Positions 1 through 64,000 of a stretch of DNA of 64,000 nt are shown here, in pieces. The DNA comes from an uncultured Pelagibacteraceae bacterium (GTDB taxonomy: Bacteria; Pseudomonadota; Alphaproteobacteria; Pelagibacterales; Pelagibacteraceae): NCBI GenBank assembly GCA_902632445.1, contig CACPCL010000001.1:62001-126000 (forward strand), given 5' to 3'. The notes under the pieces are model-generated. The model did not search any database. It saw only the letters and a list, made by a program, of their open reading frames with translations, and had not been told where the DNA came from. The position numbers and the translations under genes were made by a program. How positions within the stretch are numbered: position 1 is the stretch's first letter; every line of letters begins with the position of its first letter.

Positions 1-280
1 CGGGACCAACTGAAGAAGTTGCAACAAAAATCTGTTTTCTTCTTTTAGCTCTCGAGTAAGCAATTCCTGTTAGAGCCATATTTTGCTCATGATGTCCTCG
101 CCAAGTAGGAAGGTTTTTTTGGTTTTCTTGAAGCGCCTGACCTAAGCAAGCAACATTACCATGACCAAAAATTCCAAACACACCAGGAAATAAAGGCTCT
201 TTTTTTCCATCTATAAGAGTTTTCTGAGCAATCAAGAATTTAACTAAAGCGTGAGCACAAGTAAGTTGAATGTTTTTCAT
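1..280 (-). CDS. iolD: 3D-(3,5/4)-trihydroxycyclohexane-1,2-dione hydrolase, N-terminal part (cut by window edge)
   Basis: The 93 codons visible begin at an ATG at 278-280 on the minus strand and stay open to base 1. The translation has the start typical of IolD, a thiamine-diphosphate enzyme of myo-inositol catabolism that opens the ring of the trihydroxycyclohexanedione intermediate: a PGVFGIFGHGNVA segment near residues 36-48, a conserved HHEQNMALTG segment near 67-76 (the family usually has RNEQAM) and a TSSVGP end. The rest of the gene lies to the left. It is divergent from the aldehyde dehydrogenase at 330, with 49 bases between them for both promoters. The family call is firm; the short length hides the cofactor-binding C-terminal domain. 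Confidence 0.85.
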   Translation of the reverse strand, partial: MKNIQLTCAHALVKFLIAQKTLIDGKKEPLFPGVFGIFGHGNVACLGQALQENQKNLPTWRGHHEQNMALTGIAYSRAKRRKQIFVATSSVGP

Positions 281-329
281 AAATTCAATATAAACTATTT
301 AATTAATATTCTTTATTCAACAATAATAT

Positions 330-1775
330 ATGTACGATAAATACGGACAGTTCATTGATGGAAAGTGGCAAAAGTCTGCAAGTGGTGAAAGTTATGATGT
401 CATTAATCCTGCGACTGAAGAAGTAATAGGGAAGGCATCAAAAGCAAATAGTTCAGATGTTCAAAAAGCTCTTAAATCAGCTGAAAAAGGTTTACAAATT
501 TGGAAAAATACATCTCCTTGGGAAAGATCTAAAATTATAAGAAAGATATCTGATTTAATAAGAAAAAGAGTTAATGTTCTTTCAAAATGGTTGACGCTTG
601 AAGTAGGAAAGCCATTAACAGAGGGTCCAGGAGAAATAGGTGGTGCGGCTGACATATTTGAGTGGAATTCAGAGGAAACTAAAAGAATTTTTGGAGAAAT
701 AAATCAAAGTAGATTTCCTAATACTCAAATCCACGTTATGTATCAACCAGTTGGTGTTGTAGCAGCCTTGGTTCCATGGAATTTTCCAGTTATTCTTGCT
801 TCAAGAAAGATTTCAACTGCTTTAGCGGCAGGATGTTCAGTAATAGTCAAGCCAGATGTAATAACACCGGGCAGTGTGATGGAGATAGTTGATATTTGTA
901 GAGAGGCAGGTGTTCCTCCAGGAGTAGTTAATTTATTATCAGGCGATCCAGCTGGTATTTCTGAAGAATTGATAAAGTCAGATATAATAAAAAAAATTTC
1001 AATAACTGGATCAACAAGAGTTGGTAAATTGATTTTAAAGCAAGCTGCAGACAAAGTTCAAAGAGTAACTATGGAGTTAAGTGGTCACTCACCTTTTATA
1101 GTTTTTGATGATGTTGATTTAAATAAAGTCACTGATATGGCAATAACTTCAAAATTTAGAAATAACGGGCAAGTGTGTATTTCACCTAATAGATTTTATA
1201 TTCACGAAAAGAAGAAAGATGAATTTGCAAATTTGATGGTTGAAAAAACAAAAAAACTTAAAATTGGAAACGGTATGGATAAGGATACATTGCTTGGTCC
1301 TTTATGTACTAAACAACGATTAGAAGGTGTTGAAAAATTAGTAGAGACTACAAAAAAAGAAGGTGGCAAAGTTTTACTTGGTGGAAAGAGAGCTGCAAAT
1401 TTTAATAAAGGATATTTTTATGAACCGACAATATTCGATAATATAAAAGATAATTTTACTGTTATGAAAGAAGAACCATTCGGCCCAATAGTTCCTATTT
1501 TAACTTTTAAAGATTTTGATGAAGTGATGGAAAGAGCAAACAATAATGATCTAGGTTTATGTAGTTATGTTTATACAACTGATTTAAAAAAGGCTAATAA
1601 AGCATCTGAACAACTAGAAACCGGTTGTGTAGCTGTGAATACTCCTGTTGTTGCAGTAGCAGAGGCACCTTTTGGTGGAATTAAACAAACTGGGTATGGT
1701 AGAGAAGGTGGTTCAATGGCGATTAAAGATTATTTAAATATAAAATACACTCATTTTGGTATCTCATACGAATGA
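330..1775 (+). CDS. NAD(P)-dependent aldehyde dehydrogenase
   Basis: A full-length 481-residue member of the aldehyde dehydrogenase superfamily, which oxidises aldehydes to carboxylates in the cytoplasm. Visible hallmarks are the PWNFP segment with Asn151, the cofactor lysine at about 174 (VIVKPD), the SITGSTRVGK dinucleotide loop near 224-233, the general base Glu249 in MELSG and the catalytic Cys283 in NGQVCISPNR, so it should be active. The sequence is in the succinate-semialdehyde/lactaldehyde dehydrogenase part of the family; the substrate cannot be fixed from sequence. Its stop codon overlaps the start of the following aldolase by 4 bases (ATGA), so the two are probably translationally coupled. 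A natural reading is that the aldolase releases an aldehyde which this enzyme oxidises. Confidence 0.9.
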   Translation: MYDKYGQFIDGKWQKSASGESYDVINPATEEVIGKASKANSSDVQKALKSAEKGLQIWKNTSPWERSKIIRKISDLIRKRVNVLSKWLTLEVGKPLTEGPGEIGGAADIFEWNSEETKRIFGEINQSRFPNTQIHVMYQPVGVVAALVPWNFPVILASRKISTALAAGCSVIVKPDVITPGSVMEIVDICREAGVPPGVVNLLSGDPAGISEELIKSDIIKKISITGSTRVGKLILKQAADKVQRVTMELSGHSPFIVFDDVDLNKVTDMAITSKFRNNGQVCISPNRFYIHEKKKDEFANLMVEKTKKLKIGNGMDKDTLLGPLCTKQRLEGVEKLVETTKKEGGKVLLGGKRAANFNKGYFYEPTIFDNIKDNFTVMKEEPFGPIVPILTFKDFDEVMERANNNDLGLCSYVYTTDLKKANKASEQLETGCVAVNTPVVAVAEAPFGGIKQTGYGREGGSMAIKDYLNIKYTHFGISYE

Positions 1776-2560
1776 GAAAAAATAAACTTAAAGAACTTTT
1801 TAAAACAGGCAAACCAATTATTAATAGTTGGTTATCTATACCAAGTTCTTTTTCTGCAGAGTCTATGGCTCAACAAAGTTGGGACTCACTTACAATTGAT
1901 ATGCAGCATGGCCTTATAGATTACTCTAGTGCGGTAAATATGTTGCAAGCAATTTCTACAACAGACATTACTCCAATGGCTAGAGTTAACTGGAATGAAC
2001 CAGGCCAAATAATGAAAATTTTAGACGCAGGATGTTATGGTGTTATTTGTCCAATGGTAAGCAATCGAAAGGAAGCGGAAAAATTTGTTCAAGCATGTCA
2101 ATATCCTCCAAAGGGTTATAGAAGTTTTGGGCCAATAAGAGCATCAATTTATGGTGGTAGTGATTATGCAGAACATGCTGATGACGAGATATTAAAATTA
2201 GCAATGATTGAAACTAAAGAAGCTTTAGAAAAACTTGATGAAATTTTAGATACACCTCATTTAGATGGTGTTTATATAGGACCAGCAGATTTAAGTTTGG
2301 CTGTCGGGGAAGAACCTGGTTTTGATAAGCCAGAAGATACAAAAGCTTATAAAGAAATTTTAAGAGTTCTTGATGCTGCTAAAAAAAGAAAATTAATAGC
2401 AGGTCTTCACAATGGAACTGCAGAATATGCACAAAAAATGTTAGATAAAGGTTTCAATTTAGTTACTGTTGGATCTGATAGCAGGTATATTACTGCAGGA
2501 GCAAAAACTGACCTTGAAAAATTAAAAGGCATCAAAAGGTCTAAATCTAAAGGGTATTAA
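1772..2560 (+). CDS. HpcH/HpaI-family class II aldolase (2-keto-3-deoxy acid aldolase type)
   Basis: A 262-residue protein of the HpcH/HpaI aldolase family, metal-dependent enzymes that cleave 2-keto-3-deoxy or 4-hydroxy-2-oxo acids to pyruvate plus an aldehyde. Family residues are visible: IDMQHG with His46 as the likely base, Arg71 in MARVNW, the metal ligands Glu147 in MIETKE and Asp173 in YIGPADLSLA, and the YPPKGYRSFGP segment near 111-121. It overlaps the upstream aldehyde dehydrogenase by 4 bases. In non-phosphorylative L-rhamnose/L-fucose pathways such an aldolase yields lactaldehyde, oxidised by a dedicated dehydrogenase; the pairing fits that scheme but does not prove the sugar. The divergent iolD suggests a sugar or cyclitol catabolic locus. 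Confidence 0.88.
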   Translation: MRKNKLKELFKTGKPIINSWLSIPSSFSAESMAQQSWDSLTIDMQHGLIDYSSAVNMLQAISTTDITPMARVNWNEPGQIMKILDAGCYGVICPMVSNRKEAEKFVQACQYPPKGYRSFGPIRASIYGGSDYAEHADDEILKLAMIETKEALEKLDEILDTPHLDGVYIGPADLSLAVGEEPGFDKPEDTKAYKEILRVLDAAKKRKLIAGLHNGTAEYAQKMLDKGFNLVTVGSDSRYITAGAKTDLEKLKGIKRSKSKGY

Positions 2561-2563
2561 TAA

Positions 2564-2827
2564 TTGTCGTATTACGTTTATATGCTCAAATCTAAGGGCA
2601 TAAAACCAGTAACATACGTCGGTTATACAAATAATTTAAAGAAAAGAATCAGCCTACATAATTCAGGAAAAGGCGCAAAGTTTACCAAAGGTAGGAAATG
2701 GAAATTAATTTATAAAGAGAAACATGGCTCAAAAAAAGAGGCAATTTCTAGAGAATATTATATAAAGAATAATAGAACATTAAGAAACAAAATTAAGAAT
2801 GAAAATTTCAATACTATTGCCTTATAA
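2564..2827 (+). CDS. GIY-YIG nuclease-superfamily protein (YhbQ/UPF0213-like)
   Basis: An 87-residue single-domain GIY-YIG protein. The two signature strands read YVY at residues 4-6 and YVG at 18-20, followed by Arg28, His32 and a conserved Glu64 in ISREYY, so the nuclease site looks complete. The best start is a TTG at 2564, because the GIY strand follows directly; the first ATG at 2582 would remove it. The 3' end overlaps the next gene by 29 bases. Small proteins of this type are widespread and their cellular role is mostly unknown, with DNA nicking or repair proposed for some. Lying at the left edge of the polysaccharide region, it may be part of the accessory gene content. Confidence 0.75.
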   Translation: MSYYVYMLKSKGIKPVTYVGYTNNLKKRISLHNSGKGAKFTKGRKWKLIYKEKHGSKKEAISREYYIKNNRTLRNKIKNENFNTIAL

Positions 2828-4931
2828 AGAGAATTTTTCTCCAGAGTACCCTGGAGCAGTTTCTTTGTTTGTTTATGAAACAACCAAAATAAGCAAATTT
2901 AAAAAAAATATTACAATTTATGGAAATACTACTTTTAAAAAAAGATTTAATTTAAGATATAAAAATATAGAACTCAAAAAAAATCCTTTTGGAAGTCAAA
3001 CCAGAAATTATGTAAAGAAATTTACAGACCTTGAAAGAAAAAATGACTCAACGATAATAGAAATTCATAATAGGCCAAGTTATATACAAATTCTATCTAA
3101 AGAATTTAATAAAAAAATATTTACTCTTTATTTTCATAATGATCCACTTTCAATGGATGGGTCACAAACTATTGCTGAAAGAAAAAACTTATTAAAAATT
3201 TGCTATAGGATAATCTTTAATAGTTCTTGGTCTAAAAAAAGATTTTTGGAAGGAATGGAAAATAAATTTGTTAATAGTGATAAATTATTAGTTTTTCACC
3301 AATCTGCTAATAAAAGAAACATAAAAATTTTAGGAAAGAAGAAAAAATGGATTACATTCGTTGGTAAATTAAATAAAGCTAAAGGTTATGATATATTTGC
3401 TTCATCAATAAAAAAAATTCTTAGTAAGTATCCAGAATGGAATGCTAAAATTATTGGAGATGAAAAAAGAGAAAAAATTATATTAAATCATAAAAGTGCA
3501 GATATACTTGGTTTTAGACCACATAATGAAGTTTTAAAAATTTTCGAACAAACTAGTATTGCTGTTGTATGTTCGAGATGGGAAGAACCTTTTGGAAGAA
3601 CTAGTTTAGAAGCTGCTGCTAACGGTTGTGCCGTTATAATCACCAATAAGGGAGGATTGCCTGAGACAGTTACTGATGCTAAAATTTTAAATAAATTAAA
3701 TGTTTCTGAATTAACTAAAAATTTAAAATTATTAATAAATAATACAAAACTAAGAAAAAAATTACAAAAACTTTCAATTAAAAACTTTTATCTCACTCAT
3801 AAATTTGTAACCAATTCTATAGACAAATATAGATCAGAAAAATTAAGTTTTTTAAATAGATTTAATACAAAGAAGCAAATAAAAAATTTAAGAATTTTAC
3901 ATATAACTAATTTCAATGAAAGACTTGATGGCAGACTTTTTTTTAATACAGGAAGAAGAATTAATAATGGTTTTATAAGATTAGGTCACAGTGTTTTAGG
4001 ATTTAGTGATAGAGATATTCAAAAATATTATAGAAGTTTTAAAGATATAAAAGGAGCTAAGACCTTAAATGAAAAGCTAAGAAAAACTTGTTATAATTAT
4101 AAACCGGATATAATTATGCTTGGACATGCTGATCTAATATCTTCCGAACAAATAAATGAATTAAGAGATGACTATCCAAATGTTAAATTTGGTCAATGGT
4201 TTTTAGATCCACTAAATAAAAAGGGACCAGACTACGAGAGAAATAAAAAAAGAATTTTAGATAAGATAGATTCTCTAGACGCCTCTTTTGTAACAACAAG
4301 TCCATCGGTTCTTAATTTTCTTCCAAAAAAAAGTAATAATTTCTTCATACCAAATCCAAGTGATGACTCCTTTGAAACACTAAATAATTTTTCAAAACCT
4401 TGTAATGTGGACGTTTTCTTTGCATTAAGTCATGGTGTGCACAGAGGTATTTTAAAAACTGGAAAAACTGATGATAGGATAAGTTTTTTAAAAGAATTAG
4501 AAAAGAAAACACCAGATGTTAAGTTTGATTTATATGGAGTTAATAAAATCCAACCTATATGGGCTGATCATTATTTTAAAACAATATCAAATGCAAAAAT
4601 GGGTTTAAATTTAAGTAGGGGAGAGGCTATTAAGTATTACAGCAGTGATAGAATTACACAGATTGTTGGCAATGGACTTGTTTGTCTAATTGACGAAAAG
4701 ACTCAATACAGAGATTTTTTTGATAATGACGAAATGGTTTTTTATAGTGACCTAAGTGATTTATCTGAAAAAATATTAAAGATTTCAAGAGATGAAAAGG
4801 CTAGAAAATCAATTGCTAGAAAAGGTAAAACAAAATACATGAAATATTTCAATTCATCACTTGTTGCAGATTTTATAATAAATAAAACTTTAGGTGTTGA
4901 TAATAAACGAAAATATTTTTGGCATGATTAA
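2799..4931 (+). CDS. Two-domain glycosyltransferase (GT4-like plus CgeB-like)
   Basis: This 710-residue protein joins two GT-B-type glycosyltransferase units. The first (about 1-345) has the retaining GT4 signature near 258-278, SRWEEPFG followed by LEAAANGCAV, with the two glutamates that bind the nucleotide-sugar phosphate and ribose. The second (about 364-700) resembles the CgeB/glycos_transf_1_2 group, starting LRILHITNF and ending with a Glu-rich EKTQYRDFFD helix region. No signal peptide or membrane segment is visible, so it should act on the cytoplasmic face, building a surface glycan. The start overlaps the GIY-YIG gene by 29 bases and the stop is TAATG, shared with the next transferase. 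Donor and acceptor are unknown. Confidence 0.82.
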   Translation: MKISILLPYKENFSPEYPGAVSLFVYETTKISKFKKNITIYGNTTFKKRFNLRYKNIELKKNPFGSQTRNYVKKFTDLERKNDSTIIEIHNRPSYIQILSKEFNKKIFTLYFHNDPLSMDGSQTIAERKNLLKICYRIIFNSSWSKKRFLEGMENKFVNSDKLLVFHQSANKRNIKILGKKKKWITFVGKLNKAKGYDIFASSIKKILSKYPEWNAKIIGDEKREKIILNHKSADILGFRPHNEVLKIFEQTSIAVVCSRWEEPFGRTSLEAAANGCAVIITNKGGLPETVTDAKILNKLNVSELTKNLKLLINNTKLRKKLQKLSIKNFYLTHKFVTNSIDKYRSEKLSFLNRFNTKKQIKNLRILHITNFNERLDGRLFFNTGRRINNGFIRLGHSVLGFSDRDIQKYYRSFKDIKGAKTLNEKLRKTCYNYKPDIIMLGHADLISSEQINELRDDYPNVKFGQWFLDPLNKKGPDYERNKKRILDKIDSLDASFVTTSPSVLNFLPKKSNNFFIPNPSDDSFETLNNFSKPCNVDVFFALSHGVHRGILKTGKTDDRISFLKELEKKTPDVKFDLYGVNKIQPIWADHYFKTISNAKMGLNLSRGEAIKYYSSDRITQIVGNGLVCLIDEKTQYRDFFDNDEMVFYSDLSDLSEKILKISRDEKARKSIARKGKTKYMKYFNSSLVADFIINKTLGVDNKRKYFWHD

Positions 4932-5812
4932 TGAAAGAAATTCTTATTTTCCGTACAGATAGAGTGGGTGATTTATTATTTTCCTTAATTTTAATTAAAA
5001 TAGTTAGAAAAAACTATCCTAATTGCCGTATAACTTTAATTGTATCACCAAAAAATTACAACTACGCTAAAACTTTTGAAGGCATTGATGAAATCATTTT
5101 GCTTAAAAATAATATTTTTGCAAAGGTTAATTTAATTCTCAGATTAAGAAAAAACTTTTACGACGCAATTGTTGTGCATGATGGCAAGGGAAGATCAAAA
5201 TTTGTATCTTTTTTTTTAAAATCAAACAGGAAAGTGATATGCATTACTGACTTGATAAATACACAATTACAGATAATTAAAAAAGTATGTAAAGAAATTG
5301 GATTGCAATATTATGAAGGTTGTTTGAACTTTTTAGATCAAAGAAATCACTCTTTGGTAAAAATACCATTCAAAAATTATATACATCTACATTTTGATGA
5401 AAAATGGATACATAATTTATATATTAAAAAGTATACTAAAATAGAACCATCAAAAGCTGATTTATTGAATTTTATAAAAATAATATCGGATGGTTATAAT
5501 ATAATTATAACAACGGGGAAAAAAACATCTTCTCTTTTAAATCAAATTAAAAATTATTTAGATAAAGATAAAGTAAAAATTTACGAAAATCAAAGTCTCT
5601 TAGAAATTGAAAATATTGTTTTTAATTCTGATTTATTAATTACATGTCACGGCTGGATTACACATATAGCTGCTGCAAAAAAAATTAAACAAATTGATAT
5701 CATAGATAGTTCATATCCTTATGATACATGGACAAGTCATTTGCGAAATTATAGTTCTTTAAATAGGAAAGAATTTAAGATTTTATCAACAGAAATTATT
5801 AATTTAATTTAG
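4931..5812 (+). CDS. Glycosyltransferase family 9 (heptosyltransferase-like) protein
   Basis: A 293-residue protein with the GT9 layout: an N-terminal RTDRVGDLLFSL segment (residues 8-19), which matches the start of ADP-heptose:LPS heptosyltransferases, and a C-terminal LLITCHGWITHIAAAKK segment that corresponds to the family's DSGPAHLAAA donor-binding loop. The loop is diverged (HGWITH in place of DSGPAH), so the donor may not be ADP-heptose. It starts on the last base of the preceding transferase gene (TAATG) and is therefore probably co-translated with it. It converges on an FkbM methyltransferase with a single base between the stops. Likely role: adding a sugar to a lipid- or core-linked surface glycan. 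Confidence 0.75.
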   Translation: MKEILIFRTDRVGDLLFSLILIKIVRKNYPNCRITLIVSPKNYNYAKTFEGIDEIILLKNNIFAKVNLILRLRKNFYDAIVVHDGKGRSKFVSFFLKSNRKVICITDLINTQLQIIKKVCKEIGLQYYEGCLNFLDQRNHSLVKIPFKNYIHLHFDEKWIHNLYIKKYTKIEPSKADLLNFIKIISDGYNIIITTGKKTSSLLNQIKNYLDKDKVKIYENQSLLEIENIVFNSDLLITCHGWITHIAAAKKIKQIDIIDSSYPYDTWTSHLRNYSSLNRKEFKILSTEIINLI

Positions 5813-5813
5813 A

Positions 5814-6563
5814 TTAATTTGGTAAAAAAAAATAATTATTTTCAACTGAATAATCTTTTAGTTTTTTAACTGAGATTAAATTACTTTCTTCAGTAAAGAA
5901 GCATTCATAACCAAGATTATTTATAAAGTCGATCGTTTCTCTTACGGGCCTTCTACTATGTCTCATTTCAATTTCAATTAATAAAATAGGTTTATTTTTA
6001 GAGATAGTCTCTTTTGCACCTCGTATTACCTCTAATTCGTGTCCTTCTACATCGATTTTAATAAACCCGATGTTTTTAATTTTCATATTATCTAGCTTTT
6101 CCATTCTTACGTTTACTTTTTTATAATGAGCGAATTCATTATTCGAATGAATTGATGCAGCTCCTAATTGATAAAGTTCTTCTATATTATCTTTAAAAAT
6201 TGATTTAGATCTTAAAGGCAACTTCAATACCGTCGATCCTGCTGAATCTGACAAAGCTAAATTATACAATTCAATATTTTTAATTATTTTTTTTAAATTT
6301 TTATCTAAATACGGAAATAAGAGGGGATTAGGCTCAAAAGAATGCACCATTTTAAAGAATTTTGAAAGTTTATATGAATATACACCTCTATAAACACCAA
6401 TATCTAAAGCAACTTTAGATTTATCTTCAAATTTATTAATAAAGCAAAGTTCTTTTTCATAATTTTTATTAATAGCTCTAATTAATCTTTTTTTTAACAA
6501 GTAACTTTCAGAAAAAAAATTTTTCTTAAAAAAAAATTCTAAATCTTTAAAAATAGATTTCAT
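5814..6563 (-). CDS. FkbM-family SAM-dependent methyltransferase
   Basis: A 249-residue class I methyltransferase of the FkbM family. Motif I reads ALDIGVYRG at about 52-60 with Asp54, the acidic end of strand beta2 is in HSFEPNP at 74-80 (Glu77), and the family signature FIKIDVEGHELEVIRGAK is present near residues 165-182. FkbM enzymes O-methylate sugars or polyketides; among surface-glycan genes, capping or decoration of a polysaccharide is likely. The start overlaps the second FkbM gene by 4 bases, which in turn overlaps the recombinase by 4, so the three minus-strand genes form one transcription unit with the recombinase first. Confidence 0.85.
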   Translation of the reverse strand: MKSIFKDLEFFFKKNFFSESYLLKKRLIRAINKNYEKELCFINKFEDKSKVALDIGVYRGVYSYKLSKFFKMVHSFEPNPLLFPYLDKNLKKIIKNIELYNLALSDSAGSTVLKLPLRSKSIFKDNIEELYQLGAASIHSNNEFAHYKKVNVRMEKLDNMKIKNIGFIKIDVEGHELEVIRGAKETISKNKPILLIEIEMRHSRRPVRETIDFINNLGYECFFTEESNLISVKKLKDYSVENNYFFLPN

Positions 6564-7252
6564 ATTTTGCTGTTTCTATTAATAAAAACTAAATCAGAAT
6601 TTACCCAATTAATTAATTTGAAGTTTTTTCTAATCATTAGTTTATATATTTTGCTGTTAAGAACATACTTCAAATTTTGGTTTTGAGTTTCAATCTTTTT
6701 ATTTTGTGTATTAATAAGCTCTGTGACAATACAATCTATTTTATATTTATTAAATTTGAAATTCTTTAATGCTTCATATTCATGATTTTCAATATCTATA
6801 CTTAATAAGTTAATTCTCTTTTTTTTGAATGGTGAATTTTCTATAATAGAATTTAATGTATTGGTTTCTTTTAAAAAAATTTTTTTCGGTTTTGCTTTTC
6901 TTTTTTTAACTAAATGATAATCAACAGTATTAAGAGGTGAACGATCGTGATAAAAATAGTATTTTATTTTGTTTTTATTGCTACTAACTAAAGTATTAAT
7001 ATTATAATCTTTTGGTCTCAATTTTTTAAATTCTTGTATTGATTTTATATCAGAATCAATGTTAATTCCTCTCCATCCTCTTTTATAAAGTAAATAAGTA
7101 TTATTATGTTTAATTGGATGATTGCACCCCAAATCAAGATATATTCCTTTTTTATGACTTGCGAAAATTCTATCAATTATCAAATCAACACCGCTAATTG
7201 AGTAAGATGTCTTTGAATATTTTTTATAATAAATAGTTTTAAGAATTTTCAT
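6560..7252 (-). CDS. FkbM-type methyltransferase, diverged
   Basis: A 230-residue protein related to the FkbM/Methyltransf_21 family but clearly distinct from its neighbour. Motif I reads GIYLDLGCNHPIKHNNT (about 36-52) with Asp40, the second acidic residue is Asp66 in RGINIDSD, and the family's IDxExHE signature appears as LLSIDIENHEYEALKNF in the middle of the protein. This form of motif I (GCNHP...NNT...Y..GW) is typical of FkbM-like enzymes in polysaccharide clusters. It overlaps both neighbours by 4 bases (ATGA). The target is unknown; a sugar hydroxyl on a surface glycan is the most likely guess from context. Confidence 0.78.
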   Translation of the reverse strand: MKILKTIYYKKYSKTSYSISGVDLIIDRIFASHKKGIYLDLGCNHPIKHNNTYLLYKRGWRGINIDSDIKSIQEFKKLRPKDYNINTLVSSNKNKIKYYFYHDRSPLNTVDYHLVKKRKAKPKKIFLKETNTLNSIIENSPFKKKRINLLSIDIENHEYEALKNFKFNKYKIDCIVTELINTQNKKIETQNQNLKYVLNSKIYKLMIRKNFKLINWVNSDLVFINRNSKI

Positions 7253-8163
7253 TTATTACTAAGTTTATTTAGTGCGTTATTTTTAAATAAATCCGCTTCT
7301 TTAATATATCTTCTAACCATATCTACCGATTTATGACCAGTCATAGCCATAATATGTCTTTCGCTAGCACCCAGTTCTGCTGTAGTCGTCGCGAAACCTG
7401 ATCTTAAACTATGACCAGCGTATTTATTATGATCTAAACCTGCTGCAAGTGCATGTTTTTTAATTATAAGCGCAACATTTTTATCAGATATTGGAAAAAC
7501 AAGATTATTTTTGTTTTCAAGCATCCAGTTTTTAAGATGATCAACGGGACAATATTTTATATACTTAAAAGAGGGAATAGCTTTGACCATACCTTCACCC
7601 GATTGATCTGATTTCGATTTTTTTACAAATATTTTTACTCCTTCTTTAACAAATTCAACGTCATCTCTAGTAATTGCAACTAGTTCAGACCTTCTAAATC
7701 CACCTGAGAAACCGACTAAAATAACAGATTTATCTCTAAGTTTTTTAAAATCACTTGCTGATGACTTATTTATTTCATTAACTAAAGCTTTTAAATTACT
7801 GAATAATAATGGTTTTTTTGCTTTTTGATGAATCCCTATTTGCCTTTTTATCCCAAGTAAATTTTCTACAATTATTGGATGTTTAGTATCTAAATAATGA
7901 CCCTTATATCTATGCATAACATTTATCGATGCTAATCGTCTTTTCAAAGTACTAAATTTTGAATTTTTTGATAGATGGGTAAGGTACAAAGAAACAATTT
8001 TTGGGTCAGTGGGCATACTTTTCATAGAGTGTTTTGAACAAAATAATGCAAAGTCACTGAAGTCAGATTTGTAAGCTCGAATTGTATTTTTAGCTTTTGA
8101 TAGCTTTAGATTGTCTAAAGTCTCAATTTCAAGTTTTTTAATTTCAGTTGTTAAATCTTTCAT
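7249..8163 (-). CDS. Tyrosine site-specific recombinase (integrase family)
   Basis: A 304-residue tyrosine recombinase with a full catalytic set: Arg157 in GGFRRSEL, the beta-hairpin Lys184 in KKSKSDQ, His251 and Arg254 in GHSLRSGF, His277 in TGHKS and the nucleophile Tyr286 in VRRYIKEADLF. The N-terminal 110 residues form the SAM-like core-binding domain. The size and ending resemble compact Xer-like or plasmid/island recombinases rather than large phage integrases, and no excisionase or phage gene is nearby. It is the first gene of an overlapping trio with two FkbM methyltransferases. Two bases upstream of its start codon lies a perfect 11-7-11 inverted repeat (8165-8193). Which DNA it recombines is unknown; the repeat is the obvious candidate. 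Confidence 0.92.
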   Translation of the reverse strand: MKDLTTEIKKLEIETLDNLKLSKAKNTIRAYKSDFSDFALFCSKHSMKSMPTDPKIVSLYLTHLSKNSKFSTLKRRLASINVMHRYKGHYLDTKHPIIVENLLGIKRQIGIHQKAKKPLLFSNLKALVNEINKSSASDFKKLRDKSVILVGFSGGFRRSELVAITRDDVEFVKEGVKIFVKKSKSDQSGEGMVKAIPSFKYIKYCPVDHLKNWMLENKNNLVFPISDKNVALIIKKHALAAGLDHNKYAGHSLRSGFATTTAELGASERHIMAMTGHKSVDMVRRYIKEADLFKNNALNKLSNK

Positions 8164-8164
8164 A

Positions 8165-8193
8165 ATTTCCGATAACCATTAATTATCGGAAAT
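8165..8193. repeat. Perfect 11-bp inverted repeat with 7-bp spacer, dif-like
   Basis: The left arm ATTTCCGATAA (8165-8175) and right arm TTATCGGAAAT (8183-8193) are exact reverse complements around the spacer CCATTAA. The right arm matches 8 of 11 positions of the E. coli dif XerD half-site (TTATGTTAAAT) and the inner ATAA...TTAT ends of both arms are those of Xer core sites. Canonical dif has a 6-bp centre; here it is 7. The site abuts the recombinase start and lies in the divergent promoter gap with the 63-aa gene. It may be a strand-exchange site, an autoregulatory operator, or both. Confidence 0.7.
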
Positions 8194-8213
8194 AATATAT
8201 TAAGTGATTTTAG

Positions 8214-8405
8214 ATGTCAATACGTATAATTTTATTGCTCATGATAAAATTTATTCTTCCCATAGCAACATTTATAGCAGTTGTGTATGGAATTTCATAT
8301 CTCTGGACTAACTCAAGTTCAAAAGGCAAAAAAATGATTACTATTGGCTTAATAATAGCCCTTATAATAGGCATATCTCTAACAATTTACCTAATATTTG
8401 ACTAA
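8214..8405 (+). CDS. Small two-helix membrane protein, unknown function
   Basis: A 63-residue hydrophobic protein with two predicted membrane helices, about residues 4-30 and 40-61, separated by a short polar loop with lysines (SSSKGKK). No family recognised. Its stop shares a base with the start of the alkyltransferase gene (TAATG), so the two are likely co-translated. The upstream gap holds the dif-like inverted repeat. Coding status is supported by the exact junction with the next gene and by the coherent membrane pattern; it could be a membrane anchor or a toxin-like peptide, but nothing here shows either. Confidence 0.6.
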   Translation: MSIRIILLLMIKFILPIATFIAVVYGISYLWTNSSSKGKKMITIGLIIALIIGISLTIYLIFD

Positions 8406-8680
8406 TGGAGGTAAAAGGTACTAAATTTCAGCTGAAAGTATGGGCTTATTTGAAGAAAATACCTCGTGGAAGCGTAAAAACTTACTCTCAGGTGGCAAAA
8501 GCAATAGGAAAACCTCTTGCTGTGCGTGCTGTGGCCAATGCTATAGGAAAAAACCCTTACTCACCCAAAATACCGTGTCACCGAGTTATAAAAGCTGATG
8601 GTTCACTTGGAGGATATTCTGGCAAAGGTGGTGTTAAAACTAAGAGATTATTACTTAAAAATGAGGGTATAATCCTCTAG
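8405..8680 (+). CDS. ogt: Methylated-DNA--[protein]-cysteine S-methyltransferase, catalytic domain only
   Basis: A 91-residue protein that is just the C-terminal DNA-binding/active-site domain of O6-alkylguanine-DNA alkyltransferases. The acceptor Cys58 is in the PCHRV motif and the arginine finger Arg41 is in RAVANAIGKNP, so it should remove alkyl groups from guanine O6 by self-alkylation. It lacks the N-terminal domain found in Ada and in full-length Ogt. Alkyltransferase-like proteins of the same length have Trp in place of Cys; this one keeps Cys. It starts on the last base of the small membrane protein gene and is followed by the largest gap in the window. Confidence 0.88.
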   Translation: MEVKGTKFQLKVWAYLKKIPRGSVKTYSQVAKAIGKPLAVRAVANAIGKNPYSPKIPCHRVIKADGSLGGYSGKGGVKTKRLLLKNEGIIL

Positions 8681-9000
8681 AATTGTTATTTGACGGGCGA
8701 TCGGGTCTATTAGCCCTATTTTTTATTATTTTTTTATCCACACACCAATAGGTTGTACTTAAAAAGTATTAATCGCAAAAAAACAACTATATATGGCCGT
8801 TTAAACCATATATTCTAAAACTGCAAAGCTTGCTAAAATTAACCTTAAATACTTAGATTAAAAGGTTTTTTAAGTGTTATTTTAATTAATTACAGCTGAT
8901 TTTTACATTTATAAGCAATTTTTTAATTTATATAAATAATATTGACTTATATACTAATAATTTACTTTAATAATATATTGTAAATCATTGTTTTTATTAG
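8681..9000. other. Longest non-coding gap, several short inverted repeats
   Basis: This 320-base gap lies between two converging genes. I see no ORF with a plausible start and no tRNA. It holds three small dyads: GGGC/GCCC at 8695-8698 and 8713-8716 followed by a T-rich run; ATATATGG/CCATATAT at 8789-8796 and 8806-8813 around a GTTTAAAC palindrome; and AACCTT/AAGGTT at 8841-8846 and 8862-8867 followed by Ts. The first and third could be weak terminators for the two converging transcripts. A small RNA is possible but not demonstrated. Confidence 0.5.
8695..8736 (+). terminator. Possible Rho-independent terminator after the alkyltransferase gene
   Basis: A GGGC/GCCC stem (8695-8698 with 8713-8716; an alternative GGG/CCC pairing uses 8703-8705) is followed by a run that is almost all T (8717-8736). 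The stem is short and the loop long, so it is weak by textbook standards, but it is the only GC-rich dyad with a T tract behind this gene. Confidence 0.3.
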
Positions 9001-9606
9001 CTATTTTGTAGTATAAATTTGATAGCCCCTACTCCCTATTCTAAATGAATTCAACATAATACAATTTTTAAAAATTTTAGTCTTTTGAGAGCTTAAATTT
9101 ACAGAGATATAATAGACCTTTTTACCTGAAATAATATGGTTTTCTACCATATTGCCAAATAAATCTAAATGAAGTTGTTCATTTTTTATAGGATCATTAA
9201 TAAAATAACAATCAGAAACAATGGTTTTTTGCTTAGACTTAAAAAAATCTTCATTGTTTATCTTAACTTTTGGATCATCAGCAAAAATTTTTAAACACCG
9301 TTTATAAGCATCTTCAAATAATTCATAACCATAGTAATTGGCATTAAAGTGTTTTTTGAAAAAAAATATTACCCTACCGTTACCACATCCGATATCAGTA
9401 AAAGAATTAATTTTAAAATCTTTTATATCTTTTAACATCTTTACCAAGAAGAGGTATGGACAAGGTATAGTGTCAGTTGTTTTATCATTGTTTCTTATAT
9501 TTACTCCATTACCTTTATAGCCAGAAATTACATACAAAAACTCGTAAAATAATAATATAAAAATATAAAACTTATAAGAAATTATAAGATCAATTATTTT
9601 TTTCAT
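9001..9606 (-). CDS. Membrane-anchored class I SAM-dependent methyltransferase
   Basis: A 201-residue protein with one N-terminal hydrophobic helix (about 8-28) and a Rossmann methyltransferase core. Motif I reads FTDIGCGNGRVIFF near residues 69-82, and YYGYEL about ten residues later holds the acidic residue expected to bind the SAM ribose; INDP near 136-139 could be motif IV. The helix would tether the enzyme to the cytoplasmic face of the inner membrane. It is divergent from the GT-C protein at 9640. A TATAAT box lies 5 bases upstream of the start codon, implying an almost leaderless transcript. Substrate unknown; a lipid-linked or membrane substrate is possible given the anchor. Confidence 0.7.
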   Translation of the reverse strand: MKKIIDLIISYKFYIFILLFYEFLYVISGYKGNGVNIRNNDKTTDTIPCPYLFLVKMLKDIKDFKINSFTDIGCGNGRVIFFFKKHFNANYYGYELFEDAYKRCLKIFADDPKVKINNEDFFKSKQKTIVSDCYFINDPIKNEQLHLDLFGNMVENHIISGKKVYYISVNLSSQKTKIFKNCIMLNSFRIGSRGYQIYTTK

Positions 9607-9611
9607 GATAT

Positions 9612-9617
9612 ATTATA
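9612..9617 (-). promoter_or_regulatory. Consensus -10 box for the membrane-anchored methyltransferase
   Basis: On the minus strand the bases read TATAAT, a perfect sigma-70-type -10 element, ending 5 bases before the ATG at 9604-9606. Transcription would start at or within a base or two of the start codon. No good -35 box is visible at 17 bases. Confidence 0.4.
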
Positions 9618-9639
9618 GATCAAATTAGTTTTTTTTAAT

Positions 9640-11259
9640 ATGATAAACAAACTGTTAGAAAAAGAAAAGTATAGTTTTTTAATATTTATTATTTTCATTA
9701 TTATTGGAATATTAACATTTAAAGATTTTGGTCTTTCTATTGATGATGAGTATTACAGATCAAATGGGATTTTTTACAAGAATTTTATAAAAAGTTTTGT
9801 AAGTTTATTATCAAATCTTAATTTTTCTGACTTAGAAATACTTCAGAGAGAAATAGAGTCAAATTCACTACTAAATCACCCAGCTATATTTGAAACATTG
9901 CTGGCTTTTATTGCAGATTTATTTAAAATTTATGAAATTAAGAATATTTATGAATTATCTCACCTAATTAATTATTCAATTTATGTATTAAGTTTATACT
10001 TTTTTTATAAATTACTATGTAAAAGATACGATTCTAGAATTGTTGCGATTTCAGGAATAATTATTATTTTTTTAAGCCCAAGATTTTTTGCAGAGTCATT
10101 TTATAACTCAAGGGATATATTCTTTTTCTCATTATTCATTTTTAATATTTATGCTATTCAAAAGGTTATTTTAGAAAACAAAATCGGAAATATAATTTTT
10201 TATTCATTTACTGCTGCTCTTCTAATAAATGCTAAAATTCTTGGGATCATTCCTTTTTTAATTTTTATTATTATGTACAGTGTATATCTATTTGAAATTA
10301 ATAAAAATACATCAAAAAATATAAAAAATATTTTTATCATTTTAATTTTAACTTTTATATTTATAATTATCTTATGGCCATATTTATGGTTTGATCCAAT
10401 TAATAATTTTATTAAAGCTTTTACAGATATAATTGCTGCTCATAATAATCTATCAGTTATTACCTTATTTAATGGTGAGTACATATCTTCTACTGATACT
10501 CCTTGGTTTTATAGAATTTTATGGTTTTATTTAACTATTCCAGTGATAGTAGGTCTTTTTTTTACAATTGGATTTTCAATTATAATAGTTAATTTTGTTA
10601 AAAGAATTTTAGAATTAAACGATAAAAATCAAATAATTTGGAAAAATAATGAAGATTTTTATGATTTTTATCTTTTTTTTGTAGTAATTGCAGTTTGTTT
10701 TTTAACGATTAAATTTAATAATTCCCAATTTAATGGTTGGAGGCATCTATATTTTCTATATAGCGTGGTTATTTATTTTTCAATTTTTGCCTATAAATTA
10801 ATTTTGAATAATAAAAAAAAATTTTTAAAATATTTTTTAAATTCTATTATAATTATAAATATTTCATATAATTTAATATGGATTTTCAAAAATCACCCTC
10901 ATCAAAATAATTATTTTAATTTTATATCATTAAATTACGCTTTAAAAAAATTTGATTTAGATTATTGGGGTTTGTCCAATTATCATTCTCTTAAATTTAT
11001 CCTTAAAAACGATGAAAGAAATAAAATAAATATTTCCACAATAAGTTTCGCTGATTTAAATGTAAGTATCTTAAAACTAAACCCTAATGAAAAGAAACGT
11101 ATCAATATTACTTACAATCCAGCGGAGGCAGACTATTTGATAGATTCATATATGCCTAAATTGAGAAAAAATTTTAAAGTATCTCAAGATAAGTTTATAA
11201 GATTACACGATATTAAAGTAAATAAGACTTCTATTAATACTATTTATAAAAAAAAGTAG
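9640..11259 (+). CDS. Polytopic membrane glycosyltransferase, GT-C type (predicted)
   Basis: A 539-residue protein with roughly ten or more hydrophobic helices, the first at about 12-26, directly followed by LSIDDEYYR (33-40). An acidic pair in the first extracytoplasmic loop is the catalytic hallmark of GT-C enzymes such as GT39/ArnT, which transfer a sugar from a polyprenyl-phosphate donor on the periplasmic side. A later YNSRDIFFF segment near 132-140 and a soluble C-terminal tail (about 455-539) also fit that architecture. Specific family membership is inferred, not demonstrated. It heads a short plus-strand pair with the 88-aa membrane protein. The GT2 at 13107, which resembles dolichyl-phosphate mannose synthases, could supply its lipid-linked donor. 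Confidence 0.6.
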   Translation: MINKLLEKEKYSFLIFIIFIIIGILTFKDFGLSIDDEYYRSNGIFYKNFIKSFVSLLSNLNFSDLEILQREIESNSLLNHPAIFETLLAFIADLFKIYEIKNIYELSHLINYSIYVLSLYFFYKLLCKRYDSRIVAISGIIIIFLSPRFFAESFYNSRDIFFFSLFIFNIYAIQKVILENKIGNIIFYSFTAALLINAKILGIIPFLIFIIMYSVYLFEINKNTSKNIKNIFIILILTFIFIIILWPYLWFDPINNFIKAFTDIIAAHNNLSVITLFNGEYISSTDTPWFYRILWFYLTIPVIVGLFFTIGFSIIIVNFVKRILELNDKNQIIWKNNEDFYDFYLFFVVIAVCFLTIKFNNSQFNGWRHLYFLYSVVIYFSIFAYKLILNNKKKFLKYFLNSIIIINISYNLIWIFKNHPHQNNYFNFISLNYALKKFDLDYWGLSNYHSLKFILKNDERNKINISTISFADLNVSILKLNPNEKKRINITYNPAEADYLIDSYMPKLRKNFKVSQDKFIRLHDIKVNKTSINTIYKKK

Positions 11260-11292
11260 ATTAAAATAATATTATATAATATCACATTTAAA

Positions 11293-11559
11293 ATGAAACT
11301 TTTTATATATAAATCTTTAATAATTATATTTTTTTTATATATTTTGTTTGAACTCACAATAGGCTCTAGGCTAGATCAGTTAAAAGATCAAATCACGTTT
11401 ATTAATGATCAAAAAAAAAGAATTGAAATTAAAGAAAAAATTCTTGATGAAATGGAAAAAGGAACTGAAAAGGAAAATTATTTTAATGATAAAGAGAGAG
11501 AAATTATTTCTAATTTTATAAATAAGATTTTAAAGGAATTAAAAATAAATTCTAATTAA
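11293..11559 (+). CDS. Small single-pass membrane protein with coiled-coil-like tail
   Basis: An 88-residue protein with one N-terminal hydrophobic helix (about 5-23) followed by a strongly charged helical segment (about 28-65), rich in Lys and Glu with a spacing suggestive of a coiled coil. No domain recognised. It follows the GT-C gene by 33 bases and its 3' end overlaps the converging aminotransferase gene by 8 bases. It could be an accessory subunit of the membrane transferase, but only position suggests this. Confidence 0.55.
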   Translation: MKLFIYKSLIIIFFLYILFELTIGSRLDQLKDQITFINDQKKRIEIKEKILDEMEKGTEKENYFNDKEREIISNFINKILKELKINSN

Positions 11560-12706
11560 TGATTTTATTTACTTTATCTGATACAATATCTATTTCTTTG
11601 TTTGTTATACCAAGGCCAGAAGGAATATAGAATCCCTTATTTGCTAAGTATTCTGAGTTTGGAAGTTGTAATTTTTTTGGAAAAATTTTCTTTTTAATAA
11701 ATATCTTTTGTTTATGCATCGGATAGAAAAAATTTCTAGTTTGTACATTACTTTCTAGCAATTTCTTTGTTACCTCATCACGACTTAATTTATAGTTTTT
11801 TTTAAGCAATATACCGTATACCCAAAATATATTTTTAGCATAAGATTTTTTTAAATCTTGTAAAATTATATTCTTATTTGATTTTAAATTTTTGTAATAT
11901 CTTTTACCAATTTCAATTTTTCGTCTAATGATCCAATTTATATTTTTTAATTGTCCTAGTCCTAATGCAGCTTGTATGTTAGTAAAGCGATAATTCCATC
12001 CTATATCATCGTGATTAAATCTATTCCCAACTGTATTAAAACATAAATTTCTTAAAGATTTACACTTTTCATAAATTTTTTTATCATTAGTAAGTATCAT
12101 ACCTCCCTCACCTGTTGTTATATGTTTATTAGCATAAAAACTAAATGTACTAATTTGTCCAAAACTTCCACATATTTTATTATTATATTTTTGACCAATC
12201 ATTTCAGCAGAATCTTCTATAACGTAGATTCCTTTTTTATTCGCAATCTTTAAAATTTTTTTCATATTCACAGGAAATCCGTAAATATGTGTGATGATAA
12301 TCCCTTTAGTTTTTTTATTAATTTTTTTTAAAACTTGATCAACATCCATGTTCCAATTATCTAAATCACTGTCGACAAGAACAGGTTTTAACCCATTTTT
12401 TATGACACAAAGGGCCGTAGAAATTATAGAAAACGTAGGCACTATTATTTCATCACCTTCTTTAAAATTTAAAGATTTAATAGCTATTTCTAAAGCTGCT
12501 GTACCATTTGATACCGCAACACCAAATTTTCTTTTATTATATTTAGCAAATATATTCTCAAATTTTTTTACATAGGGACCTTCTGATGAAATCCATCCAG
12601 TTTTTAAGCAATCATTAACGAATTTTTTTTCTGTGCCAAAGATTTTTGGTTTGTTAACAGGAATAAATTTATTTTTTGATTTGAATTTCAGACTCATTTG
12701 TTTCAT
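11552..12706 (-). CDS. DegT/DnrJ/EryC1-family sugar aminotransferase, probable GDP-perosamine synthase
   Basis: A 384-residue PLP-dependent aminotransferase that would convert a 4-keto-6-deoxy nucleotide sugar to the 4-amino sugar. The PLP lysine is Lys194 in FSFYANKHITTGEGGM, Asp165 in VIEDSAE binds the pyridine nitrogen and the phosphate loop is SNGTA at 66-70. The segment around Lys194 and the following IGWNYRFTNIQAALGLGQL closely resemble GDP-perosamine synthases (RfbE/Per), and a gmd-type gene lies three genes upstream, so GDP-perosamine is the best product guess. The first 38 bases overlap the cupin gene; Met4 is an alternative start. Related enzymes make other amino sugars, so the product is an inference. 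Confidence 0.85.
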   Translation of the reverse strand: MKQMSLKFKSKNKFIPVNKPKIFGTEKKFVNDCLKTGWISSEGPYVKKFENIFAKYNKRKFGVAVSNGTAALEIAIKSLNFKEGDEIIVPTFSIISTALCVIKNGLKPVLVDSDLDNWNMDVDQVLKKINKKTKGIIITHIYGFPVNMKKILKIANKKGIYVIEDSAEMIGQKYNNKICGSFGQISTFSFYANKHITTGEGGMILTNDKKIYEKCKSLRNLCFNTVGNRFNHDDIGWNYRFTNIQAALGLGQLKNINWIIRRKIEIGKRYYKNLKSNKNIILQDLKKSYAKNIFWVYGILLKKNYKLSRDEVTKKLLESNVQTRNFFYPMHKQKIFIKKKIFPKKLQLPNSEYLANKGFYIPSGLGITNKEIDIVSDKVNKIIN

Positions 12707-13103
12707 TAAATTTAACTTTATCTAATTTAGTAATATAAGGGCCTTGCTTAATTTCAATCATCTGAACATCTTTTAGTACTTTGAAGCCATGAGCACCATG
12801 GACTAGCATTATAATATCTTTTTCTTTTAAAACTTTACTAAAAAGATATTTTTTTTTCGTGTTGTAAAAATCAACTCTTAACTTTCCTTTTAAAATAAGT
12901 ATCACTTCTGATGTATATATTAATTTACGTGTCTGACTTTTATGTATATGGGGCTTAATAATATGATTTTTTTTATGATTCATATAGCCGAATTGTTGAA
13001 TATCTTTGTTTTCAGTAAAAAAAGTAATTCCTTTTCTATTTCTGTACTTTCCTCTTACAATAAGAGCGAAGAGTTTTTTTTTATGTTTTATTTTTTCAAT
13101 CAC
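12669..13103 (-). CDS. Cupin-fold protein of sugar biosynthesis cluster
   Basis: A 144-residue single-domain protein with a cupin core: a histidine pair His52-x-His54 in IIKPHIHKSQ, Glu66 in TSEVILILKGKLRVDFY and a C-terminal strand region HGAHGFKVLKDVQMIEIKQG. Similar cupins sit in deoxysugar and polysaccharide clusters, some as sugar isomerases (WxcM/FdtA-like) and others of unknown function. It overlaps the downstream aminotransferase by 38 bases and follows the GT2 gene by 3, so it belongs to the same operon. The exact reaction cannot be given. Confidence 0.65.
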   Translation of the reverse strand: MIEKIKHKKKLFALIVRGKYRNRKGITFFTENKDIQQFGYMNHKKNHIIKPHIHKSQTRKLIYTSEVILILKGKLRVDFYNTKKKYLFSKVLKEKDIIMLVHGAHGFKVLKDVQMIEIKQGPYITKLDKVKFNETNESEIQIKK

Positions 13104-13106
13104 AAA

Positions 13107-13823
13107 TTAATCTCTTCTTATTTTTGTTAATAAAACTCTCAAAAAGTAAAAAAAACCTAGGACAAAAAATCTTAATAAATTTGGTGAAGTTTTTGTATTA
13201 CCTTCATCATCGTCAGGTTTTTGTTTGTAGGGAATTTCTTTAATAGAAAATCCTTTTTTAATTACAGAATACAAAAATTCTATGAAAAAATCACCATGAC
13301 CATATCCTAATAAAGTAGTTTCATTTAAGACTTCTCTTTTCATAATAAAAATTGAACTTGTATAATCTTTTATTTTGTTACTTAAGATAACTCTACAAAA
13401 GAAATTGATCAGCTTACTACAAAAAACTCTTATAAATATTCTATCATCAGAACCTCCATCAATATATCTCGATAAAAGTATTAAGTCATGTTGTTTGAGT
13501 AAGTCGATCATCTTTGGGAAAGTAGATGATAGCTCACCCATATTAGTGTCTATCCATCCGATATTTTCACCCTCAGACTCTAAAATTGCCCTTTGAAAAG
13601 CCGATCCAAGTCCTTTTGCCTTTTGTCTACTTATTAATTTAATCTTACATTTAGTCTGAAGATTTTGAATAATTGATAAAGTATCATCTTTTGAAGCATC
13701 ATCTACAATTATTATTTCTAAATCAGGTACAAATTTTTGAATATTTAAAACTGTATCTTTAATATATTTGGACTCATTAAATGTACATAATAGAATCGAA
13801 TTTTTAATCATTATTTTTTTCAA
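13107..13823 (-). CDS. Glycosyltransferase family 2, dolichyl-phosphate-mannose-synthase-like
   Basis: A 238-residue GT-A glycosyltransferase. The nucleotide-binding strand ends in EIIIVDDASKDDT (36-48), KAKGLGSAFQRAI (68-80) is the DPM-type segment, and the metal-binding DxD appears as IDTNMGE with Asp92-Thr-Asn94, an Asn in place of the second Asp. A hydrophobic C-terminal stretch (about 215-233) could be a membrane helix. The closest known pattern is polyprenyl-phosphate mannosyl/glucosyl transferases, which load a lipid carrier for GT-C enzymes such as that at 9640. It overlaps the gmd-like gene by 20 bases from the first ATG, or 8 bases from Met5. Confidence 0.78.
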   Translation of the reverse strand: MKKIMIKNSILLCTFNESKYIKDTVLNIQKFVPDLEIIIVDDASKDDTLSIIQNLQTKCKIKLISRQKAKGLGSAFQRAILESEGENIGWIDTNMGELSSTFPKMIDLLKQHDLILLSRYIDGGSDDRIFIRVFCSKLINFFCRVILSNKIKDYTSSIFIMKREVLNETTLLGYGHGDFFIEFLYSVIKKGFSIKEIPYKQKPDDDEGNTKTSPNLLRFFVLGFFYFLRVLLTKIRRD

Positions 13824-14778
13824 GCTTTAAATCATTTTCCATCATAATTTTAATAAGCTGATCTAGATTTGTTTTAATTTTAAAATTAAATATCTTCTTA
13901 GCTTTTCGCGTATCAGCTACAAGTGTCTTGTTTTTGTTTTTCCTAATCAATTTTTTATCAATAAAAACGTACTTTTTATAATTTAAACCTACATAATCAA
14001 AAGATTTTTTTACAAAGTATTTTATTGAGTAGGCTTTACCTGAACCAATTACAAAGAAGTCAGGTTTTTTAAGTTGAGTTAATTTATATGATGCCTCAAC
14101 ATAATCACGAGCATAACCCCAATCTATTTTTGTATTCAAATCACCCAAATAAAGTTTTTTTTGTTTTCCATAAAATATTTTAGCAACAGACTTAGTTATT
14201 TTTCTTGTAACATATTCTGAAGTTCTTCTTTCAGACTCATGATTAAAAAAAATTCCTCCATAAATTTTTAGATTAAAAACATTTTTATAAAACTCACAAA
14301 TATGAAAAGCGCTAGCTTTACTTAATGCATAAATACTTAGCGGTGCAAATTTTTCTTTTTCATTTAATTTTTTTTTTGAAATGTTTCCATACATGTTAGA
14401 GGTAAATGGTTGAAAGTATTTTATTTTTGGGTTTATATTTTTTATTGTTTCTAAGATTTTTAAAACAGATGAAGCTGTTACATTAAACGAGTATGAGGGT
14501 ATTTGATAACTCCATCTTACATGATCTTGATCAGCAAAGTTATATATTTCATTTGGCTTTATTTGTTTAATGGCTCTTTCTATTGAAAATATGTCAAGAA
14601 TGTCTCCGTTAATAATTTTGAAATTTTTTCTTTTAATAAAGTTTTTTAAATTATTATAGTTTCTATTAGAAGATTTTCTTAGCAATCCATAGACTTCTAC
14701 GTTTTTATTAATTAGATATTCTGCTAATAGTGATCCGTCTTGTCCACTAATACCAAGTATTAAAATTTTTTTTTTCAT
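13804..14778 (-). CDS. gmd: GDP-mannose 4,6-dehydratase-like SDR enzyme
   Basis: A 324-residue extended short-chain dehydrogenase. The NADP loop reads LGISGQDGSLLAEYL (8-22) with the GxxGQDG form typical of Gmd, the catalytic pair is Tyr150 and Lys154 in SIYALSK, with SNMYG at 127-131, and the segment NHESERRTSEYVTRKI (179-194) corresponds to NHESPRRG..FVTRKI of Gmd. It should convert GDP-mannose to GDP-4-keto-6-deoxymannose. The segment FADQDHVRWSYQIP differs from the family's AAQSHV.VSF..P in several residues, so the substrate may be a related GDP sugar. ManC at 52853 would provide GDP-mannose and the DegT enzyme at 11552 would use the product. Confidence 0.8.
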   Translation of the reverse strand: MKKKILILGISGQDGSLLAEYLINKNVEVYGLLRKSSNRNYNNLKNFIKRKNFKIINGDILDIFSIERAIKQIKPNEIYNFADQDHVRWSYQIPSYSFNVTASSVLKILETIKNINPKIKYFQPFTSNMYGNISKKKLNEKEKFAPLSIYALSKASAFHICEFYKNVFNLKIYGGIFFNHESERRTSEYVTRKITKSVAKIFYGKQKKLYLGDLNTKIDWGYARDYVEASYKLTQLKKPDFFVIGSGKAYSIKYFVKKSFDYVGLNYKKYVFIDKKLIRKNKNKTLVADTRKAKKIFNFKIKTNLDQLIKIMMENDLKLEKNND

Positions 14779-14785
14779 TACTATT

Positions 14786-16006
14786 TTATTTTATTATTCG
14801 TAAATTTGGAAAAGGTACAATAAATTTTCCACCTTTTTTTAACCAATTACTCTCTCTTTTTTTAAATTCTTTAATAAATCCCCATGGAGTGACTAAAAAA
14901 TAATCTGGATTTAGTTCTCTTGCTTTATTTTCACTTATTATTTTAATTCCAGAGCCAACGGTGTATTTCCCCCATTTTTCAGAACTTCTTTCAGCTGCAT
15001 ATGGAATTGAAGAGTGATTAAGATTATAATATTGGAGAAGAGTATTACCTTTAGTTGAAGCTCCATAGAGGTAAATTTTTTTTCCCTTTTTTCGCTCTTG
15101 TTTTATAAAATTAATCATTTGTTCTCTATTTTTTTTGGCTCTTTTAATAAATTTTTTCATCATCGATAATATATTTTCTTTGTTTAACTTAATGCTTCCC
15201 CTTAATAATTTTCTACAATATATTCTGTAACTACCTCCATTAATGTCATTTTCTTCTATTTTGAATATTTCTAATCCATTTCTTTCAAACAAATATTTTA
15301 ATGATTTCAGTGAATAGAACTCTATGTGTTCATGGCATATATTTCCAATGTCATTTTTATCTATCATAGACTTTAAACACATAAGTTGAGCAACAAATAT
15401 CCCATCATCATGTAACGCAAGCGCTGCGTCATTTATAAACTTATTTGGATCTTCTAAATCATAAAACATTCCAATTGCAGTAATAATTTTTGGTTTTTTT
15501 AAATTATTTTTTTTTATTATTTTAAGAAAATTATCGTAAGACCAAAAATTATCTAATACGAATTTACAATTTTTTTTAAGACTTTTTGTTAAATTTTTAG
15601 CAGGTTCGCAACCAATAGTAGTGTAATTTTTTTTATAATATTTTAAAAGAGTGCCATCATTTGCACCGATATCTAAAACTGTATCCTTTTTTTTTATTTT
15701 TACATATTTTAAACTTGATAAATATAGCTCTTTTAAACCATCCCTCATAGTTTTAGTTACCCCAGATTTATACCAATAAAATCTTCGGTACATTAATTCT
15801 TGAGGGGCTATATGCGATAGTTGAATTAGAGAACAATTCGAACAATACAATAAATTAAGTGGGCATCTAATATTACCTTTTTTAATATTTTTTTTATTAA
15901 CAAAATTACTTACATAAAAATTACCTAAGTAAAATAATTTTTTAAGTTTTTTGTTTGCGCATAATAAACATTTATTAATTCTTTTATTTCTTAATTTTTT
16001 AATCAT
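14786..16006 (-). CDS. Sugar C-methyltransferase-like protein with N-terminal zinc-binding motif
   Basis: A 406-residue three-part protein in the style of NDP-hexose C-methyltransferases. The N-terminal part has Cys13-x-x-Cys16 and Cys55-x-x-Cys58 with a further Cys48, a zinc site; the middle is a SAM-binding domain with VLDIGANDGTLL at about 110-121; the C-terminal third (YLYGASTKGNTLLQYY onwards) is the family's second Rossmann-like domain. The His-rich ICHEHIEFYS segment matches the proposed active-site region of this family. It would add a methyl group to carbon of a keto-deoxysugar, a step compatible with the neighbouring dehydratase product. It precedes gmd by 7 bases and follows the AEC transporter gene by 8. 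Confidence 0.8.
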   Translation of the reverse strand: MIKKLRNKRINKCLLCANKKLKKLFYLGNFYVSNFVNKKNIKKGNIRCPLNLLYCSNCSLIQLSHIAPQELMYRRFYWYKSGVTKTMRDGLKELYLSSLKYVKIKKKDTVLDIGANDGTLLKYYKKNYTTIGCEPAKNLTKSLKKNCKFVLDNFWSYDNFLKIIKKNNLKKPKIITAIGMFYDLEDPNKFINDAALALHDDGIFVAQLMCLKSMIDKNDIGNICHEHIEFYSLKSLKYLFERNGLEIFKIEENDINGGSYRIYCRKLLRGSIKLNKENILSMMKKFIKRAKKNREQMINFIKQERKKGKKIYLYGASTKGNTLLQYYNLNHSSIPYAAERSSEKWGKYTVGSGIKIISENKARELNPDYFLVTPWGFIKEFKKRESNWLKKGGKFIVPFPNLRIIK

Positions 16007-16014
16007 ATTTATAA

Positions 16015-16917
16015 TTATACAAAATATTTAAGTGAAAAAAATACTACTATCGGTATAGTAATAAATGACATTAATGTAGAAGAGACTATAACACTCGCGA
16101 TATTATCTACAACTTTTTTTTCTGAGTACATGGATCCAACTAAATATGTTAAAACTGCGCTTGGCATACATGATTGTATTAGTAAAACTCCTGCGGGATA
16201 TCCACTTAAATCTAAAATTTTTATAAAATAAAAACCTATTATTGGACCGACAATCACTCTCACTGCACCAAGTATAGAAGCATGTGTCCAAGATACTACT
16301 TTAAGCCTCGAAAGTGCTACTCCTAAAGACATCAAAACAAGAAAAATTGTTGCATAAGTTAAAAGAAATGTTGTGTTTTCAATGTAGCCAGGAACATTCC
16401 AATTAAAATATAGTACGATTACTGCAGCTATAATGCCGTAAATAGGCATATTTTTTATTAGGATTTTCAACGAGAAACTTTTTTTGGCTAAGAGAACTCC
16501 AAGTGTAAAGTGTAAAAGAATTATTACTGATGCTATTGCGGAAGCGACCCCTAAACCAGCATTTCCATAAGCAAATAAACATATAGGAATACCCATATTT
16601 CCAGTGTTGGGGAGGATAAGTGGAGGTAATTCACTTACTATGTCTTTCTTTAAAATAAGTAAAAAAATTATTCCCACAATTGAAAAACCGGTAATTATCA
16701 CGAATGAATATATAAAGTATTCAACAAAAGTATTTAAAGATACGCCGGTTGATGTAATTGTATAAAATATCATCGCAGGTGTTCCAATATTACCTGCAAA
16801 ATTAGTTATAAAATTAGTATCAAAATTTGAATCTTTTTTTCCTATATAATAACCTATACCAATTACAAAAAAGACAGGAAATAAAACATCGACGAGTTTA
16901 ATATAGAGATCCATCAA
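16015..16917 (-). CDS. AEC-family transporter (auxin efflux carrier-like)
   Basis: A 300-residue inner-membrane protein with about ten hydrophobic helices in two repeats, as in the AEC family of organic-acid or amino-acid related permeases. Recognisable segments are the NTGNMGIPICLFAYG turn in the first half (104-118) and QSCMPSAVLTYLVGSMY in the second, which in this family form the crossover helices. Transported substrate cannot be deduced. The start overlaps the SbmA-like gene by 4 bases (ATGA). It marks the end of the polysaccharide genes; whether it belongs to them is doubtful. Confidence 0.8.
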   Translation of the reverse strand: MMDLYIKLVDVLFPVFFVIGIGYYIGKKDSNFDTNFITNFAGNIGTPAMIFYTITSTGVSLNTFVEYFIYSFVIITGFSIVGIIFLLILKKDIVSELPPLILPNTGNMGIPICLFAYGNAGLGVASAIASVIILLHFTLGVLLAKKSFSLKILIKNMPIYGIIAAVIVLYFNWNVPGYIENTTFLLTYATIFLVLMSLGVALSRLKVVSWTHASILGAVRVIVGPIIGFYFIKILDLSGYPAGVLLIQSCMPSAVLTYLVGSMYSEKKVVDNIASVIVSSTLMSFITIPIVVFFSLKYFV

Positions 16918-17918
16918 ACCCTTACATCAGATTTTCTAGGTCTTCTAAATTTAATATTATAATTTATTGCTTTTTCAAATTCCATTAATCTTTTATGAAT
17001 TGATCTTAGCTCTGTAATTCTTGTCCAATTATATAAGAAAACCGAAAAAGCATCTTTAACTTCACCAAAAGCATTAACTACTTGCATCATAACACCTAAA
17101 GTAAATGCTGCAGTAAATAACCCTGGAGCCATAATCAAGAAAGGAACAATCACAAAAAGTTGTCTGTACCAAATAGCCCACAAATCAAAATAACCATAGT
17201 GTAAGTATAATCTATGGTAATTAAATTTTATCCCGGTAAACAATTGAAGTAAGGTTGGTGCTTGAACATAATTTTTTCTATCGTCCTCTCCGTAAACTAA
17301 TTCTTTTCGAAATGCTGCCTCTACTTTTTGATTATTATATTCAAGACCTGGTAACTTAATACCAACAAGCCAACTTATTAAAATTCCTCCGATACTTAAA
17401 ATTAATGCAACCCACACAAGTGATCCAGAAACATTATTTAAAAAAGGAACTGTAACATTTGATGAAAGAGCCCAAAGAATTGGGATAAAGGCAATAAGCG
17501 TCATGATTGCTTTAACCACCTGTAAGCCAATAGACTCAACAATTTTTGCAAAATTCATACAATCCTCTTGTATCCTTTGAGATGATCCCTCTACTTTAAC
17601 TTCTGTTGCACGCCAATAAGGCATGTAAGAGAAAGTAATCGCTTCTCTCCATCTAAAGGCCCATAATCTTGTAAACCAATTAGTAAATGCAAAAAGCGTC
17701 ACATAAGGTAATGCTATATATAAAAATTTTCGAATTGAGTCCCAAAATTCTGAGATATTTCTTTTTTCTGCAGTTTGAAGTATGTCGTAAAAATCTTTAT
17801 ACCAACTATTAAATAATACATCTAAATATGTTTGTGAAACTAATAATAAAATTATAAAAGAGCCTCCTCCGTAAGACCAAAGGTACCACTTTTTATCTTT
17901 AAAATAACTTCGCCACAT
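16914..17918 (-). CDS. SbmA/BacA-like transporter, short form
   Basis: A 334-residue membrane protein of the SbmA/BacA family, proton-coupled importers of peptides and related compounds. Diagnostic segments are EGSSQRIQEDCMNFA, GIKLPGLEYNNQKVEAAFRK and the ELVYGEDD motif near residue 208, all nearly identical to E. coli SbmA. E. coli SbmA has about 406 residues; this protein lacks the first 70-80, which hold the first membrane segments. No in-frame upstream extension is possible because a stop codon lies about 35 bases upstream and no other start is present. The first helix here therefore corresponds to a later helix of SbmA. It follows the NDUFS4-like gene by 33 bases. Confidence 0.82.
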   Translation of the reverse strand: MWRSYFKDKKWYLWSYGGGSFIILLLVSQTYLDVLFNSWYKDFYDILQTAEKRNISEFWDSIRKFLYIALPYVTLFAFTNWFTRLWAFRWREAITFSYMPYWRATEVKVEGSSQRIQEDCMNFAKIVESIGLQVVKAIMTLIAFIPILWALSSNVTVPFLNNVSGSLVWVALILSIGGILISWLVGIKLPGLEYNNQKVEAAFRKELVYGEDDRKNYVQAPTLLQLFTGIKFNYHRLYLHYGYFDLWAIWYRQLFVIVPFLIMAPGLFTAAFTLGVMMQVVNAFGEVKDAFSVFLYNWTRITELRSIHKRLMEFEKAINYNIKFRRPRKSDVRV

Positions 17919-17951
17919 AATTAATTTTTTAGAAAATTGTCTGCATAAGAT

Positions 17952-18200
17952 TTAATAACGAATTCTTTTTTTAGGTTCAATAATTGTGTAGGATATATTG
18001 TTTGCTTTAGCGTATTCTATTGCTTTTTCTTTTGTTTGGAATTTTAGAATAATTTCCTCTAAAGTATCTGTTGAGGTCTCCCAACCCATTAATGGATTAA
18101 TTGATGGATCTTTAGTTATAAATTCTAAAATCCATTTTTGCTTCCCATCGCCTGACTGCGTGGCAGTTTTTGCTGGAATATATATTTTTGCTTTTTTCAT
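17952..18200 (-). CDS. NDUFS4-like accessory subunit of NADH dehydrogenase (complex I)
   Basis: An 82-residue protein of the ETC complex I NDUFS4 family (also known as the 18-kDa subunit family). Visible family segments are [14 protein letters not shown] at the start, [18 protein letters not shown] in the middle and [17 protein letters not shown] near the end. NDUFS4 is an accessory subunit near the NADH-oxidising arm in mitochondria and in alphaproteobacteria, so it also supports the assignment of the host group. It lies 6 bases downstream of the tRNA-Pro gene on the same strand, so the two may be co-transcribed. Confidence 0.85.
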
Positions 18201-18206
18201 AATTTT

Positions 18207-18283
<77 letters not shown>

Positions 18284-18292
18284 TTTGACTGT

Positions 18293-18321
18293 TTTATAGG
18301 TTAATTATGCATTTTTGGCAA
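18293..18321 (-). promoter_or_regulatory. Sigma-70-type promoter of tRNA-Pro
   Basis: On the minus strand TTGCCA (18316-18321) and TATAAA (18293-18298) are separated by exactly 17 bases, with the tRNA 5' end 9 bases beyond the -10 box. This is the clearest consensus promoter in the window. The -35 box abuts a TTGAAA (18322-18327) on the other strand that may serve nhaA. Confidence 0.75.
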
Positions 18322-18356
18322 TTGAAAGATAGTCTCTATAGAAGTAAATAATACCT

Positions 18357-19529
18357 ATGATCCAACAAATAACAAAACCATTCAAATACTTCTTCAAACT
18401 AGAAGCAGCTTCAGGTTTAGTTCTGTTATTTGCTGCAATTTTAGCTTTGATTATAAGCAACAGTGATTTTAGTGATTTGTATTTTTCAACATTGGAAAAA
18501 TATATAACACTGGGAGTTAAAGACTTTGGCTTAAAGCTTAGTGTTCTTCATTGGATAAATGACGTGCTCATGGCAATATTTTTCTTTTTCGTCTCTTTGG
18601 AGATTAAAAGAGAATTTTTACAAGGTGAGCTTTCAAATCCAAAACAAGCGTTATTGCCTATAATTGGTGCTGTTGGTGGAATGGCTGTTCCTGCTCTATT
18701 TTATATAATTGTTAATTATTCTGATACTAATACTTTAAATGGCTGGGCCATTCCTTCGGCTACAGACATAGCTTTTTCATTAGGTGTTTTGTCATTGTTA
18801 GGAAAAAGGGTTCCTATTTCTTTAAAAGTTTTTTTAACTGCTTTAGCAATAATAGATGATTTAGGTGCTATTGTAATAATCGCTTTCTTTTATTCAGGTA
18901 ATATTGAAATAAAGTATTTAATATTAATGTTTATATCTGTAATAATTTTAATTAGTTTAAACAAAACTAAAGTAAAAAAAATTTTACCATATCTAATAGT
19001 CGGGATATTTCTATGGGATTTTACTCATCAATCTGGAATACATGCTACTATTGCTGGCGTTTTGCTAGCTTTAACTATACCTCATAACATCAAAAATAAT
19101 AAAGAATCTTTACTATTAAAATTAGAACATGGTCTATCACCTTATGTTGCTTTTGGAATAATGCCAATTTTTGCTTTCGCAAATGCAGGGGTATCTTTAG
19201 ATGGTTTAACTTTTGCAACTTTATTAAATCCAGTGCCACTAGGAATAGTTTTGGGTTTATTTTTTGGAAAACAGATTGGTGTGTTTTTACTTTCATATAT
19301 ATCTGTAAAATTAAAATTTGCAGACAAACCAAATAATTCAACTTGGCCAGCTTTTTATGCTGTTTCAATCTTAACAGGGATAGGATTTACAATGAGTTTA
19401 TTTGTTGGCAATTTAGCTTTTGCAAACAATTTAGAATATATGGATGGAGTTAAAATAGGTGTTTTAACTGGATCACTTTTGTCAACAGTTTTTGGTTATT
19501 TCTTGCTACTTCTTTTCTCAAAAAAATGA
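18357..19529 (+). CDS. nhaA: Na+/H+ antiporter NhaA
   Basis: A 390-residue inner-membrane antiporter that expels sodium in exchange for protons and suits a marine cell. The ion-binding aspartates are present as Asp167-Asp168 in LAIIDDLGAIV, with Asp137 in PSATDIAFSLG matching E. coli Asp133, and the N-terminal FFVSLEIKREFLQGEL segment (77-92) is typical of NhaA. About twelve hydrophobic helices run through the protein, and the length matches the family. The stop overlaps the following scaffold gene by 4 bases (ATGA). It is divergent from tRNA-Pro, with 73 bases between. Confidence 0.96.
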   Translation: MIQQITKPFKYFFKLEAASGLVLLFAAILALIISNSDFSDLYFSTLEKYITLGVKDFGLKLSVLHWINDVLMAIFFFFVSLEIKREFLQGELSNPKQALLPIIGAVGGMAVPALFYIIVNYSDTNTLNGWAIPSATDIAFSLGVLSLLGKRVPISLKVFLTALAIIDDLGAIVIIAFFYSGNIEIKYLILMFISVIILISLNKTKVKKILPYLIVGIFLWDFTHQSGIHATIAGVLLALTIPHNIKNNKESLLLKLEHGLSPYVAFGIMPIFAFANAGVSLDGLTFATLLNPVPLGIVLGLFFGKQIGVFLLSYISVKLKFADKPNNSTWPAFYAVSILTGIGFTMSLFVGNLAFANNLEYMDGVKIGVLTGSLLSTVFGYFLLLLFSKK

Positions 19530-19930
19530 TTAATAATCAAATTATTAAGATTGCTTCTAATAATAAGTATGAAGGTTTAAAAAAGATTTATACACATAAA
19601 GCATCAGTTAGAAATTCCACATGTGGAGATTTAATCAAAATAGAATTAATTGCAAATAAATCAAAGATTAAATCAATGCGCTACGAAACTGATGCTTGTA
19701 TTTTATGTGAGGCTTCGGCAAGTCTTCTAGCAAACAAAATTATCAATATTCCTTTAAAAGATATTAAGAAATATTTTTTAAAGCTTCAAAACATAAAAAA
19801 AACTAAAAAATTTTTATTTCCAGCAAAACTAAAAGAATTTAATAAATTACTAAACAAAAAAACCTTAAGTAGAGCAAATTGTGTCATATTGCCTATAGAT
19901 GCATTGTTAAAAGCATTTAGTATAGATTAA
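19526..19930 (+). CDS. NifU/IscU-like iron-sulfur cluster scaffold protein
   Basis: A 134-residue protein with the residues of U-type Fe-S scaffolds: Cys33-Gly-Asp35 in NSTCGDLIKIE, Cys58 and Cys61 in TDACILCEASASLLAN, and Cys119 in RANCVILP. The three conserved cysteines and the aspartate of IscU/SufU are therefore all present, with an extra cysteine at 61. The LPPVK chaperone-recognition motif of IscU is absent, which makes it more like SufU or a stand-alone NifU-like protein. It is coupled to nhaA (4-base overlap) and to the peroxidase (TAATG). Its contribution alongside a main Suf or Isc system elsewhere in the genome is unknown. Confidence 0.78.
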   Translation: MINNQIIKIASNNKYEGLKKIYTHKASVRNSTCGDLIKIELIANKSKIKSMRYETDACILCEASASLLANKIINIPLKDIKKYFLKLQNIKKTKKFLFPAKLKEFNKLLNKKTLSRANCVILPIDALLKAFSID

Positions 19931-20475
19931 TGAAAATTTTTATATATATTTTTATTTTTATGTTTGGATTTTTTAATAATATTCACGCAAGCAGCAACGG
20001 TACAGCCTATGAATATAGTTTTAATGGTATTGACGGAAATTTGATTAAGTTAAGCGAATACAAAGAAAAAGTAATTGTTGTAGTCAACGTTGCTAGTAGG
20101 TGTGGTTACACACCCCAATATAACGATTTACAAAAATTGTGGACAAATTATAAAGATAAAGATGTTATAATCATTGGAATTCCTTCAAATAATTTCAAAC
20201 AAGAGCCAGGCTCAAATAAAGAAATTAAAGATTTTTGTGAAACTAATTTTGGTATTGATTTTCCAATTACAGAGAAAACTAATGTTATTGGAAATGAAGC
20301 CCACCCTTTTTATAAGTGGGCAAGAAAAGATTACGGAATTGGTGCTATTCCGAAATGGAATTTTCATAAAATTATAATCGGAAAAGAAGGGAATGTAGTT
20401 GAAACATTCGCTTCTTTTACTAAGCCAACTTCAAGTAAGTTTATAAAGACAATTGATAAACAAATTAAAAATTAA
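19930..20475 (+). CDS. Glutathione peroxidase-like thiol peroxidase, cysteine type, secreted
   Basis: A 181-residue peroxidase of the glutathione peroxidase family. The peroxidatic residue is Cys58 in NVASRCGYTPQY, where animal enzymes have selenocysteine. Gln91 in KQEPG and Trp143-Asn144 in PKWNF complete the catalytic site, and Cys103 in KDFCETNFG occupies the place of the resolving cysteine of thioredoxin-dependent members such as yeast Orp1. A Sec signal peptide is likely (cleavage after the NIHA segment at about residue 20), which would place it in the periplasm. The 3' end overlaps the converging MBL hydrolase gene by 11 bases. Confidence 0.88.
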   Translation: MKIFIYIFIFMFGFFNNIHASSNGTAYEYSFNGIDGNLIKLSEYKEKVIVVVNVASRCGYTPQYNDLQKLWTNYKDKDVIIIGIPSNNFKQEPGSNKEIKDFCETNFGIDFPITEKTNVIGNEAHPFYKWARKDYGIGAIPKWNFHKIIIGKEGNVVETFASFTKPTSSKFIKTIDKQIKN

Positions 20476-21232
20476 AACTTAATCCATCGTAGGCTGGAAC
20501 TATATTCTTTGGAAGTTTATTTTTAAGGAAATCATAATCTAAATCGGTATGCAGATTTGTTAAAATTGTTTTTTTAGGTTTAACAACATTTACAATTTCT
20601 AAAGCCTCATTAAGGCTTAAATGAGAAGGATGTTTATTAATCTTTAAGCAATCAAGAATAAGATAATTAAGTCCATATAAATGTTTCATAGATTTGTTTG
20701 GAATTTTATTACAGTCACTTATGTAGGCAACTTTTTCAAACAAATAACCAGTTGCTTTAATTAAGCCATGAACAACATCAAACGGAATTATATTTAAAGA
20801 ACTTTTGTTCAAGTTTATATTGAATTCTTTTTGAACAGTATAGGCTTTCATAATGGGCTTATAGCCATGTTTTGACTTAAAACAAAAAGTATATTTGGAA
20901 AGAAGAGCTTTAATAGTTCTCTTACTTCCATAAACAGGAATCTTTTTTTTATTTTTCCAATAGAAAGGTCTGATTTCAAATATTCCAGAAGTTTGATCTG
21001 CATGTTCATGAGTATAAATAATTGCATCTAAATCTTTTATTTTATTTGTTAAAAATTGTTTTTTTATATCTGGTGAAGTATCAATTAAAATTGATAAATT
21101 TTTGTATTGGATGTGAGCACAACATCTCGATCGAATATTTTTTTTATTTGATTTAAGTTTACCCATGTAATTGGTTATCCAGGGTGAACCAAGTGAACTG
21201 CCGCATCCTAAAATTGTAAATTTATTTTTCAA
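20465..21232 (-). CDS. MBL-fold metallohydrolase (PhnP/COG1235-like)
   Basis: A 255-residue metallo-beta-lactamase-fold hydrolase. The metal motif is THEHADQTSG at about 74-83 (HxHxD with Gln where many relatives have His), followed by an ISDC segment and a final LTNLHTDLDYD that provide the remaining ligands. The first residues FTILGCGSSLGSPWIT match the PhnP-like group, which hydrolyses cyclic phosphodiesters. In alphaproteobacteria this protein often follows tatD and metG, as here; its substrate in that setting is not known. It overlaps tatD by 4 bases and ends the eight-gene operon. Confidence 0.85.
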   Translation of the reverse strand: MKNKFTILGCGSSLGSPWITNYMGKLKSNKKNIRSRCCAHIQYKNLSILIDTSPDIKKQFLTNKIKDLDAIIYTHEHADQTSGIFEIRPFYWKNKKKIPVYGSKRTIKALLSKYTFCFKSKHGYKPIMKAYTVQKEFNINLNKSSLNIIPFDVVHGLIKATGYLFEKVAYISDCNKIPNKSMKHLYGLNYLILDCLKINKHPSHLSLNEALEIVNVVKPKKTILTNLHTDLDYDFLKNKLPKNIVPAYDGLSFNF

Positions 21233-22011
21233 TTTAAATTTCCAAATAAATTAAAAAAATTTTTAGTAGTTTGGCTTGAAAAATCTTCAAAAGAAGTTTT
21301 TTTTAAATTAGATAAAAATTCTACAGTATTAACAATATAGCTTGGTTCATTAGATTTACCTCGTAATGGTTCTGGAGCCAAATAAGGAGAATCTGTTTCA
21401 ACTAAAATTTTGTCATTTGGTAAATCCCTAAATGTATTCGCCAAATCTTGAGATTTTTTAAAAGTAACAACACCACTAGCTGAAATATAAGCGCCTAAAT
21501 CAATTAGTTTAAATGCAAAATTTCTAGTACCAGTAAAACAATGTATCAATATTTTAAGATCTTTATTTTTAACAGCATCTTTTAAAATATTATAAGTATC
21601 TTCTTCTGCTGATCTAGTATGAACAATTAATGGCAAATTTGTTCTCTTTGCAGCTTCTATGTGTTCTAAAAATAAATTAATTTGATCGTTCTTATCTGAA
21701 TGATTATAATAAAAATCTAGCCCAGTTTCGCCTATTCCAATTATCTTTTTATTTAATTGAGTTTTTTTAATTATATTAGAGCTTACGAAATTTTTATGAT
21801 TCTTTGCTTCGTGTGGGTGAATACCATAAGTCCCGTAAACACATTTATATTCATCGATTATCTTTAAAATCTTATTAAAACTTCTGTCCTCAGTCGAAAT
21901 TGTTAGCATATATTTTACGCCACCTTTATTTGCTCTATCTATGGTTTCTTTTAATGATAAACACATAGGTTCGTAATTTAAATGGCAATGAGAATCAATT
22001 ATCATCTTCAA
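21229..22011 (-). CDS. TatD-family metal-dependent hydrolase (YcfH type)
   Basis: A 260-residue TIM-barrel hydrolase of the TatD family, associated with 3'-5' exonuclease and DNA repair activities in characterised members. Metal-binding elements are visible in order: DSHCHL near residues 6-11, GETGLDFYY, IVHTRSAEEDT, ILIHCFTGT and VETDSPYLAPEPLRG. The start codon is Met1 or Met3. It overlaps metG by 17 bases and the MBL hydrolase by 4. The linkage metG-tatD-MBL hydrolase is common in alphaproteobacteria. Confidence 0.93.
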   Translation of the reverse strand: MKMIIDSHCHLNYEPMCLSLKETIDRANKGGVKYMLTISTEDRSFNKILKIIDEYKCVYGTYGIHPHEAKNHKNFVSSNIIKKTQLNKKIIGIGETGLDFYYNHSDKNDQINLFLEHIEAAKRTNLPLIVHTRSAEEDTYNILKDAVKNKDLKILIHCFTGTRNFAFKLIDLGAYISASGVVTFKKSQDLANTFRDLPNDKILVETDSPYLAPEPLRGKSNEPSYIVNTVEFLSNLKKTSFEDFSSQTTKNFFNLFGNLN

Positions 22012-23536
22012 TTTTTTTAAAAAGTATATCTATTTCTTTTAATTCAATATCATGATCAAAAATATCCTGATTTGAAATATTTTTAATTAGTAAGTCCCTG
22101 GATGAAATATTCATAGTTTCCAAAACTTTATTTGTAGATAAAGGTATAATAGGATTTAAGAGAATTGAAATATTTTTTATTTGCTCAGAAATAGTGAAAA
22201 TTATTGAGTTCATCCTTTCGGGGTTATTTTTTTTCAAATTCCAAGGTTCTGAGTCATTAAAATATTTATTAGCCTCAAAAGAGAAATTAACTACCATTTT
22301 TATATATTCGTTTAAACTTTGTTCATTAATGAGCTTTATTAGTTTTGGTAAATTTCTTTTTAAATTATCTAGAAGATTTAAATCGCTTTTTATTAAATTT
22401 TTTCTTTTAGGTATCTTATTATTACAATTTTTTTTTATAAACGAAAAAACTCTTTGACATAAGTTGCCATAATTATTTGCTAAATCATTGTTTATGCAAT
22501 TCTTTAGATTGCTCATTGAAATACTCCCATCGTTTCCTAGTGACACCTCCTTTATTAAATAATATCTTAATTGATCTATTCCGTATTTTTCAATTATTTC
22601 TATGGGATCCAAAATATTTCCAAGAGATTTAGACATTTTTTTTTCGTCTGATAAAATCCAACCATGTCCAAAAACTCTTTTGGGCAAAGGTAATTTTGCA
22701 GCTAATAAGAAAGCAGGCCAGTAAATAGCGTGAAATCTTAATATATCTTTTCCAATAATATGTACATCAGCAGGCCAATAATCTCTAAATTTTTTATTGC
22801 TTGTATCAGGAAAATTTAAAGCGCTAATATAATTAGTGAGTGCATCCAACCAAACATAAATTATATGTTTGTTATCATTTGGAACAGGTATACCCCAGGA
22901 AAAAGATGTTCTGCTGATCGATAAATCTCTCAAACCTCTTTCAACAAATTTGATAACTTCTTTTTTTCTTGATCTAGGCAAAATAAAATCGGTATTTTTT
23001 TCATAATGATCTAAGAGCTTTTTTGACCAGGCAGATAATTTGAAAAAATAAGATTCCTCTTCTACCCATTCTACATTTGATCCAGAAGATTTAGATACTT
23101 TTACTCCATTTTTATCTTCTACCTCATCTTGATCATAAAAAGCTTCATCTGATATTGAATACCAACCACAATACTTATCTAAATAAATATCACCAGATTG
23201 TACCAGCCTTTTCCAAATTTCATTGACTGATTTATAATGCCTTTTTTCTGTTGTTCTAATAAAATCGTCATTAGATAAATTAAGAATTTTTGTTAATGAT
23301 CTAAAGTTTTCTGACAATTCATCACAGAAGACTTTTGGTTCTTTGTTATTTCTTTTTGCTTCTTTTTGAATTTTTTGCCCATGTTCGTCCGTTCCTGTCA
23401 AAAATAAAACATTAAAACCTTCTATTCTTTTAAAACGTGCAAAAATATCAGCGATAATACTAGAATAAGCATGTCCCATATGGGGTTTTCCAGAGGGATA
23501 ATAAATAGGTGTGGTTATATAAAAATTCTTACTCAT
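21995..23536 (-). CDS. metG: Methionyl-tRNA synthetase
   Basis: A 513-residue class I synthetase that charges tRNA-Met. The HIGH-type motif is PSGKPHMGHAYSS near residues 13-25 and the KMSKS loop is KKMSKSLGN near 301-309. The connecting region has no CxxC zinc pairs, as in the zinc-free form of the enzyme (DEAFYDQDEVED), and the C-terminal EMAP/tRNA-binding domain of longer MetG proteins is absent, so this is the short type. It overlaps holB by 8 bases and tatD by 17. ATG start and full length agree with the family. Confidence 0.96.
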   Translation of the reverse strand: MSKNFYITTPIYYPSGKPHMGHAYSSIIADIFARFKRIEGFNVLFLTGTDEHGQKIQKEAKRNNKEPKVFCDELSENFRSLTKILNLSNDDFIRTTEKRHYKSVNEIWKRLVQSGDIYLDKYCGWYSISDEAFYDQDEVEDKNGVKVSKSSGSNVEWVEEESYFFKLSAWSKKLLDHYEKNTDFILPRSRKKEVIKFVERGLRDLSISRTSFSWGIPVPNDNKHIIYVWLDALTNYISALNFPDTSNKKFRDYWPADVHIIGKDILRFHAIYWPAFLLAAKLPLPKRVFGHGWILSDEKKMSKSLGNILDPIEIIEKYGIDQLRYYLIKEVSLGNDGSISMSNLKNCINNDLANNYGNLCQRVFSFIKKNCNNKIPKRKNLIKSDLNLLDNLKRNLPKLIKLINEQSLNEYIKMVVNFSFEANKYFNDSEPWNLKKNNPERMNSIIFTISEQIKNISILLNPIIPLSTNKVLETMNISSRDLLIKNISNQDIFDHDIELKEIDILFKKIEDDN

Positions 23537-24464
23537 TAAATAATTTATTTCTGATAGAGTTTAATAATGTATTTTGGTTTAAATTGTATAAAAAAAAATT
23601 ATTAATATTTTTAGCAATAAAAGATCTATTTTCAATAAATTTATTTCTATCTAATTTTTTTTCATTTTTTAGATTTTCTAAGTAATACTCAGAAAAAAAT
23701 ATTAATAAATCTTTATAAAAAACCTCTTTCTCCTTTTTGTATAACGATATTAAAAAATCAAAATTGTCCAAAAAATTATCTTCGATATTAATTTTGTTAC
23801 GTTCAAGAATGAAATTAAATTTTAAAAAATTTCCAGGAGATGCTTTTATTAAATCAGTTCTAAAAATCATTGGATGATTAAAATTTTCAAAAAGTAAAGA
23901 TATAATTTTCTTCCTTTTATTTTCATTTAAATTAATCTTGAACTCTAAACATCGGGATTTTATGGTTTCTAAAAGATGCTTAGAAGAATTATTTATCAAT
24001 ACAAAATGACTATTTTGGGTTGGTTCCTCAATAATTTTTAATAGAGCATTTAAGCTATTTATATTATACGTTTCAACATCATCTAAAATTATAAATCTTT
24101 TCTCATTGTTAAGGGATGTATTAAGCAGTTTATTTTTTAAGTTGCGTACGTCCTCAATTTTAATACTTTTGGAAATTAGGTAATCTAGATAAATAATATT
24201 TTGAAATGAATTATTAGATAACTGATTATAAAAACTATTTTTTTCAAGAACTAAATTTTCTTTTTCATTATAGAAATTTTTATTAAAAATAAAATGCATT
24301 AAATGAATTATCAAACTAGCTTTACCAATACCCTTTTTACCTGTAATTAATAATGCTCTTGGAAATCTATCTTTTAAAATTAGATTTTTTAAAAAATCGT
24401 ATTCTTCATCTAATTCGAATAACTTTATACTCTTCTTCGGATTAAAATATTCGGATAAATTCAT
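23529..24464 (-). CDS. holB: DNA polymerase III delta-prime subunit
   Basis: A 311-residue AAA+ protein of the clamp-loader delta-prime type. The P-loop region reads LITGKKGIGKASLI (about 40-53), the Walker B-like strand is RFIILDDVETYN and the sensor/SRC segment is ETIKSRCLEFKIN. There are no zinc-binding cysteines between the P-loop and Walker B, unlike the E. coli protein. It loads the sliding clamp with delta and tau/gamma. It sits between tmk and metG with overlaps of 4 and 8 bases; tmk-holB-metG-tatD is a conserved bacterial arrangement, which strengthens the call for this weakly conserved family. Confidence 0.88.
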   Translation of the reverse strand: MNLSEYFNPKKSIKLFELDEEYDFLKNLILKDRFPRALLITGKKGIGKASLIIHLMHFIFNKNFYNEKENLVLEKNSFYNQLSNNSFQNIIYLDYLISKSIKIEDVRNLKNKLLNTSLNNEKRFIILDDVETYNINSLNALLKIIEEPTQNSHFVLINNSSKHLLETIKSRCLEFKINLNENKRKKIISLLFENFNHPMIFRTDLIKASPGNFLKFNFILERNKINIEDNFLDNFDFLISLYKKEKEVFYKDLLIFFSEYYLENLKNEKKLDRNKFIENRSFIAKNINNFFLYNLNQNTLLNSIRNKLFNE

Positions 24465-25111
24465 TTAATTTTTAAATACTTGCTTGTAATTTCAAAGATT
24501 TTTTTTTCTAAAGAATTATTATTTTTTGATGAGTCTAAAATAAAATAATTCTTTTTTTTCCTGGCGATCTTTAAAAAGGATCTTTGTACCTTTTTATAAA
24601 AATCTTGTGTAAAATTATCATATCTATTTCTTGTCCTTCTCTTGAGTAATCTTTTTCTTGAAGTTTTAGGTGATACTTTTAAAATAAAAGTGAGATTTGG
24701 TTTGACTCCATTCAATATGAATTTATGAATATTATTAATAAAATTAATATTCACTTTTTTTCCATATACTTGATAAGCTAATGTGGAGTCTATAAACCTA
24801 TCACATATAACCACTTCCTTTTTTTTTAATGCTGGTTTAATTTTAGTTATTATATGTTCATTTCTTGCAGCTAAATATAATAAAGTGTCTGTGTATCTAT
24901 CGAATTTATCAGTTTTAGGTTTTTTAAAATAATCATTAAGTATTAAATTTCTTATCAACTCAGCGCTTTTTGTTCCACCAGGTTCTCTAGTTAATAAAGA
25001 TTTAATTTTTTTTTTTTTTAATGAAATAAATAATTTTTTGCTTTGATAAGACTTTCCGCAACCTTCAACGCCTTCAAATACAATAAAAAAAGGTTTTTTT
25101 TTATACATCAC
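24461..25111 (-). CDS. tmk: Thymidylate kinase
   Basis: A 216-residue nucleotide kinase that phosphorylates dTMP to dTDP. The P-loop is FEGVEGCGKSYQSKKL at about 11-26, the substrate segment TREPGGTKSAELIR follows at about 40-53 and the DRF motif is VICDRFIDSTLAYQVYG. The lid region is arginine-rich (LLKRRTRNRYDNF). The gene contains a 14-base A tract on its coding strand (25006-25019), encoding lysines in LKKKKIK. It overlaps dacC-type by 11 bases and holB by 4. Confidence 0.95.
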   Translation of the reverse strand: MMYKKKPFFIVFEGVEGCGKSYQSKKLFISLKKKKIKSLLTREPGGTKSAELIRNLILNDYFKKPKTDKFDRYTDTLLYLAARNEHIITKIKPALKKKEVVICDRFIDSTLAYQVYGKKVNINFINNIHKFILNGVKPNLTFILKVSPKTSRKRLLKRRTRNRYDNFTQDFYKKVQRSFLKIARKKKNYFILDSSKNNNSLEKKIFEITSKYLKIK

Positions 25112-26249
25112 CCCAAATCAAATAGTTTATTGATGTGATTAGGCTTTTAAAAAAATTTACCTTTTTAACATCTTCAGAAGCGTATAAAGATATGGTTTTA
25201 ATATTTTCTTCTTTATTAGAAACAATTAGTTTAGCAACTTCTTCTCCTTTTCTTATTGGGGCAACTATTGGGCCATCATATTGTAAGGATATTTTTAAGT
25301 GTGTGATATTTTTTTTATTAATTGTAACATAATAATCTTCTTTTGAAATTGCTTTAATTTTTTTATCATCTGCAAGCCATGTATCTAATTCAAAAATCGA
25401 TTCATCTTTTTTAGTAACTTCAAAGGTATTTGAATTTCTAAAACCCCAGTTTAATAATTTTAAAGATTCTAAGCTTCTTGATTTTTTTGATGTAAATCCA
25501 GAAGCTACTGCAATAAGACGTCTATCTTTTTTTTTCATTGAACTTGCTAGTGAATATTTCTCAACAGCTAAATAGCCTGTTTTTACTCCATCTACTCCAA
25601 CGTTTTTGTAAAGCAACGGATTCCTGTTGCCTTGTTTGATTGGATCACCACCAGTTCGGTCCCAAGTAAATGTTTTTTCTTTAAACATCTCATAAAAAAT
25701 TGGATAATTCTTAATCAAATACTTTGACATTAAGGCTATGTCTTTAACGGTAGAAATATTGTCCGGATCATTTATGCCCGATGAATTAGTAAAATTTGAA
25801 TTCGTCATACCAATTTCTATAGCTTTTTCATTCATCATCTCTGCAAAATTTTCTTCAGAACCAGCTATCCCCTCTGCAAGAGCAACACATGCATCATTTC
25901 CAGAAGCTATTATGATTCCTTTTAATAAATTTTCGACTGAGACTTCGTCGTTCACCATTATGAACATAGATGAATAACCACTTTGAGACAATCTCCAAGC
26001 ATTTTCTGATACTGTAAATTTGTCATCCAGCGATATCTTATTCTCTTTCAATAAATCAAAGGCGACAATTGATGTCATTATTTTAGTCATTGATGCTGGA
26101 TATATTTGAGCATCAGAATCAAACTCATATAAAATTTCATCAGAATGATAATCCATTAGGACACCTGTTCTTGCGTCTATATTTGGATTTGCAAAAACAC
26201 AAACAGAAAGCTTTAAAAAAAATATAAAAGTAATTAAAAATTTATTCAT
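25101..26249 (-). CDS. D-alanyl-D-alanine carboxypeptidase (PBP5/6 family)
   Basis: A 382-residue low-molecular-weight penicillin-binding protein that trims the terminal D-Ala of peptidoglycan stem peptides in the periplasm. A signal peptide ends near VCVFA-NP (residue 20). Active-site motifs are Ser53-Met-Thr-Lys56, Ser117-Gly-Asn119 in IIASGNDA and Lys223-Thr-Gly225 in DGVKTGYL. The C-terminal beta-rich domain (about 290-375) follows the catalytic domain, ending in a short hydrophobic/amphipathic tail that could contact the membrane. It belongs to the operon with mltB and the RlpA-like lipoprotein, all cell-wall proteins. Confidence 0.94.
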   Translation of the reverse strand: MNKFLITFIFFLKLSVCVFANPNIDARTGVLMDYHSDEILYEFDSDAQIYPASMTKIMTSIVAFDLLKENKISLDDKFTVSENAWRLSQSGYSSMFIMVNDEVSVENLLKGIIIASGNDACVALAEGIAGSEENFAEMMNEKAIEIGMTNSNFTNSSGINDPDNISTVKDIALMSKYLIKNYPIFYEMFKEKTFTWDRTGGDPIKQGNRNPLLYKNVGVDGVKTGYLAVEKYSLASSMKKKDRRLIAVASGFTSKKSRSLESLKLLNWGFRNSNTFEVTKKDESIFELDTWLADDKKIKAISKEDYYVTINKKNITHLKISLQYDGPIVAPIRKGEEVAKLIVSNKEENIKTISLYASEDVKKVNFFKSLITSINYLIWGDV

Positions 26250-26982
26250 TTAAAGTTATATCCAAATCTTCAAAACCAAATTTTTTAAGTTGAATGTAAT
26301 CATTTTTCATTAAATTGATAGTCATATATGGCCCTGATATTAAGTTAATTTCTTTATCTTTCTTTTTTTGAATTCTTAATTTTTTATTATCATAATTTGG
26401 TAGTTCTTTGGTGATTCTTTTTTTTAAAAATTCAGCTGTTTCTTCTGAGTAAAATGAGGCAATCAGAATGAAAATTTGATCACTAATTGATTTCTTTTTA
26501 ATTTTATTTTTTGAAATATTGGATATTTGAACAGAGGTAATCGGAGCATTTTTAGATATCTTTTTTTCTTCATTAAAAATTTTAGCTTTTTTTGCAACAA
26601 AAGATTTATTTTTTTTTAATTCCATAATTTCAACTAATGGGAGTTTAGAATCAATATCTAATTTATCTGCTACTGGTTTAGTAATCAAAATTTTATACAT
26701 TTCTGGATATTTTAATCTTTTTTGATTTTTTAAAGTTAGAGTTTTCTTAGTTTTTGGATTTATAATTTTTATTAAACTATTTGTTTTTAGACTTCTATGA
26801 GATATTTGCATAATTGAATTATCAAGTCTGCCGTTAATCATTCCTTTTTTAAAATCAGCCTCACTGTAAATAAATGCAAACCCTTTAGAATTATAAGGTT
26901 CTTTATATTCCATCATATTTTGATTAGATGAACAAGAAAATAGTAAAAGAGAAATTATTATGATTTTAAATTTCATTTTCAA
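26242..26982 (-). CDS. RlpA-like lipoprotein with SPOR domain, degenerate barrel
   Basis: A 246-residue predicted lipoprotein: signal peptide with lipobox LFSC and lipidated Cys17. The middle (about 35-115) follows the pattern of the RlpA double-psi beta-barrel (ISHRSLKTNSLIKIINPKT, then ITKPVADKLDID), but the conserved NDRGPF stretch that carries a catalytic Asp is not recognisable. The last 75 residues (from DQIFILIASFYSEETAEFL) match a SPOR domain, which binds denuded glycan at division sites. Known RlpA is a septal lytic transglycosylase in Pseudomonas; this version may bind without cutting. It overlaps mltB by 17 bases and dacC-type by 8. Confidence 0.72.
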   Translation of the reverse strand: MKMKFKIIIISLLLFSCSSNQNMMEYKEPYNSKGFAFIYSEADFKKGMINGRLDNSIMQISHRSLKTNSLIKIINPKTKKTLTLKNQKRLKYPEMYKILITKPVADKLDIDSKLPLVEIMELKKNKSFVAKKAKIFNEEKKISKNAPITSVQISNISKNKIKKKSISDQIFILIASFYSEETAEFLKKRITKELPNYDNKKLRIQKKKDKEINLISGPYMTINLMKNDYIQLKKFGFEDLDITLNE

Positions 26983-27979
26983 AATTATTTTTTAAAGTAC
27001 ATACTGCTAAAGCAAATCTAAGTGATCTATTCCAACTCAAGATTTTTTCATAATTGTCAAAAATAATATAAGCAGGGGAAAAATTTTCTGCTCCAGGTAT
27101 AATATCTTTATCTGGTATTATAATTGCAGATTTTATATTATTTTTAATATTTAGATCATCAAAATTTGAAATATATTTTTTAAAGAAAAAAATATTTTTT
27201 TTATTTTTAATTTTTTTTGCAGATGAATTTAAGTATTTCTTTGGAATATCATTTTTTAAGTTTACTTTAAAAAAACATGGTTCATTCTTTTTCCATCCAA
27301 TAGTATTTAGATAATTTGCAGCTGAAGCAAAAGAGTCTTCTGTGTCTTTTAGTTCAATAGTTTTATTTTTATTATAATCTATTGCATAATTTCTTATTGT
27401 TCTTGGCATAAATTGGAAATTACCAAAAGCACCAGCCCATGAACCATATAAAATATCTTTACTGATAATTTTTTTGTCTACTAAATTTAATAGTATTAAT
27501 AATTCTTTAGTAAAAAAATCACTCCTTCTTTTGTCAAAACTTAAAGTAGCCAAAGAAGAAACAATATCCATTTTGCCTAAATATTTGCCAAAGTTTGTTT
27601 CGATACCCATCAAAGCTAGTAATAACTCCTTTTCAACATTAAATTCTTTTTCTACCTTATCTATGATTTCTTTTTCTTTTTTATATAATTTAATTCCTTG
27701 ATAAACTTTTTTCTTTGAAGATCTTTTTTTTATGTACGTAAATGTGTCCTCATAAAATTCTGGTTGAAACCGATCATATTCGATAACTTTGGGTAAGTAT
27801 CTTGCATTTGACATAACATCTTCTACAACTATTTTAGAGATACCTTGGTTAATTGCTTTAACCTTAAAATCTTTTAACCAAGATTCAAAATTATCGTTAC
27901 TTGCGTAAGCGTTAAATACAAAAGAAATATTTAAAAATAAGATAAATTTAATTATTTTAGACATTTTAATGATTATCAT
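26966..27979 (-). CDS. mltB: Lytic murein transglycosylase, MltB family
   Basis: A 337-residue periplasmic enzyme that cleaves glycan strands to 1,6-anhydro-muropeptides. The catalytic Glu127 is in LMGIETNFGKYLG, and GSWAGAFGNFQFMPRTIRNYA and NYLNTIGW are hallmark segments of the family. A signal peptide covers the first 27 residues (ending in NAYA); there is no lipobox cysteine, so it should be soluble. The start may be Met1 or Met6 (27964), the latter leaving a more typical signal peptide. It is the first gene of the eight-gene minus-strand operon. Confidence 0.93.
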   Translation of the reverse strand: MIIIKMSKIIKFILFLNISFVFNAYASNDNFESWLKDFKVKAINQGISKIVVEDVMSNARYLPKVIEYDRFQPEFYEDTFTYIKKRSSKKKVYQGIKLYKKEKEIIDKVEKEFNVEKELLLALMGIETNFGKYLGKMDIVSSLATLSFDKRRSDFFTKELLILLNLVDKKIISKDILYGSWAGAFGNFQFMPRTIRNYAIDYNKNKTIELKDTEDSFASAANYLNTIGWKKNEPCFFKVNLKNDIPKKYLNSSAKKIKNKKNIFFFKKYISNFDDLNIKNNIKSAIIIPDKDIIPGAENFSPAYIIFDNYEKILSWNRSLRFALAVCTLKNNFENEI

Positions 27980-28071
27980 AATTGTCTTTTTTTAACTAGC
28001 ATTAGAAAAAAAGCAGTTAGTTATTGTTATTTATTTACTTTGATAGTAATAAATAGTGCAATTTATCGACT

Positions 28072-28161
28072 GGAGAGGTGGCTGAGCGGTTGAAAGCACT
28101 GGTCTTGAAAACCAGCAACGGGGCAACTCGTTCGTGGGTTCGAATCCCACCCTCTCCGCCA
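28072..28161 (+). tRNA. tRNA-Ser (anticodon TGA)
   Basis: A complete 90-base tRNA with the long variable arm of serine tRNAs (AACGGGGCAACTCGTT). The acceptor stem is GGAGAGG/CCTCTCC, the anticodon arm CTGGT-CTTGAAA-ACCAG has TGA at 28106-28108 and the T loop is GGGTTCGAATCCC. CCA is encoded at 28159-28161. The converging sdhE gene ends at the next base. A weak promoter, TTGTTA at 28024 with TAATAA 17 bases later, may drive it. Confidence 0.97.
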
Positions 28162-28422
28162 TTAAATCTTATAATCTTGAAAAATTTTAGATATTTTATT
28201 TTCATCAATTTTTTTCTTAATAATATTGTAATTATAGAAATTAAGTATAACCTCGTCTTCGAAATTTAAAAATTTTTCTAACTCCAATAAATGAGTTTCG
28301 TCGAATTTATTTATATATTTATTCACAAAGCCACCTAATAAAATGTCCATTTCTTTTGTGCCTCTATAAGAAGCTCTATAAATTAATCTTTTCTTAAAAA
28401 TTTCTAATTTATTAGTCATCAA
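28162..28422 (-). CDS. sdhE: Succinate dehydrogenase flavinylation factor SdhE
   Basis: An 86-residue protein of the SdhE/SDHAF2 (YgfY) family, which helps attach FAD covalently to SdhA. The signature RGTKEMDILLGGF at residues 20-32 contains the RGxxE motif needed for activity, preceded by KKRLIYRASY. It is divergent from recG with 29 bases between, an arrangement common in alphaproteobacteria. Met1 or Met2 may be the start. The stop codon is directly beside the 3' end of the converging tRNA-Ser. Confidence 0.93.
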   Translation of the reverse strand: MMTNKLEIFKKRLIYRASYRGTKEMDILLGGFVNKYINKFDETHLLELEKFLNFEDEVILNFYNYNIIKKKIDENKISKIFQDYKI

Positions 28423-28451
28423 ATTATATTATACATAAATTATTTAATTAT

Positions 28452-30497
28452 ATGAAAAAAGATTTCATTTTTAGCGAAATAACAAAACTGAAGGGAGTTG
28501 GGCCTCAGCTTTCAAAATACCTTAAAAAAAAGAAAATTGAAAAGATAAAAGATATAATTTTAAATCTACCCTACTCAGATACAGATAGATCAAAAATAAG
28601 TAAAATAAATGAGCTGGAAATTGGTAAGATTCAAACTATTAAAGTAATTGTCAAAAAGTTAAGTTTTCCTCGTATAAGAAATTTACCAAATAAAGTTTTA
28701 TGTGAGGATGAAACTGGTAAAATAGATATCGTCTATTTTAATAGTCGTGAAGGTTATATTAAAAAAGTATATCCTATGAATAAGTGGATAGTGATTAGTG
28801 GTAAAGTAAGTTATTTTAACAAAAAATATCAAATTACAAATCCAGACTATGTAACAAATTTAGATAACCAAGATTATGTTGTTAAGAATATACCTAAATA
28901 CAATCTAACTAAAGGAATTAACGAAAAAAAATATAGATCAATAAGTGAGCAAGTAATAACAAATATTCCTAATATTGATGATTGGTTGGAAGAGAAATTT
29001 ATTGAAAAAAATAATTTATTAAATTGGAACAAAAGTTTGTATAATTTGCATAATTTAAAAAAAGCTCAAAGTAATCTTTCTAAAAGTTATAGACGTTTAG
29101 TTTTTGATGAGTTATGTGCTAATTTTTTTACTTTACTAAAAAATAGACACAGAATTAAAAAGAATAAACTTCCAAAATATTTTTCTAGGACAAAATCAAA
29201 TATTATAATCGATAATTTGCCCTTTCAATTAACAGATAGTCAAAAAATTGTTATAAATGAAATTAATAAAGACCTTTCAAGTAATAAACGTATGTTTAGA
29301 ATTGTACAAGGAGATGTGGGCTCTGGAAAAACAATAGTCTCACTTCTTTCAATATCTAATGTTATAGAGTCAGGTTATCAATGCGCTTTTATGGGACCAA
29401 CAGAAATTTTAGCTCGGCAACACTATGAGCTGGCAAAAAAGATATTTAGTAAATTTGATATCAAAATTGATTTTATTTCTGGCAAAACTGAAATGAAAGA
29501 TAGAAAAGAGATTTTAAGAAATCTTGAAAATGGAAAAACAGATTTATTAATTGGTACACATGCATTATTTCAAAAAAAAATAAACTTTAAAAAATTAGGT
29601 TTTGTTTTAATAGATGAACAGCATAAATTTGGTGTCAGACAGAGATCTGACTTAGCAAAAAAAGGAGGTAATAATTGTGATGTTTTATTAATGTCAGCCA
29701 CACCAATCCCTAGAACTATGATGATGTCTTTGTATGGAGATATGGACATTTCTAAAATAACAGATAAACCAGCTAATAGAAAAAAAATTACAACACTTAG
29801 TAAACCTGAAAAAAAAATAAGTGAATTATGGTCATTTATAAAGAAACAAATAGATAATGAAAATCAAATTTTTTGGGTCTGTCCTTTAATTGAGGAGTCA
29901 TCAATTTTAAATTATTCTTCTGCTAAAAAAAAATTTGATTTAATAAACAAAAAATTTCCTAATAATGTTGGTCTAATTCACGGCTCTCTCGATAAAATTG
30001 ATAAAGAAAAAGTTTTGAATAAATTTTTAAATAAAGAGATATCTATCCTCGTGTCCACTACTGTAATTGAGGTAGGTATAGATTTTCCTAATGCTAACTT
30101 AATTGTGATAGAAAATGCTAATAAATTTGGTCTATCTCAATTGCATCAGCTTAGAGGTCGTGTTGGAAGAGGAGAAAAACCTGCAACTTGCATATTATTG
30201 TTTAAAGAAGGTTTAAGCAAAAATGCAATCAAAAGAATTAAAATACTTAAAAATTCTGATGATGGTTTTTATATCGCAGAAGAAGATTTAAAATTAAGGG
30301 GATTTGGTGATATAACTGGATATCAGCAAAGTGGTATGAAAAATTTTAGATTTGCCGATCCAGTAATACATGAAGATCTATTTAAATTAGCTGAAAATTA
30401 TGTACAAAAAAATCATTTAGATATTAATCAAAATAAATTCAGCTTTCTTTTAAAGTTATTCGACAAAGCTGAAGTTATTAATTTTAAAAATGATTAA
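28452..30497 (+). CDS. recG: ATP-dependent DNA helicase RecG
   Basis: A 681-residue superfamily 2 helicase that remodels stalled forks and Holliday junctions. The N-terminal wedge/OB domain (about 1-200) starts with the helix-hairpin LKGVGPQLSKYL, Walker A is QGDVGSGKT at 286-294, the Walker B box is DEQH at 388-391 with FGVRQR after it, motif III is MSATPIPRT, and motif VI is QLRGRVGRGEKP. The C-terminal RecG wedge-interacting segment FRFADPVIHEDLF is present. Length fits the family. The 3' end overlaps the converging DUF502 gene by 4 bases. Confidence 0.97.
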   Translation: MKKDFIFSEITKLKGVGPQLSKYLKKKKIEKIKDIILNLPYSDTDRSKISKINELEIGKIQTIKVIVKKLSFPRIRNLPNKVLCEDETGKIDIVYFNSREGYIKKVYPMNKWIVISGKVSYFNKKYQITNPDYVTNLDNQDYVVKNIPKYNLTKGINEKKYRSISEQVITNIPNIDDWLEEKFIEKNNLLNWNKSLYNLHNLKKAQSNLSKSYRRLVFDELCANFFTLLKNRHRIKKNKLPKYFSRTKSNIIIDNLPFQLTDSQKIVINEINKDLSSNKRMFRIVQGDVGSGKTIVSLLSISNVIESGYQCAFMGPTEILARQHYELAKKIFSKFDIKIDFISGKTEMKDRKEILRNLENGKTDLLIGTHALFQKKINFKKLGFVLIDEQHKFGVRQRSDLAKKGGNNCDVLLMSATPIPRTMMMSLYGDMDISKITDKPANRKKITTLSKPEKKISELWSFIKKQIDNENQIFWVCPLIEESSILNYSSAKKKFDLINKKFPNNVGLIHGSLDKIDKEKVLNKFLNKEISILVSTTVIEVGIDFPNANLIVIENANKFGLSQLHQLRGRVGRGEKPATCILLFKEGLSKNAIKRIKILKNSDDGFYIAEEDLKLRGFGDITGYQQSGMKNFRFADPVIHEDLFKLAENYVQKNHLDINQNKFSFLLKLFDKAEVINFKND

Positions 30498-31108
30498 TCT
30501 ATATTGGTTGTTCCTGCTGAAACAATAAATTTTGATGCTTGCTCGAAAGTTATATCTAAAAAAATTAAATCTTTTTTTGGCACCATCAGTAAGAATCCAC
30601 TTGTCGGATTAGGAGTAGTAGGAACAAATACATTAATTAATTCCTGATTGAGTTTTTCTTTAATTAAACCAGTGTTTTCTTTAGTTGCAAAACCAACAGC
30701 CCACACGCCCTTTCTTGGGTATTCTAAAAGAACTACACTTTTTTGTTTATTGTCAGACTTTGTAAAACTTTCTGTCATTTGGCCTATTGCAGAATAAATA
30801 GTTCTCAAAATTGGTATTTTTTTTAAAATATTGTTAAATATTTCAAAAAATTTTTTACCTATAAAAGAAAGTGATAGCCATCCTACGAGAGTTATAAATA
30901 CTAAGGCTATTAGAATTTCAACACCAGGGATATCGAAAGGAAGATAATTATTGGGATTTATTTCTTTAGGAATAATATTTCCTGAAAATTTGATTATAAA
31001 TAAAGTTAGATAAAGAGTTATACCTATAGGTATTAATACAACGACTCCAGCAATGAAATTATTTCGAATTTTGGCAAATAATGATTTTTTAATATTATTT
31101 TTTGACAT
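30494..31108 (-). CDS. DUF502 family inner-membrane protein
   Basis: A 204-residue protein of the DUF502 family. Two membrane helices are visible (about 17-39 and 62-86), followed by the conserved KKIPILRTIYSAIGQ segment and VLLEYPRKGVWAVGFAT, both typical of the family. The function of DUF502 proteins is unknown; proximity to recG recurs in alphaproteobacteria. It converges on recG with a 4-base overlap, and upstream lies a 91-base gap shared with the divergent M48 protease. Confidence 0.88.
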   Translation of the reverse strand: MSKNNIKKSLFAKIRNNFIAGVVVLIPIGITLYLTLFIIKFSGNIIPKEINPNNYLPFDIPGVEILIALVFITLVGWLSLSFIGKKFFEIFNNILKKIPILRTIYSAIGQMTESFTKSDNKQKSVVLLEYPRKGVWAVGFATKENTGLIKEKLNQELINVFVPTTPNPTSGFLLMVPKKDLIFLDITFEQASKFIVSAGTTNID

Positions 31109-31199
31109 CTTTTAAGAATAACTTGAATAAATAATAAATACTATTATTAAGATAAAAATTGCAATTAATAATTTATTATTTAAAATCATGAATCTATAA

Positions 31200-32030
31200 A
31201 TGTATAACATAAACAGAAGAAAATTTCTTGGCTTATTTGGGTGCAGCTGTTGCTCTCTTATATTGCCTTCTTGCTCTACAGTACCAATCACAGAAAGAAA
31301 ACAGCTTAGTCTAATTCCAGAGGCCAAAATAAACCAACAAGCCGCTGCTGCATATGAGCAATTTAGAAAAAAAACAAAATTAATTACAAAAGGTTCTCAA
31401 TTGAATGAAATTAAAAAAATAGGAAAAAAAATAGAAAATTCTGTTAGCTCCTTTTTTATAAACCAAGGTAAGGATGATCCAACAAAAAATTTTGGTTGGG
31501 ACTACGTCTTGGTTGATAATGACAAAGTTGTTAATGCTTGGTGTATGCCTGGTGGTAAAATTGCAGTTTATACTGGTATTTTGAAGATTACTAAAAATAC
31601 CGATGCTCTATCAATAGTAATGGGACATGAAATTGCTCATGCTGTTGCTAGACATTCACTAGAGAGAGCTAGCCAAGCTATGACTATAAATTTAGGAACC
31701 ACAGTAGCGGATATTTTTTTAGGTGGCGCGATTAATAGGACTCGAAACACAGTTGGTCAAAACACAGGTTTAGATATTTTTCAATTGGGAATAATGAATC
31801 CTTTTGGTAGAAAACAGGAAACAGAGGCGGACTATTTAGGCTTAATATTTGCTTCACTTGCAGGATATGACATAAGAGAATCCGTTAAACTTTGGGAGCG
31901 AATGTCCAAAAATAAAGGGAAAGAAACTCCTGTGTTCTTAAGCACTCATCCTAGCAGTAAAAAAAGAATTGAAAATCTTAATGGTTGGATTGAAGAAGTT
32001 ATGATTAAATACCCACCAATAAAAACTTAG
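31200..32030 (+). CDS. M48-family metalloprotease lipoprotein
   Basis: A 276-residue zinc protease of the M48 family. The active site is MGHEIAHAVARH with His143-Glu144-xx-His147, and the third ligand lies in KQETEADYLG near 213-222. The N-terminus carries twin arginines (Arg6-Arg7 in NRRKFLGLFG) and a cysteine in LPSC at 22-25 that fits a lipobox, so it may be exported folded and lipidated. Similar single-domain proteins (LoiP/YcaL type) degrade misfolded outer-membrane proteins. It is followed by tRNA-Lys on the opposite strand 5 bases away. Confidence 0.9.
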   Translation: MYNINRRKFLGLFGCSCCSLILPSCSTVPITERKQLSLIPEAKINQQAAAAYEQFRKKTKLITKGSQLNEIKKIGKKIENSVSSFFINQGKDDPTKNFGWDYVLVDNDKVVNAWCMPGGKIAVYTGILKITKNTDALSIVMGHEIAHAVARHSLERASQAMTINLGTTVADIFLGGAINRTRNTVGQNTGLDIFQLGIMNPFGRKQETEADYLGLIFASLAGYDIRESVKLWERMSKNKGKETPVFLSTHPSSKKRIENLNGWIEEVMIKYPPIKT

Positions 32031-32035
32031 TTTTT

Positions 32036-32111
32036 TGGTGAGCCCTGATGGACTCGAACCATCGACACCCTCCTTAAAAGGGAGGTGCTCTACCAACTGA
32101 GCTAAGGGCCC
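32036..32111 (-). tRNA. tRNA-Lys (anticodon TTT)
   Basis: The minus strand reads GGGCCCTTAGCTCAGTTGG at the 5' end, an anticodon arm CCTCC-CTTTTAA-GGAGG with anticodon TTT, a T arm ATGGTTCGAGTCCAT and acceptor AGGGCTCA with encoded CCA (32036-32038). The acceptor stem has one G-T wobble. It lies between the M48 gene and tgt. Confidence 0.96.
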
Positions 32112-32123
32112 TAAAAACGATCT

Positions 32124-32150
32124 TTTATATACTTATTGCCTAAATTTCAA
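32124..32150 (-). promoter_or_regulatory. Probable tRNA-Lys promoter
   Basis: On the minus strand TTGAAA (32145-32150) and TATAAA (32124-32129) flank a 15-base spacer, shorter than ideal. It is followed 12 bases later by the tRNA 5' end. Overlapping TATATA positions would lengthen the discriminator instead. Confidence 0.35.
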
Positions 32151-32154
32151 ATGA

Positions 32155-33270
32155 TTAATCAAAAAAATTTATATATTTTTTATAAAAAATATTGAATGTG
32201 TCATTCTTAATATTTTCTCTAATTTCCCGCATAAATTGTTGGTAAAAATATATATTATGGAGTGAAATTAACATTGAGGCCATCATTTCATTAGATTTTA
32301 TAAGATGATTCAAATAACTTTTTGAATATTTTTTTAGATCTCTTATGTCGCATTTTGCATCCAAAGGAGATTTGTCATTTTGATATTTCGAGTTTTTTAA
32401 ATTTATCTTACCTTCCCATGTAAATGCTAAACCAGTTCTACCTGATCTAGTTGGCATTACACAGTCGAACATATCTATTCCCTCTGCCACCGCACCTAAT
32501 AAATCTTTGGGGGTTCCTACCCCCATTAAATACCTAGGTTTCGTTTTAGGAAAATAATCTAGACTTTCATTCAAAATTCTAAACATATCAATTTGTTTTT
32601 CCCCAACTGCTAATCCGCCCATAGCATATCCATCAAAATCTATCTCAATAAGTTTGCTTATACTTTCAATTCTTAAGTCTTTATAAAGACCTCCTTGAGC
32701 TATTCCAAAGAGAGCTTTGGATTTATTATTTCCAAATTCAATTTTACATCTATGGGCCCAATTTGTTGATGTTTTAATTGCATTAGATAATATTTTTTTA
32801 TCATTCGTAAGTTTAGGGCATTCATCGAGAACCATCATTATATCTGAGTTTATAGATTTTTGTACTTGAATGCTTTTTTCCGGGCTTAGAATTATTTTTT
32901 TTCCATCTAAGTGGGATTTAAAAATTGCTCCCAAATTTTTGTCAATTTTGTTTAATTTTGATAATGACATAATTTGATATCCACCTGAGTCAGTAAGAAT
33001 TGGTCCTGACCAATTCATAAAATCGTGTAAACCGTCAAATTTATTTAAAATATCAATACCTGGCCTTAATAATAAATGGTAAGTGTTACCTAAAATTATT
33101 TGAGTTCCAGTTTTTAAAATATCATCTGTGAATATACCTTTTACAGTACCTTGAGTTCCAACTGGCATAAAAGCTGGTGTGTCAATAGAACCTCTTGGAG
33201 TTATAATTTTTCCTAGCCTAGCTTTTTCACACTGAGTTATTAACTCAAACGAAAATAAATTATTTGGCAT
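32155..33270 (-). CDS. tgt: Queuine tRNA-ribosyltransferase, zinc site degraded
   Basis: A 371-residue tRNA-guanine transglycosylase that exchanges guanine at the wobble base for preQ1 on GUN-anticodon tRNAs. Active-site parts are intact: Asp94 in LTDSGGYQ, GGLAVGE at 218-224 and the nucleophile Asp269 in MFDCVMPTRSGRTG. The zinc site is not: the family CxCxxC reads CDIRDL, so only Cys307 and the distal His338 remain, with Ile309 and Leu312 in place of two cysteines. The zinc normally stabilises the subunit interface. It is last in the ssb-gyrA-coaD-cyclophilin-tgt operon. Confidence 0.92.
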   Translation of the reverse strand: MPNNLFSFELITQCEKARLGKIITPRGSIDTPAFMPVGTQGTVKGIFTDDILKTGTQIILGNTYHLLLRPGIDILNKFDGLHDFMNWSGPILTDSGGYQIMSLSKLNKIDKNLGAIFKSHLDGKKIILSPEKSIQVQKSINSDIMMVLDECPKLTNDKKILSNAIKTSTNWAHRCKIEFGNNKSKALFGIAQGGLYKDLRIESISKLIEIDFDGYAMGGLAVGEKQIDMFRILNESLDYFPKTKPRYLMGVGTPKDLLGAVAEGIDMFDCVMPTRSGRTGLAFTWEGKINLKNSKYQNDKSPLDAKCDIRDLKKYSKSYLNHLIKSNEMMASMLISLHNIYFYQQFMREIRENIKNDTFNIFYKKYINFFD

Positions 33271-33275
33271 TGAAC

Positions 33276-33830
33276 TTATTTTGATCTTAAAGAAATTATT
33301 TTGTCAGGATCAGAAACAGATCCACTTTGCGGATCACCTTTTTTAATCATGTCGATAAATTCCATGCCCTTAATTACTTTTCCAAATGCAGAATATTGTC
33401 TATCTAAATGAGGTGCCGAGTCGAAACAAATAAAAAACTGACTATTAGCACTATTAGGATCAGCTGATCTTGCTGCAGATAGAATTCCTCTTGTATGAGC
33501 TATATCTGAAAATTCAGCTTTCAAATCTGGTAGATCTGAACCTCCTGTTCCAGCACGAGATAGATTAAAACTTGAGTCATTAGTATTTCCAAATTTTACG
33601 TCTCCAGTCTGAGCCATAAAACCTTCGATTACTCTATGAAAAACAACTCCATCATATTTACCGCTATCAGCAAGTTCTTTGAATCTTTTAACATGATTTG
33701 GGGCTTTTTCTGGGTAAAGTTCTATTTGTACTTCTCCATAAGATAATTTTAAAATCATAATATTACTTGCCATAGTTTTTGTACTAATTAAACTAAAAAA
33801 AAAAATAAATAAATAAATAAATTTTTTCAT
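33276..33830 (-). CDS. Periplasmic peptidyl-prolyl cis-trans isomerase (cyclophilin)
   Basis: A 184-residue cyclophilin that speeds proline isomerisation during folding. Core segments are VVFHRVIEGFMAQTGD (with the catalytic Arg), GILSAARSADPNSANSQFFICF and LDRQYSAFGKVIKGM. A signal peptide of about 21 residues (ending KTMA) predicts export to the periplasm. The signal region is encoded by a run of A11 and five AAAT units on the plus strand (33795-33822), just after the start codon. It abuts coaD directly, with no gap between the genes. Confidence 0.92.
   Translation of the reverse strand: MKKFIYLFIFFFSLISTKTMASNIMILKLSYGEVQIELYPEKAPNHVKRFKELADSGKYDGVVFHRVIEGFMAQTGDVKFGNTNDSSFNLSRAGTGGSDLPDLKAEFSDIAHTRGILSAARSADPNSANSQFFICFDSAPHLDRQYSAFGKVIKGMEFIDMIKKGDPQSGSVSDPDKIISLRSK
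33795..33822. repeat. Homopolymer plus tetranucleotide repeat in signal-peptide codons
   Basis: The plus strand has eleven A (33795-33805) running into five AAAT units (33803-33822). It lies within codons 3 to 12 of the cyclophilin gene. A change of one AAAT unit would shift the frame, so the tract could make expression variable; chance in an AT-rich genome is the alternative. Confidence 0.6.
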
Positions 33831-34313
33831 TTAATCCTTTAACATTTTAGCAGCATATTTTGTAACAAATCTGTCAATATTTCCACCTAAACTAGCAATT
33901 TCTTTTACAAATTTTGAAGAAATAATTTGGTTTTCAACGTCAGACATCAAAAAGATAGTTTCGATTTGAGAGTTTAACTTCTTGTTCATTCCTGCAAGTT
34001 GAAATTCATATTCAAAGTCTGACACTGCTCTCAATCCTCTTACTATTACACTCGCTTTATATTTTTTACATAAATCAATAGTTAAATCGCTAAAAGATAT
34101 TATTTTAATCTTTTTTTTATTTAAATTTAAATCTTTAAAGAGAGAATTATTTATAATTTCCATTCGTTCATCTATTGAAAAATGATAATTTTTATCTGAA
34201 TTGTTTGTTGTAGCTACAATTAATTTATCAAAAATTTTTAAAGATTTTTTTATAACATCAATGTGGCCGTAAGTAATTGGATCAAATGTTCCAGGATATA
34301 CTGCTATCTTCAT
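33831..34313 (-). CDS. coaD: Phosphopantetheine adenylyltransferase
   Basis: A 160-residue nucleotidyltransferase that makes dephospho-CoA from 4'-phosphopantetheine and ATP, the penultimate step of CoA synthesis. The nucleotide motif TFDPITYGHIDVI (9-21) has the TxGH form, Arg93-type residues are in VIVRGLRAVSDFEYE, and the second signature is IISSKFVKEIASLGG near 131-145. Length matches the family. It is placed 3 bases after gyrA and directly before the cyclophilin gene. Confidence 0.95.
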   Translation of the reverse strand: MKIAVYPGTFDPITYGHIDVIKKSLKIFDKLIVATTNNSDKNYHFSIDERMEIINNSLFKDLNLNKKKIKIISFSDLTIDLCKKYKASVIVRGLRAVSDFEYEFQLAGMNKKLNSQIETIFLMSDVENQIISSKFVKEIASLGGNIDRFVTKYAAKMLKD

Positions 34314-34316
34314 AAA

Positions 34317-36890
34317 TTATTTAATGTTGTCTTCTATTTTAATTACTGAAACGACCTTTTCTACACCTGACAGCTTTTTAATTTTAACACCTTGAGTATT
34401 TCTTCCTGCAATTCTTATTTCTTTTACTGCACATCGCATAATACTTCCTTTATCAGTTGATAATATAATTTCGTCTGCTTCACCAACGACTAAAGTTGAA
34501 GATATATTTCCATTCCTTGGAGAATTTATGATTCCTATAATTCCTTTTCCACCTCTATTAGTAACTCTATAGTCAAGGTAAGAAGATCTTTTCCCGTATC
34601 CATTCTCCGAAACTGATAAAATAAATTTATCTACACCATTTTTAATTTTTTTATCATTGTTTAATATTTTTGAGTTAATCTGAGTATTATCTAAAATTGA
34701 TAAAGAAATAACTTTATCTTTATCTTTTAGATTAATGCCTTTTATTCCTTTAGACGATCTACCTTTAAATAATCTTAATTTTTTGGATTTAAATCTAATG
34801 CACTTTCCAAATTGAGTGCTGAGTAAAATATCTTGATCATCTTTACAAATTTTAACTCCAATAATTTTATCATCTTGATCTAATTTCATTGCGATTTTAC
34901 CGCTATTGTTAATACTTACAAAATCTTCTAATGTATTTTTTCTAACATTTCCTTTGGCAGTAGCGAATATTACCATTAAATTTTTCCACTCAGACTCATC
35001 CTCCGGCAAAGGCATTATAGAACTTATGGAATGATGACTTTTTAGAGGCAGTATATTGAAAATTGATTTTCCTTTAGATGCTGCTGTTCCTTCAGGTATT
35101 TTATGAGCTTTAATCTTGTAAACTAAACCTTGCGTAGAAAAAAATAGAACAGGTGTATGTGTGTTAGCTGTAAAAATCTGAACAACAAAGTCCTCAGATC
35201 TAGTAGAAATCCCTGTTTTACCTTTTCCACCTCTTTTTTGCGCCTTCAAAGAGCTAAGCGGGCTTCTCTTAATATATCCTTGATTAGTAATACTTATTAC
35301 CACTGACTCTTTTTGTATTGTTTCCTCAATATTATAATTTAAAACTGCATCGATAATTTTTGTTTTTCTTGGAGAAGAAAATTTGTCTTTAATTTTTTCT
35401 AATTCATTGATGATGAGTTTATAAAGTTCTTTTTTTGAATTAATTATTTTATTAAATTCTTTTATTAATGAAGCCAATTTTGAAATTTCAGACTCAATTT
35501 CACCAATACCATAAGCAGTTAATTTTTGAAGTCTTAATTCTAATATAGCATTAACTTGGTCAATAGATAACTGATAACTTGAAATATTTTTTTTATTTTC
35601 AATTGAGTTTATTAATTTAATACTTTTCTTAACTCTCCATTTTTTTGATAGTAAATTTTTTTTTGCAATATTCGTATCTTTGGAATTCTTTATTATTTTA
35701 ATTACATCATCAATATTTTCCACTGCAGTTGCTAAACCAATAAGAATATGTGCACGAGCCTCAGCATTTTTTAAATCAAATTTTACTCTTTTAAGAACAG
35801 TATCCTCTCTAAATTTTAGAAATTCTGATATGAATTCTTTTAAATTTAATATTTTAGGTTTGTTATTGACTATTGCTAGAGTATTAAATCCAAAAGAGCT
35901 TTCAATATTAGTCAGTTTATATAATTGTCTTCTAACCGTTTCAGGTTCAAAACTTTTTCTTAATTCAATAACAACTCTAATACCCTCTCTATTAGACTCA
36001 TCTCTTAAATCTCTTATACCTTCGATTTTTTTATCTCTAACAAGTTGAGCTATTCTTTCAATTAAGATTGATTTGTTTACTTGATAAGGAATAGATTTTA
36101 TAATTAAAGTTTCTCTACCTCCCTTTTTTTCCTCTAATTCAATTTCTCCTCTTATTTTAAATGAACCTCTGCCTTTATTATATCCTTGTTTTATTATGTC
36201 TTTTCCAATTATTAAGCCTCCTGTTGGAAAATCTGGTCCAGGAACATGTTTCATTAATTGAGCAATTGTAATGTCTTTGTTATTTATATAAGCAATAGTT
36301 GCATCAATTATTTCTCCAAGGTTGTGTGGCGGTATACTCGTTGCCATACCAACTGCAATACCACCAGCTCCATTAACTAAGATATTAGGATATTGAGATG
36401 GCAAAACCTCAGGTTCTTTTTCAGTTTCATCATAGTTGCTTCGAAAATTTACAGTTTCTTTTTCTAAATCCTCTGTTAAAAATTGAGCGATTCTTCCTAA
36501 CTTAGTTTCAGTATATCTCATTGCCGCAGGAGGGTCCCCGTCGATTGAACCAAAATTTCCTTGCCCTGAGATTAAAGGTAAACTCATTGAAAAATCTTGG
36601 ACTAATCTTACTAATGCGTCATAAACAGATTGATCTCCATGAGGATGATATTTACCTATGACATCTCCGACAATTCTTGCAGATTTTCTAAAAGGTTTTG
36701 ACCAATCATATCCACCTTTATACATTGCATAAATAATCCTACGATGTACTGGTTTTAAACCATCCCTAACATCAGGAAGAGCTCTGCTAACTATCACACT
36801 CATTGCGTATGATAGATAAGACGAGCTCATTTCATCTTGTACAAAAATAGGTTTAAAAGATTTATTATTAATTACTGTGTTTTTTTCCAT
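34317..36890 (-). CDS. gyrA: DNA gyrase subunit A
   Basis: An 857-residue type II topoisomerase subunit. The catalytic tyrosine is Tyr126 in [10 protein letters not shown], and the C-terminal domain begins after the GyrA-box, here QKRGGKG, which separates GyrA from ParC. Blade repeats such as [12 protein letters not shown] follow. In the quinolone region the residue matching E. coli Ser83 is Gln87 ([10 protein letters not shown]), while the Asp87 match (Asp91) is kept. It introduces negative supercoils with GyrB. It follows ssb by 5 bases. Confidence 0.97.
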
Positions 36891-36895
36891 GAAAT

Positions 36896-37354
36896 TTAGA
36901 AGGGAATTTCATCATCTAAATCAGTGTTATCCTGATTTAGATTTTCATTTGGTAAAGAGCTTTTATTTTCAGATACTAAATTAGAATTATTACTATTATT
37001 TTTGCTATCCAACATCGTAAGATTGGAGTTATAACCTTGCAAAACTATCTCTGTAGAATATTTATCTTGTCCAGAATTTTCATCTTTCCATTTTCTTGTG
37101 CTCAATTGTCCTTCAACGTACACGTTAGCACCTTTTTTAACATACTGTTGAACTACATTAACTAGACCTTCATTAAAAATCACTACTCTATGCCACTCTG
37201 TTTTCTCTTTTCTCTCCCCACTAGATTTGTCTTTCCAGCTTTGACTAGTAGCAATACTAAATCTCGCTACACTTTTACCATTAACCATTTGCTTTATTTC
37301 TGGATCTGCGCCTAAACGACCTATTAATTGTACTTTATTTAAACTACCAGCCAT
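36896..37354 (-). CDS. ssb: Single-stranded DNA-binding protein
   Basis: A 152-residue SSB with an N-terminal OB fold (about 1-110; starting [18 protein letters not shown]) and an Asn/Ser-rich linker leading to the acidic tip DLDDEIPF, the docking site for replication and repair partners. It coats single-stranded DNA as a tetramer. It leads the operon with gyrA and is divergent from uvrA across 101 bases, a pairing widespread in bacteria. Confidence 0.96.
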
Positions 37355-37443
37355 AATATTTTGAGTAAAATTTGATTTTTTTATTATTTAAACACTTTTA
37401 TTTATATCATATTTGATTAGTAAATATAAGGTGATAATTATTT

Positions 37444-37449
37444 AAAGGA
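37444..37449 (+). promoter_or_regulatory. Shine-Dalgarno site of uvrA
   Basis: AAAGGA lies 6 bases before the ATG at 37456, a good match to the anti-SD. It stands out because many genes in this window overlap or have no clear ribosome-binding site. Confidence 0.6.
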
Positions 37450-37455
37450 AAAAAA

Positions 37456-40335
37456 ATGTTGAAAAAAATCGTTGTAAAAGGCGCTAAAGAACACAACTTA
37501 AAAAATGTTTCTCTTGAAATTCCAAAAGAGAAATTAGTTGTAATCACTGGCCTATCTGGGTCTGGAAAATCATCTTTAGCTTTTGACACTATTTATGCTG
37601 AAGGCCAAAGAAGATATGTGGAGAGTCTCTCTTCTTATGCAAGACAATTTTTAGATAAAATGAAAAAACCCAATGTGGATTTCATCGAAGGCTTAAGTCC
37701 TGCAATTTCTATTGAACAAAAAAATACTTCAAAAAATCCAAGATCAACTGTCGCTACAGTTACTGAAATTTATGATTACATGAGAGTTTTATTTGCTAGA
37801 GTTGGTATTCCTTACTCTCCCTTTACCGGGAAACCGATAAAGTCCCAACCAATAAGTGAAATGGTAGATAAAATTCAGAAACTTCCCAAAAATAATACTA
37901 TTTACCTTCTTGCACCAATAGTTAGAGGTAGAAAAGGAGAATATAAAAAAGAGATATTGAATTATAAAAAAAGAGGATTTACAAAAATTAAAGTTGATGG
38001 AAAATATCTCAATATCGATGAATTTCCCAATTTAAATAAAAAAATTAAACATGATATTTCAATAATAGTTGATAGAATTATACTTAATTCAAACTTGGGC
38101 AACAGATTAGCTGATAGCGTTGAGACCGCTGTAAATCTATCAGATGGTTTATTAATAGTAGAATACGAAAACGAAACTTTACCAAAAAAATTTAGAAAAA
38201 GAGAAGCAATTATGTTTTCATCAAAGTTTTCATGTCCTGAAAGTGGGTTTACTATCGAGGAGATTGAACCAAGATTATTTTCATTTAATTCTCCCTACGG
38301 TGCTTGTGAAGAATGTGAGGGAATTGGCCATAACTTAAATGTAGATCCAAATTTAGTTGTTTCAGATCATAAAAAAAGCCTCCAAGATGGAGTTATTGAA
38401 CCTTGGTCAAAATCAACTTCTTTATACTATGCTCAAACATTAGCTTCTATAGCAAAGCATTATAAAATTTCACTATCTGATCCATGGAAGAAAATTCCAA
38501 AAAAAATACAAGACATAATACTTTACGGCTCAGATGAAGAAGAAATTAAATTCTCATACGATGATGGATACGAAGCTTATACTACTAAGAAAACTTTTGA
38601 AGGTGTTATAAATAATCTTGAAAGACGATACCTTGAAACAGATAGTGAATGGAAAAGAGAAGAAATTTCTCAATACCAAAGTGAGACAGATTGTGAAAAA
38701 TGTAAAGGTATGAGGCTTAAAGAAGAGGCTTTATGTGTTAAAATAAATAACTTTAATATTAGTGAAGTAACAGAAAAATCGATAGATGAAGCACAAAAAT
38801 GGTTTCAAAACTTAGAAACTGTCTTAAATGAAAAAGAAAAAAAAATAGCTCAACACATCTTAAAGGAAATTAATGAAAGATTAAATTTTCTTTTGAATGT
38901 AGGTTTAAATTATTTAACATTATCAAGAGAGTCTGGAACTTTATCTGGGGGTGAAGCTCAAAGAATTAGACTGGCATCTCAGATTGGTTCAGGATTAACT
39001 GGAGTGCTTTATGTTTTGGATGAACCTTCAATTGGATTACATCAAAGAGATAATAAAAAATTAATTACAGCTTTGAAAAAACTAAGAGATTTAGGAAATA
39101 CCGTGATTGTTGTAGAACATGATATCGAAACTATGGAAAGTTCTGATCATATAATTGATATAGGACCAGAGGCAGGATTAAAAGGAGGAAAAATAGTTGC
39201 TGAGGGTGAAGTTAAAGAAATTACAAAAAATGAAAATAGTATAACTGGAAATTATTTATCCGGAAAAAAATTTATACCTATTCCAAAAAAAAGAAGATCA
39301 GCTAAAAATGGAAGGTTCATTGAAATAAGTGGAGCAAGTGGAAATAATTTAAAAAAAGTAAATTTGAAAATTCCTGTCGGAACATTTACTTGTGTTACTG
39401 GAGTTTCTGGAAGCGGAAAATCAACTTTAATACTTCATACTTTGTATAATGCATTTAATTTAATATTAAATAAAAATAAAAGTCGTAAAGTCCCTAAAGC
39501 TTTTACTGGATTTAAAGGAACAGAATTAATTGATAAAATAATTGATATTGATCAATCGCCAATAGGAAGAACTCCGAGATCAAACCCAGCGACATATACT
39601 GGAGCATTTGGTCCAATCAGAGAGTGGTTTGCTGGACTTCCAGAGTCAAAAGCAAGAGGTTATAAGGTGGGTAGATATTCTTTTAATGTAAAAGGCGGAA
39701 GATGTGAGACTTGCGAAGGAGATGGTGTTTTAACTTACGAAATGCATTTTCTCCCAGACGTTTTTATACCTTGCGATACATGTAAGGGAGCTAGATACAA
39801 TAGAGAAACTTTGGAAATAAGGTTTAAAAATAGGAATATTGCTGATGTTTTGGATATGACAGTAGATGAAGGATGTGAATTTTTTGAAAATATTCAAAGT
39901 ATAAAGTCTAAATTAATTACACTTAAACATGTAGGACTTGGATATATGAAAATTGGTCAACAAGCAACAACCCTATCTGGGGGTGAAGCTCAAAGAATAA
40001 AATTAGCAAAAGAATTATCTAAAAGACCTACAGGCAGAACTCTTTACATATTAGATGAACCAACGACTGGATTACACTCACATGATATTAAAAAGTTATT
40101 AGAAATTTTACAAGCTTTCGCTAATACTGGTAACACTGTAGTAGTAATAGAACATAACTTAGATGTGATTAAAACAGCGGATCATATTATTGACATGGGC
40201 CCCGAAGGAGGAATAAATGGTGGCAAAATAATAGCAGAAGGAACCCCTGAAAAAGTAGCAACGTTTAAACAGAGTTATACTGGTAAATTTATAAGAGATA
40301 TCATTGGCAATAGTTCTATGAAAAAAACTGCCTAA
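37456..40335 (+). CDS. uvrA: Excinuclease ABC subunit A
   Basis: A 959-residue damage-recognition ATPase of nucleotide excision repair. Two ABC cassettes are visible: Walker [15 protein letters not shown] near 31-44 and [13 protein letters not shown] near 650; ABC signatures [12 protein letters not shown] and [12 protein letters not shown]; Walker [14 protein letters not shown] and [13 protein letters not shown]. The zinc motifs include CETCEGDG...CDTC in the second half. The first zinc module has CPESG in place of CxxC, a form I recall from other alphaproteobacteria. The gene is preceded by a clear ribosome-binding site. Confidence 0.98.
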
Positions 40336-40347
40336 AAGTCTTATTTA

Positions 40348-40356
40348 TGCTATAAT
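40348..40356 (+). promoter_or_regulatory. Extended -10 promoter directly upstream of the PuuD-like gene
   Basis: TGCTATAAT is a TGn extended -10 element with perfect TATAAT (40351-40356). The ATG at 40363 lies 6 bases after it, just where transcription should begin, so the mRNA may be leaderless. No strong -35 box is seen, which extended -10 promoters do not require. Confidence 0.5.
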
Positions 40357-40362
40357 GGAATC

Positions 40363-40965
40363 ATGACAAATATCTTACAATCTCTCTCAAAAACAGTTCA
40401 TTTATCATTAGGTATTGCTATCCTATTATTGGCTGCACTGCACTTCTTAGGAGACGGTTTTGCTTTTGATAGATATTTTTTTAGTTGGTTATTTAGATAT
40501 TTACATGTGTTAACAGGAATAATGTGGATAGGATTATTGTGGTATTTTAATTTTGTTCAAATTCCATCAATGCCAAATATTCCAGATGAACAAAAACCTG
40601 CGATAGGTAAAATTATTGCGCCAAAAGCGCTATTTTGGTTTAGATGGGCCGCGTTAGGAACAATTATTACAGGTTTGATAGTTTCTTACCTCCAGGGATA
40701 TGTTCACCAAGCAATGACATTAGGAATAAGTGGCGGAGATCCAAAGAGTACCGCTATTGGCATAGGAATGTGGTTGGGAATTATAATGGCCTATAACGTT
40801 TGGTTTGTTATTTGGCCAAATCAAAAAAAAGCTTTAGGTTTGATTGAGTGCTCTCCAGAGGAAAAATCTAAATCTGCAAAAACAGCAATGATATTTTCAA
40901 GAACGAATACTCTCCTTTCGTTTCCAATGTTGCTATCAATGGTGGCAGCTCAAAATCTTTATTAA
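40363..40965 (+). CDS. PuuD-like (DUF989) membrane protein
   Basis: A 200-residue protein with about four to five membrane helices, matching the membrane domain of urate hydroxylase PuuD (DUF989 family): FRYLHVLTGIMWIGLLWYFNF near 45-65, PKALFWFRWAAL near 87-98 and NVWFVIWPNQKKAL near 145-158. Full PuuD carries a C-terminal cytochrome c domain; none is present and no CxxCH motif occurs, so urate oxidation is uncertain. It converges on secF with no bases between the stops. No purine genes are near. Confidence 0.75.
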   Translation: MTNILQSLSKTVHLSLGIAILLLAALHFLGDGFAFDRYFFSWLFRYLHVLTGIMWIGLLWYFNFVQIPSMPNIPDEQKPAIGKIIAPKALFWFRWAALGTIITGLIVSYLQGYVHQAMTLGISGGDPKSTAIGIGMWLGIIMAYNVWFVIWPNQKKALGLIECSPEEKSKSAKTAMIFSRTNTLLSFPMLLSMVAAQNLY

Positions 40966-41871
40966 TTAAGGTTCAATTTTCTTTTCTTCTTTTTCTAAAG
41001 TCTTGTAACTTACTCTAAAAAATTTCAATATTGGTGAAGCAACAAATATAGACGAATAGGTTCCAATAATAACACCTAGAATCATGGCAAAAGAAAAACC
41101 TCTTAATATTTCCCCACCTAATAGATAAATTGAAAATAATGCTAATAAAGTGGTTACAGATGTTATTACAGTCCTAGCAAGAGTTTCGTTAATAGATAGG
41201 TTCGCTACATCACTAATACTTATCTTTGTATATTTAAATAAATTTTCTCTAATTCGATCATAAATAACGACTGTATCATTCATTGAATACCCGACTATTG
41301 TTAATACAGCTGCAATAATAGATAAATTAATTTCTAAAGATAATATTGAAAAAATACCTAAAGTAATGATGACATCATGGAATAACGCAACAATAGAGCC
41401 AACACTAAATTGCCATTCAAACCTTACCCAAATATAAAAGAGCATAGCGGCTAGAGCCAAAGAAATAGCTATAACTGATGACTCTAGCAATTCTGAGCTT
41501 ACTTTGGGACCAACATTTTCTACTCTTCTAAATTCAATGCCCGCACTGAGATTATCTGATAATGTTTTTTTAATTTCCGGAATTAAATTACTATTATTTG
41601 CATTTTTTTGCTCAACTTTAATTAAATAATCACCATCTTTTCCAAATTTTTTTACATTAATGTCACCCAAATTCATTGATTTTAATGAGTCTCTTATAGA
41701 GGATGCTTTTACAGTTATATCGGTTCTTAATTCTATCAAAGTTCCGCCTTTAAAATCAATTCCATAATTTAAGCCTTTAAAAATTATAAAAAATATACTT
41801 AAAATGAAAAATATAATCGAAATAAAATTTGCTTTTTTAAATTTTGATACAAAATTAATATTCTTAATCAT
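40966..41871 (-). CDS. secF: Protein translocase subunit SecF
   Basis: A 301-residue partner of SecD in the RND-type complex that uses the proton or sodium gradient to finish protein export. Six helices are expected: the first near 15-31, then a periplasmic domain with IDFKGGTLIEL at 38-48, and the conserved NDTVVIYDRIREN and DVIITLGIF in the membrane half. It overlaps the last base of secD. It ends the long dgt-to-secF transcription unit. Confidence 0.96.
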   Translation of the reverse strand: MIKNINFVSKFKKANFISIIFFILSIFFIIFKGLNYGIDFKGGTLIELRTDITVKASSIRDSLKSMNLGDINVKKFGKDGDYLIKVEQKNANNSNLIPEIKKTLSDNLSAGIEFRRVENVGPKVSSELLESSVIAISLALAAMLFYIWVRFEWQFSVGSIVALFHDVIITLGIFSILSLEINLSIIAAVLTIVGYSMNDTVVIYDRIRENLFKYTKISISDVANLSINETLARTVITSVTTLLALFSIYLLGGEILRGFSFAMILGVIIGTYSSIFVASPILKFFRVSYKTLEKEEKKIEP

Positions 41872-43415
41872 TAAATTTTTAAGTCTCTATTATTGTTTCT
41901 TAAAACTATCATCGAAGTTAGATGTCTCGCTAAAAAGTAGGCAGTAAAAAGCGTGGTAATAATTCCTATTCCTAAAGTAATAGCAAAACCTTTTACAGGT
42001 CCAGATCCAAAAGCAAACAATATGATAGCTGCAATTAATGTTGTTATATTTGCATCTAATACTGTAATTTTCGCCTTAGAATAACCTGAGTCAAAAGCGT
42101 GAATAATTGATTTTTCTGTTTTTAATTCCTCTCTTATTCTTTCAAATATTAAAACATTTGCATCTACAGCCATTCCTACCGTTAAAATAATACCTGCTAT
42201 TCCAGGTAAAGTTAATGTAGCTTCTAAAATAGTTAATATTCCAACTAACATTAATAAATTTGCAATTAAGGCTGTGTTAGCGACTAATCCAAATATTTTA
42301 TATTTAAAAAACATAAAAATGATTACTAAAACAAATCCTACAATTAAAGATATTATACCTGATCTAATCGAATCCTCCCCTAAATCAGGGCCTACTGTTC
42401 TTTCTTCAACAACATCTAGAGGAGTAGGTAAAGCTCCAGATCTAAGTAATAAAGATAAATCTGTAGCCTCTTGGAAAGTAAAATTTCCTGATATCATCCC
42501 TTTACCAGAGGTAATTGGTTCATTGATATTAGGTGCGCTTATTATTTTACCGTCTAAAACTATTGCTAACCTTTTACCCACGTTATCAGTAGTGGCCCTT
42601 CCAAACTTTTGCGAACCAAGTCTATCTAAAGTGAATGAGACTGTAGGCTCATTTTTTTGATTTTGGATACTTGGTTGCGCATCGATTAAATTTTCGCCAC
42701 TCATTACTATTCTTTTACTAACTTTTAGAGTTTCTCCTAACTCAGACATCAAATCCTCTGTACCAAAATCTGAATTATCACTTACTAATCTAAAGTTTAA
42801 TTGAGCTGTTTTACCGAGTAATTTTTTAATTCTTTCTGGATCTTTTAAACCCGGTAGTTCTACCAAAATTCTTTTATCTCCTCTTTGTAAAATAGTTGGC
42901 TCTTTTGTACCTACATCATCTATTCTCCTTCTTACTATCTCAATAGATTGTTTTAAAGCAGAATTATTAATTGTAAGTAACCCGAATTTTGAGAATAAAA
43001 TTTCTATATTATTATTACCTGATAATTTATAGTCTAATTCAAAAGATCTATAATTGTCAATATAGGGGTTTACTAAGTTTTCTTTTTTTGAAAAAAAAAG
43101 TAATTTAAATTTTTCTACATCTTCGATAATAAAAGTCAAAGATTTGTCTCTTATTTTAAAATTTTCGTATTTTAAATTATTATCTTTAAGAAGTTTTTTA
43201 ATTGGAATTACCTTTGATTGTATTTTTTCCTCTACGAGAGAGTCAGAGTTTATTTCTAATAAAAGATACGATCCGCCTTGAAGGTCTAGTCCTAGATTTA
43301 CTTTTTTATCAATAACTATATTATCTTTGTTTTGTAAATTTAGAATGGAAAATATTGCTATAAAAAAGAAAATTAAATAAATTAATATAATATTTATTTT
43401 GGAAAAATTTAACAC
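41871..43415 (-). CDS. secD: Protein translocase subunit SecD
   Basis: A 514-residue RND-type export subunit. The first membrane helix (about 7-24) is followed by GLDLQGGSYLLLEI, and the periplasmic P1 head domain contains the VRRRIDDVGTKEP and VELPGLKDPERIKKLLG segments. The membrane half has GMAVDANVLIFERIREE, the signature of helix 4. It acts with SecF and YajC, both neighbours. It precedes secF by overlap and follows yajC by 9 bases. Confidence 0.97.
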   Translation of the reverse strand: MLNFSKINIILIYLIFFFIAIFSILNLQNKDNIVIDKKVNLGLDLQGGSYLLLEINSDSLVEEKIQSKVIPIKKLLKDNNLKYENFKIRDKSLTFIIEDVEKFKLLFFSKKENLVNPYIDNYRSFELDYKLSGNNNIEILFSKFGLLTINNSALKQSIEIVRRRIDDVGTKEPTILQRGDKRILVELPGLKDPERIKKLLGKTAQLNFRLVSDNSDFGTEDLMSELGETLKVSKRIVMSGENLIDAQPSIQNQKNEPTVSFTLDRLGSQKFGRATTDNVGKRLAIVLDGKIISAPNINEPITSGKGMISGNFTFQEATDLSLLLRSGALPTPLDVVEERTVGPDLGEDSIRSGIISLIVGFVLVIIFMFFKYKIFGLVANTALIANLLMLVGILTILEATLTLPGIAGIILTVGMAVDANVLIFERIREELKTEKSIIHAFDSGYSKAKITVLDANITTLIAAIILFAFGSGPVKGFAITLGIGIITTLFTAYFLARHLTSMIVLRNNNRDLKI

Positions 43416-43424
43416 GAAAAAGAA

Positions 43425-43709
43425 TTATTTTTTTACTTCTTCTTTTTTAAGCAAACTCGTAATTGTTGATCTAATGATTTGGACTTTCGTGCCCTCGCCT
43501 ATAGTTACCTCAATTCGATCGTCTTCCATTACGCGATCAACAACACCTATTATTCCTCCAGATGTTATAACCTCATCTCCTCTTTTTAAGGATTCGACCA
43601 TTGCCTTATGATCTTTTACCCTTTTTTGCTGTGGTCTAATTAAAAAAAAGTAAAAAATTACAAAAATTAATATTAGAGGTATAAATTGTGCAATTCCTTG
43701 TCCGCTCAT
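43425..43709 (-). CDS. yajC: Preprotein translocase accessory subunit YajC
   Basis: A 94-residue single-pass protein: helix at about 8-25 (FIPLILIFVIFYFFLIRPQQKR), then a small soluble domain with VESLKRGDEVITSGGIIGVV. It associates with SecDF, whose genes follow 9 bases downstream. A 47-base gap separates it from serS and could hold a promoter. Confidence 0.95.
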   Translation of the reverse strand: MSGQGIAQFIPLILIFVIFYFFLIRPQQKRVKDHKAMVESLKRGDEVITSGGIIGVVDRVMEDDRIEVTIGEGTKVQIIRSTITSLLKKEEVKK

Positions 43710-43756
43710 GAAGAGACAATTATAATAAATGTATTAGATAAACAAGTTAAATTTTA

Positions 43757-45004
43757 TCAAATATTATCTAAATTATTCATATATTTTTTTAGTACTTTTG
43801 GAATTGTAACTGTTCCATCTTGATTTTGATTATTCTCTAATAAAGCTATCATCAGTCTTCCAACTGCCAAGCCAGAACCATTTAAAGTGCCAACAAACTC
43901 ATTTCCATTTTCAGCTTTATATTTTGCGCCCATTCTTCTTGCTTGAAATAATCCACACGAAGAACAGCTAGATATTTCTCTGTATTTTTTTTCTGATGGT
44001 ATCCAAACTTCTAAATCATAAGTTTTTTCTGCACTAAATCCCATATCGCCTGTTGATAACAAAACAGTTTGATAAGGAATATCCAATTTTTCTAATATTT
44101 TTTGCGCACAATTCAGCATTCGATCAAGCTCAGCAGCGCAATTTTTTGGCTCTACAATACTAACAAGTTCAACTTTGTAAAATTGATGTTGTCTAATCAT
44201 ACCTTTGGTATCTTTTCCGTAACTGCCAGCTTCCTTTCTAAAACATGGAGTTGAAGCAACAAATCTTTTTGGTAATTGATCTTTGTTAATTACAGATTTC
44301 CTTACTAAATTTGTTAAAACTACTTCAGCTGTAGGTATTAAAAATTTTCTTTGTTCTGAATTATCAAATTTTATTTCAAATTGATCTTCCTCAAATTTAG
44401 GTAGTTGTCCAGTACCGAACATCACATCCTCATTAACTATTAAAGGTGGAGAAATCTCAACATAACTAAATTCATTAGTGTGAACGTCTAACATAAAATT
44501 AATTAAAGCTCTTTCTAATAATGCGATTTTATCCTTTAAAACTACAAATCTTGATCCTGATAGCTTTATTGAGATTTCAAAATCAATATCTTTATTTTTG
44601 GAACCTAATTCAGTATGAGATTTCGGTTGAAAAGAAAATTCTTTTATATTTCCGACTTTATTTATAATTTCATTTGATTTATCATCTTTGCCAACTGGTA
44701 CATCATCCAAAGCTAAGTTTGGTAAAAAATTTAAAATTTTATTAAGTTTGTTTTGAGTTTCGGATTGATCTTTTGAAATTTTTGAAATTTTTTCTGAAAT
44801 AATTTTAGATTTTTCAAAATTTGATTTGTCTTTCGACTTAGATAAAATTTTTCTATCTTGTTCGAGTTTTTCTTTTTCAGTAATTAGTTTTCTATTGAGA
44901 CTATCTAATTTTTCAAAGTTACCACTATCAAAATTTACATTTCTATCTAAAAATTTTTTTTTAAAAATATCTAAATTTTTTCTTAAGTTCTTGATGTCAT
45001 GCAT
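43757..45004 (-). CDS. serS: Seryl-tRNA synthetase
   Basis: A 415-residue class II synthetase. The N-terminal two-helix coiled coil (about 25-100, rich in Lys/Glu) binds the long variable arm of tRNA-Ser. Motif 2 is PCFRKEAGSYGKDTKGMIRQHQF and motif 3 is NGSGLAVGRLMIALLEN, with the EISSCSSCGLFQARR segment between. It overlaps tatC by 8 bases, as in many alphaproteobacteria. Confidence 0.97.
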   Translation of the reverse strand: MHDIKNLRKNLDIFKKKFLDRNVNFDSGNFEKLDSLNRKLITEKEKLEQDRKILSKSKDKSNFEKSKIISEKISKISKDQSETQNKLNKILNFLPNLALDDVPVGKDDKSNEIINKVGNIKEFSFQPKSHTELGSKNKDIDFEISIKLSGSRFVVLKDKIALLERALINFMLDVHTNEFSYVEISPPLIVNEDVMFGTGQLPKFEEDQFEIKFDNSEQRKFLIPTAEVVLTNLVRKSVINKDQLPKRFVASTPCFRKEAGSYGKDTKGMIRQHQFYKVELVSIVEPKNCAAELDRMLNCAQKILEKLDIPYQTVLLSTGDMGFSAEKTYDLEVWIPSEKKYREISSCSSCGLFQARRMGAKYKAENGNEFVGTLNGSGLAVGRLMIALLENNQNQDGTVTIPKVLKKYMNNLDNI

Positions 45005-45764
45005 TTTCTAAATCTTCTTTCTCTTTTTTTTTCTCAGTAAATCTCACAGTAAATATAGATAACTCATAAAGTAATAACAGAGGTATTGCGAGTCCTACTT
45101 GTGTAATTGGATCTGGAGGAGTTAAAATAGCTGCTATAGCAAAGATAATTACAATTACATATCTTCTTCTAGTTTTTAAATAATTTGAATTTACGACACC
45201 TATTCTTGCTAATAAATTCAATAGTATTGGTAGTTGAAAACTAATACCAAAAGCAAATATTAATCTCATAATTAAAGAAAGATACTCATTAACTTTTGCT
45301 TCAAGTTGTATTGGTAAACTTGTGTTCGAACCTAATGACTCGAATGATAAAAAAAACTTTATAGCTAAAGGCATTACTAAATAATAAACAAGTAACCCTC
45401 CTAATAGAAAAAGTATTGGTGTAGATACTAAGTAAGGCAATATTGCTTTTTTTTCGTTTTTGTACAGACCAGGTGCAACAAATTTATAAATTTGAATTAA
45501 TAGAACCGGACTTCCTAAAAATATTGCTGAAAAAAAAGCTACTTTTATATATGTGATAAATGTTTCATGAAGTGCTGTAAAAATTAAACGTCTAGTGATT
45601 TGATCATCTTTTACTGCATTGGCATAGGGTTCTACCAAAAAATTATAAATATGATCTGCATAGATATAGGATATTACAAATACTATAAAAATAAATATAA
45701 GTGAGTTTAAAAGTCTGGAGCGTAACTCAACAAAATGGCTTGTAAATGAATTGGTATCAGCCAT
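44997..45764 (-). CDS. tatC: Twin-arginine translocase subunit TatC
   Basis: A 255-residue six-helix membrane protein that binds twin-arginine signal peptides. Signature segments are HFVELRSRLLNS (10-21), the FVAPGLYKNEKKAILPY loop and FGISFQLPILLNLLARIG. It exports folded proteins with TatA and TatB, encoded upstream in order A-B-C. The M48 lipoprotein at 31200 is a possible substrate. Overlaps tatB by 8 bases and serS by 8. Confidence 0.97.
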   Translation of the reverse strand: MADTNSFTSHFVELRSRLLNSLIFIFIVFVISYIYADHIYNFLVEPYANAVKDDQITRRLIFTALHETFITYIKVAFFSAIFLGSPVLLIQIYKFVAPGLYKNEKKAILPYLVSTPILFLLGGLLVYYLVMPLAIKFFLSFESLGSNTSLPIQLEAKVNEYLSLIMRLIFAFGISFQLPILLNLLARIGVVNSNYLKTRRRYVIVIIFAIAAILTPPDPITQVGLAIPLLLLYELSIFTVRFTEKKKEKEDLENA

Positions 45765-45993
45765 TTTTTTTAATATCTTTTTTTTTCTCAGAATTTTCAG
45801 ACATTATATCTTTTTCAACATCAATTTCTTTAGTTGCTGAGGACACTTCCTTTTGAAAATTACTTAAAGTATTTTTAAACTTGCCTACGTATATTCCGAT
45901 TTTTTTTAAAGCTATTGGAAACTCTTTAGGGCCTAAAACTAATATTGCAATTATTACTACTGATAAAATCTCTAACCATCCAATTTGAGGCAT
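45757..45993 (-). CDS. tatB: Sec-independent protein translocase TatB
   Basis: A 78-residue protein with an N-terminal helix (about 6-21), the LGPKEFP hinge and an amphipathic helix (IALKKIGIYVGKFKNTLSNFQKE). This proline-hinge pattern separates TatB from TatA. It is shorter than many TatB proteins. It lies 5 bases after tatA and overlaps tatC by 8. Confidence 0.9.
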   Translation of the reverse strand: MPQIGWLEILSVVIIAILVLGPKEFPIALKKIGIYVGKFKNTLSNFQKEVSSATKEIDVEKDIMSENSEKKKDIKKNG

Positions 45994-45998
45994 TTTGA

Positions 45999-46196
45999 TT
46001 ATTTATTTTCAGTGTCAGAATTGTCTGACTTAGAATTGTCATCTTGATTATTTGCAGAAGTATCATCAGACATACCTTTTTTAAAACTTTTAATGCCTTT
46101 GGCTACATCTCCCATTAAACTTGAGATTTTACCTCTACCAAAAAGTAAAACAACAAGGACGACCACTATTGCTATTTGCCAGAAACTAATTCCCAT
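45999..46196 (-). CDS. tatA: Sec-independent protein translocase TatA
   Basis: A 65-residue pore-forming subunit: N-terminal helix (about 5-19), [24 protein letters not shown] forming the hinge and amphipathic helix, and a polar Asp/Asn/Ser tail. The FGRGK hinge is the TatA type. A 42-base gap to scpB upstream may hold a promoter. Confidence 0.94.
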
Positions 46197-46238
46197 AATT
46201 AATAGATATATACAATAAAAAGACTTAAATAAATATAT

Positions 46239-46925
46239 TTATTTGTCCTCTTCAGGAGCCTTTTTTATAGCTTCGTCTATTTCTTGATAAATATTCTGTT
46301 TTTCAGTTAATGATTGTTCTTTAAAGAATTTGCCTGTGCCAAAAATTGATTTGTCAATACTTGAAGTATCTATGAGTCCAGCTGAGCCTAATTCATCTAC
46401 AGTTGGTAAATCAGATAATTTTTGAATGTTGAAATGATTTAAAAAATTTTCAGTAGTTGCATACTGAATAGGTTTTCCTGGTATCTCTTTACGACCAGCA
46501 GGTCTAACCCAATCTAATTGAAGTAAAATTTCTAAAGTATTCGAAGCAAAAGATACTCCTCTAATTTCCTCAATTTCAGATCTAGTAACAGGTTGGTGGT
46601 ATACTATAATAGCTAATGTTTCTATAGTAGCTTTAGATAATTTTTTGTGAGTAGATTTTTGTAAAGCCATTAATTTAGATAAATCATCAGCTGTTCTAAA
46701 AGACCACTTATTTTTGATACAAACTAAATTAATTCCCCTTTTTTTATATATACTTTGTAAATTTAATAGTATTTTTTTAATGTTAGATGTCGTTTGAATT
46801 CTTTTTTCAATTGTTTCTATATCCAAAGGTTCAGAGGCTGCAAAAAGTATAGCTTCGATTTGCCTTTCAATTTTAGATGGTGAGGTTGGGAAATCTATTA
46901 TATTATTTTTTTTTTTATTTTTCAT
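46239..46925 (-). CDS. scpB: Segregation and condensation protein ScpB
   Basis: A 228-residue winged-helix protein that joins ScpA and SMC in the condensin complex. Matches include RQIEAILFAASEPLD (21-35), TIETLAIIVYHQPVTRSEIEEIRGV in the middle and GKPIQYATTENFLNHFNI. The tail after about 190 is charged and variable. It lies 1 base after scpA and is separated from tatA by 42 bases. Confidence 0.95.
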   Translation of the reverse strand: MKNKKKNNIIDFPTSPSKIERQIEAILFAASEPLDIETIEKRIQTTSNIKKILLNLQSIYKKRGINLVCIKNKWSFRTADDLSKLMALQKSTHKKLSKATIETLAIIVYHQPVTRSEIEEIRGVSFASNTLEILLQLDWVRPAGRKEIPGKPIQYATTENFLNHFNIQKLSDLPTVDELGSAGLIDTSSIDKSIFGTGKFFKEQSLTEKQNIYQEIDEAIKKAPEEDK

Positions 46926-46926
46926 T

Positions 46927-47661
46927 TCAGGATTTTTTAATCATTATCTTATCAAATATCTTTTTTTGCGAAACAGAAATAACACCTTCTTTTGCCAACT
47001 CAAGGCTAGCAGCAAATATACCAGATATCCCTGTCCTTTTCATTTTATTTTCTGAATAAAATTTTGGTATCAATTCCATAATATGTTTCCATTCAACTAT
47101 TTTATCTAAATTTTTTCTTATTTGTTTAATACCTTCCTCTGTGGTTAAAACTGGAAGCTTAGGTATACTTATATTTTGAAAAGTTTTTTGCATTTGTATA
47201 TAGGAGTATGTCTTAAGAAGTTCGTATAACGAAACGTCATAAACGGGTGTGTTTATAGATCTAATTCCGCCTTTCATTCCTCTAGTAAAAATATGAATTC
47301 CTAATCTTTTTTTTTGTAGCATTTGATCAGACAAAATTCGAATTAACTCTAATTTTTTTAATTGTAACTTAAGTTTTTCAGCAACCTCGGTTGCCTTAAA
47401 GTCATCATCCACTTCATCAGGTAGTAACAATTTAGATTTCAAGTATGCTAGCCAAGTCGCCATAAGTAAAAATTCTGATGCTGTTTCTAAGTTTAAGTCT
47501 TCTTGTTCTTTAATAAAATTTAAAAATTGATCTGCTAGTTTGGTAATAGAAATTTCAGCTAAATCTACTTTCTGAGTTTTTGCTAGATCAAGAAGGACTT
47601 CTAGTGGGCCATTGTAGTTAGGAATATCGATAGAAATTTGATTATGATTTTTTGATTCCAT
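46927..47661 (-). CDS. scpA: Segregation and condensation protein ScpA
   Basis: A 244-residue kleisin of the SMC condensin complex. The N-terminal part reads YNGPLEVLLDLAKTQKVDLAEISI (15-38) and YLKSKLLLPDE, both classic for ScpA; the C-terminal winged helix begins near FAASLELAKEGVISVSQ. It sits between nagZ and scpB in an alphaproteobacterial order. Confidence 0.95.
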   Translation of the reverse strand: MESKNHNQISIDIPNYNGPLEVLLDLAKTQKVDLAEISITKLADQFLNFIKEQEDLNLETASEFLLMATWLAYLKSKLLLPDEVDDDFKATEVAEKLKLQLKKLELIRILSDQMLQKKRLGIHIFTRGMKGGIRSINTPVYDVSLYELLKTYSYIQMQKTFQNISIPKLPVLTTEEGIKQIRKNLDKIVEWKHIMELIPKFYSENKMKRTGISGIFAASLELAKEGVISVSQKKIFDKIMIKKS

Positions 47662-47673
47662 AGTTAACTAATT

Positions 47674-48618
47674 TTAACCTAAAAATTTATAAAATTCTGA
47701 TGTTTTTTTAGATGTAAATTTGTCAATATAAGGTACTGATTTGATCAATTTAAAGTTGTCATTTATATTACCCGCACAGTATAAGACAAGATTACAGCCG
47801 GCGTTGAGCGATTTCTTAGCATTAGTAATCAAATCATATCTTAAAGCTTTCATTGAAATATCATCAGACATTATAATGCCTTTAAATCTTATCTTTTTTC
47901 TAATCACTTTATCAATAATTTTTTTAGAAAATGTAGCTACATTCTCATTGTCAATTTTTTGATAAAGAATATGAGCTGTCATAGCAAATTTAGCCTTAGA
48001 ATATTTAAAAGGAAAATAATCAACATCATTTAATTTTTTTTTACTAAATTTGACTTTTGGCATAATTTTATGGCTATCTGAATAAGCACAACCGTGTCCA
48101 GGAATATGTTTTATAACACCGGCAATTTTATTCGAATGTAGATATTTTATTGTTAAATCACCTAATGTCTTAATTATCCTCTTGTCATTTGAAAAACTCC
48201 TTTTTCCAATAACTTTGCTTGTATTAATTCTTAAAACATCAAGCACAGGAATTGTATTTATATTTATTCCAAGAATTTTTAAATTTTTAATTAATGATTC
48301 GATATAATGTTTGTAAATTTTGATACAAAAAATTTTATCTTTTTTATATAAATTTCCAAAAAAATTAGCTGAAATATTATGATTTATAATGTTTTTTAAT
48401 CTAGAAACATTTTTTCCTTCTTCATCAATAATAATTGGAAATCTATTGTTTTTTGTAAGTTTTTTAATTTTTGATATTAAATTTTTAACTTGGTTGAATG
48501 ACTGTAAATTTCTTTTAAACAAAATGATACCCCATGGCTTTTCTCTCGATAAGAGAATTTTTTCCATTTTTGATAATTTTGTTCCTTTAATACTTACTAT
48601 TAATGCTTTGCATTTCAT
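47674..48618 (-). CDS. nagZ: Beta-N-acetylhexosaminidase NagZ
   Basis: A 314-residue family 3 glycoside hydrolase that removes GlcNAc from peptidoglycan recycling products in the cytoplasm. IIDEEGKNVSRLKNII (about 62-77) is the DEEGG.V.RL segment, with Lys in place of the second Gly; KHIPGHGCAYSDSHK holds the catalytic His loop; MSDDISMKAL carries the Asp nucleophile. Slightly shorter than typical (about 340). It overlaps the 87-aa gene by 4 bases. Confidence 0.9.
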   Translation of the reverse strand: MKCKALIVSIKGTKLSKMEKILLSREKPWGIILFKRNLQSFNQVKNLISKIKKLTKNNRFPIIIDEEGKNVSRLKNIINHNISANFFGNLYKKDKIFCIKIYKHYIESLIKNLKILGININTIPVLDVLRINTSKVIGKRSFSNDKRIIKTLGDLTIKYLHSNKIAGVIKHIPGHGCAYSDSHKIMPKVKFSKKKLNDVDYFPFKYSKAKFAMTAHILYQKIDNENVATFSKKIIDKVIRKKIRFKGIIMSDDISMKALRYDLITNAKKSLNAGCNLVLYCAGNINDNFKLIKSVPYIDKFTSKKTSEFYKFLG

Positions 48619-48878
48619 TTACTTTTCAGCAGTTCCCAAAAACTTCTTTTTTTATTTTCATTTATTTCATGTTCAAAAGAGTCATTAAATTCTATTACAT
48701 TATTTGTATCATTAGATAAGACAGGCAAATCAACAATTTTTTGTTTAAGTATCTCGTCCATATTAGTTCGATTAGTTTTTTTTATTACTATATTTTTATC
48801 AGACAAGTAATATTTAAAAATACTTAAAATAAAGATGATAATTAATATGAACATTAATATATTAGATATTTTGTTCAT
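48615..48878 (-). CDS. Single-pass membrane protein of unknown function
   Basis: An 87-residue protein with one N-terminal helix (about 5-25) and a polar tail with many Asp/Glu and Lys. No domain recognised. In other alphaproteobacteria the gene between argS and nagZ is a longer SPOR-domain protein; this one occupies the same slot with a helix but without a visible SPOR fold, so it may be a reduced relative. It is tied to argS (1-base overlap) and nagZ (4-base overlap). Confidence 0.65.
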   Translation of the reverse strand: MNKISNILMFILIIIFILSIFKYYLSDKNIVIKKTNRTNMDEILKQKIVDLPVLSNDTNNVIEFNDSFEHEINENKKRSFWELLKSK

Positions 48879-50602
48879 TACATCTTGTTAGGAAGTGATA
48901 CGCCTAAAATATTCATCCCATTTTTTATCACAATAGCAATTAGATATATAATTGATAAAGAATCATTCTTTTTAGCTTTACCATTTTCAATAAATCTATA
49001 TTGACTATCCTCATTACCTTTGCTCCAATATGAATGAAATAAAGTTGAAAGTTCATACAGATAAAAAGGTATTTTATGTGGCTCAAATTTATTAGAGGCA
49101 GACTCTATTACTTTCGGCCATTCAAATATTTTTCTTAAAATTTTTTCTTCATATTTATTTGGGGAAAATGAGTTTAAACTTAAAACTATTTTATCATCTA
49201 AACTCATATTTAATGTTCTTATAATTGAATTTATCCTAGCAAAAGCATATTGAACATAATAAACTGGATTATCTTTTGTTTTTTCTTTTACTTTATCAAA
49301 ATCAAAGTCAAGTTCTACATCATTACTTCTGTTCAACATCATAAATCTAATAAAATCTTTATCTACTTCATTGAGTAAATCTTGGACAGAAATAAAATCA
49401 CCTGCTCTTTTCGACATTTTGAATGGTTTGCCATTTTTATAAAGTTTTACAAGCTGACACACTTTACAAATTAATTTTACTTTCTTGTCAGAAATAGCAG
49501 ATACGGCAGCTGAAATTCTTTTTATGTAACCAGTATGATCAGCTCCCAAAACATTGATTAAATTCTTAAATTTTCTATTTATCTTATCTGAATGATAAGC
49601 AACATCATTTGCAAAATATGTCCAGCTTCCATCATTTTTTTGTAATGCACGATCTGTATCGTCTCCGAATAAAGTTGATTTAAAAATCAATCTTTTGATT
49701 TTTTTCCAATTTTTTGCTGGTTCCCCTTTGGGAGGTTCAAGAAATCCCTCTTCTACAACATTTTTTATTTGAAGCTGTTTAACTGTTTTATTAACTAAGT
49801 CTTTTGAAACTATTTCACTTTCTGAAAAAAATTTGTCATGAATTATACCAAGTTGTTTCAAATCACTTTTAATTAATTGCATTGAATTTTCTAAAGAGAG
49901 TATTTTTAATTCGTGAAATGACTTTTCAAAATTATCGGTTTGGATATCTTTATTTTTCTTTAAAATATTTTGTGCAATATCTTTTATATAATTTCCAGGG
50001 TATAATCCTTCCTTAGAAATAAATTTTTCTTTAAATTTAATTTCTCTAATCCTTAAAAAAACAGACTCTACAAAATTTCTTATTTGATTACCGTAGTCAT
50101 TAATATAATACTCTTTAACAACTTTATTACCATTAAACATAAGTAGGTTTGATAAAACATCTCCAAATATTGCTCCTCTACAGTGTCCAACATGCATTGG
50201 TCCTGTAGGATTTGCTGAAACAAATTCTATGTTAAAAATTCCATCTGATTTTTTTGAACCATAAGACTCTTTATCTTTTAATATATTATTGATATTTGAA
50301 ACCATTCCCTCTTTTGATAATTTTATGTTTAAAAATCCAGGTCCAGCAACTTCAATTTTTTCAAAATGATTAATTTCTTTTAAGAGTAATTCTTTAATTT
50401 TATTTGATAAATCAATTGGATTAATTTTGTTTGCTTTTGATAAAATTAAAGAAACATTAGTAGAAAGATCATAATTAAAGTGTTCAGGAGGAACTTCTAA
50501 ATTTATATCTTTTAGATTGTCAAGATTTTTTAATTGCAAGATATCTTTGTTATCTTTTATTAGTTTGTAAATTTTTAATAAATAGTTCTCAAAAATATTC
50601 AT
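48878..50602 (-). CDS. argS: Arginyl-tRNA synthetase
   Basis: A 574-residue class I synthetase. The N-terminal domain carries the ArgS add-on fold, the HIGH motif appears as SANPTGPMHVGHCRGA (128-143), and FKMSKRAGDF is the KMSK-like loop. The C-terminal anticodon-binding domain contains YAFARINSI and ends at residue 574. It overlaps dgt by 4 bases. Confidence 0.97.
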   Translation of the reverse strand: MNIFENYLLKIYKLIKDNKDILQLKNLDNLKDINLEVPPEHFNYDLSTNVSLILSKANKINPIDLSNKIKELLLKEINHFEKIEVAGPGFLNIKLSKEGMVSNINNILKDKESYGSKKSDGIFNIEFVSANPTGPMHVGHCRGAIFGDVLSNLLMFNGNKVVKEYYINDYGNQIRNFVESVFLRIREIKFKEKFISKEGLYPGNYIKDIAQNILKKNKDIQTDNFEKSFHELKILSLENSMQLIKSDLKQLGIIHDKFFSESEIVSKDLVNKTVKQLQIKNVVEEGFLEPPKGEPAKNWKKIKRLIFKSTLFGDDTDRALQKNDGSWTYFANDVAYHSDKINRKFKNLINVLGADHTGYIKRISAAVSAISDKKVKLICKVCQLVKLYKNGKPFKMSKRAGDFISVQDLLNEVDKDFIRFMMLNRSNDVELDFDFDKVKEKTKDNPVYYVQYAFARINSIIRTLNMSLDDKIVLSLNSFSPNKYEEKILRKIFEWPKVIESASNKFEPHKIPFYLYELSTLFHSYWSKGNEDSQYRFIENGKAKKNDSLSIIYLIAIVIKNGMNILGVSLPNKM

Positions 50603-51738
50603 TTAATTTTTTTGTAGAGATTTATTGCATATCTATCAGTCATACCAGCAATAAAATCACATATCGACCTTGCGATATTAGTTTTATCATACTTACTAAC
50701 ATTTATGTATCTCTTTGGATTTTTTTTTATTGATAAATATAATTTATTTATAATTTTTTTTCCGAAAATTGTATTTTTTTTCACATTTTTGTGAAAATAC
50801 ATTTTTTTTCTAAGAAATATTTTAATTTTTTTATCAAATTTTTTCATTTTTTTTGAAAACGTAACAATTGGATATTTTGATTTATACACATCATTTAATT
50901 TTTTTAATTTATATTTTTTTATATTTCTTTGAGTAGTAATTATAATATCTTTAACCATTTCATTTATTATTTCTCTTACAATTTGCCTTATTACTAAATC
51001 GATAGAATAGGTGCTTATTTTTTTTTTATGTTTAAAAATTATATTTTTTAAAACTGGGATATTTTCTAGGTCCTTCAAACTAAACAAATTTGACTTTAAA
51101 CCATCTTCTAGATCATGGCTGTTATATGCAATATCATCCGAGATAGATGCAATTTGTGCCTCTAAGGATGGGCTTTGTGAGAATTTGATTTTATTTTTAA
51201 AAAGATTTTTTCCTAAAATTTTATTATATTTATTAAGATTTTTTATTGGACCGTTATGTTTTAATAAACCATCTAATGTTTCGAAAGTAAGATTAAGTCC
51301 TTTAAAATTATAATATCTATTTTCCAAAAACAAAATAATTCTTATAGTTTGAATATTGTGATCAAAACCTCCAAAGTTAATCATACATTTATGTAAAGCT
51401 TCTTCTCCAGCATGCCCAAAAGGAGTATGACCTAAATCATGAGCTAAGCTTAATGTCTCACACAAATCCTCATTTAAATTAAAAAATTTTGACAAAGTTC
51501 TTGCTATTTGTGCTACCTCTAAGGAATGAGTTATTCTAGTTCTAAAATGATCTCCGGAAGTATTTACAAATACTTGGGTTTTATGTTTAAGTCTCCTAAA
51601 GGCAGTTGAATGAATAATTCTATCTCTATCTCTCTGAAAATCAGATCTTAGAGGAGTTTTTTTTTCTTTAAAGAGCCTCCCTTTTGAAATTAAAGGTGTA
51701 GCTAAATTTGATAATGTTTGAATTGAATTTTTTTGCAT
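50599..51738 (-). CDS. dgt: Deoxyguanosinetriphosphate triphosphohydrolase-like protein
   Basis: A 379-residue HD-domain hydrolase that splits dNTPs to nucleoside and triphosphate. The HD residues are in RTRITHSLEVAQIART and LAHDLGHTPFGHAGEEAL, with a later ISDDIAYNSHDLEDG segment completing the metal site. Dgt-like proteins of this length (type 2) are common in alphaproteobacteria next to argS. It leads the 13-gene operon and is divergent from erpA across 31 bases; its start codon overlaps the erpA -35 box. Confidence 0.93.
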   Translation of the reverse strand: MQKNSIQTLSNLATPLISKGRLFKEKKTPLRSDFQRDRDRIIHSTAFRRLKHKTQVFVNTSGDHFRTRITHSLEVAQIARTLSKFFNLNEDLCETLSLAHDLGHTPFGHAGEEALHKCMINFGGFDHNIQTIRIILFLENRYYNFKGLNLTFETLDGLLKHNGPIKNLNKYNKILGKNLFKNKIKFSQSPSLEAQIASISDDIAYNSHDLEDGLKSNLFSLKDLENIPVLKNIIFKHKKKISTYSIDLVIRQIVREIINEMVKDIIITTQRNIKKYKLKKLNDVYKSKYPIVTFSKKMKKFDKKIKIFLRKKMYFHKNVKKNTIFGKKIINKLYLSIKKNPKRYINVSKYDKTNIARSICDFIAGMTDRYAINLYKKIK

Positions 51739-51761
51739 GCTTACTATATAGATTATATACT
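51733..51761 (+). promoter_or_regulatory. Consensus-like promoter of erpA, probable leaderless start
   Basis: TTGCAT (51733-51738) and TATACT (51756-51761) are 17 bases apart. The erpA ATG is at 51770, 8 bases after the -10 box, so transcription would start at or one to two bases before the A of the start codon. The -35 box lies across the start codon of dgt on the other strand. Confidence 0.6.
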
Positions 51762-51769
51762 AGATAATT

Positions 51770-52084
51770 ATGGAAAAAAAATTAGAATTTACTGCAAGAG
51801 CTAAGAGTGAAATAGAAAAAATCACCAAAAGTGAAGATAAAAAATATTTTAGAATTTCAGTTCAAGGTGGTGGATGTTCAGGTTTTAAATATAATTTTAG
51901 CTTTGATGATAAGTTAGAAAAAGATGACGTTTTATTTGATCTTACTGTTATTGATAAAATTTCTCTAGATATAATTGCTGGATCAACAGTTGATTTTAAG
52001 AAAGAGATGATTGGTGAGTCTTTCGTAATTAATAATCCAAAAGCCTCGGCCTCATGCGGTTGTGGTTTATCATTTTCAGTTTAA
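51770..52084 (+). CDS. erpA: A-type iron-sulfur carrier (ErpA/IscA family)
   Basis: A 104-residue HesB/IscA-fold carrier that passes Fe-S clusters to target enzymes. The three ligand cysteines are Cys36 in GGGCSGFKY and Cys96/Cys98 in SASCGCGLSFSV. The dgt-argS operon and erpA are divergent in many alphaproteobacteria, which supports the assignment. The stop is TAATG shared with xth. Distinguishing ErpA from IscA or SufA is not certain from the sequence. Confidence 0.88.
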   Translation: MEKKLEFTARAKSEIEKITKSEDKKYFRISVQGGGCSGFKYNFSFDDKLEKDDVLFDLTVIDKISLDIIAGSTVDFKKEMIGESFVINNPKASASCGCGLSFSV

Positions 52085-52860
52085 TGAAAATAATCTCTTG
52101 GAATGTAAATTCAGTGAGAGCGAGAATCACTAATATTTTGAATTATATAAAACAATCAAAACCAGACATTTTGCTGATTCAAGAAATTAAAACACAAGAA
52201 GAAAACTTTCCTTATGAAGAATTTGAAAAAATTGGATATCAGTCACATGTATTTGGACAAAAAAGCTATAATGGAGTCGCAATAATTTCTAAAATCGAAG
52301 TCAAAAATATAAAAAAAAATTTTATTAATGATGAGTTAAAACAGTCTAGAGTTATTACAGGTGAAGTCCAAATAAAAAAAAGTAATATAAAATTAATTAA
52401 TGTATATGTTCCAAATGGAAACCCAGTTGAAAGCGAAAAATACAATTATAAAAAAAAATGGCTTAATAAGTTTGTTTTAAACATTAAAAAAGAATTTGAA
52501 AAATACTCCAACTTAATAATTGCAGGGGATTTTAATATAATTCCTGAAGAAAAAGATGTTTATAATTTTAAAAGATACGAAAATGATGCTCTTGGTAAAT
52601 TAGAAATAAGAAAGAAGTTTCGTGAGCTATTAAACTTAGGTTTTAAAGATGTCTATAGATTAAAATTTAAAGAAAAACAAGAATATACTTTTTGGGACTA
52701 TTTTGCTGGCTCATGGCAAAAAAATTATGGAATGAGAATTGATCATTTTCTTTTATCAAATAATTTATTAGATAGGATTGTATCTATAAACATAAACAAA
52801 ATTCCTAGATCAAAGACTAAGCCTTCAGATCATACGCCAATTGAATTAGAGATTATTTAA
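52084..52860 (+). CDS. xth: Exodeoxyribonuclease III / AP endonuclease
   Basis: A 258-residue class II AP endonuclease of the ExoIII/EEP family. Segments in order are SWNVNSVRARITN (5-17), LLIQEIKTQEENFP with the metal-binding Glu, IAGDFNIIPEEKDVYN, MRIDHFLLS and SDHTPIELEI with the catalytic His. I use the ATG at 52084, which overlaps the erpA stop by one base; a longer frame upstream (from 52054) would run inside erpA and add ten residues without family support. Its 3' end overlaps manC by 8 bases. Confidence 0.95.
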   Translation: MKIISWNVNSVRARITNILNYIKQSKPDILLIQEIKTQEENFPYEEFEKIGYQSHVFGQKSYNGVAIISKIEVKNIKKNFINDELKQSRVITGEVQIKKSNIKLINVYVPNGNPVESEKYNYKKKWLNKFVLNIKKEFEKYSNLIIAGDFNIIPEEKDVYNFKRYENDALGKLEIRKKFRELLNLGFKDVYRLKFKEKQEYTFWDYFAGSWQKNYGMRIDHFLLSNNLLDRIVSININKIPRSKTKPSDHTPIELEII

Positions 52861-54055
52861 CTCTTCCATAAATATCTTCATATCTAACAATATCAGTTTC
52901 TTTCAAAATGGAGCCTAACTGGACTTCCATTATTTTAACAAATTTTTTATTAGGGTTTTGAATTCTGTGAATTGCTCCTTTTGGAATGAAAATTGACTCA
53001 TTTGGTTTTTTTATAAAGAATTTATTATTTAAAGTAATCTTTGGAGCTCCTTTAGTAATAACCCAATGCTCAGATCTGTGAAAGTGTTTTTGTAAACTTA
53101 ATACGCCTTTTGGCTTGACGTTAATCTCTTTCACCAAAAAATTATTTCCATTATAAAGATTTGTATAGCTCCCCCAAGGTCTATAGAAGACATTTTTTTT
53201 CTTAAAATATTTAATTTTATTTTTTTTATACATTAGAAGAATTTCTTTCCAACTTCCTAAATCCGACCATTCAATATTTAATTTTATTGCATTAATTTTT
53301 TTAATTTTTTCTAAAATAGCGTAATCAAATGACTTTGATGGATTTTTAATAAAAGTTTTTTTATTAAGATAATATATATTATTTTTATATTTACTTTTTT
53401 TTACAGATAGTAGAGAGTAATTATAAATTTTTTTTTGGTAGTATTTAAAATTATAAATTAATGAGTCTTTTCTCAAAAAAAACATGCCAGAATTCCAATA
53501 TCCCCCTTTTTTTATTATTGATTTTGCTTTAACTAAGTTTGGTTTTTCAATAAAACTGGAAACTTGATTTAAGTTATTAATTTTCTTTGAGATAAAATAT
53601 CCATATTGATCAGAAACTGATTTAGGCTTAATGCCAAAAATAAAAATATTTCTACTATTCAAAAATTTTTTATATTTTTTAATTTCATAATTAAATTTAC
53701 CATTATTTTCAATTAAATGATCAGATGATAAGAAAACTAATGGTTGTTTGTCTGGAATATCTTTTAATAGTGCAGAAGTTAAAATCGCTGGCGCAGTATT
53801 TTTTTTTGCAGGTTCTAAAATAATTTTGAATTTTTTAATTTTTTTTTTTTGTAAGATTTTCTTTATATCTTTTAGATACTTTAAGTTTGTGCTGATAATT
53901 GGGTAATCAAATAAAGGATTTTTAATTCTTTCTAGAGTTTTGCTGAATAATGTCCATCCACCAAAATCAATGAACTGTTTGGCTTGATGTATTTTAGTAT
54001 CAGTCCACAGTCTGGTTCCAGCACCTCCGCATAAAATAACTGGTCTTATTTTCAT
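52853..54055 (-). CDS. manC: Mannose-1-phosphate guanylyltransferase / cupin (ManC type)
   Basis: A 400-residue protein with an N-terminal nucleotidyltransferase and a C-terminal type II mannose-6-phosphate isomerase cupin, so it makes GDP-mannose. The start reads LCGGAGTRLW (8-17), followed by HQAKQF rather than the usual PKQF; FIEKPN and GYWNSGMFF follow; the cupin has HFHRSEHWVITKGAPKIT and PKGAIHRIQNP. About 60-70 residues shorter than typical ManC. It supplies the GDP-mannose that the Gmd-type enzyme at 13804 would use. It overlaps ilvD by 1 base and xth by 8. Confidence 0.92.
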   Translation of the reverse strand: MKIRPVILCGGAGTRLWTDTKIHQAKQFIDFGGWTLFSKTLERIKNPLFDYPIISTNLKYLKDIKKILQKKKIKKFKIILEPAKKNTAPAILTSALLKDIPDKQPLVFLSSDHLIENNGKFNYEIKKYKKFLNSRNIFIFGIKPKSVSDQYGYFISKKINNLNQVSSFIEKPNLVKAKSIIKKGGYWNSGMFFLRKDSLIYNFKYYQKKIYNYSLLSVKKSKYKNNIYYLNKKTFIKNPSKSFDYAILEKIKKINAIKLNIEWSDLGSWKEILLMYKKNKIKYFKKKNVFYRPWGSYTNLYNGNNFLVKEINVKPKGVLSLQKHFHRSEHWVITKGAPKITLNNKFFIKKPNESIFIPKGAIHRIQNPNKKFVKIMEVQLGSILKETDIVRYEDIYGRVK

Positions 54056-55773
54056 TAAATTTTTGAATAATCTTTTACTTCTTTTTTCTTACCAGGGTGC
54101 GTTGGCGCTCCTAAATAAGCTGGCCCTACAGTTTGAGCATACTTCCATAAAGTTCCCGAACCAAATTGCGATTTCTTTGCTTTCCATTTCTTTCTTCTAG
54201 CAATAAGTTGGGATTTGGAAAGTCTAACATTTATAGTTCCCCTTTTAGCATCAATATCTATTTTATCTCCATTTTTTAGTAAGGCAATTGGGCCGCCTAG
54301 TGCTGCTTCAGGTCCAACGTGACCTACACAAAAACCTCTAGTTGCTCCTGAAAACCTTCCGTCTGTTATTAAAGCAACTTTTTCACCTTTTCCTTGGCCA
54401 TAAATTGCGCCAGTTGTAGATAACATCTCTCGCATACCAGGTCCGCCTCTCGGTCCTTCGTATCTAATTATAATTACATCACCATCTTTATACTTTTTCG
54501 TTTGAACAGCTTTCATTGCGTCCTCTTCATTATCAAAACATCTTGCTTTTCCGGAAAATTGTAATTTTTTTAAACCAGCTATTTTTACAATTGCACCTTC
54601 AGGTGCCAAATTTCCTTTTAATCCAACCACGCCTCCATCTGGTGATAAAGGTTTATTGTATTCTCTTAAAACTTTTTGATTAGTATTAAATTTAATATTC
54701 TTCAAATTTTCTTTCATTGTTTTACCGGTAACAGTTAAACAATCTCCATGAATGTAACCTCCATCAAATAATGTTTTTAATAGCATTGGGACACCACCTG
54801 CTTCCCACATATCTTTAGCAACGTATTTACCACCGGGTTTTAAATCTGCAAGATAAGGTGTTTTTTTAAATATTTTTGCTACATCCATTAAATCAAATTT
54901 TACTCCTATCTCATTGGCCATTGCTGGTAAATGTAGAGCTGCATTAGTTGAACCTCCTGTTGCAGCAACTATTGTTGCTGCGTTTTCTAGAGATTTTTTT
55001 GTTACTATTTCTCGTGGTTTTAATTTTTTTTCTAATAAACTCATTACTGCTTGACCGCTTTCAAAAGCATATTTATCTCTTTCCTCGTAAGGGGCTGGAG
55101 TTCCTGCTGAATAAGGTAAAGCTAATCCTATTGCTTCTGATACACACGCCATTGTGTTAGCTGTAAATTGACCTCCACATGCGCCTGCACTTGGGCAAGC
55201 AACTAATTCCAATTCTTTTAATTCCTCAGAGGACATTTTGCCTGATGAATGTTTTCCGACAGCTTCAAAAACATCTACAACAGTTACATCTTTGCCTTTG
55301 TATTTACCTGGTAATATAGAGCCACCATAAATAAATACACTCGGGACATTAAGCCTTAACATAGACATCATCAAACCTGGTAAAGATTTATCACATCCGG
55401 CAATTCCAACTAGAGCATCATAACAATGCCCTCTTACAGTCAGCTCAGCTGAGTCAGCTATTACTTCTCTAGATATCAGGGATGACTTCATTCCCTCATG
55501 TCCCATAGCAATACCGTCGGTAACAGTAATTGTACAAAATTCTCTAGGCGTGCCTCCTGACTGTTTTACTCCTTTTTTCACAGATTGAGCCTGTCTCATT
55601 AATGCTGTGTTACAAGGAGCTGCTTCATTCCAAGTTGATACAACTCCAACAAATGGTTTTGCTACATCTTGCTCCGTTTCACCCATAGCATAATAAAAGG
55701 ATCTGTGTGGAGCTCTGTCTGGTCCTAAAGAGGTATGACGGCTTGGTAATTTTTTTTTATCAATTTTAGACAT
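54055..55773 (-). CDS. ilvD: Dihydroxy-acid dehydratase
   Basis: A 572-residue Fe-S dehydratase of branched-chain amino acid synthesis. Cluster-binding cysteines are in [11 protein letters not shown] (Cys54), [19 protein letters not shown] and [18 protein letters not shown], and the C-terminal part has [19 protein letters not shown]. It is placed directly after valS with no gap, which makes regulatory sense because valine is both product and substrate. It overlaps manC by one base. Confidence 0.97.
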
Positions 55774-58422
55774 TTAAATAATACTTGATACAATACTTCT
55801 TAATTTTTCATCTTCAATAGTTAATTCTTTAAATAGATTTTTATCATTTTGTACAATTTCTTTAGGTGCATTTGTCACATAAGCCTTATTTTTGAGCTTA
55901 ATATTCAATGCTGAAATCTGCTTATTTATTGCATCTATTTTTTGTAAAATTCTCTCTTTTTGGGAAGCTAAATTTATATCTTCATTGAAGTTGAGAGAGA
56001 GTTTTTCTTTTAGAACTAAAATATCTAAGGAGTTTCTATTTTTTGATTTAGTTTTAAGAATGCTGTTTACTCTTCCCACATGTTTTATTAAATTTAAATT
56101 TTTATCAACCAATTTCTTCAATTTTCCTGAATTTTCGTAAAAAAATATATTACAATTTAATTTAGGCGTAATTTTTAACTCTGCTTTAGTAGATCTAATT
56201 GCAGAAATTACTTCGATCAAATCATTGATTTCATTTTGTTTTTTTGAGAATTTGTTAATTTTTTTATACTCTGGCCAACTAGATGAAATTAAGTAGTTCT
56301 TAAAAACTTTTTTATAACCATTAATAGACCATAAATTCTCTGTAAAAAATGGGATAAATGGATGAAGAATTTTCAAAATGTTTGCCATCATAAAAGTAGA
56401 AAAAGCTTTTGCTTCTTTAACCTGCCCTTTATTTTTAGAATTAAAAATAGGTTTTAAAAACTCTAAGTACCAATCGCAGTAAGAGTGCCAAACAAATTGA
56501 TAAATATACTTTGCAGCCTCATCAAATCTAAAATTTTCAATACTTTTAGTAACTAATCTTTGTGTTTTTACGTATTCACTATATATCCAATGATTAATTG
56601 AGAGTTGAATTGAATTTAAATTTATTTTTTTATTTAATTTGCATTTATTTAGTTTTAAGAAATTATTAGCACTCCAAATTTTTGTTATGAAGTTTCTATT
56701 TCCTGTCACTCTAGCTTTTGATAGTTTTACATCTCTTCCTGGAGATGCCATTGATATCAAGGTAAATCTTAAACTGTCAGCTCCGTATTCATTAATTAAT
56801 TCTAAAGGGTCAATTACATTTCCTTTTGACTTTGACATTTTTTGACCCCTTTCATCTCTTACAAGTGCATGAACATACACTTTGCGAAAAGGTGTAAGTT
56901 TATTGAAATAATTTCCCATCATTAGCATTCTTGCTACCCAAAAGAAAATAATATCAAAGCCAGTTACTAATACTGAAGTTGGATAAAAGTTTGCAAGCTC
57001 TTTTGTTTTATTAGGCCAGCCAAGTGTTGCAAAAGGCCATAAAGCAGATGAAAACCATGTATCTAAAACATCAGTTTCTTGACGTAATTTAAATTTTAAA
57101 TTTTTATTTTTTTTCTTTGCTAATGAGATTGCGTCTTTTTGATTTTCAGCTACATAAATATTTCCATTGTCATCATACCAAGCAGGAATTCTGTGACCCC
57201 ACCAGATTTGACGTGAAATACACCAAGGCTCAATATCATTCATCCATTGAAAAAATGTTTTTGACCAAGTAATAGGAAAAAAAGAAGTTTTTCCATCTTT
57301 AACTATTTTGATAGGTTTTTTCGATAGTTTTTTTGCATCTACGAACCATTGTTCTGTAAGAAGAGGTTCTATTATTGAATTTGATCTATCTCCATAAGGA
57401 ACTTTATTTTTTATATTTTCAATTTTTACAAGATTACCCTTTTCTTTTAATTTTATTATTAAAAGTTTCCTTGCCTCAAATCTATCCAGACCCTGAAATT
57501 CCTTAATTCCATTTTGGTTTATTCTTCCATTTTTTTCGAAAATATTAATTATTTCCAATTTATTTCTTTTGCTAACTTCATAATCGTTGAAATCGTGTGC
57601 TGGAGTAATTTTAACAGCACCAGATCCCTGATCAGGATCAGCATAGCGATCAGAAATAATTTTTATTTTTCTGTTAACAATTGGAATTAAAACATTTTTT
57701 CCTACTAAGTTAATATACCTCTCATCTTTAGGATTTACAGCAACTGCGGTATCTCCCATCATAGTTTCTGGTCTAGTTGTTGCAATAGTGATTTTTTGAT
57801 CAGAATTTTCTATTGGATAGTCAATATAATATAATTGAGATTGTACATCTTTTTGTATTACTTCTAAATCAGAAATGGCAGTTTGAAGCTGTGTATCCCA
57901 ATTAACTAATTTTTTGTCCTTATAGATTAATTTACTATTATAAAGATCTACAAATACTTTGGTCACCGCTCTTGACAAATCTTTATCCATTGTAAACCTA
58001 GTTCTTGACCAATCACATGAGCAACCTAGCTTTTTAAGTTGATCTAAAATTATTCCACCTGACTCATTCTTCCATTCCCAAACTTTTTTAATAAATTTTT
58101 CTCTTCCTAAATCGTTTTTTTTAATTCCTTGTTTTATAAGGTTGTTTTCAACAACTGCCTGAGTTGCAATTCCAGCATGGTCTGTTCCAGGCTGCCATAA
58201 AGTTTCAAGACCTTTCATCCTATTAAATCTCACAAGAACATCTTGAAGGCTATTATTTAGAGCATGACCCATATGTAACCTTCCAGTTACATTAGGTGGC
58301 GGTATCACAATAGAAAATTTTTTATTTGATTTACTTTTAATAGGTTTAAAACATCCATTTTTAATCCAAAAATTTGATATTTTTCTTTCTTCCTTTATAT
58401 GGTTGTATTTTGTAAATTCCAT
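55774..58422 (-). CDS. valS: Valyl-tRNA synthetase
   Basis: An 882-residue class I synthetase. The HIGH motif is PPPNVTGRLHMGHALNN (41-57) and KMSKS is KMSKSKGN near 526; an editing domain lies between, with TTRPETMMGDTAVAV and KITPAHDFNDYEV. The C-terminal tail has the coiled coil of ValS (SQKERILQKIDAINKQIS). Upstream it is joined by 8 bases to the VTC-fold gene of the CotH cluster. Confidence 0.97.
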   Translation of the reverse strand: MEFTKYNHIKEERKISNFWIKNGCFKPIKSKSNKKFSIVIPPPNVTGRLHMGHALNNSLQDVLVRFNRMKGLETLWQPGTDHAGIATQAVVENNLIKQGIKKNDLGREKFIKKVWEWKNESGGIILDQLKKLGCSCDWSRTRFTMDKDLSRAVTKVFVDLYNSKLIYKDKKLVNWDTQLQTAISDLEVIQKDVQSQLYYIDYPIENSDQKITIATTRPETMMGDTAVAVNPKDERYINLVGKNVLIPIVNRKIKIISDRYADPDQGSGAVKITPAHDFNDYEVSKRNKLEIINIFEKNGRINQNGIKEFQGLDRFEARKLLIIKLKEKGNLVKIENIKNKVPYGDRSNSIIEPLLTEQWFVDAKKLSKKPIKIVKDGKTSFFPITWSKTFFQWMNDIEPWCISRQIWWGHRIPAWYDDNGNIYVAENQKDAISLAKKKNKNLKFKLRQETDVLDTWFSSALWPFATLGWPNKTKELANFYPTSVLVTGFDIIFFWVARMLMMGNYFNKLTPFRKVYVHALVRDERGQKMSKSKGNVIDPLELINEYGADSLRFTLISMASPGRDVKLSKARVTGNRNFITKIWSANNFLKLNKCKLNKKINLNSIQLSINHWIYSEYVKTQRLVTKSIENFRFDEAAKYIYQFVWHSYCDWYLEFLKPIFNSKNKGQVKEAKAFSTFMMANILKILHPFIPFFTENLWSINGYKKVFKNYLISSSWPEYKKINKFSKKQNEINDLIEVISAIRSTKAELKITPKLNCNIFFYENSGKLKKLVDKNLNLIKHVGRVNSILKTKSKNRNSLDILVLKEKLSLNFNEDINLASQKERILQKIDAINKQISALNIKLKNKAYVTNAPKEIVQNDKNLFKELTIEDEKLRSIVSSII

Positions 58423-58430
58423 TTTGTTGA

Positions 58431-59021
58431 TTAATATTTTAGATTTTCAACTGCATAACAATATTTTGAAAATCTAATTCTTTGAAAAGGAAATGTTTTT
58501 ACTAAAAAGTCTGTGTCTTTATCAATTGATGTTTTAATTTCTACAATAACTTTTTCATCAGCAGTGTAGCTATTATTTCTATAACTTTCATATTTTATAT
58601 TATTATCTATTGATAATCGTATTCCTTTGTACAAAATATATTCTCTATCATATGAAACAGTAAAAGTGGGAAAACAAGCTCCATATTGATAGTCTAAAAT
58701 CCCATTTTTTTTCAAATTATCTGCCTCTTTTTCGTTGATTACTTTTCGAGTTTTAAATCTTCCCTCAACTGATGAGTTTTTTACTTCTAAATAAAATTGA
58801 TTATCCGAATTATTTGGATAATTCCTAACTCTTATCTTTTTTCTTGGTACTATTCCCTCTATTGAATCTGTGTACATTTCTAGTTTTAAATTATCAAAAT
58901 ACAAACTTTTAATTTTTCTAGGTTCATAAAGATTTTTAGCAGAGTCTTTAAATAAAAAATCTTTAAATTCTATTAAATTTTCTGGCCTTAAATATAATTT
59001 TTCTTCAATTCTAAAACTCAT
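58431..59021 (-). CDS. VTC/TTM-fold polyphosphate-polymerase-like protein
   Basis: A 196-residue stand-alone VTC-domain protein, the fold of eukaryotic vacuolar polyphosphate polymerase, a triphosphate-tunnel metalloenzyme. Tunnel elements are all recognisable: FRIEEKLYL (3-11), SLYFDNLKLEMYTD, RKKIRVRNY with basic residues, FYLEVKNSSVEGRFKTRK, SYDREYILYKGIRLSIDNN, VIVEIKTS and RFSKYCYAVE. It has no membrane segment and should be cytosolic. Family members make polyphosphate from ATP, but activity is not known for such bacterial relatives. It abuts the CotH-pyrophosphatase gene with no gap and precedes valS by 8 bases. Confidence 0.85.
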   Translation of the reverse strand: MSFRIEEKLYLRPENLIEFKDFLFKDSAKNLYEPRKIKSLYFDNLKLEMYTDSIEGIVPRKKIRVRNYPNNSDNQFYLEVKNSSVEGRFKTRKVINEKEADNLKKNGILDYQYGACFPTFTVSYDREYILYKGIRLSIDNNIKYESYRNNSYTADEKVIVEIKTSIDKDTDFLVKTFPFQRIRFSKYCYAVENLKY

Positions 59022-62000
59022 TTAACTTCTTGGTCTCAATCCTGATTTTTTATACTCCCTGTTGGTATAATTAATCAATTTTTGAGCTTCGGATACGGTA
59101 CCTAATTTCTCAAAAGTTACTACATTTTTGCCTTTATAATTTTCAAACCAATTTGTTATTTCTTCTAATATTTTAGGATTTTCATTTTTAAAATGTAGTA
59201 AATTTTCATATTTTGAAAAACTATCATTTAATGGAACTGCCACTATCTTATCATCATTCTCTCCGAAATCTTTCATTCGAATAACTCCTAAAATTTTTAC
59301 TTTAACTACATCTCCTTGCGTCAGAGATGGGCCTAAAACTAATGCGTCAAGCGGATCACCGTCACCGCCAACTCTTAGTGGTAAAACTGTATTAGGAATA
59401 ATGCCATAGTTTACCGGGTAGGGCTTATAATTTATTGAACGAGGCTTACCCATATAAAACTCTCTATTAAGTGCTCCAGTCGCTGATTTGGAAACCTCCC
59501 ATTTTTCACTCATTCCCGCAGGTATTTCAACAACAACATTGACGGAGTTATCATTATTGAAAGCTTTATAATCTTTATGAAAATTTTTTATCACTGGTTT
59601 TCCATTTACTTGTTGAAGTTTTAATTCAGACAGATCGTATCTATCTCCAAAAGTAAAATTTTTAAGAATTTTATCTCCCTCATAAATTTTAGAAAATATA
59701 TCAATATCTGCTATTTTGTAAAAATTTGTACATTTTTTCTTTTTAACTTTTATGAGCGCACCTAGAAATTCTTGCTTTTTTTTATAAGCTGCAACGCATG
59801 TCTCTAAATTATCAAGATAAGCTTTATTTGCTTTTACAATAGAGCTATCTTTAGAAGCTATACCGATATTAGCATTCTTAACAATTATTTCGTTTAATTT
59901 TATGAAAGACTTTTCTCCAACAGATAAAGCTTTGTCTCCGCAATTTTTTAAGTTTAATTTTCCAAGTTCATACGATCCAGCTGAAAAATCAACGCAATCG
60001 TTTAGAGCGTATTCTATGTTTATTTTATCGATTTTAAGTCTTGAAAAGTCTACATCAAGCGCATCACTAAAAGAATTATTGATAGAAATTTCACTAATGT
60101 GCCCATCAACATTGATAAAATTAATAGTATCTTCACAGCTTGAATTAATTGCCTCAACTGAAAGTTTGCTAACTTTTAAATCAACAAATGATAGGCATCC
60201 TGTCAAAGTTTTATCGTTTATTGGATAGTTTTTTGGAAAAGTCTTTAAACTTAAATTGCCATTTTCAATAACATTAAAACCATTAAAAATAATTTTAAGA
60301 TCTTTTAATTCGCCACCTTTGAAATAAATTCTTGCACCAGGACTTTCCTGAAATATCTCTATTGTATTAGTATCCTCGTTTAATAAAACTCTAACATTTT
60401 TTTCTATAAAAATATTTGTATTTTTAAAATTAAGTTTTTTATATTCATCGGAAAAACCAATATTTGATAATTCAAATTTCTTACCAAGATACTGATAAGA
60501 TGATCCTTCTAAATTGAAATCTCCTTCTAATAAATCAGCAATATTGTTGTTTGAAAAATTAACTTTATCACAATTATTAGTTGATAAACTACACCTGATC
60601 AGGTCGTTATCTGTTACATCATGTTTAATTACATAAATGTTTGGCTCAACATCTTTAATATTTTGATAAAAAACTTCAGATATATTCTCAATAGGTTTAA
60701 ATTGATTATAAATTATATCTTCCTTATTAGCATAGTTTTTATAGTTATCTTTCAATAAATTTAAGTTTTTTTTAATTTTAAATAACTTATTTTCGATTTT
60801 TGAATCACTAATTATAATCCCTGATGATTCTAAATCTCTTTTAAAATTTTTAATATTTATTTCCTCAATTTTTTTTTCAAGTAGATCGAAGGATTTTAAA
60901 AAATCTTTCGAAACTGGTAATCTAAAGTTTCCTAAACTTAAATCAGCATCAATATTTGGATTGGCGTCATAATTAATTGGTTCAAAATATGAGTCAAAAG
61001 AATTCCAATAAAACTTCCTATTATTTGAAGCTAACCCATGATAGCTATTTGTAGATTGTAATAATAAGTTATAAATATTTAATTTTTCAATATTTTTTTT
61101 ATCAAATAGGCCTAGAAGTGTATTATCTAAATCGTATTCTGAATAATTATAATTATTAATATTTCCATCTTGAAACCTGTTAGCGTAATACAAATAAATT
61201 AAATTCAATTTTGACAGGGAGTCATAAGATATTTCTTTATAAATCTCATTTTTAACAATCAAATTAGCATTAGTAAGTTTTGCTAACATATATTTTGCTG
61301 ATTTATTAAGCAAAGGAACCACCCCAGCTGACCAATTACTAAGTTGATTATCTGGTATATTTTTTAAAGACTTCCAAAAGTATTTTTCATCTGACTCCAA
61401 AATTGGTCCCTCTCTCCTATTGTTAAATTCTAATAGTTCTTTTGATGCTTTTTCTTGAAAAAGCATTACAGACTCAGCTTTATTAATTTTAGCATTAACT
61501 TTTAAGGATCTAGGGGCAAGATAATCAAAGTTTCTTAGGAGTTGGGTTTGAATAATTACATCTTCAAGCACACCACGAGTATTAGGTCTTAATAATTTAA
61601 ATTTAGTAATTCCCCTTATATTTCCATTATCTAGATGAACATCTATACTCTGTAAAATGTAGTTATCATGTAAACTTATATGATCTTTTTGATCTCCACT
61701 GTGTCTTATTCGACCTGAATAAAAGCACTCTGAACCATCTTCAAAATATACAGTTACTTTTGCTTTAAATCTTTTTTTATAGATATCATCAATATATCTT
61801 GAGTTACTTGTAATAATTTTTATGCCATTTACTGTCCAATTTCTGTAATTATTCGTTTCAATATCAATCTTTTTGATTTTTAATTTATCGTAATTAACTA
61901 AAAAATTTTCATTTATTTCTGAATTACAGCCTTTAAAAATATTTTTTTCCTTTAATTCTGTATTTGCTATTACATTAGTTGAAGCTAAAACTAAAAAAAG

Positions 62001-62024
62001 AAAAAAAAAATAAACTTTTTTCAT
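59022..62024 (-). CDS. Secreted fusion: CotH-like region, beta-helix-like region and inorganic pyrophosphatase
   Basis: A 1000-residue protein with a signal peptide (about 1-21). Residues about 60-430 resemble CotH kinases (GRIRHSGDQKDH at 104-115, GITKFKLLRPNTRG, RREGPILE at 203-210, YHGLASNNRKFYW and FEPINYDANPN). Residues about 600-760 have a repetitive Asn/Ile pattern typical of a beta-helix. Residues about 828-990 are a complete family I pyrophosphatase: Glu833, Lys841, Glu843, Arg862, Tyr869, Tyr873, Asp888-x-Asp890-xx-Asp893, Asp919, Asp924, Lys926 and Tyr963-Lys964 match the E. coli catalytic set. It would hydrolyse pyrophosphate outside the cytoplasm. This combination is new to me. 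Confidence 0.82.
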   Translation of the reverse strand: MKKVYFFFLFLVLASTNVIANTELKEKNIFKGCNSEINENFLVNYDKLKIKKIDIETNNYRNWTVNGIKIITSNSRYIDDIYKKRFKAKVTVYFEDGSECFYSGRIRHSGDQKDHISLHDNYILQSIDVHLDNGNIRGITKFKLLRPNTRGVLEDVIIQTQLLRNFDYLAPRSLKVNAKINKAESVMLFQEKASKELLEFNNRREGPILESDEKYFWKSLKNIPDNQLSNWSAGVVPLLNKSAKYMLAKLTNANLIVKNEIYKEISYDSLSKLNLIYLYYANRFQDGNINNYNYSEYDLDNTLLGLFDKKNIEKLNIYNLLLQSTNSYHGLASNNRKFYWNSFDSYFEPINYDANPNIDADLSLGNFRLPVSKDFLKSFDLLEKKIEEINIKNFKRDLESSGIIISDSKIENKLFKIKKNLNLLKDNYKNYANKEDIIYNQFKPIENISEVFYQNIKDVEPNIYVIKHDVTDNDLIRCSLSTNNCDKVNFSNNNIADLLEGDFNLEGSSYQYLGKKFELSNIGFSDEYKKLNFKNTNIFIEKNVRVLLNEDTNTIEIFQESPGARIYFKGGELKDLKIIFNGFNVIENGNLSLKTFPKNYPINDKTLTGCLSFVDLKVSKLSVEAINSSCEDTINFINVDGHISEISINNSFSDALDVDFSRLKIDKINIEYALNDCVDFSAGSYELGKLNLKNCGDKALSVGEKSFIKLNEIIVKNANIGIASKDSSIVKANKAYLDNLETCVAAYKKKQEFLGALIKVKKKKCTNFYKIADIDIFSKIYEGDKILKNFTFGDRYDLSELKLQQVNGKPVIKNFHKDYKAFNNDNSVNVVVEIPAGMSEKWEVSKSATGALNREFYMGKPRSINYKPYPVNYGIIPNTVLPLRVGGDGDPLDALVLGPSLTQGDVVKVKILGVIRMKDFGENDDKIVAVPLNDSFSKYENLLHFKNENPKILEEITNWFENYKGKNVVTFEKLGTVSEAQKLINYTNREYKKSGLRPRS

Positions 62025-62028
62025 TAAA

Positions 62029-62646
62029 CTAACTTATTACAATATTAATTTTATCAACGAGGTTTAAATCTTTTAATTTTTTTTCAAATTCCTCAAGATC
62101 TTTTCTATTTTCAAAATTTAGTCGATATATAAAATCTTGATTTTTAATATCTATTATTGAATTTGATAATTGATCATTTTTTTCTACAAAGTCTATTCTT
62201 TCTTTTGCGGTAATCTCTAAAGTATTAGTTATATTACCCTCATTAAATGACATATTATAAAAAGATTTACCAAATTTGTTTGAAATTTTTTGGGCAAACT
62301 TGACTAATAATATTATTAATACTGAACAGATTAATAATTGAATTGCCCATTTTGTTCTTACACTTGTAGCGATACCAATAGTTATTAAGTCAAAATAAAT
62401 AATTAACTCTAAGGCGCTTTTAACTGGGTGTCTAAATCTTACTATTGATAAAGCTCCTATCATCCCAAGAGATAGTGCAATATTTCCTGAAATAGTTTTT
62501 GTTATCACGTAAGTAATCACTGGTAAGATCATGAATGATACTGTTTGAGCGTGAGATTTTGCCCATGCTTGACCCACATAAGTAAGAGAAAATCTTAAAA
62601 TCAAACCGCTTGAAACTAAGAGAATTAAAGGTTTTAGCTCATCCAT
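62029..62646 (-). CDS. DUF4956 inner-membrane protein
   Basis: A 205-residue protein with four hydrophobic segments in the first 120 residues, the conserved family element MIGALSIVRFRHPVK near 63-77, and a soluble C-terminal domain (about 135-205) that looks like the small ACT-type tail of MgtC-like proteins (DFIYRLNFENRKDLEEFEKKL). DUF4956 genes are known next to VTC-domain and CotH genes in other bacteria, but the protein's role is unknown; transport or signal sensing are guesses. It precedes the fusion gene by 4 bases and follows the CotH gene by 34. Confidence 0.85.
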   Translation of the reverse strand: MDELKPLILLVSSGLILRFSLTYVGQAWAKSHAQTVSFMILPVITYVITKTISGNIALSLGMIGALSIVRFRHPVKSALELIIYFDLITIGIATSVRTKWAIQLLICSVLIILLVKFAQKISNKFGKSFYNMSFNEGNITNTLEITAKERIDFVEKNDQLSNSIIDIKNQDFIYRLNFENRKDLEEFEKKLKDLNLVDKINIVIS

Positions 62647-62680
62647 GGTTCTTATATACTTTTATTAAGATAAATATCAA

Positions 62681-64000
62681 CTACTCACTTTTAAAATAAT
62701 GCATTGATATATTGGCTTTTTTTGTTTTTTTTTGGCCAAGCACTTGAAATAAGACCTTTTGTTTATCGATCAATAATTTTTGACACTCTTCTTTAAATAA
62801 ACAATCGAATTTAAGAATAATATTTTCTACAGAAGATTGGGGTTTTCTTCCTTCAATTAAAAATGGCTCTTTCAAAAAAATTTTATTTCCATCTGCAAAT
62901 TCGATTCCAGTAATTTCAACTGGTAAACGCTGTAAATTTGAAACACTCAATTCTAAAATGTTTTTGTTATAACTTGAAAAATATATATTTAAGCCTTGAA
63001 CAGGATTTAAAAAATCTTGTATTCTTATCCTATTTATTTCAAGTTGATCAAAAGAAAATATTTCTTTATTTGGATAATTAAGTTTTTGAATTTTATAGAA
63101 TTTATTAAATTCTCGTTTGTTTTCATTAATTAAATTCTCATAATATTTATCGTTAGTGTAATTATTTAATTGCTTTAAAAATGCTCTATGAAAATCTTTA
63201 TCTTTGTATAATAAATCTAAAAAGAAACTTTTATTTGCTGGTCTGTGAGGTTTATTATTTGTACTATCAATCCACCAAGAAAAATAATAATCCTTAAAAT
63301 TAAAACTTAAATCAACATGAGACTCTTTAGTAATTGGTTCTAATAATTTGGTTGAAGGATTGAAATAAAACTTTGTATCTCTATAATCAAATTCTGAGGA
63401 TCCAAGTAAAGCTCTTAAAACCATAATTTTTATTAGTTTATTTACATCAAATATTTCGCTAATTCTTTTTTCTTCATTTCTAAAAGCCTCTAAGAGATAA
63501 ATGGCTTCTTTAAGATATTTTTCTTGTGTTTTTCCCAAATTATTATTTGAAAATTGCACAGGTTGAATTTTTTCTCTCCAAAAATTGTCTTCAATTCCAT
63601 TTAACGATCCTGTTGCACCAAGCTTGTTCATTCTTTGAGAGTTTTTAAATTCTTTTAAAAAAAGATCTTTGCTGAAACCTACTATTGGGCCTTGCTCTCT
63701 TTTATTAATTTTAAGCACTTCATCAGATATTCCTCCCTGGAGCATATATGGACCAAGATTTTTTCCATTAACAACTAAATCATAATAATCTATACCGAGA
63801 CTTATTAAGTTTTCTTTTTCCAAAGCTTTCATCAAAACCCATTCATACATAAAGCTTGACGTTTCTGGAGTCTGTAAATTAAACCTATTTAGATTCTTAA
63901 AGGGTTTAGAATTATTTTTTACCTTTACCTTAAAAGACCATCTATTGCTATGAGTCCAATGGTCTGGAAAAACTCCTTTAAGCCTTACTTCAACATCTCT
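62681..64000 (-). CDS. CotH-like protein, C-terminal part (cut by window edge)
   Basis: The frame is open from the stop at 62681 to base 64000 with no start inside it that fits, because codons upstream of the ATG at 63850 continue the family sequence: RDVEVRLKGVFPDHWTHS, WSFKVKVKN, FKNLNRFNLQTPETSSFMYEW. These match CotH proteins (RLKGDW.DH..., W.F.VK, R.SLQTPETR...YEW). Further in are REQGPIVGFSKDLF and GSSEFDYRDTKFYFNPST. CotH kinases of spore formers phosphorylate coat proteins; for a proteobacterium the target is unknown. At least 440 residues belong to the window. Confidence 0.82.
   Translation of the reverse strand, partial: RDVEVRLKGVFPDHWTHSNRWSFKVKVKNNSKPFKNLNRFNLQTPETSSFMYEWVLMKALEKENLISLGIDYYDLVVNGKNLGPYMLQGGISDEVLKINKREQGPIVGFSKDLFLKEFKNSQRMNKLGATGSLNGIEDNFWREKIQPVQFSNNNLGKTQEKYLKEAIYLLEAFRNEEKRISEIFDVNKLIKIMVLRALLGSSEFDYRDTKFYFNPSTKLLEPITKESHVDLSFNFKDYYFSWWIDSTNNKPHRPANKSFFLDLLYKDKDFHRAFLKQLNNYTNDKYYENLINENKREFNKFYKIQKLNYPNKEIFSFDQLEINRIRIQDFLNPVQGLNIYFSSYNKNILELSVSNLQRLPVEITGIEFADGNKIFLKEPFLIEGRKPQSSVENIILKFDCLFKEECQKLLIDKQKVLFQVLGQKKTKKANISMHYFKSE

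Follow-up and report, generated by a model that had tools for sequence, protein, structure and literature searches.

In yeast, polyphosphate presumably crosses the membrane through the membrane part of the VTC complex, and the soluble vacuolar pyrophosphatase (PPase) of trypanosomes is lumenal; the trypanosome acidocalcisome is not known to contain CotH or DUF4956 proteins. The acidocalcisome, in which a VTC-type polymerase complex and a soluble family-I PPase occur together beyond the cytosol, is a precedent for the combination described here (PMC4263762, in excerpt; PDB titles), although the trypanosome compartment is an organelle and the one considered here is a periplasm. In the Gram-positive pelDEADAFG operons, contiguous accessory genes encode CotH, a VTC-type polyphosphate polymerase and DUF4956 (plus DUF4832), a set that resembles the one studied here (PMC7112168, in excerpt). 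The association of VTC, DUF4956 and CotH has thus already been published, which agrees with the statement in an earlier, sequence-only reading of this DNA that their co-occurrence is known elsewhere. In the open-licence literature we found no function reported for this set and, judged by title, no related report of CotH together with a pyrophosphatase; a paper on C. perfringens (PMC11677781) came up as mentioning both CotH and a polyphosphate polymerase.

The window, a stretch of 64,000 nucleotides from an uncultured Pelagibacteraceae bacterium, ends with four consecutive minus-strand genes (Table 1). All four ORFs were recovered at the coordinates given before, with gaps of 34, 4 and 0 bases, so that the reported layout was borne out. 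A fifth gene, which lies beyond the window and encodes a metallophosphoesterase-like protein of 322 aa, overlaps the start of the CotH1 gene by 4 bases, and the order of the resulting island is metallophosphoesterase-like gene, CotH1, DUF4956, CotH/beta-helix/pyrophosphatase fusion and VTC. The island is located between tRNA genes and valS, and its neighbors are valS, ilvD, tRNAs, an HTH gene, a DUF6134 gene and cysK (valS, ilvD and cysK being named by eye); neither pel genes nor other polysaccharide genes were seen directly beside it when these locus neighbors were inspected by eye. The array does run into valS, as had been noted, in that valS follows 8 bases past the VTC gene, but valS is not part of the set: seven relatives retain it, and none of the five island genes was found at the site there. 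In one relative the site is empty. The site is variable and the island looks mobile; the gene set was found in 57 of the 397 genomes of the order and is not a core trait of a streamlined genome, a point on which the earlier picture is not borne out.

Table 1. Positions of the island genes and of the domains of the fusion protein in the window.
Feature	Position	Strand	Size or residues	Basis
VTC-family protein	58431..59021	(-)	196 aa	PF09359, conserved residues, Vtc4 profile match, hydropathy
Secreted (by sequence) CotH/beta-helix/pyrophosphatase fusion	59022..62024	(-)	1000 aa	Signal-peptide-like start and domains
Family-I inorganic pyrophosphatase domain of fusion	59049..59549	(-)	aa ~826-992	PF00719; 14 catalytic positions
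Right-handed beta-helix of fusion	59634..60452	(-)	aa ~525-797	VIA Z 16.4-20.2; 6/20 aligned homologues match Beta_helix
CotH-fold domain of fusion	60729..61883	(-)	aa ~48-432	5JDA by Foldseek and VIA
DUF4956 membrane protein	62029..62646	(-)	205 aa	PF16316, invariant columns, model, hydropathy
CotH1, part inside the window (gene cut by window edge)	62681..64000	(-)	536 aa in full	Extends as far as L002:9292 (near window 64291)

What is new here is the pyrophosphatase, which is of a predicted secreted kind that is rare in the relatives and, in the genomes searched, restricted to the module. The C-terminus of the fusion matched PF00719 with 112.1 bits (cut-off 23.5), and all 14 catalytic positions, mapped by E. 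coli numbering, are kept, as they are in five of the six module PPases, the sixth having Gln at one of them. The AlphaFold2 model of this domain is poor because a single alignment row covers it. Family-I PPases were found in 6 of the 397 genomes of the order, and the module-PPase profile and PF00719 picked out the same six; of 14 control genomes, 9 were positive. In G026 and G198 the match extended beyond a stop codon in one of the two profile searches but not in the other. All six are fused to or lie beside VTC, DUF4956 and CotH genes, in four arrangements; two are fused to the CotH-beta-helix protein, and the four encoded separately have signal-peptide-like starts by eye. A housekeeping origin was considered and rejected, given that the other 391 genomes had no family-I match and that a membrane H+-PPase was found in the window genome and in 18 of the 21 genomes tested (the three misses were incomplete genomes). 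Nor does the fusion PPase resemble a cytosolic housekeeping enzyme, its hydrophobic, signal-peptide-like N-terminus placing it, by sequence, outside the cytosol. With its catalytic residues complete, its predicted secretion and its link to the module in 6 of 6 cases, the extracytoplasmic pyrophosphatase postulated earlier gains support. The CotH-VTC-DUF4956 set is widespread, and a secreted PPase confined to it in one order provides an independent genetic clue to its function, which suggests that pyrophosphate or polyphosphate is found on the far side of the inner membrane and gives a concrete, testable prediction for the role of the set. The PPase is present in just 6 of about 58 module genomes, and the module must therefore work without it elsewhere. 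No such link was found outside the order: none of the 70 DUF4956 ORFs called in a set of 80 loci had a PPase nearby, and of 289 genomes of the class the module-PPase profile at E <= 1e-45 picked out the window genome alone.

The other components are conserved jointly. DUF4956 was matched 64 times, and five matches at contig ends (G248, G159, G292:C1, G216 and G108) were left out of the locus comparison; VTC and CotH-beta-helix genes were found nearby on the same strand in 36 of the 38 interior DUF4956 loci of the order. In the 80-locus set, of which 9 loci are from SAR11, 48 DUF4956 ORFs were interior and 44 of them had VTC nearby. The counts from this set, including that of the 70 ORFs, are lower bounds, because about ten loci have a DUF4956 ORF that the greedy ORF caller missed and because SAR11 proteins were the source of the CotH profile. 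The neighborhood survey that the sequence-only reading had called for was thus in its favor.

The VTC-family protein matched PF09359 with 83.5 bits (cut-off 23), and its profile matched yeast Vtc4 with an E-value of 4.3e-13; with the single sequence as query, no Vtc chain was matched. Ten residues of the tunnel type (K62, R64, R66, K81, K90, R126, D139, E161, K163 and K186) are identical in all 46 homologues of the order; the active-site columns are intact, and the earlier VTC assignment was confirmed. No hydrophobic segment was found by hydropathy, and the protein is therefore predicted to be cytosolic. It resembles Vtc4, the catalytic subunit of the yeast VTC complex (PDB 3g3q and others), in the sequence profile of the tunnel domain and in its conserved basic residues, but it is a single domain without SPX or membrane parts, its presumed membrane partner is DUF4956 and its polymerase activity is putative. 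Of the island proteins, it is the likely polyphosphate-making enzyme. Neither PPK1 nor PPK2 was matched in the window genome, which is about 80% complete. The possibility that VTC substitutes for PPK1 was not supported, as the frequency of PPK1 did not differ significantly between the genomes with DUF4956 (23 of 57) and the others (173 of 340; p 0.15). The DUF4956 protein matched PF16316 with 41.7 bits (cut-off 30.6) and has hydrophobic helices by hydropathy, in accord with its earlier identification as a membrane protein, as well as a GALSIVRFR motif in which R70 and R72 are invariant in an alignment of 50 rows. In its model, residues 137-205 form a ferredoxin-like C-terminal domain, to which all structural matches were confined (Z 8.5 or less; this may be a common arrangement); for the membrane part no usable structural match was found.

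Pfam searches returned no CotH match in the fusion or CotH1 of the window genome. The CotH call for the fusion relies instead on its relatives and on structure: among 20 aligned homologues, 7 gave a PF08757 match, the window protein apparently not being one of these; the fusion family aligned with eight Firmicutes CotH proteins in a profile-profile comparison (hhalign probability 98.4, E 5e-15); and the AlphaFold2 model matched the Bacillus cereus CotH kinase 5JDA (Foldseek E 1e-8; VIA Z 18.5, rmsd 4.5, 298 residues). A CotH kinase fold is thus present in the modeled fusion. Although this fold is shared with the Bacillus CotH spore-coat kinase (5JD9/5JDA) over about 300 residues, the fusion is a multidomain protein of predicted secretion and its active site appears altered. 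In 5JD9, D228 is the catalytic Asp and D251 the metal-binding Asp. The fusion has, by alignment, Asn in the column of D228, where 7 of 70 relatives have Asp as against 7 of 8 Firmicutes CotH proteins, while the metal Asp is kept as D353, a residue that 64 of the 70 relatives share, and a family-specific His (H329; His in 64 of 70) is found three residues after the catalytic-Asp column. CotH1, which begins with a hydrophobic anchor, owes its name to its likeness to proteins of the CotH-beta-helix type, among which that of L058 has a PF08757 match of 34 bits; none of CotH1 and its two nearest relatives had a Pfam CotH match, and all three have Glu at both the His and the metal-Asp columns. Its active site departs further from that of the CotH kinase than the fusion's does. 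The fifth protein matched PF00149 with 27.3 bits (cut-off 21.5), and its counterpart at L066 had no Pfam match at E 0.01. Of the metal motifs of metallophosphoesterases (DxH, GDxx, GNH(D/E) and GHxH), neither protein shows, by eye, the first Asp or the final GHxH, so that the fifth protein appears to have lost parts of them. The earlier picture of active extracytoplasmic CotH phosphotransferases is not sustained by these residues. The sequence-only reading had also held that degenerate CotH and VTC active sites would make a joint system unlikely, and here the VTC sites proved intact and those of CotH1 degenerate; on that criterion the VTC protein speaks for a joint system and CotH1 against it.

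We tentatively propose, as a possibility that falls a little short of an even chance, that the five-gene island serves extracytoplasmic polyphosphate or pyrophosphate chemistry through its VTC, DUF4956, CotH-type and PPase proteins. The cytosolic VTC-family enzyme would convert ATP to polyphosphate or a short oligophosphate, and DUF4956, a neighbor of VTC across phyla, would help this anionic product to cross the inner membrane, in the manner presumed for the membrane part of yeast VTC. The periplasmic CotH/beta-helix protein would then bind the product or use it, most likely to phosphorylate a glycan or protein with it as the donor, given that ATP is not expected in the periplasm. Leftover pyrophosphate would be hydrolyzed by the PPase, whether fused to this protein or encoded next to it, which would remove an end product, pull the reaction and return Pi for uptake. 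Consistent with this proposal are the module-bound PPase (6/6), the intact VTC and PPase sites, the synteny (36/38) and the CotH kinase fold. Counted against it are the absence of the PPase from most modules and from the surroundings of the 70 DUF4956 ORFs, the altered CotH sites, the unmatched membrane part of DUF4956, the lack of a link to PPK1 and the statement, in an excerpt of PMC4525184, that there is no polyphosphate storage in SAR11 or Prochlorococcus. An unlikely extension of the proposal is an ATP-free periplasmic phosphotransfer, in which polyphosphate exported by VTC-DUF4956 would be the energy-rich currency, CotH-fold enzymes with a re-tooled active site would phosphorylate surface glycans or proteins from it, the conserved His near the lost catalytic Asp perhaps becoming phospho-His as it does in PPK1, and the tethered PPase would make the reaction irreversible and recycle Pi.

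The beta-helix of the fusion resembles those of polygalacturonases, alginate epimerases and tailspikes (VIA Z 16.4-20.2), and this likeness to polysaccharide-active proteins, together with the adjacency of the Gram-positive set to pel polysaccharide genes (PMC7112168, in excerpt), would suit a somewhat unlikely alternative in which a surface polysaccharide is what the CotH/beta-helix protein would phosphorylate or remodel, with VTC and DUF4956 in a supplying or regulating role and polyphosphate storage or export as such not being the point. A beta-helix fold by itself is, however, no proof of activity, no polysaccharide genes were seen by eye directly beside the island, and the island differs from the Gram-positive pel sets in having no adjacent pel genes by eye, in belonging to a Gram-negative-type cell, in the fusion of CotH to a beta-helix and a pyrophosphatase, and in its second CotH and its metallophosphoesterase-like gene. 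The optional presence and varying placement of the PPase, as well as the scarcity of phosphate in parts of the ocean (PMC4525184, in excerpt), could also indicate that the secreted PPase frees Pi from environmental pyrophosphate and accompanies an island related to phosphate, in which CotH and VTC would do something separate; this is quite unlikely, as the PPase occurs nowhere else in the 397 genomes and is twice fused to the CotH/beta-helix protein.

SelO, a protein with nucleotidyl transfer activity, illustrates another chemistry that releases pyrophosphate, and a CotH-fold domain acting in this way would be well served by an enzyme-tethered PPase that pulls the reaction. The changed catalytic-Asp column and the AMP bound in 5JDA (structure title) would fit, but such a reaction requires a periplasmic nucleotide, which is not expected, and leaves VTC and DUF4956 unexplained, so that we consider it very unlikely. 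Equally doubtful is a set in which VTC and the PPase are the only enzymes and in which CotH1, the CotH domain of the fusion and the metallophosphoesterase-like protein act as scaffolds or sensors without catalysis: the Glu residues at both key columns of CotH1 (3/3) and the incomplete motifs of the metallophosphoesterase-like proteins point that way, while retention of the metal Asp and the His, each in 64 of 70 members of the CotH-beta-helix family, is more than a bare scaffold needs.

The system could be used to test how secreted kinase-fold proteins might function in the periplasm, where they have no ATP, and in which form phosphate is kept outside the inner membrane of SAR11 and Prochlorococcus. 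As for mobile elements, the VTC protein had no match among plasmids, and the PPase domain matched 10 phage records at 32-37% identity.

DUF4956 was detected in 57 of the 397 genomes searched in the order (49 above the family cut-off), and its neighborhood was compared in 57 fetched stretches plus the window's own, covering 59 of the 64 DUF4956 matches. At the 38 of 59 DUF4956 ORFs that were interior (i.e., >5.5 kb from either stretch end), a VTC gene was always nearby on the same strand, and VTC and CotH-beta-helix genes were both so placed at 36. The exceptions were locus L045, where the CotH-beta-helix gene was on the opposite strand, and locus L049, where the DUF4956 and VTC ORFs were short. 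The set seen in the sequence-only reading is real and conserved. The CotH-VTC-DUF4956 association itself is already published, one study reporting CotH with polyphosphate polymerase and DUF4956 for the pel operons of streptococci, clostridia and bifidobacteria (PMC7112168). Loci with organism names were also compared, limited to the 80 best among 577 or more; they come from many phyla and include 9 SAR11 and 2 records labelled Prochlorococcus. In this sample VTC was near 44 of 48 interior DUF4956 ORFs and CotH was detected near 18 of 48 with a profile built from SAR11 proteins; the nearest named relatives of the window DUF4956 in these 80 were Pelagibacteraceae (SAR11) genomes, and the window genome is accordingly treated as SAR11-like. 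Three Elusimicrobia and Bacteroidota-type records encode very long CotH-beta-helix proteins (~990-1125 aa) with extra N-terminal regions, adjoining DUF4956.

The family-I pyrophosphatase (PPase) was much rarer. A profile of the module-linked PPases and PF00719 matched the same 6 of 397 genomes, while PF00719 matched 9 of 14 control genomes. Five of the six PPases fell in stretches already compared (the window fusion, L056, L077, L071 and L058), all six were physically linked to the module, and PPase detection followed that of DUF4956 (5/57 genomes with vs. 1/340 without; Fisher p 2.8e-4). A housekeeping role for this enzyme in the order was considered and rejected: 391 of the 397 genomes gave no match to it, and a membrane H+-PPase occurs in 18 of 21 examined, including the window genome. 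The family-I PPase is instead an optional part of the module. The four separate PPases have signal-peptide-like N-termini (judged by eye), and by sequence the family-I PPase would act outside the inner membrane. Five of the six copies agree at all fourteen positions that we take to be catalytic from E. coli numbering; at locus L170, Gln replaces one Glu among them. New here, as far as our searches go, are a putatively secreted PPase that across 397 genomes occurred only within the module, twice as a fusion, and the apparently altered CotH active sites.

Coordinates and arrangement of the compared features
Feature	Locus and coordinates	Arrangement or remark
Separate PPase gene	L056 and L077	upstream of DUF4956
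Separate PPase gene	L071	between CotH and VTC
Separate PPase gene	L058	downstream of VTC
Second CotH-beta-helix-PPase fusion (sixth PPase)	genome G221, 3.3-kb contig	followed by VTC
CotH1 subfamily	L066:3678-7266; L061:10430-11797; L002:7682-10257	Glu at the His and metal-Asp columns in 3/3
Type-1 DUF4956-CotH/beta-helix-VTC modules	L097:2245-5717; L096:5743-9214	two contigs labelled Prochlorococcus
Very long CotH-beta-helix proteins	L118:5779-9156; L131:10580-13585; L135:325-3294	
tRNA-Cys + tRNA-Asn hotspot flank	L002:10606-10804	about window 65605-65803
Genes beyond the fifth island gene		tRNA-Cys + tRNA-Asn, then HTH gene, DUF6134, cysK (cysK named by eye)

The AlphaFold2 model of the fusion, built from 20 rows, was confident over the CotH part and beta-helix and poor over the PPase. 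With it, Foldseek matched only the CotH kinase structures 5JDA and 5JD9 at E <= 0.001; the modelled CotH part aligned to 5JDA with a Z of 18.5, and modelled residues ~525-797 resembled polygalacturonases, alginate epimerases and tailspikes (Z 16.4-20.2). The CotH active sites were assessed by alignment. In 5JD9, an Asp lies 23 residues ahead of the metal Asp, counted in sequence; we take these to be D228 and D251. In a 70-member CotH-beta-helix alignment that includes partial ORFs, the first column holds Asp in 7 of 70 members (vs. 7/8 Firmicutes CotH), His at +3 from it is kept in 64, and the metal Asp is also kept in 64 (vs. 8/8). In the 536-aa CotH1 and its two nearest relatives, Glu occupies the position of this His as well as that of the metal Asp, a consistent change. 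Next to two of these three lies a metallophosphoesterase-like protein whose metal motifs are incomplete.

The VTC protein is short, yet all 46 homologues from the order retain its tunnel residues, and a 17-row VTC profile matched yeast Vtc4 (E 4.3e-13). Concerning possible degeneracy of active sites, VTC appeared intact and the CotH active sites altered. In the DUF4956 model (50 rows; mean pLDDT 85.5, pTM 0.67), hydrophobic helices are predicted to surround the GALSIVRFR stretch, immediately ahead of which pLDDT falls to 58-71, with a ferredoxin-like domain at the C-terminus; a negatively charged substrate would be compatible with the two invariant arginines next to the membrane. If every intact active site is given a role, the most economical reading is that polyphosphate would be made in the cytosol, cross the membrane and be used in the periplasm, with pyrophosphate cleared. 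The general idea of a joint trans-envelope set was sensible. The trypanosome acidocalcisome offers a precedent, as it likewise pairs VTC with a soluble pyrophosphatase in one organelle, where the latter is described as detected by antibody and absent from the proteome (PMC4263762).

A side hypothesis connects the module with the phosphate buffer that SAR11 and Prochlorococcus have outside the cell. The link is tempting because the module also sits in a Prochlorococcus-labelled contig (L097), next to a gene resembling PipX (101 bits, against an NCBI cut-off of 125). This flank makes the contig look cyanobacterial, and the two groups appear to exchange the module. However, the module is present in just 57 of the 397 genomes, neither group stores polyphosphate according to one source (PMC4525184), and another ties the buffer to Pi and proton motive force rather than ATP (PMC7250820). 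PPK1 was patchy (196/397 genomes) and bore no significant relation to DUF4956 across the 397 genomes (23/57 vs. 173/340; p 0.15), and a search of 21 genomes gave no PPK2.

The window, which spans bases 62001-126000 of contig 1 in an 835-kb genome (33 contigs, ~80% complete), contains the four minus-strand ORFs as originally described. Read past the window edge, the cut CotH gene reaches its full length of 536 aa and overlaps by 4 bases a fifth gene, whose metallophosphoesterase-like product carries hydrophobic stretches at its N- and C-termini. All seven relatives compared (L171-L177) keep the HTH gene and valS, and the interval between these gave no tblastn match to any of the five genes. G+C is 25.8% in the five-gene set, compared with 28.2% in valS and 29.1% on the opposite flank, and the set looks like an island. 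The HTH-valS interval was ~316 bases in relative G399 and 2 to 7.4 kb in the other six, two of which were inspected. Beside tRNA-Cys and tRNA-Asn (tRNA search of the window genome), this stretch looks like a cargo hotspot, with the five-gene island here, ~316 bases in G399, a sugar-ABC-transporter-like cluster in G186 and an asparagine-synthase-like gene in G403 (both named by eye).
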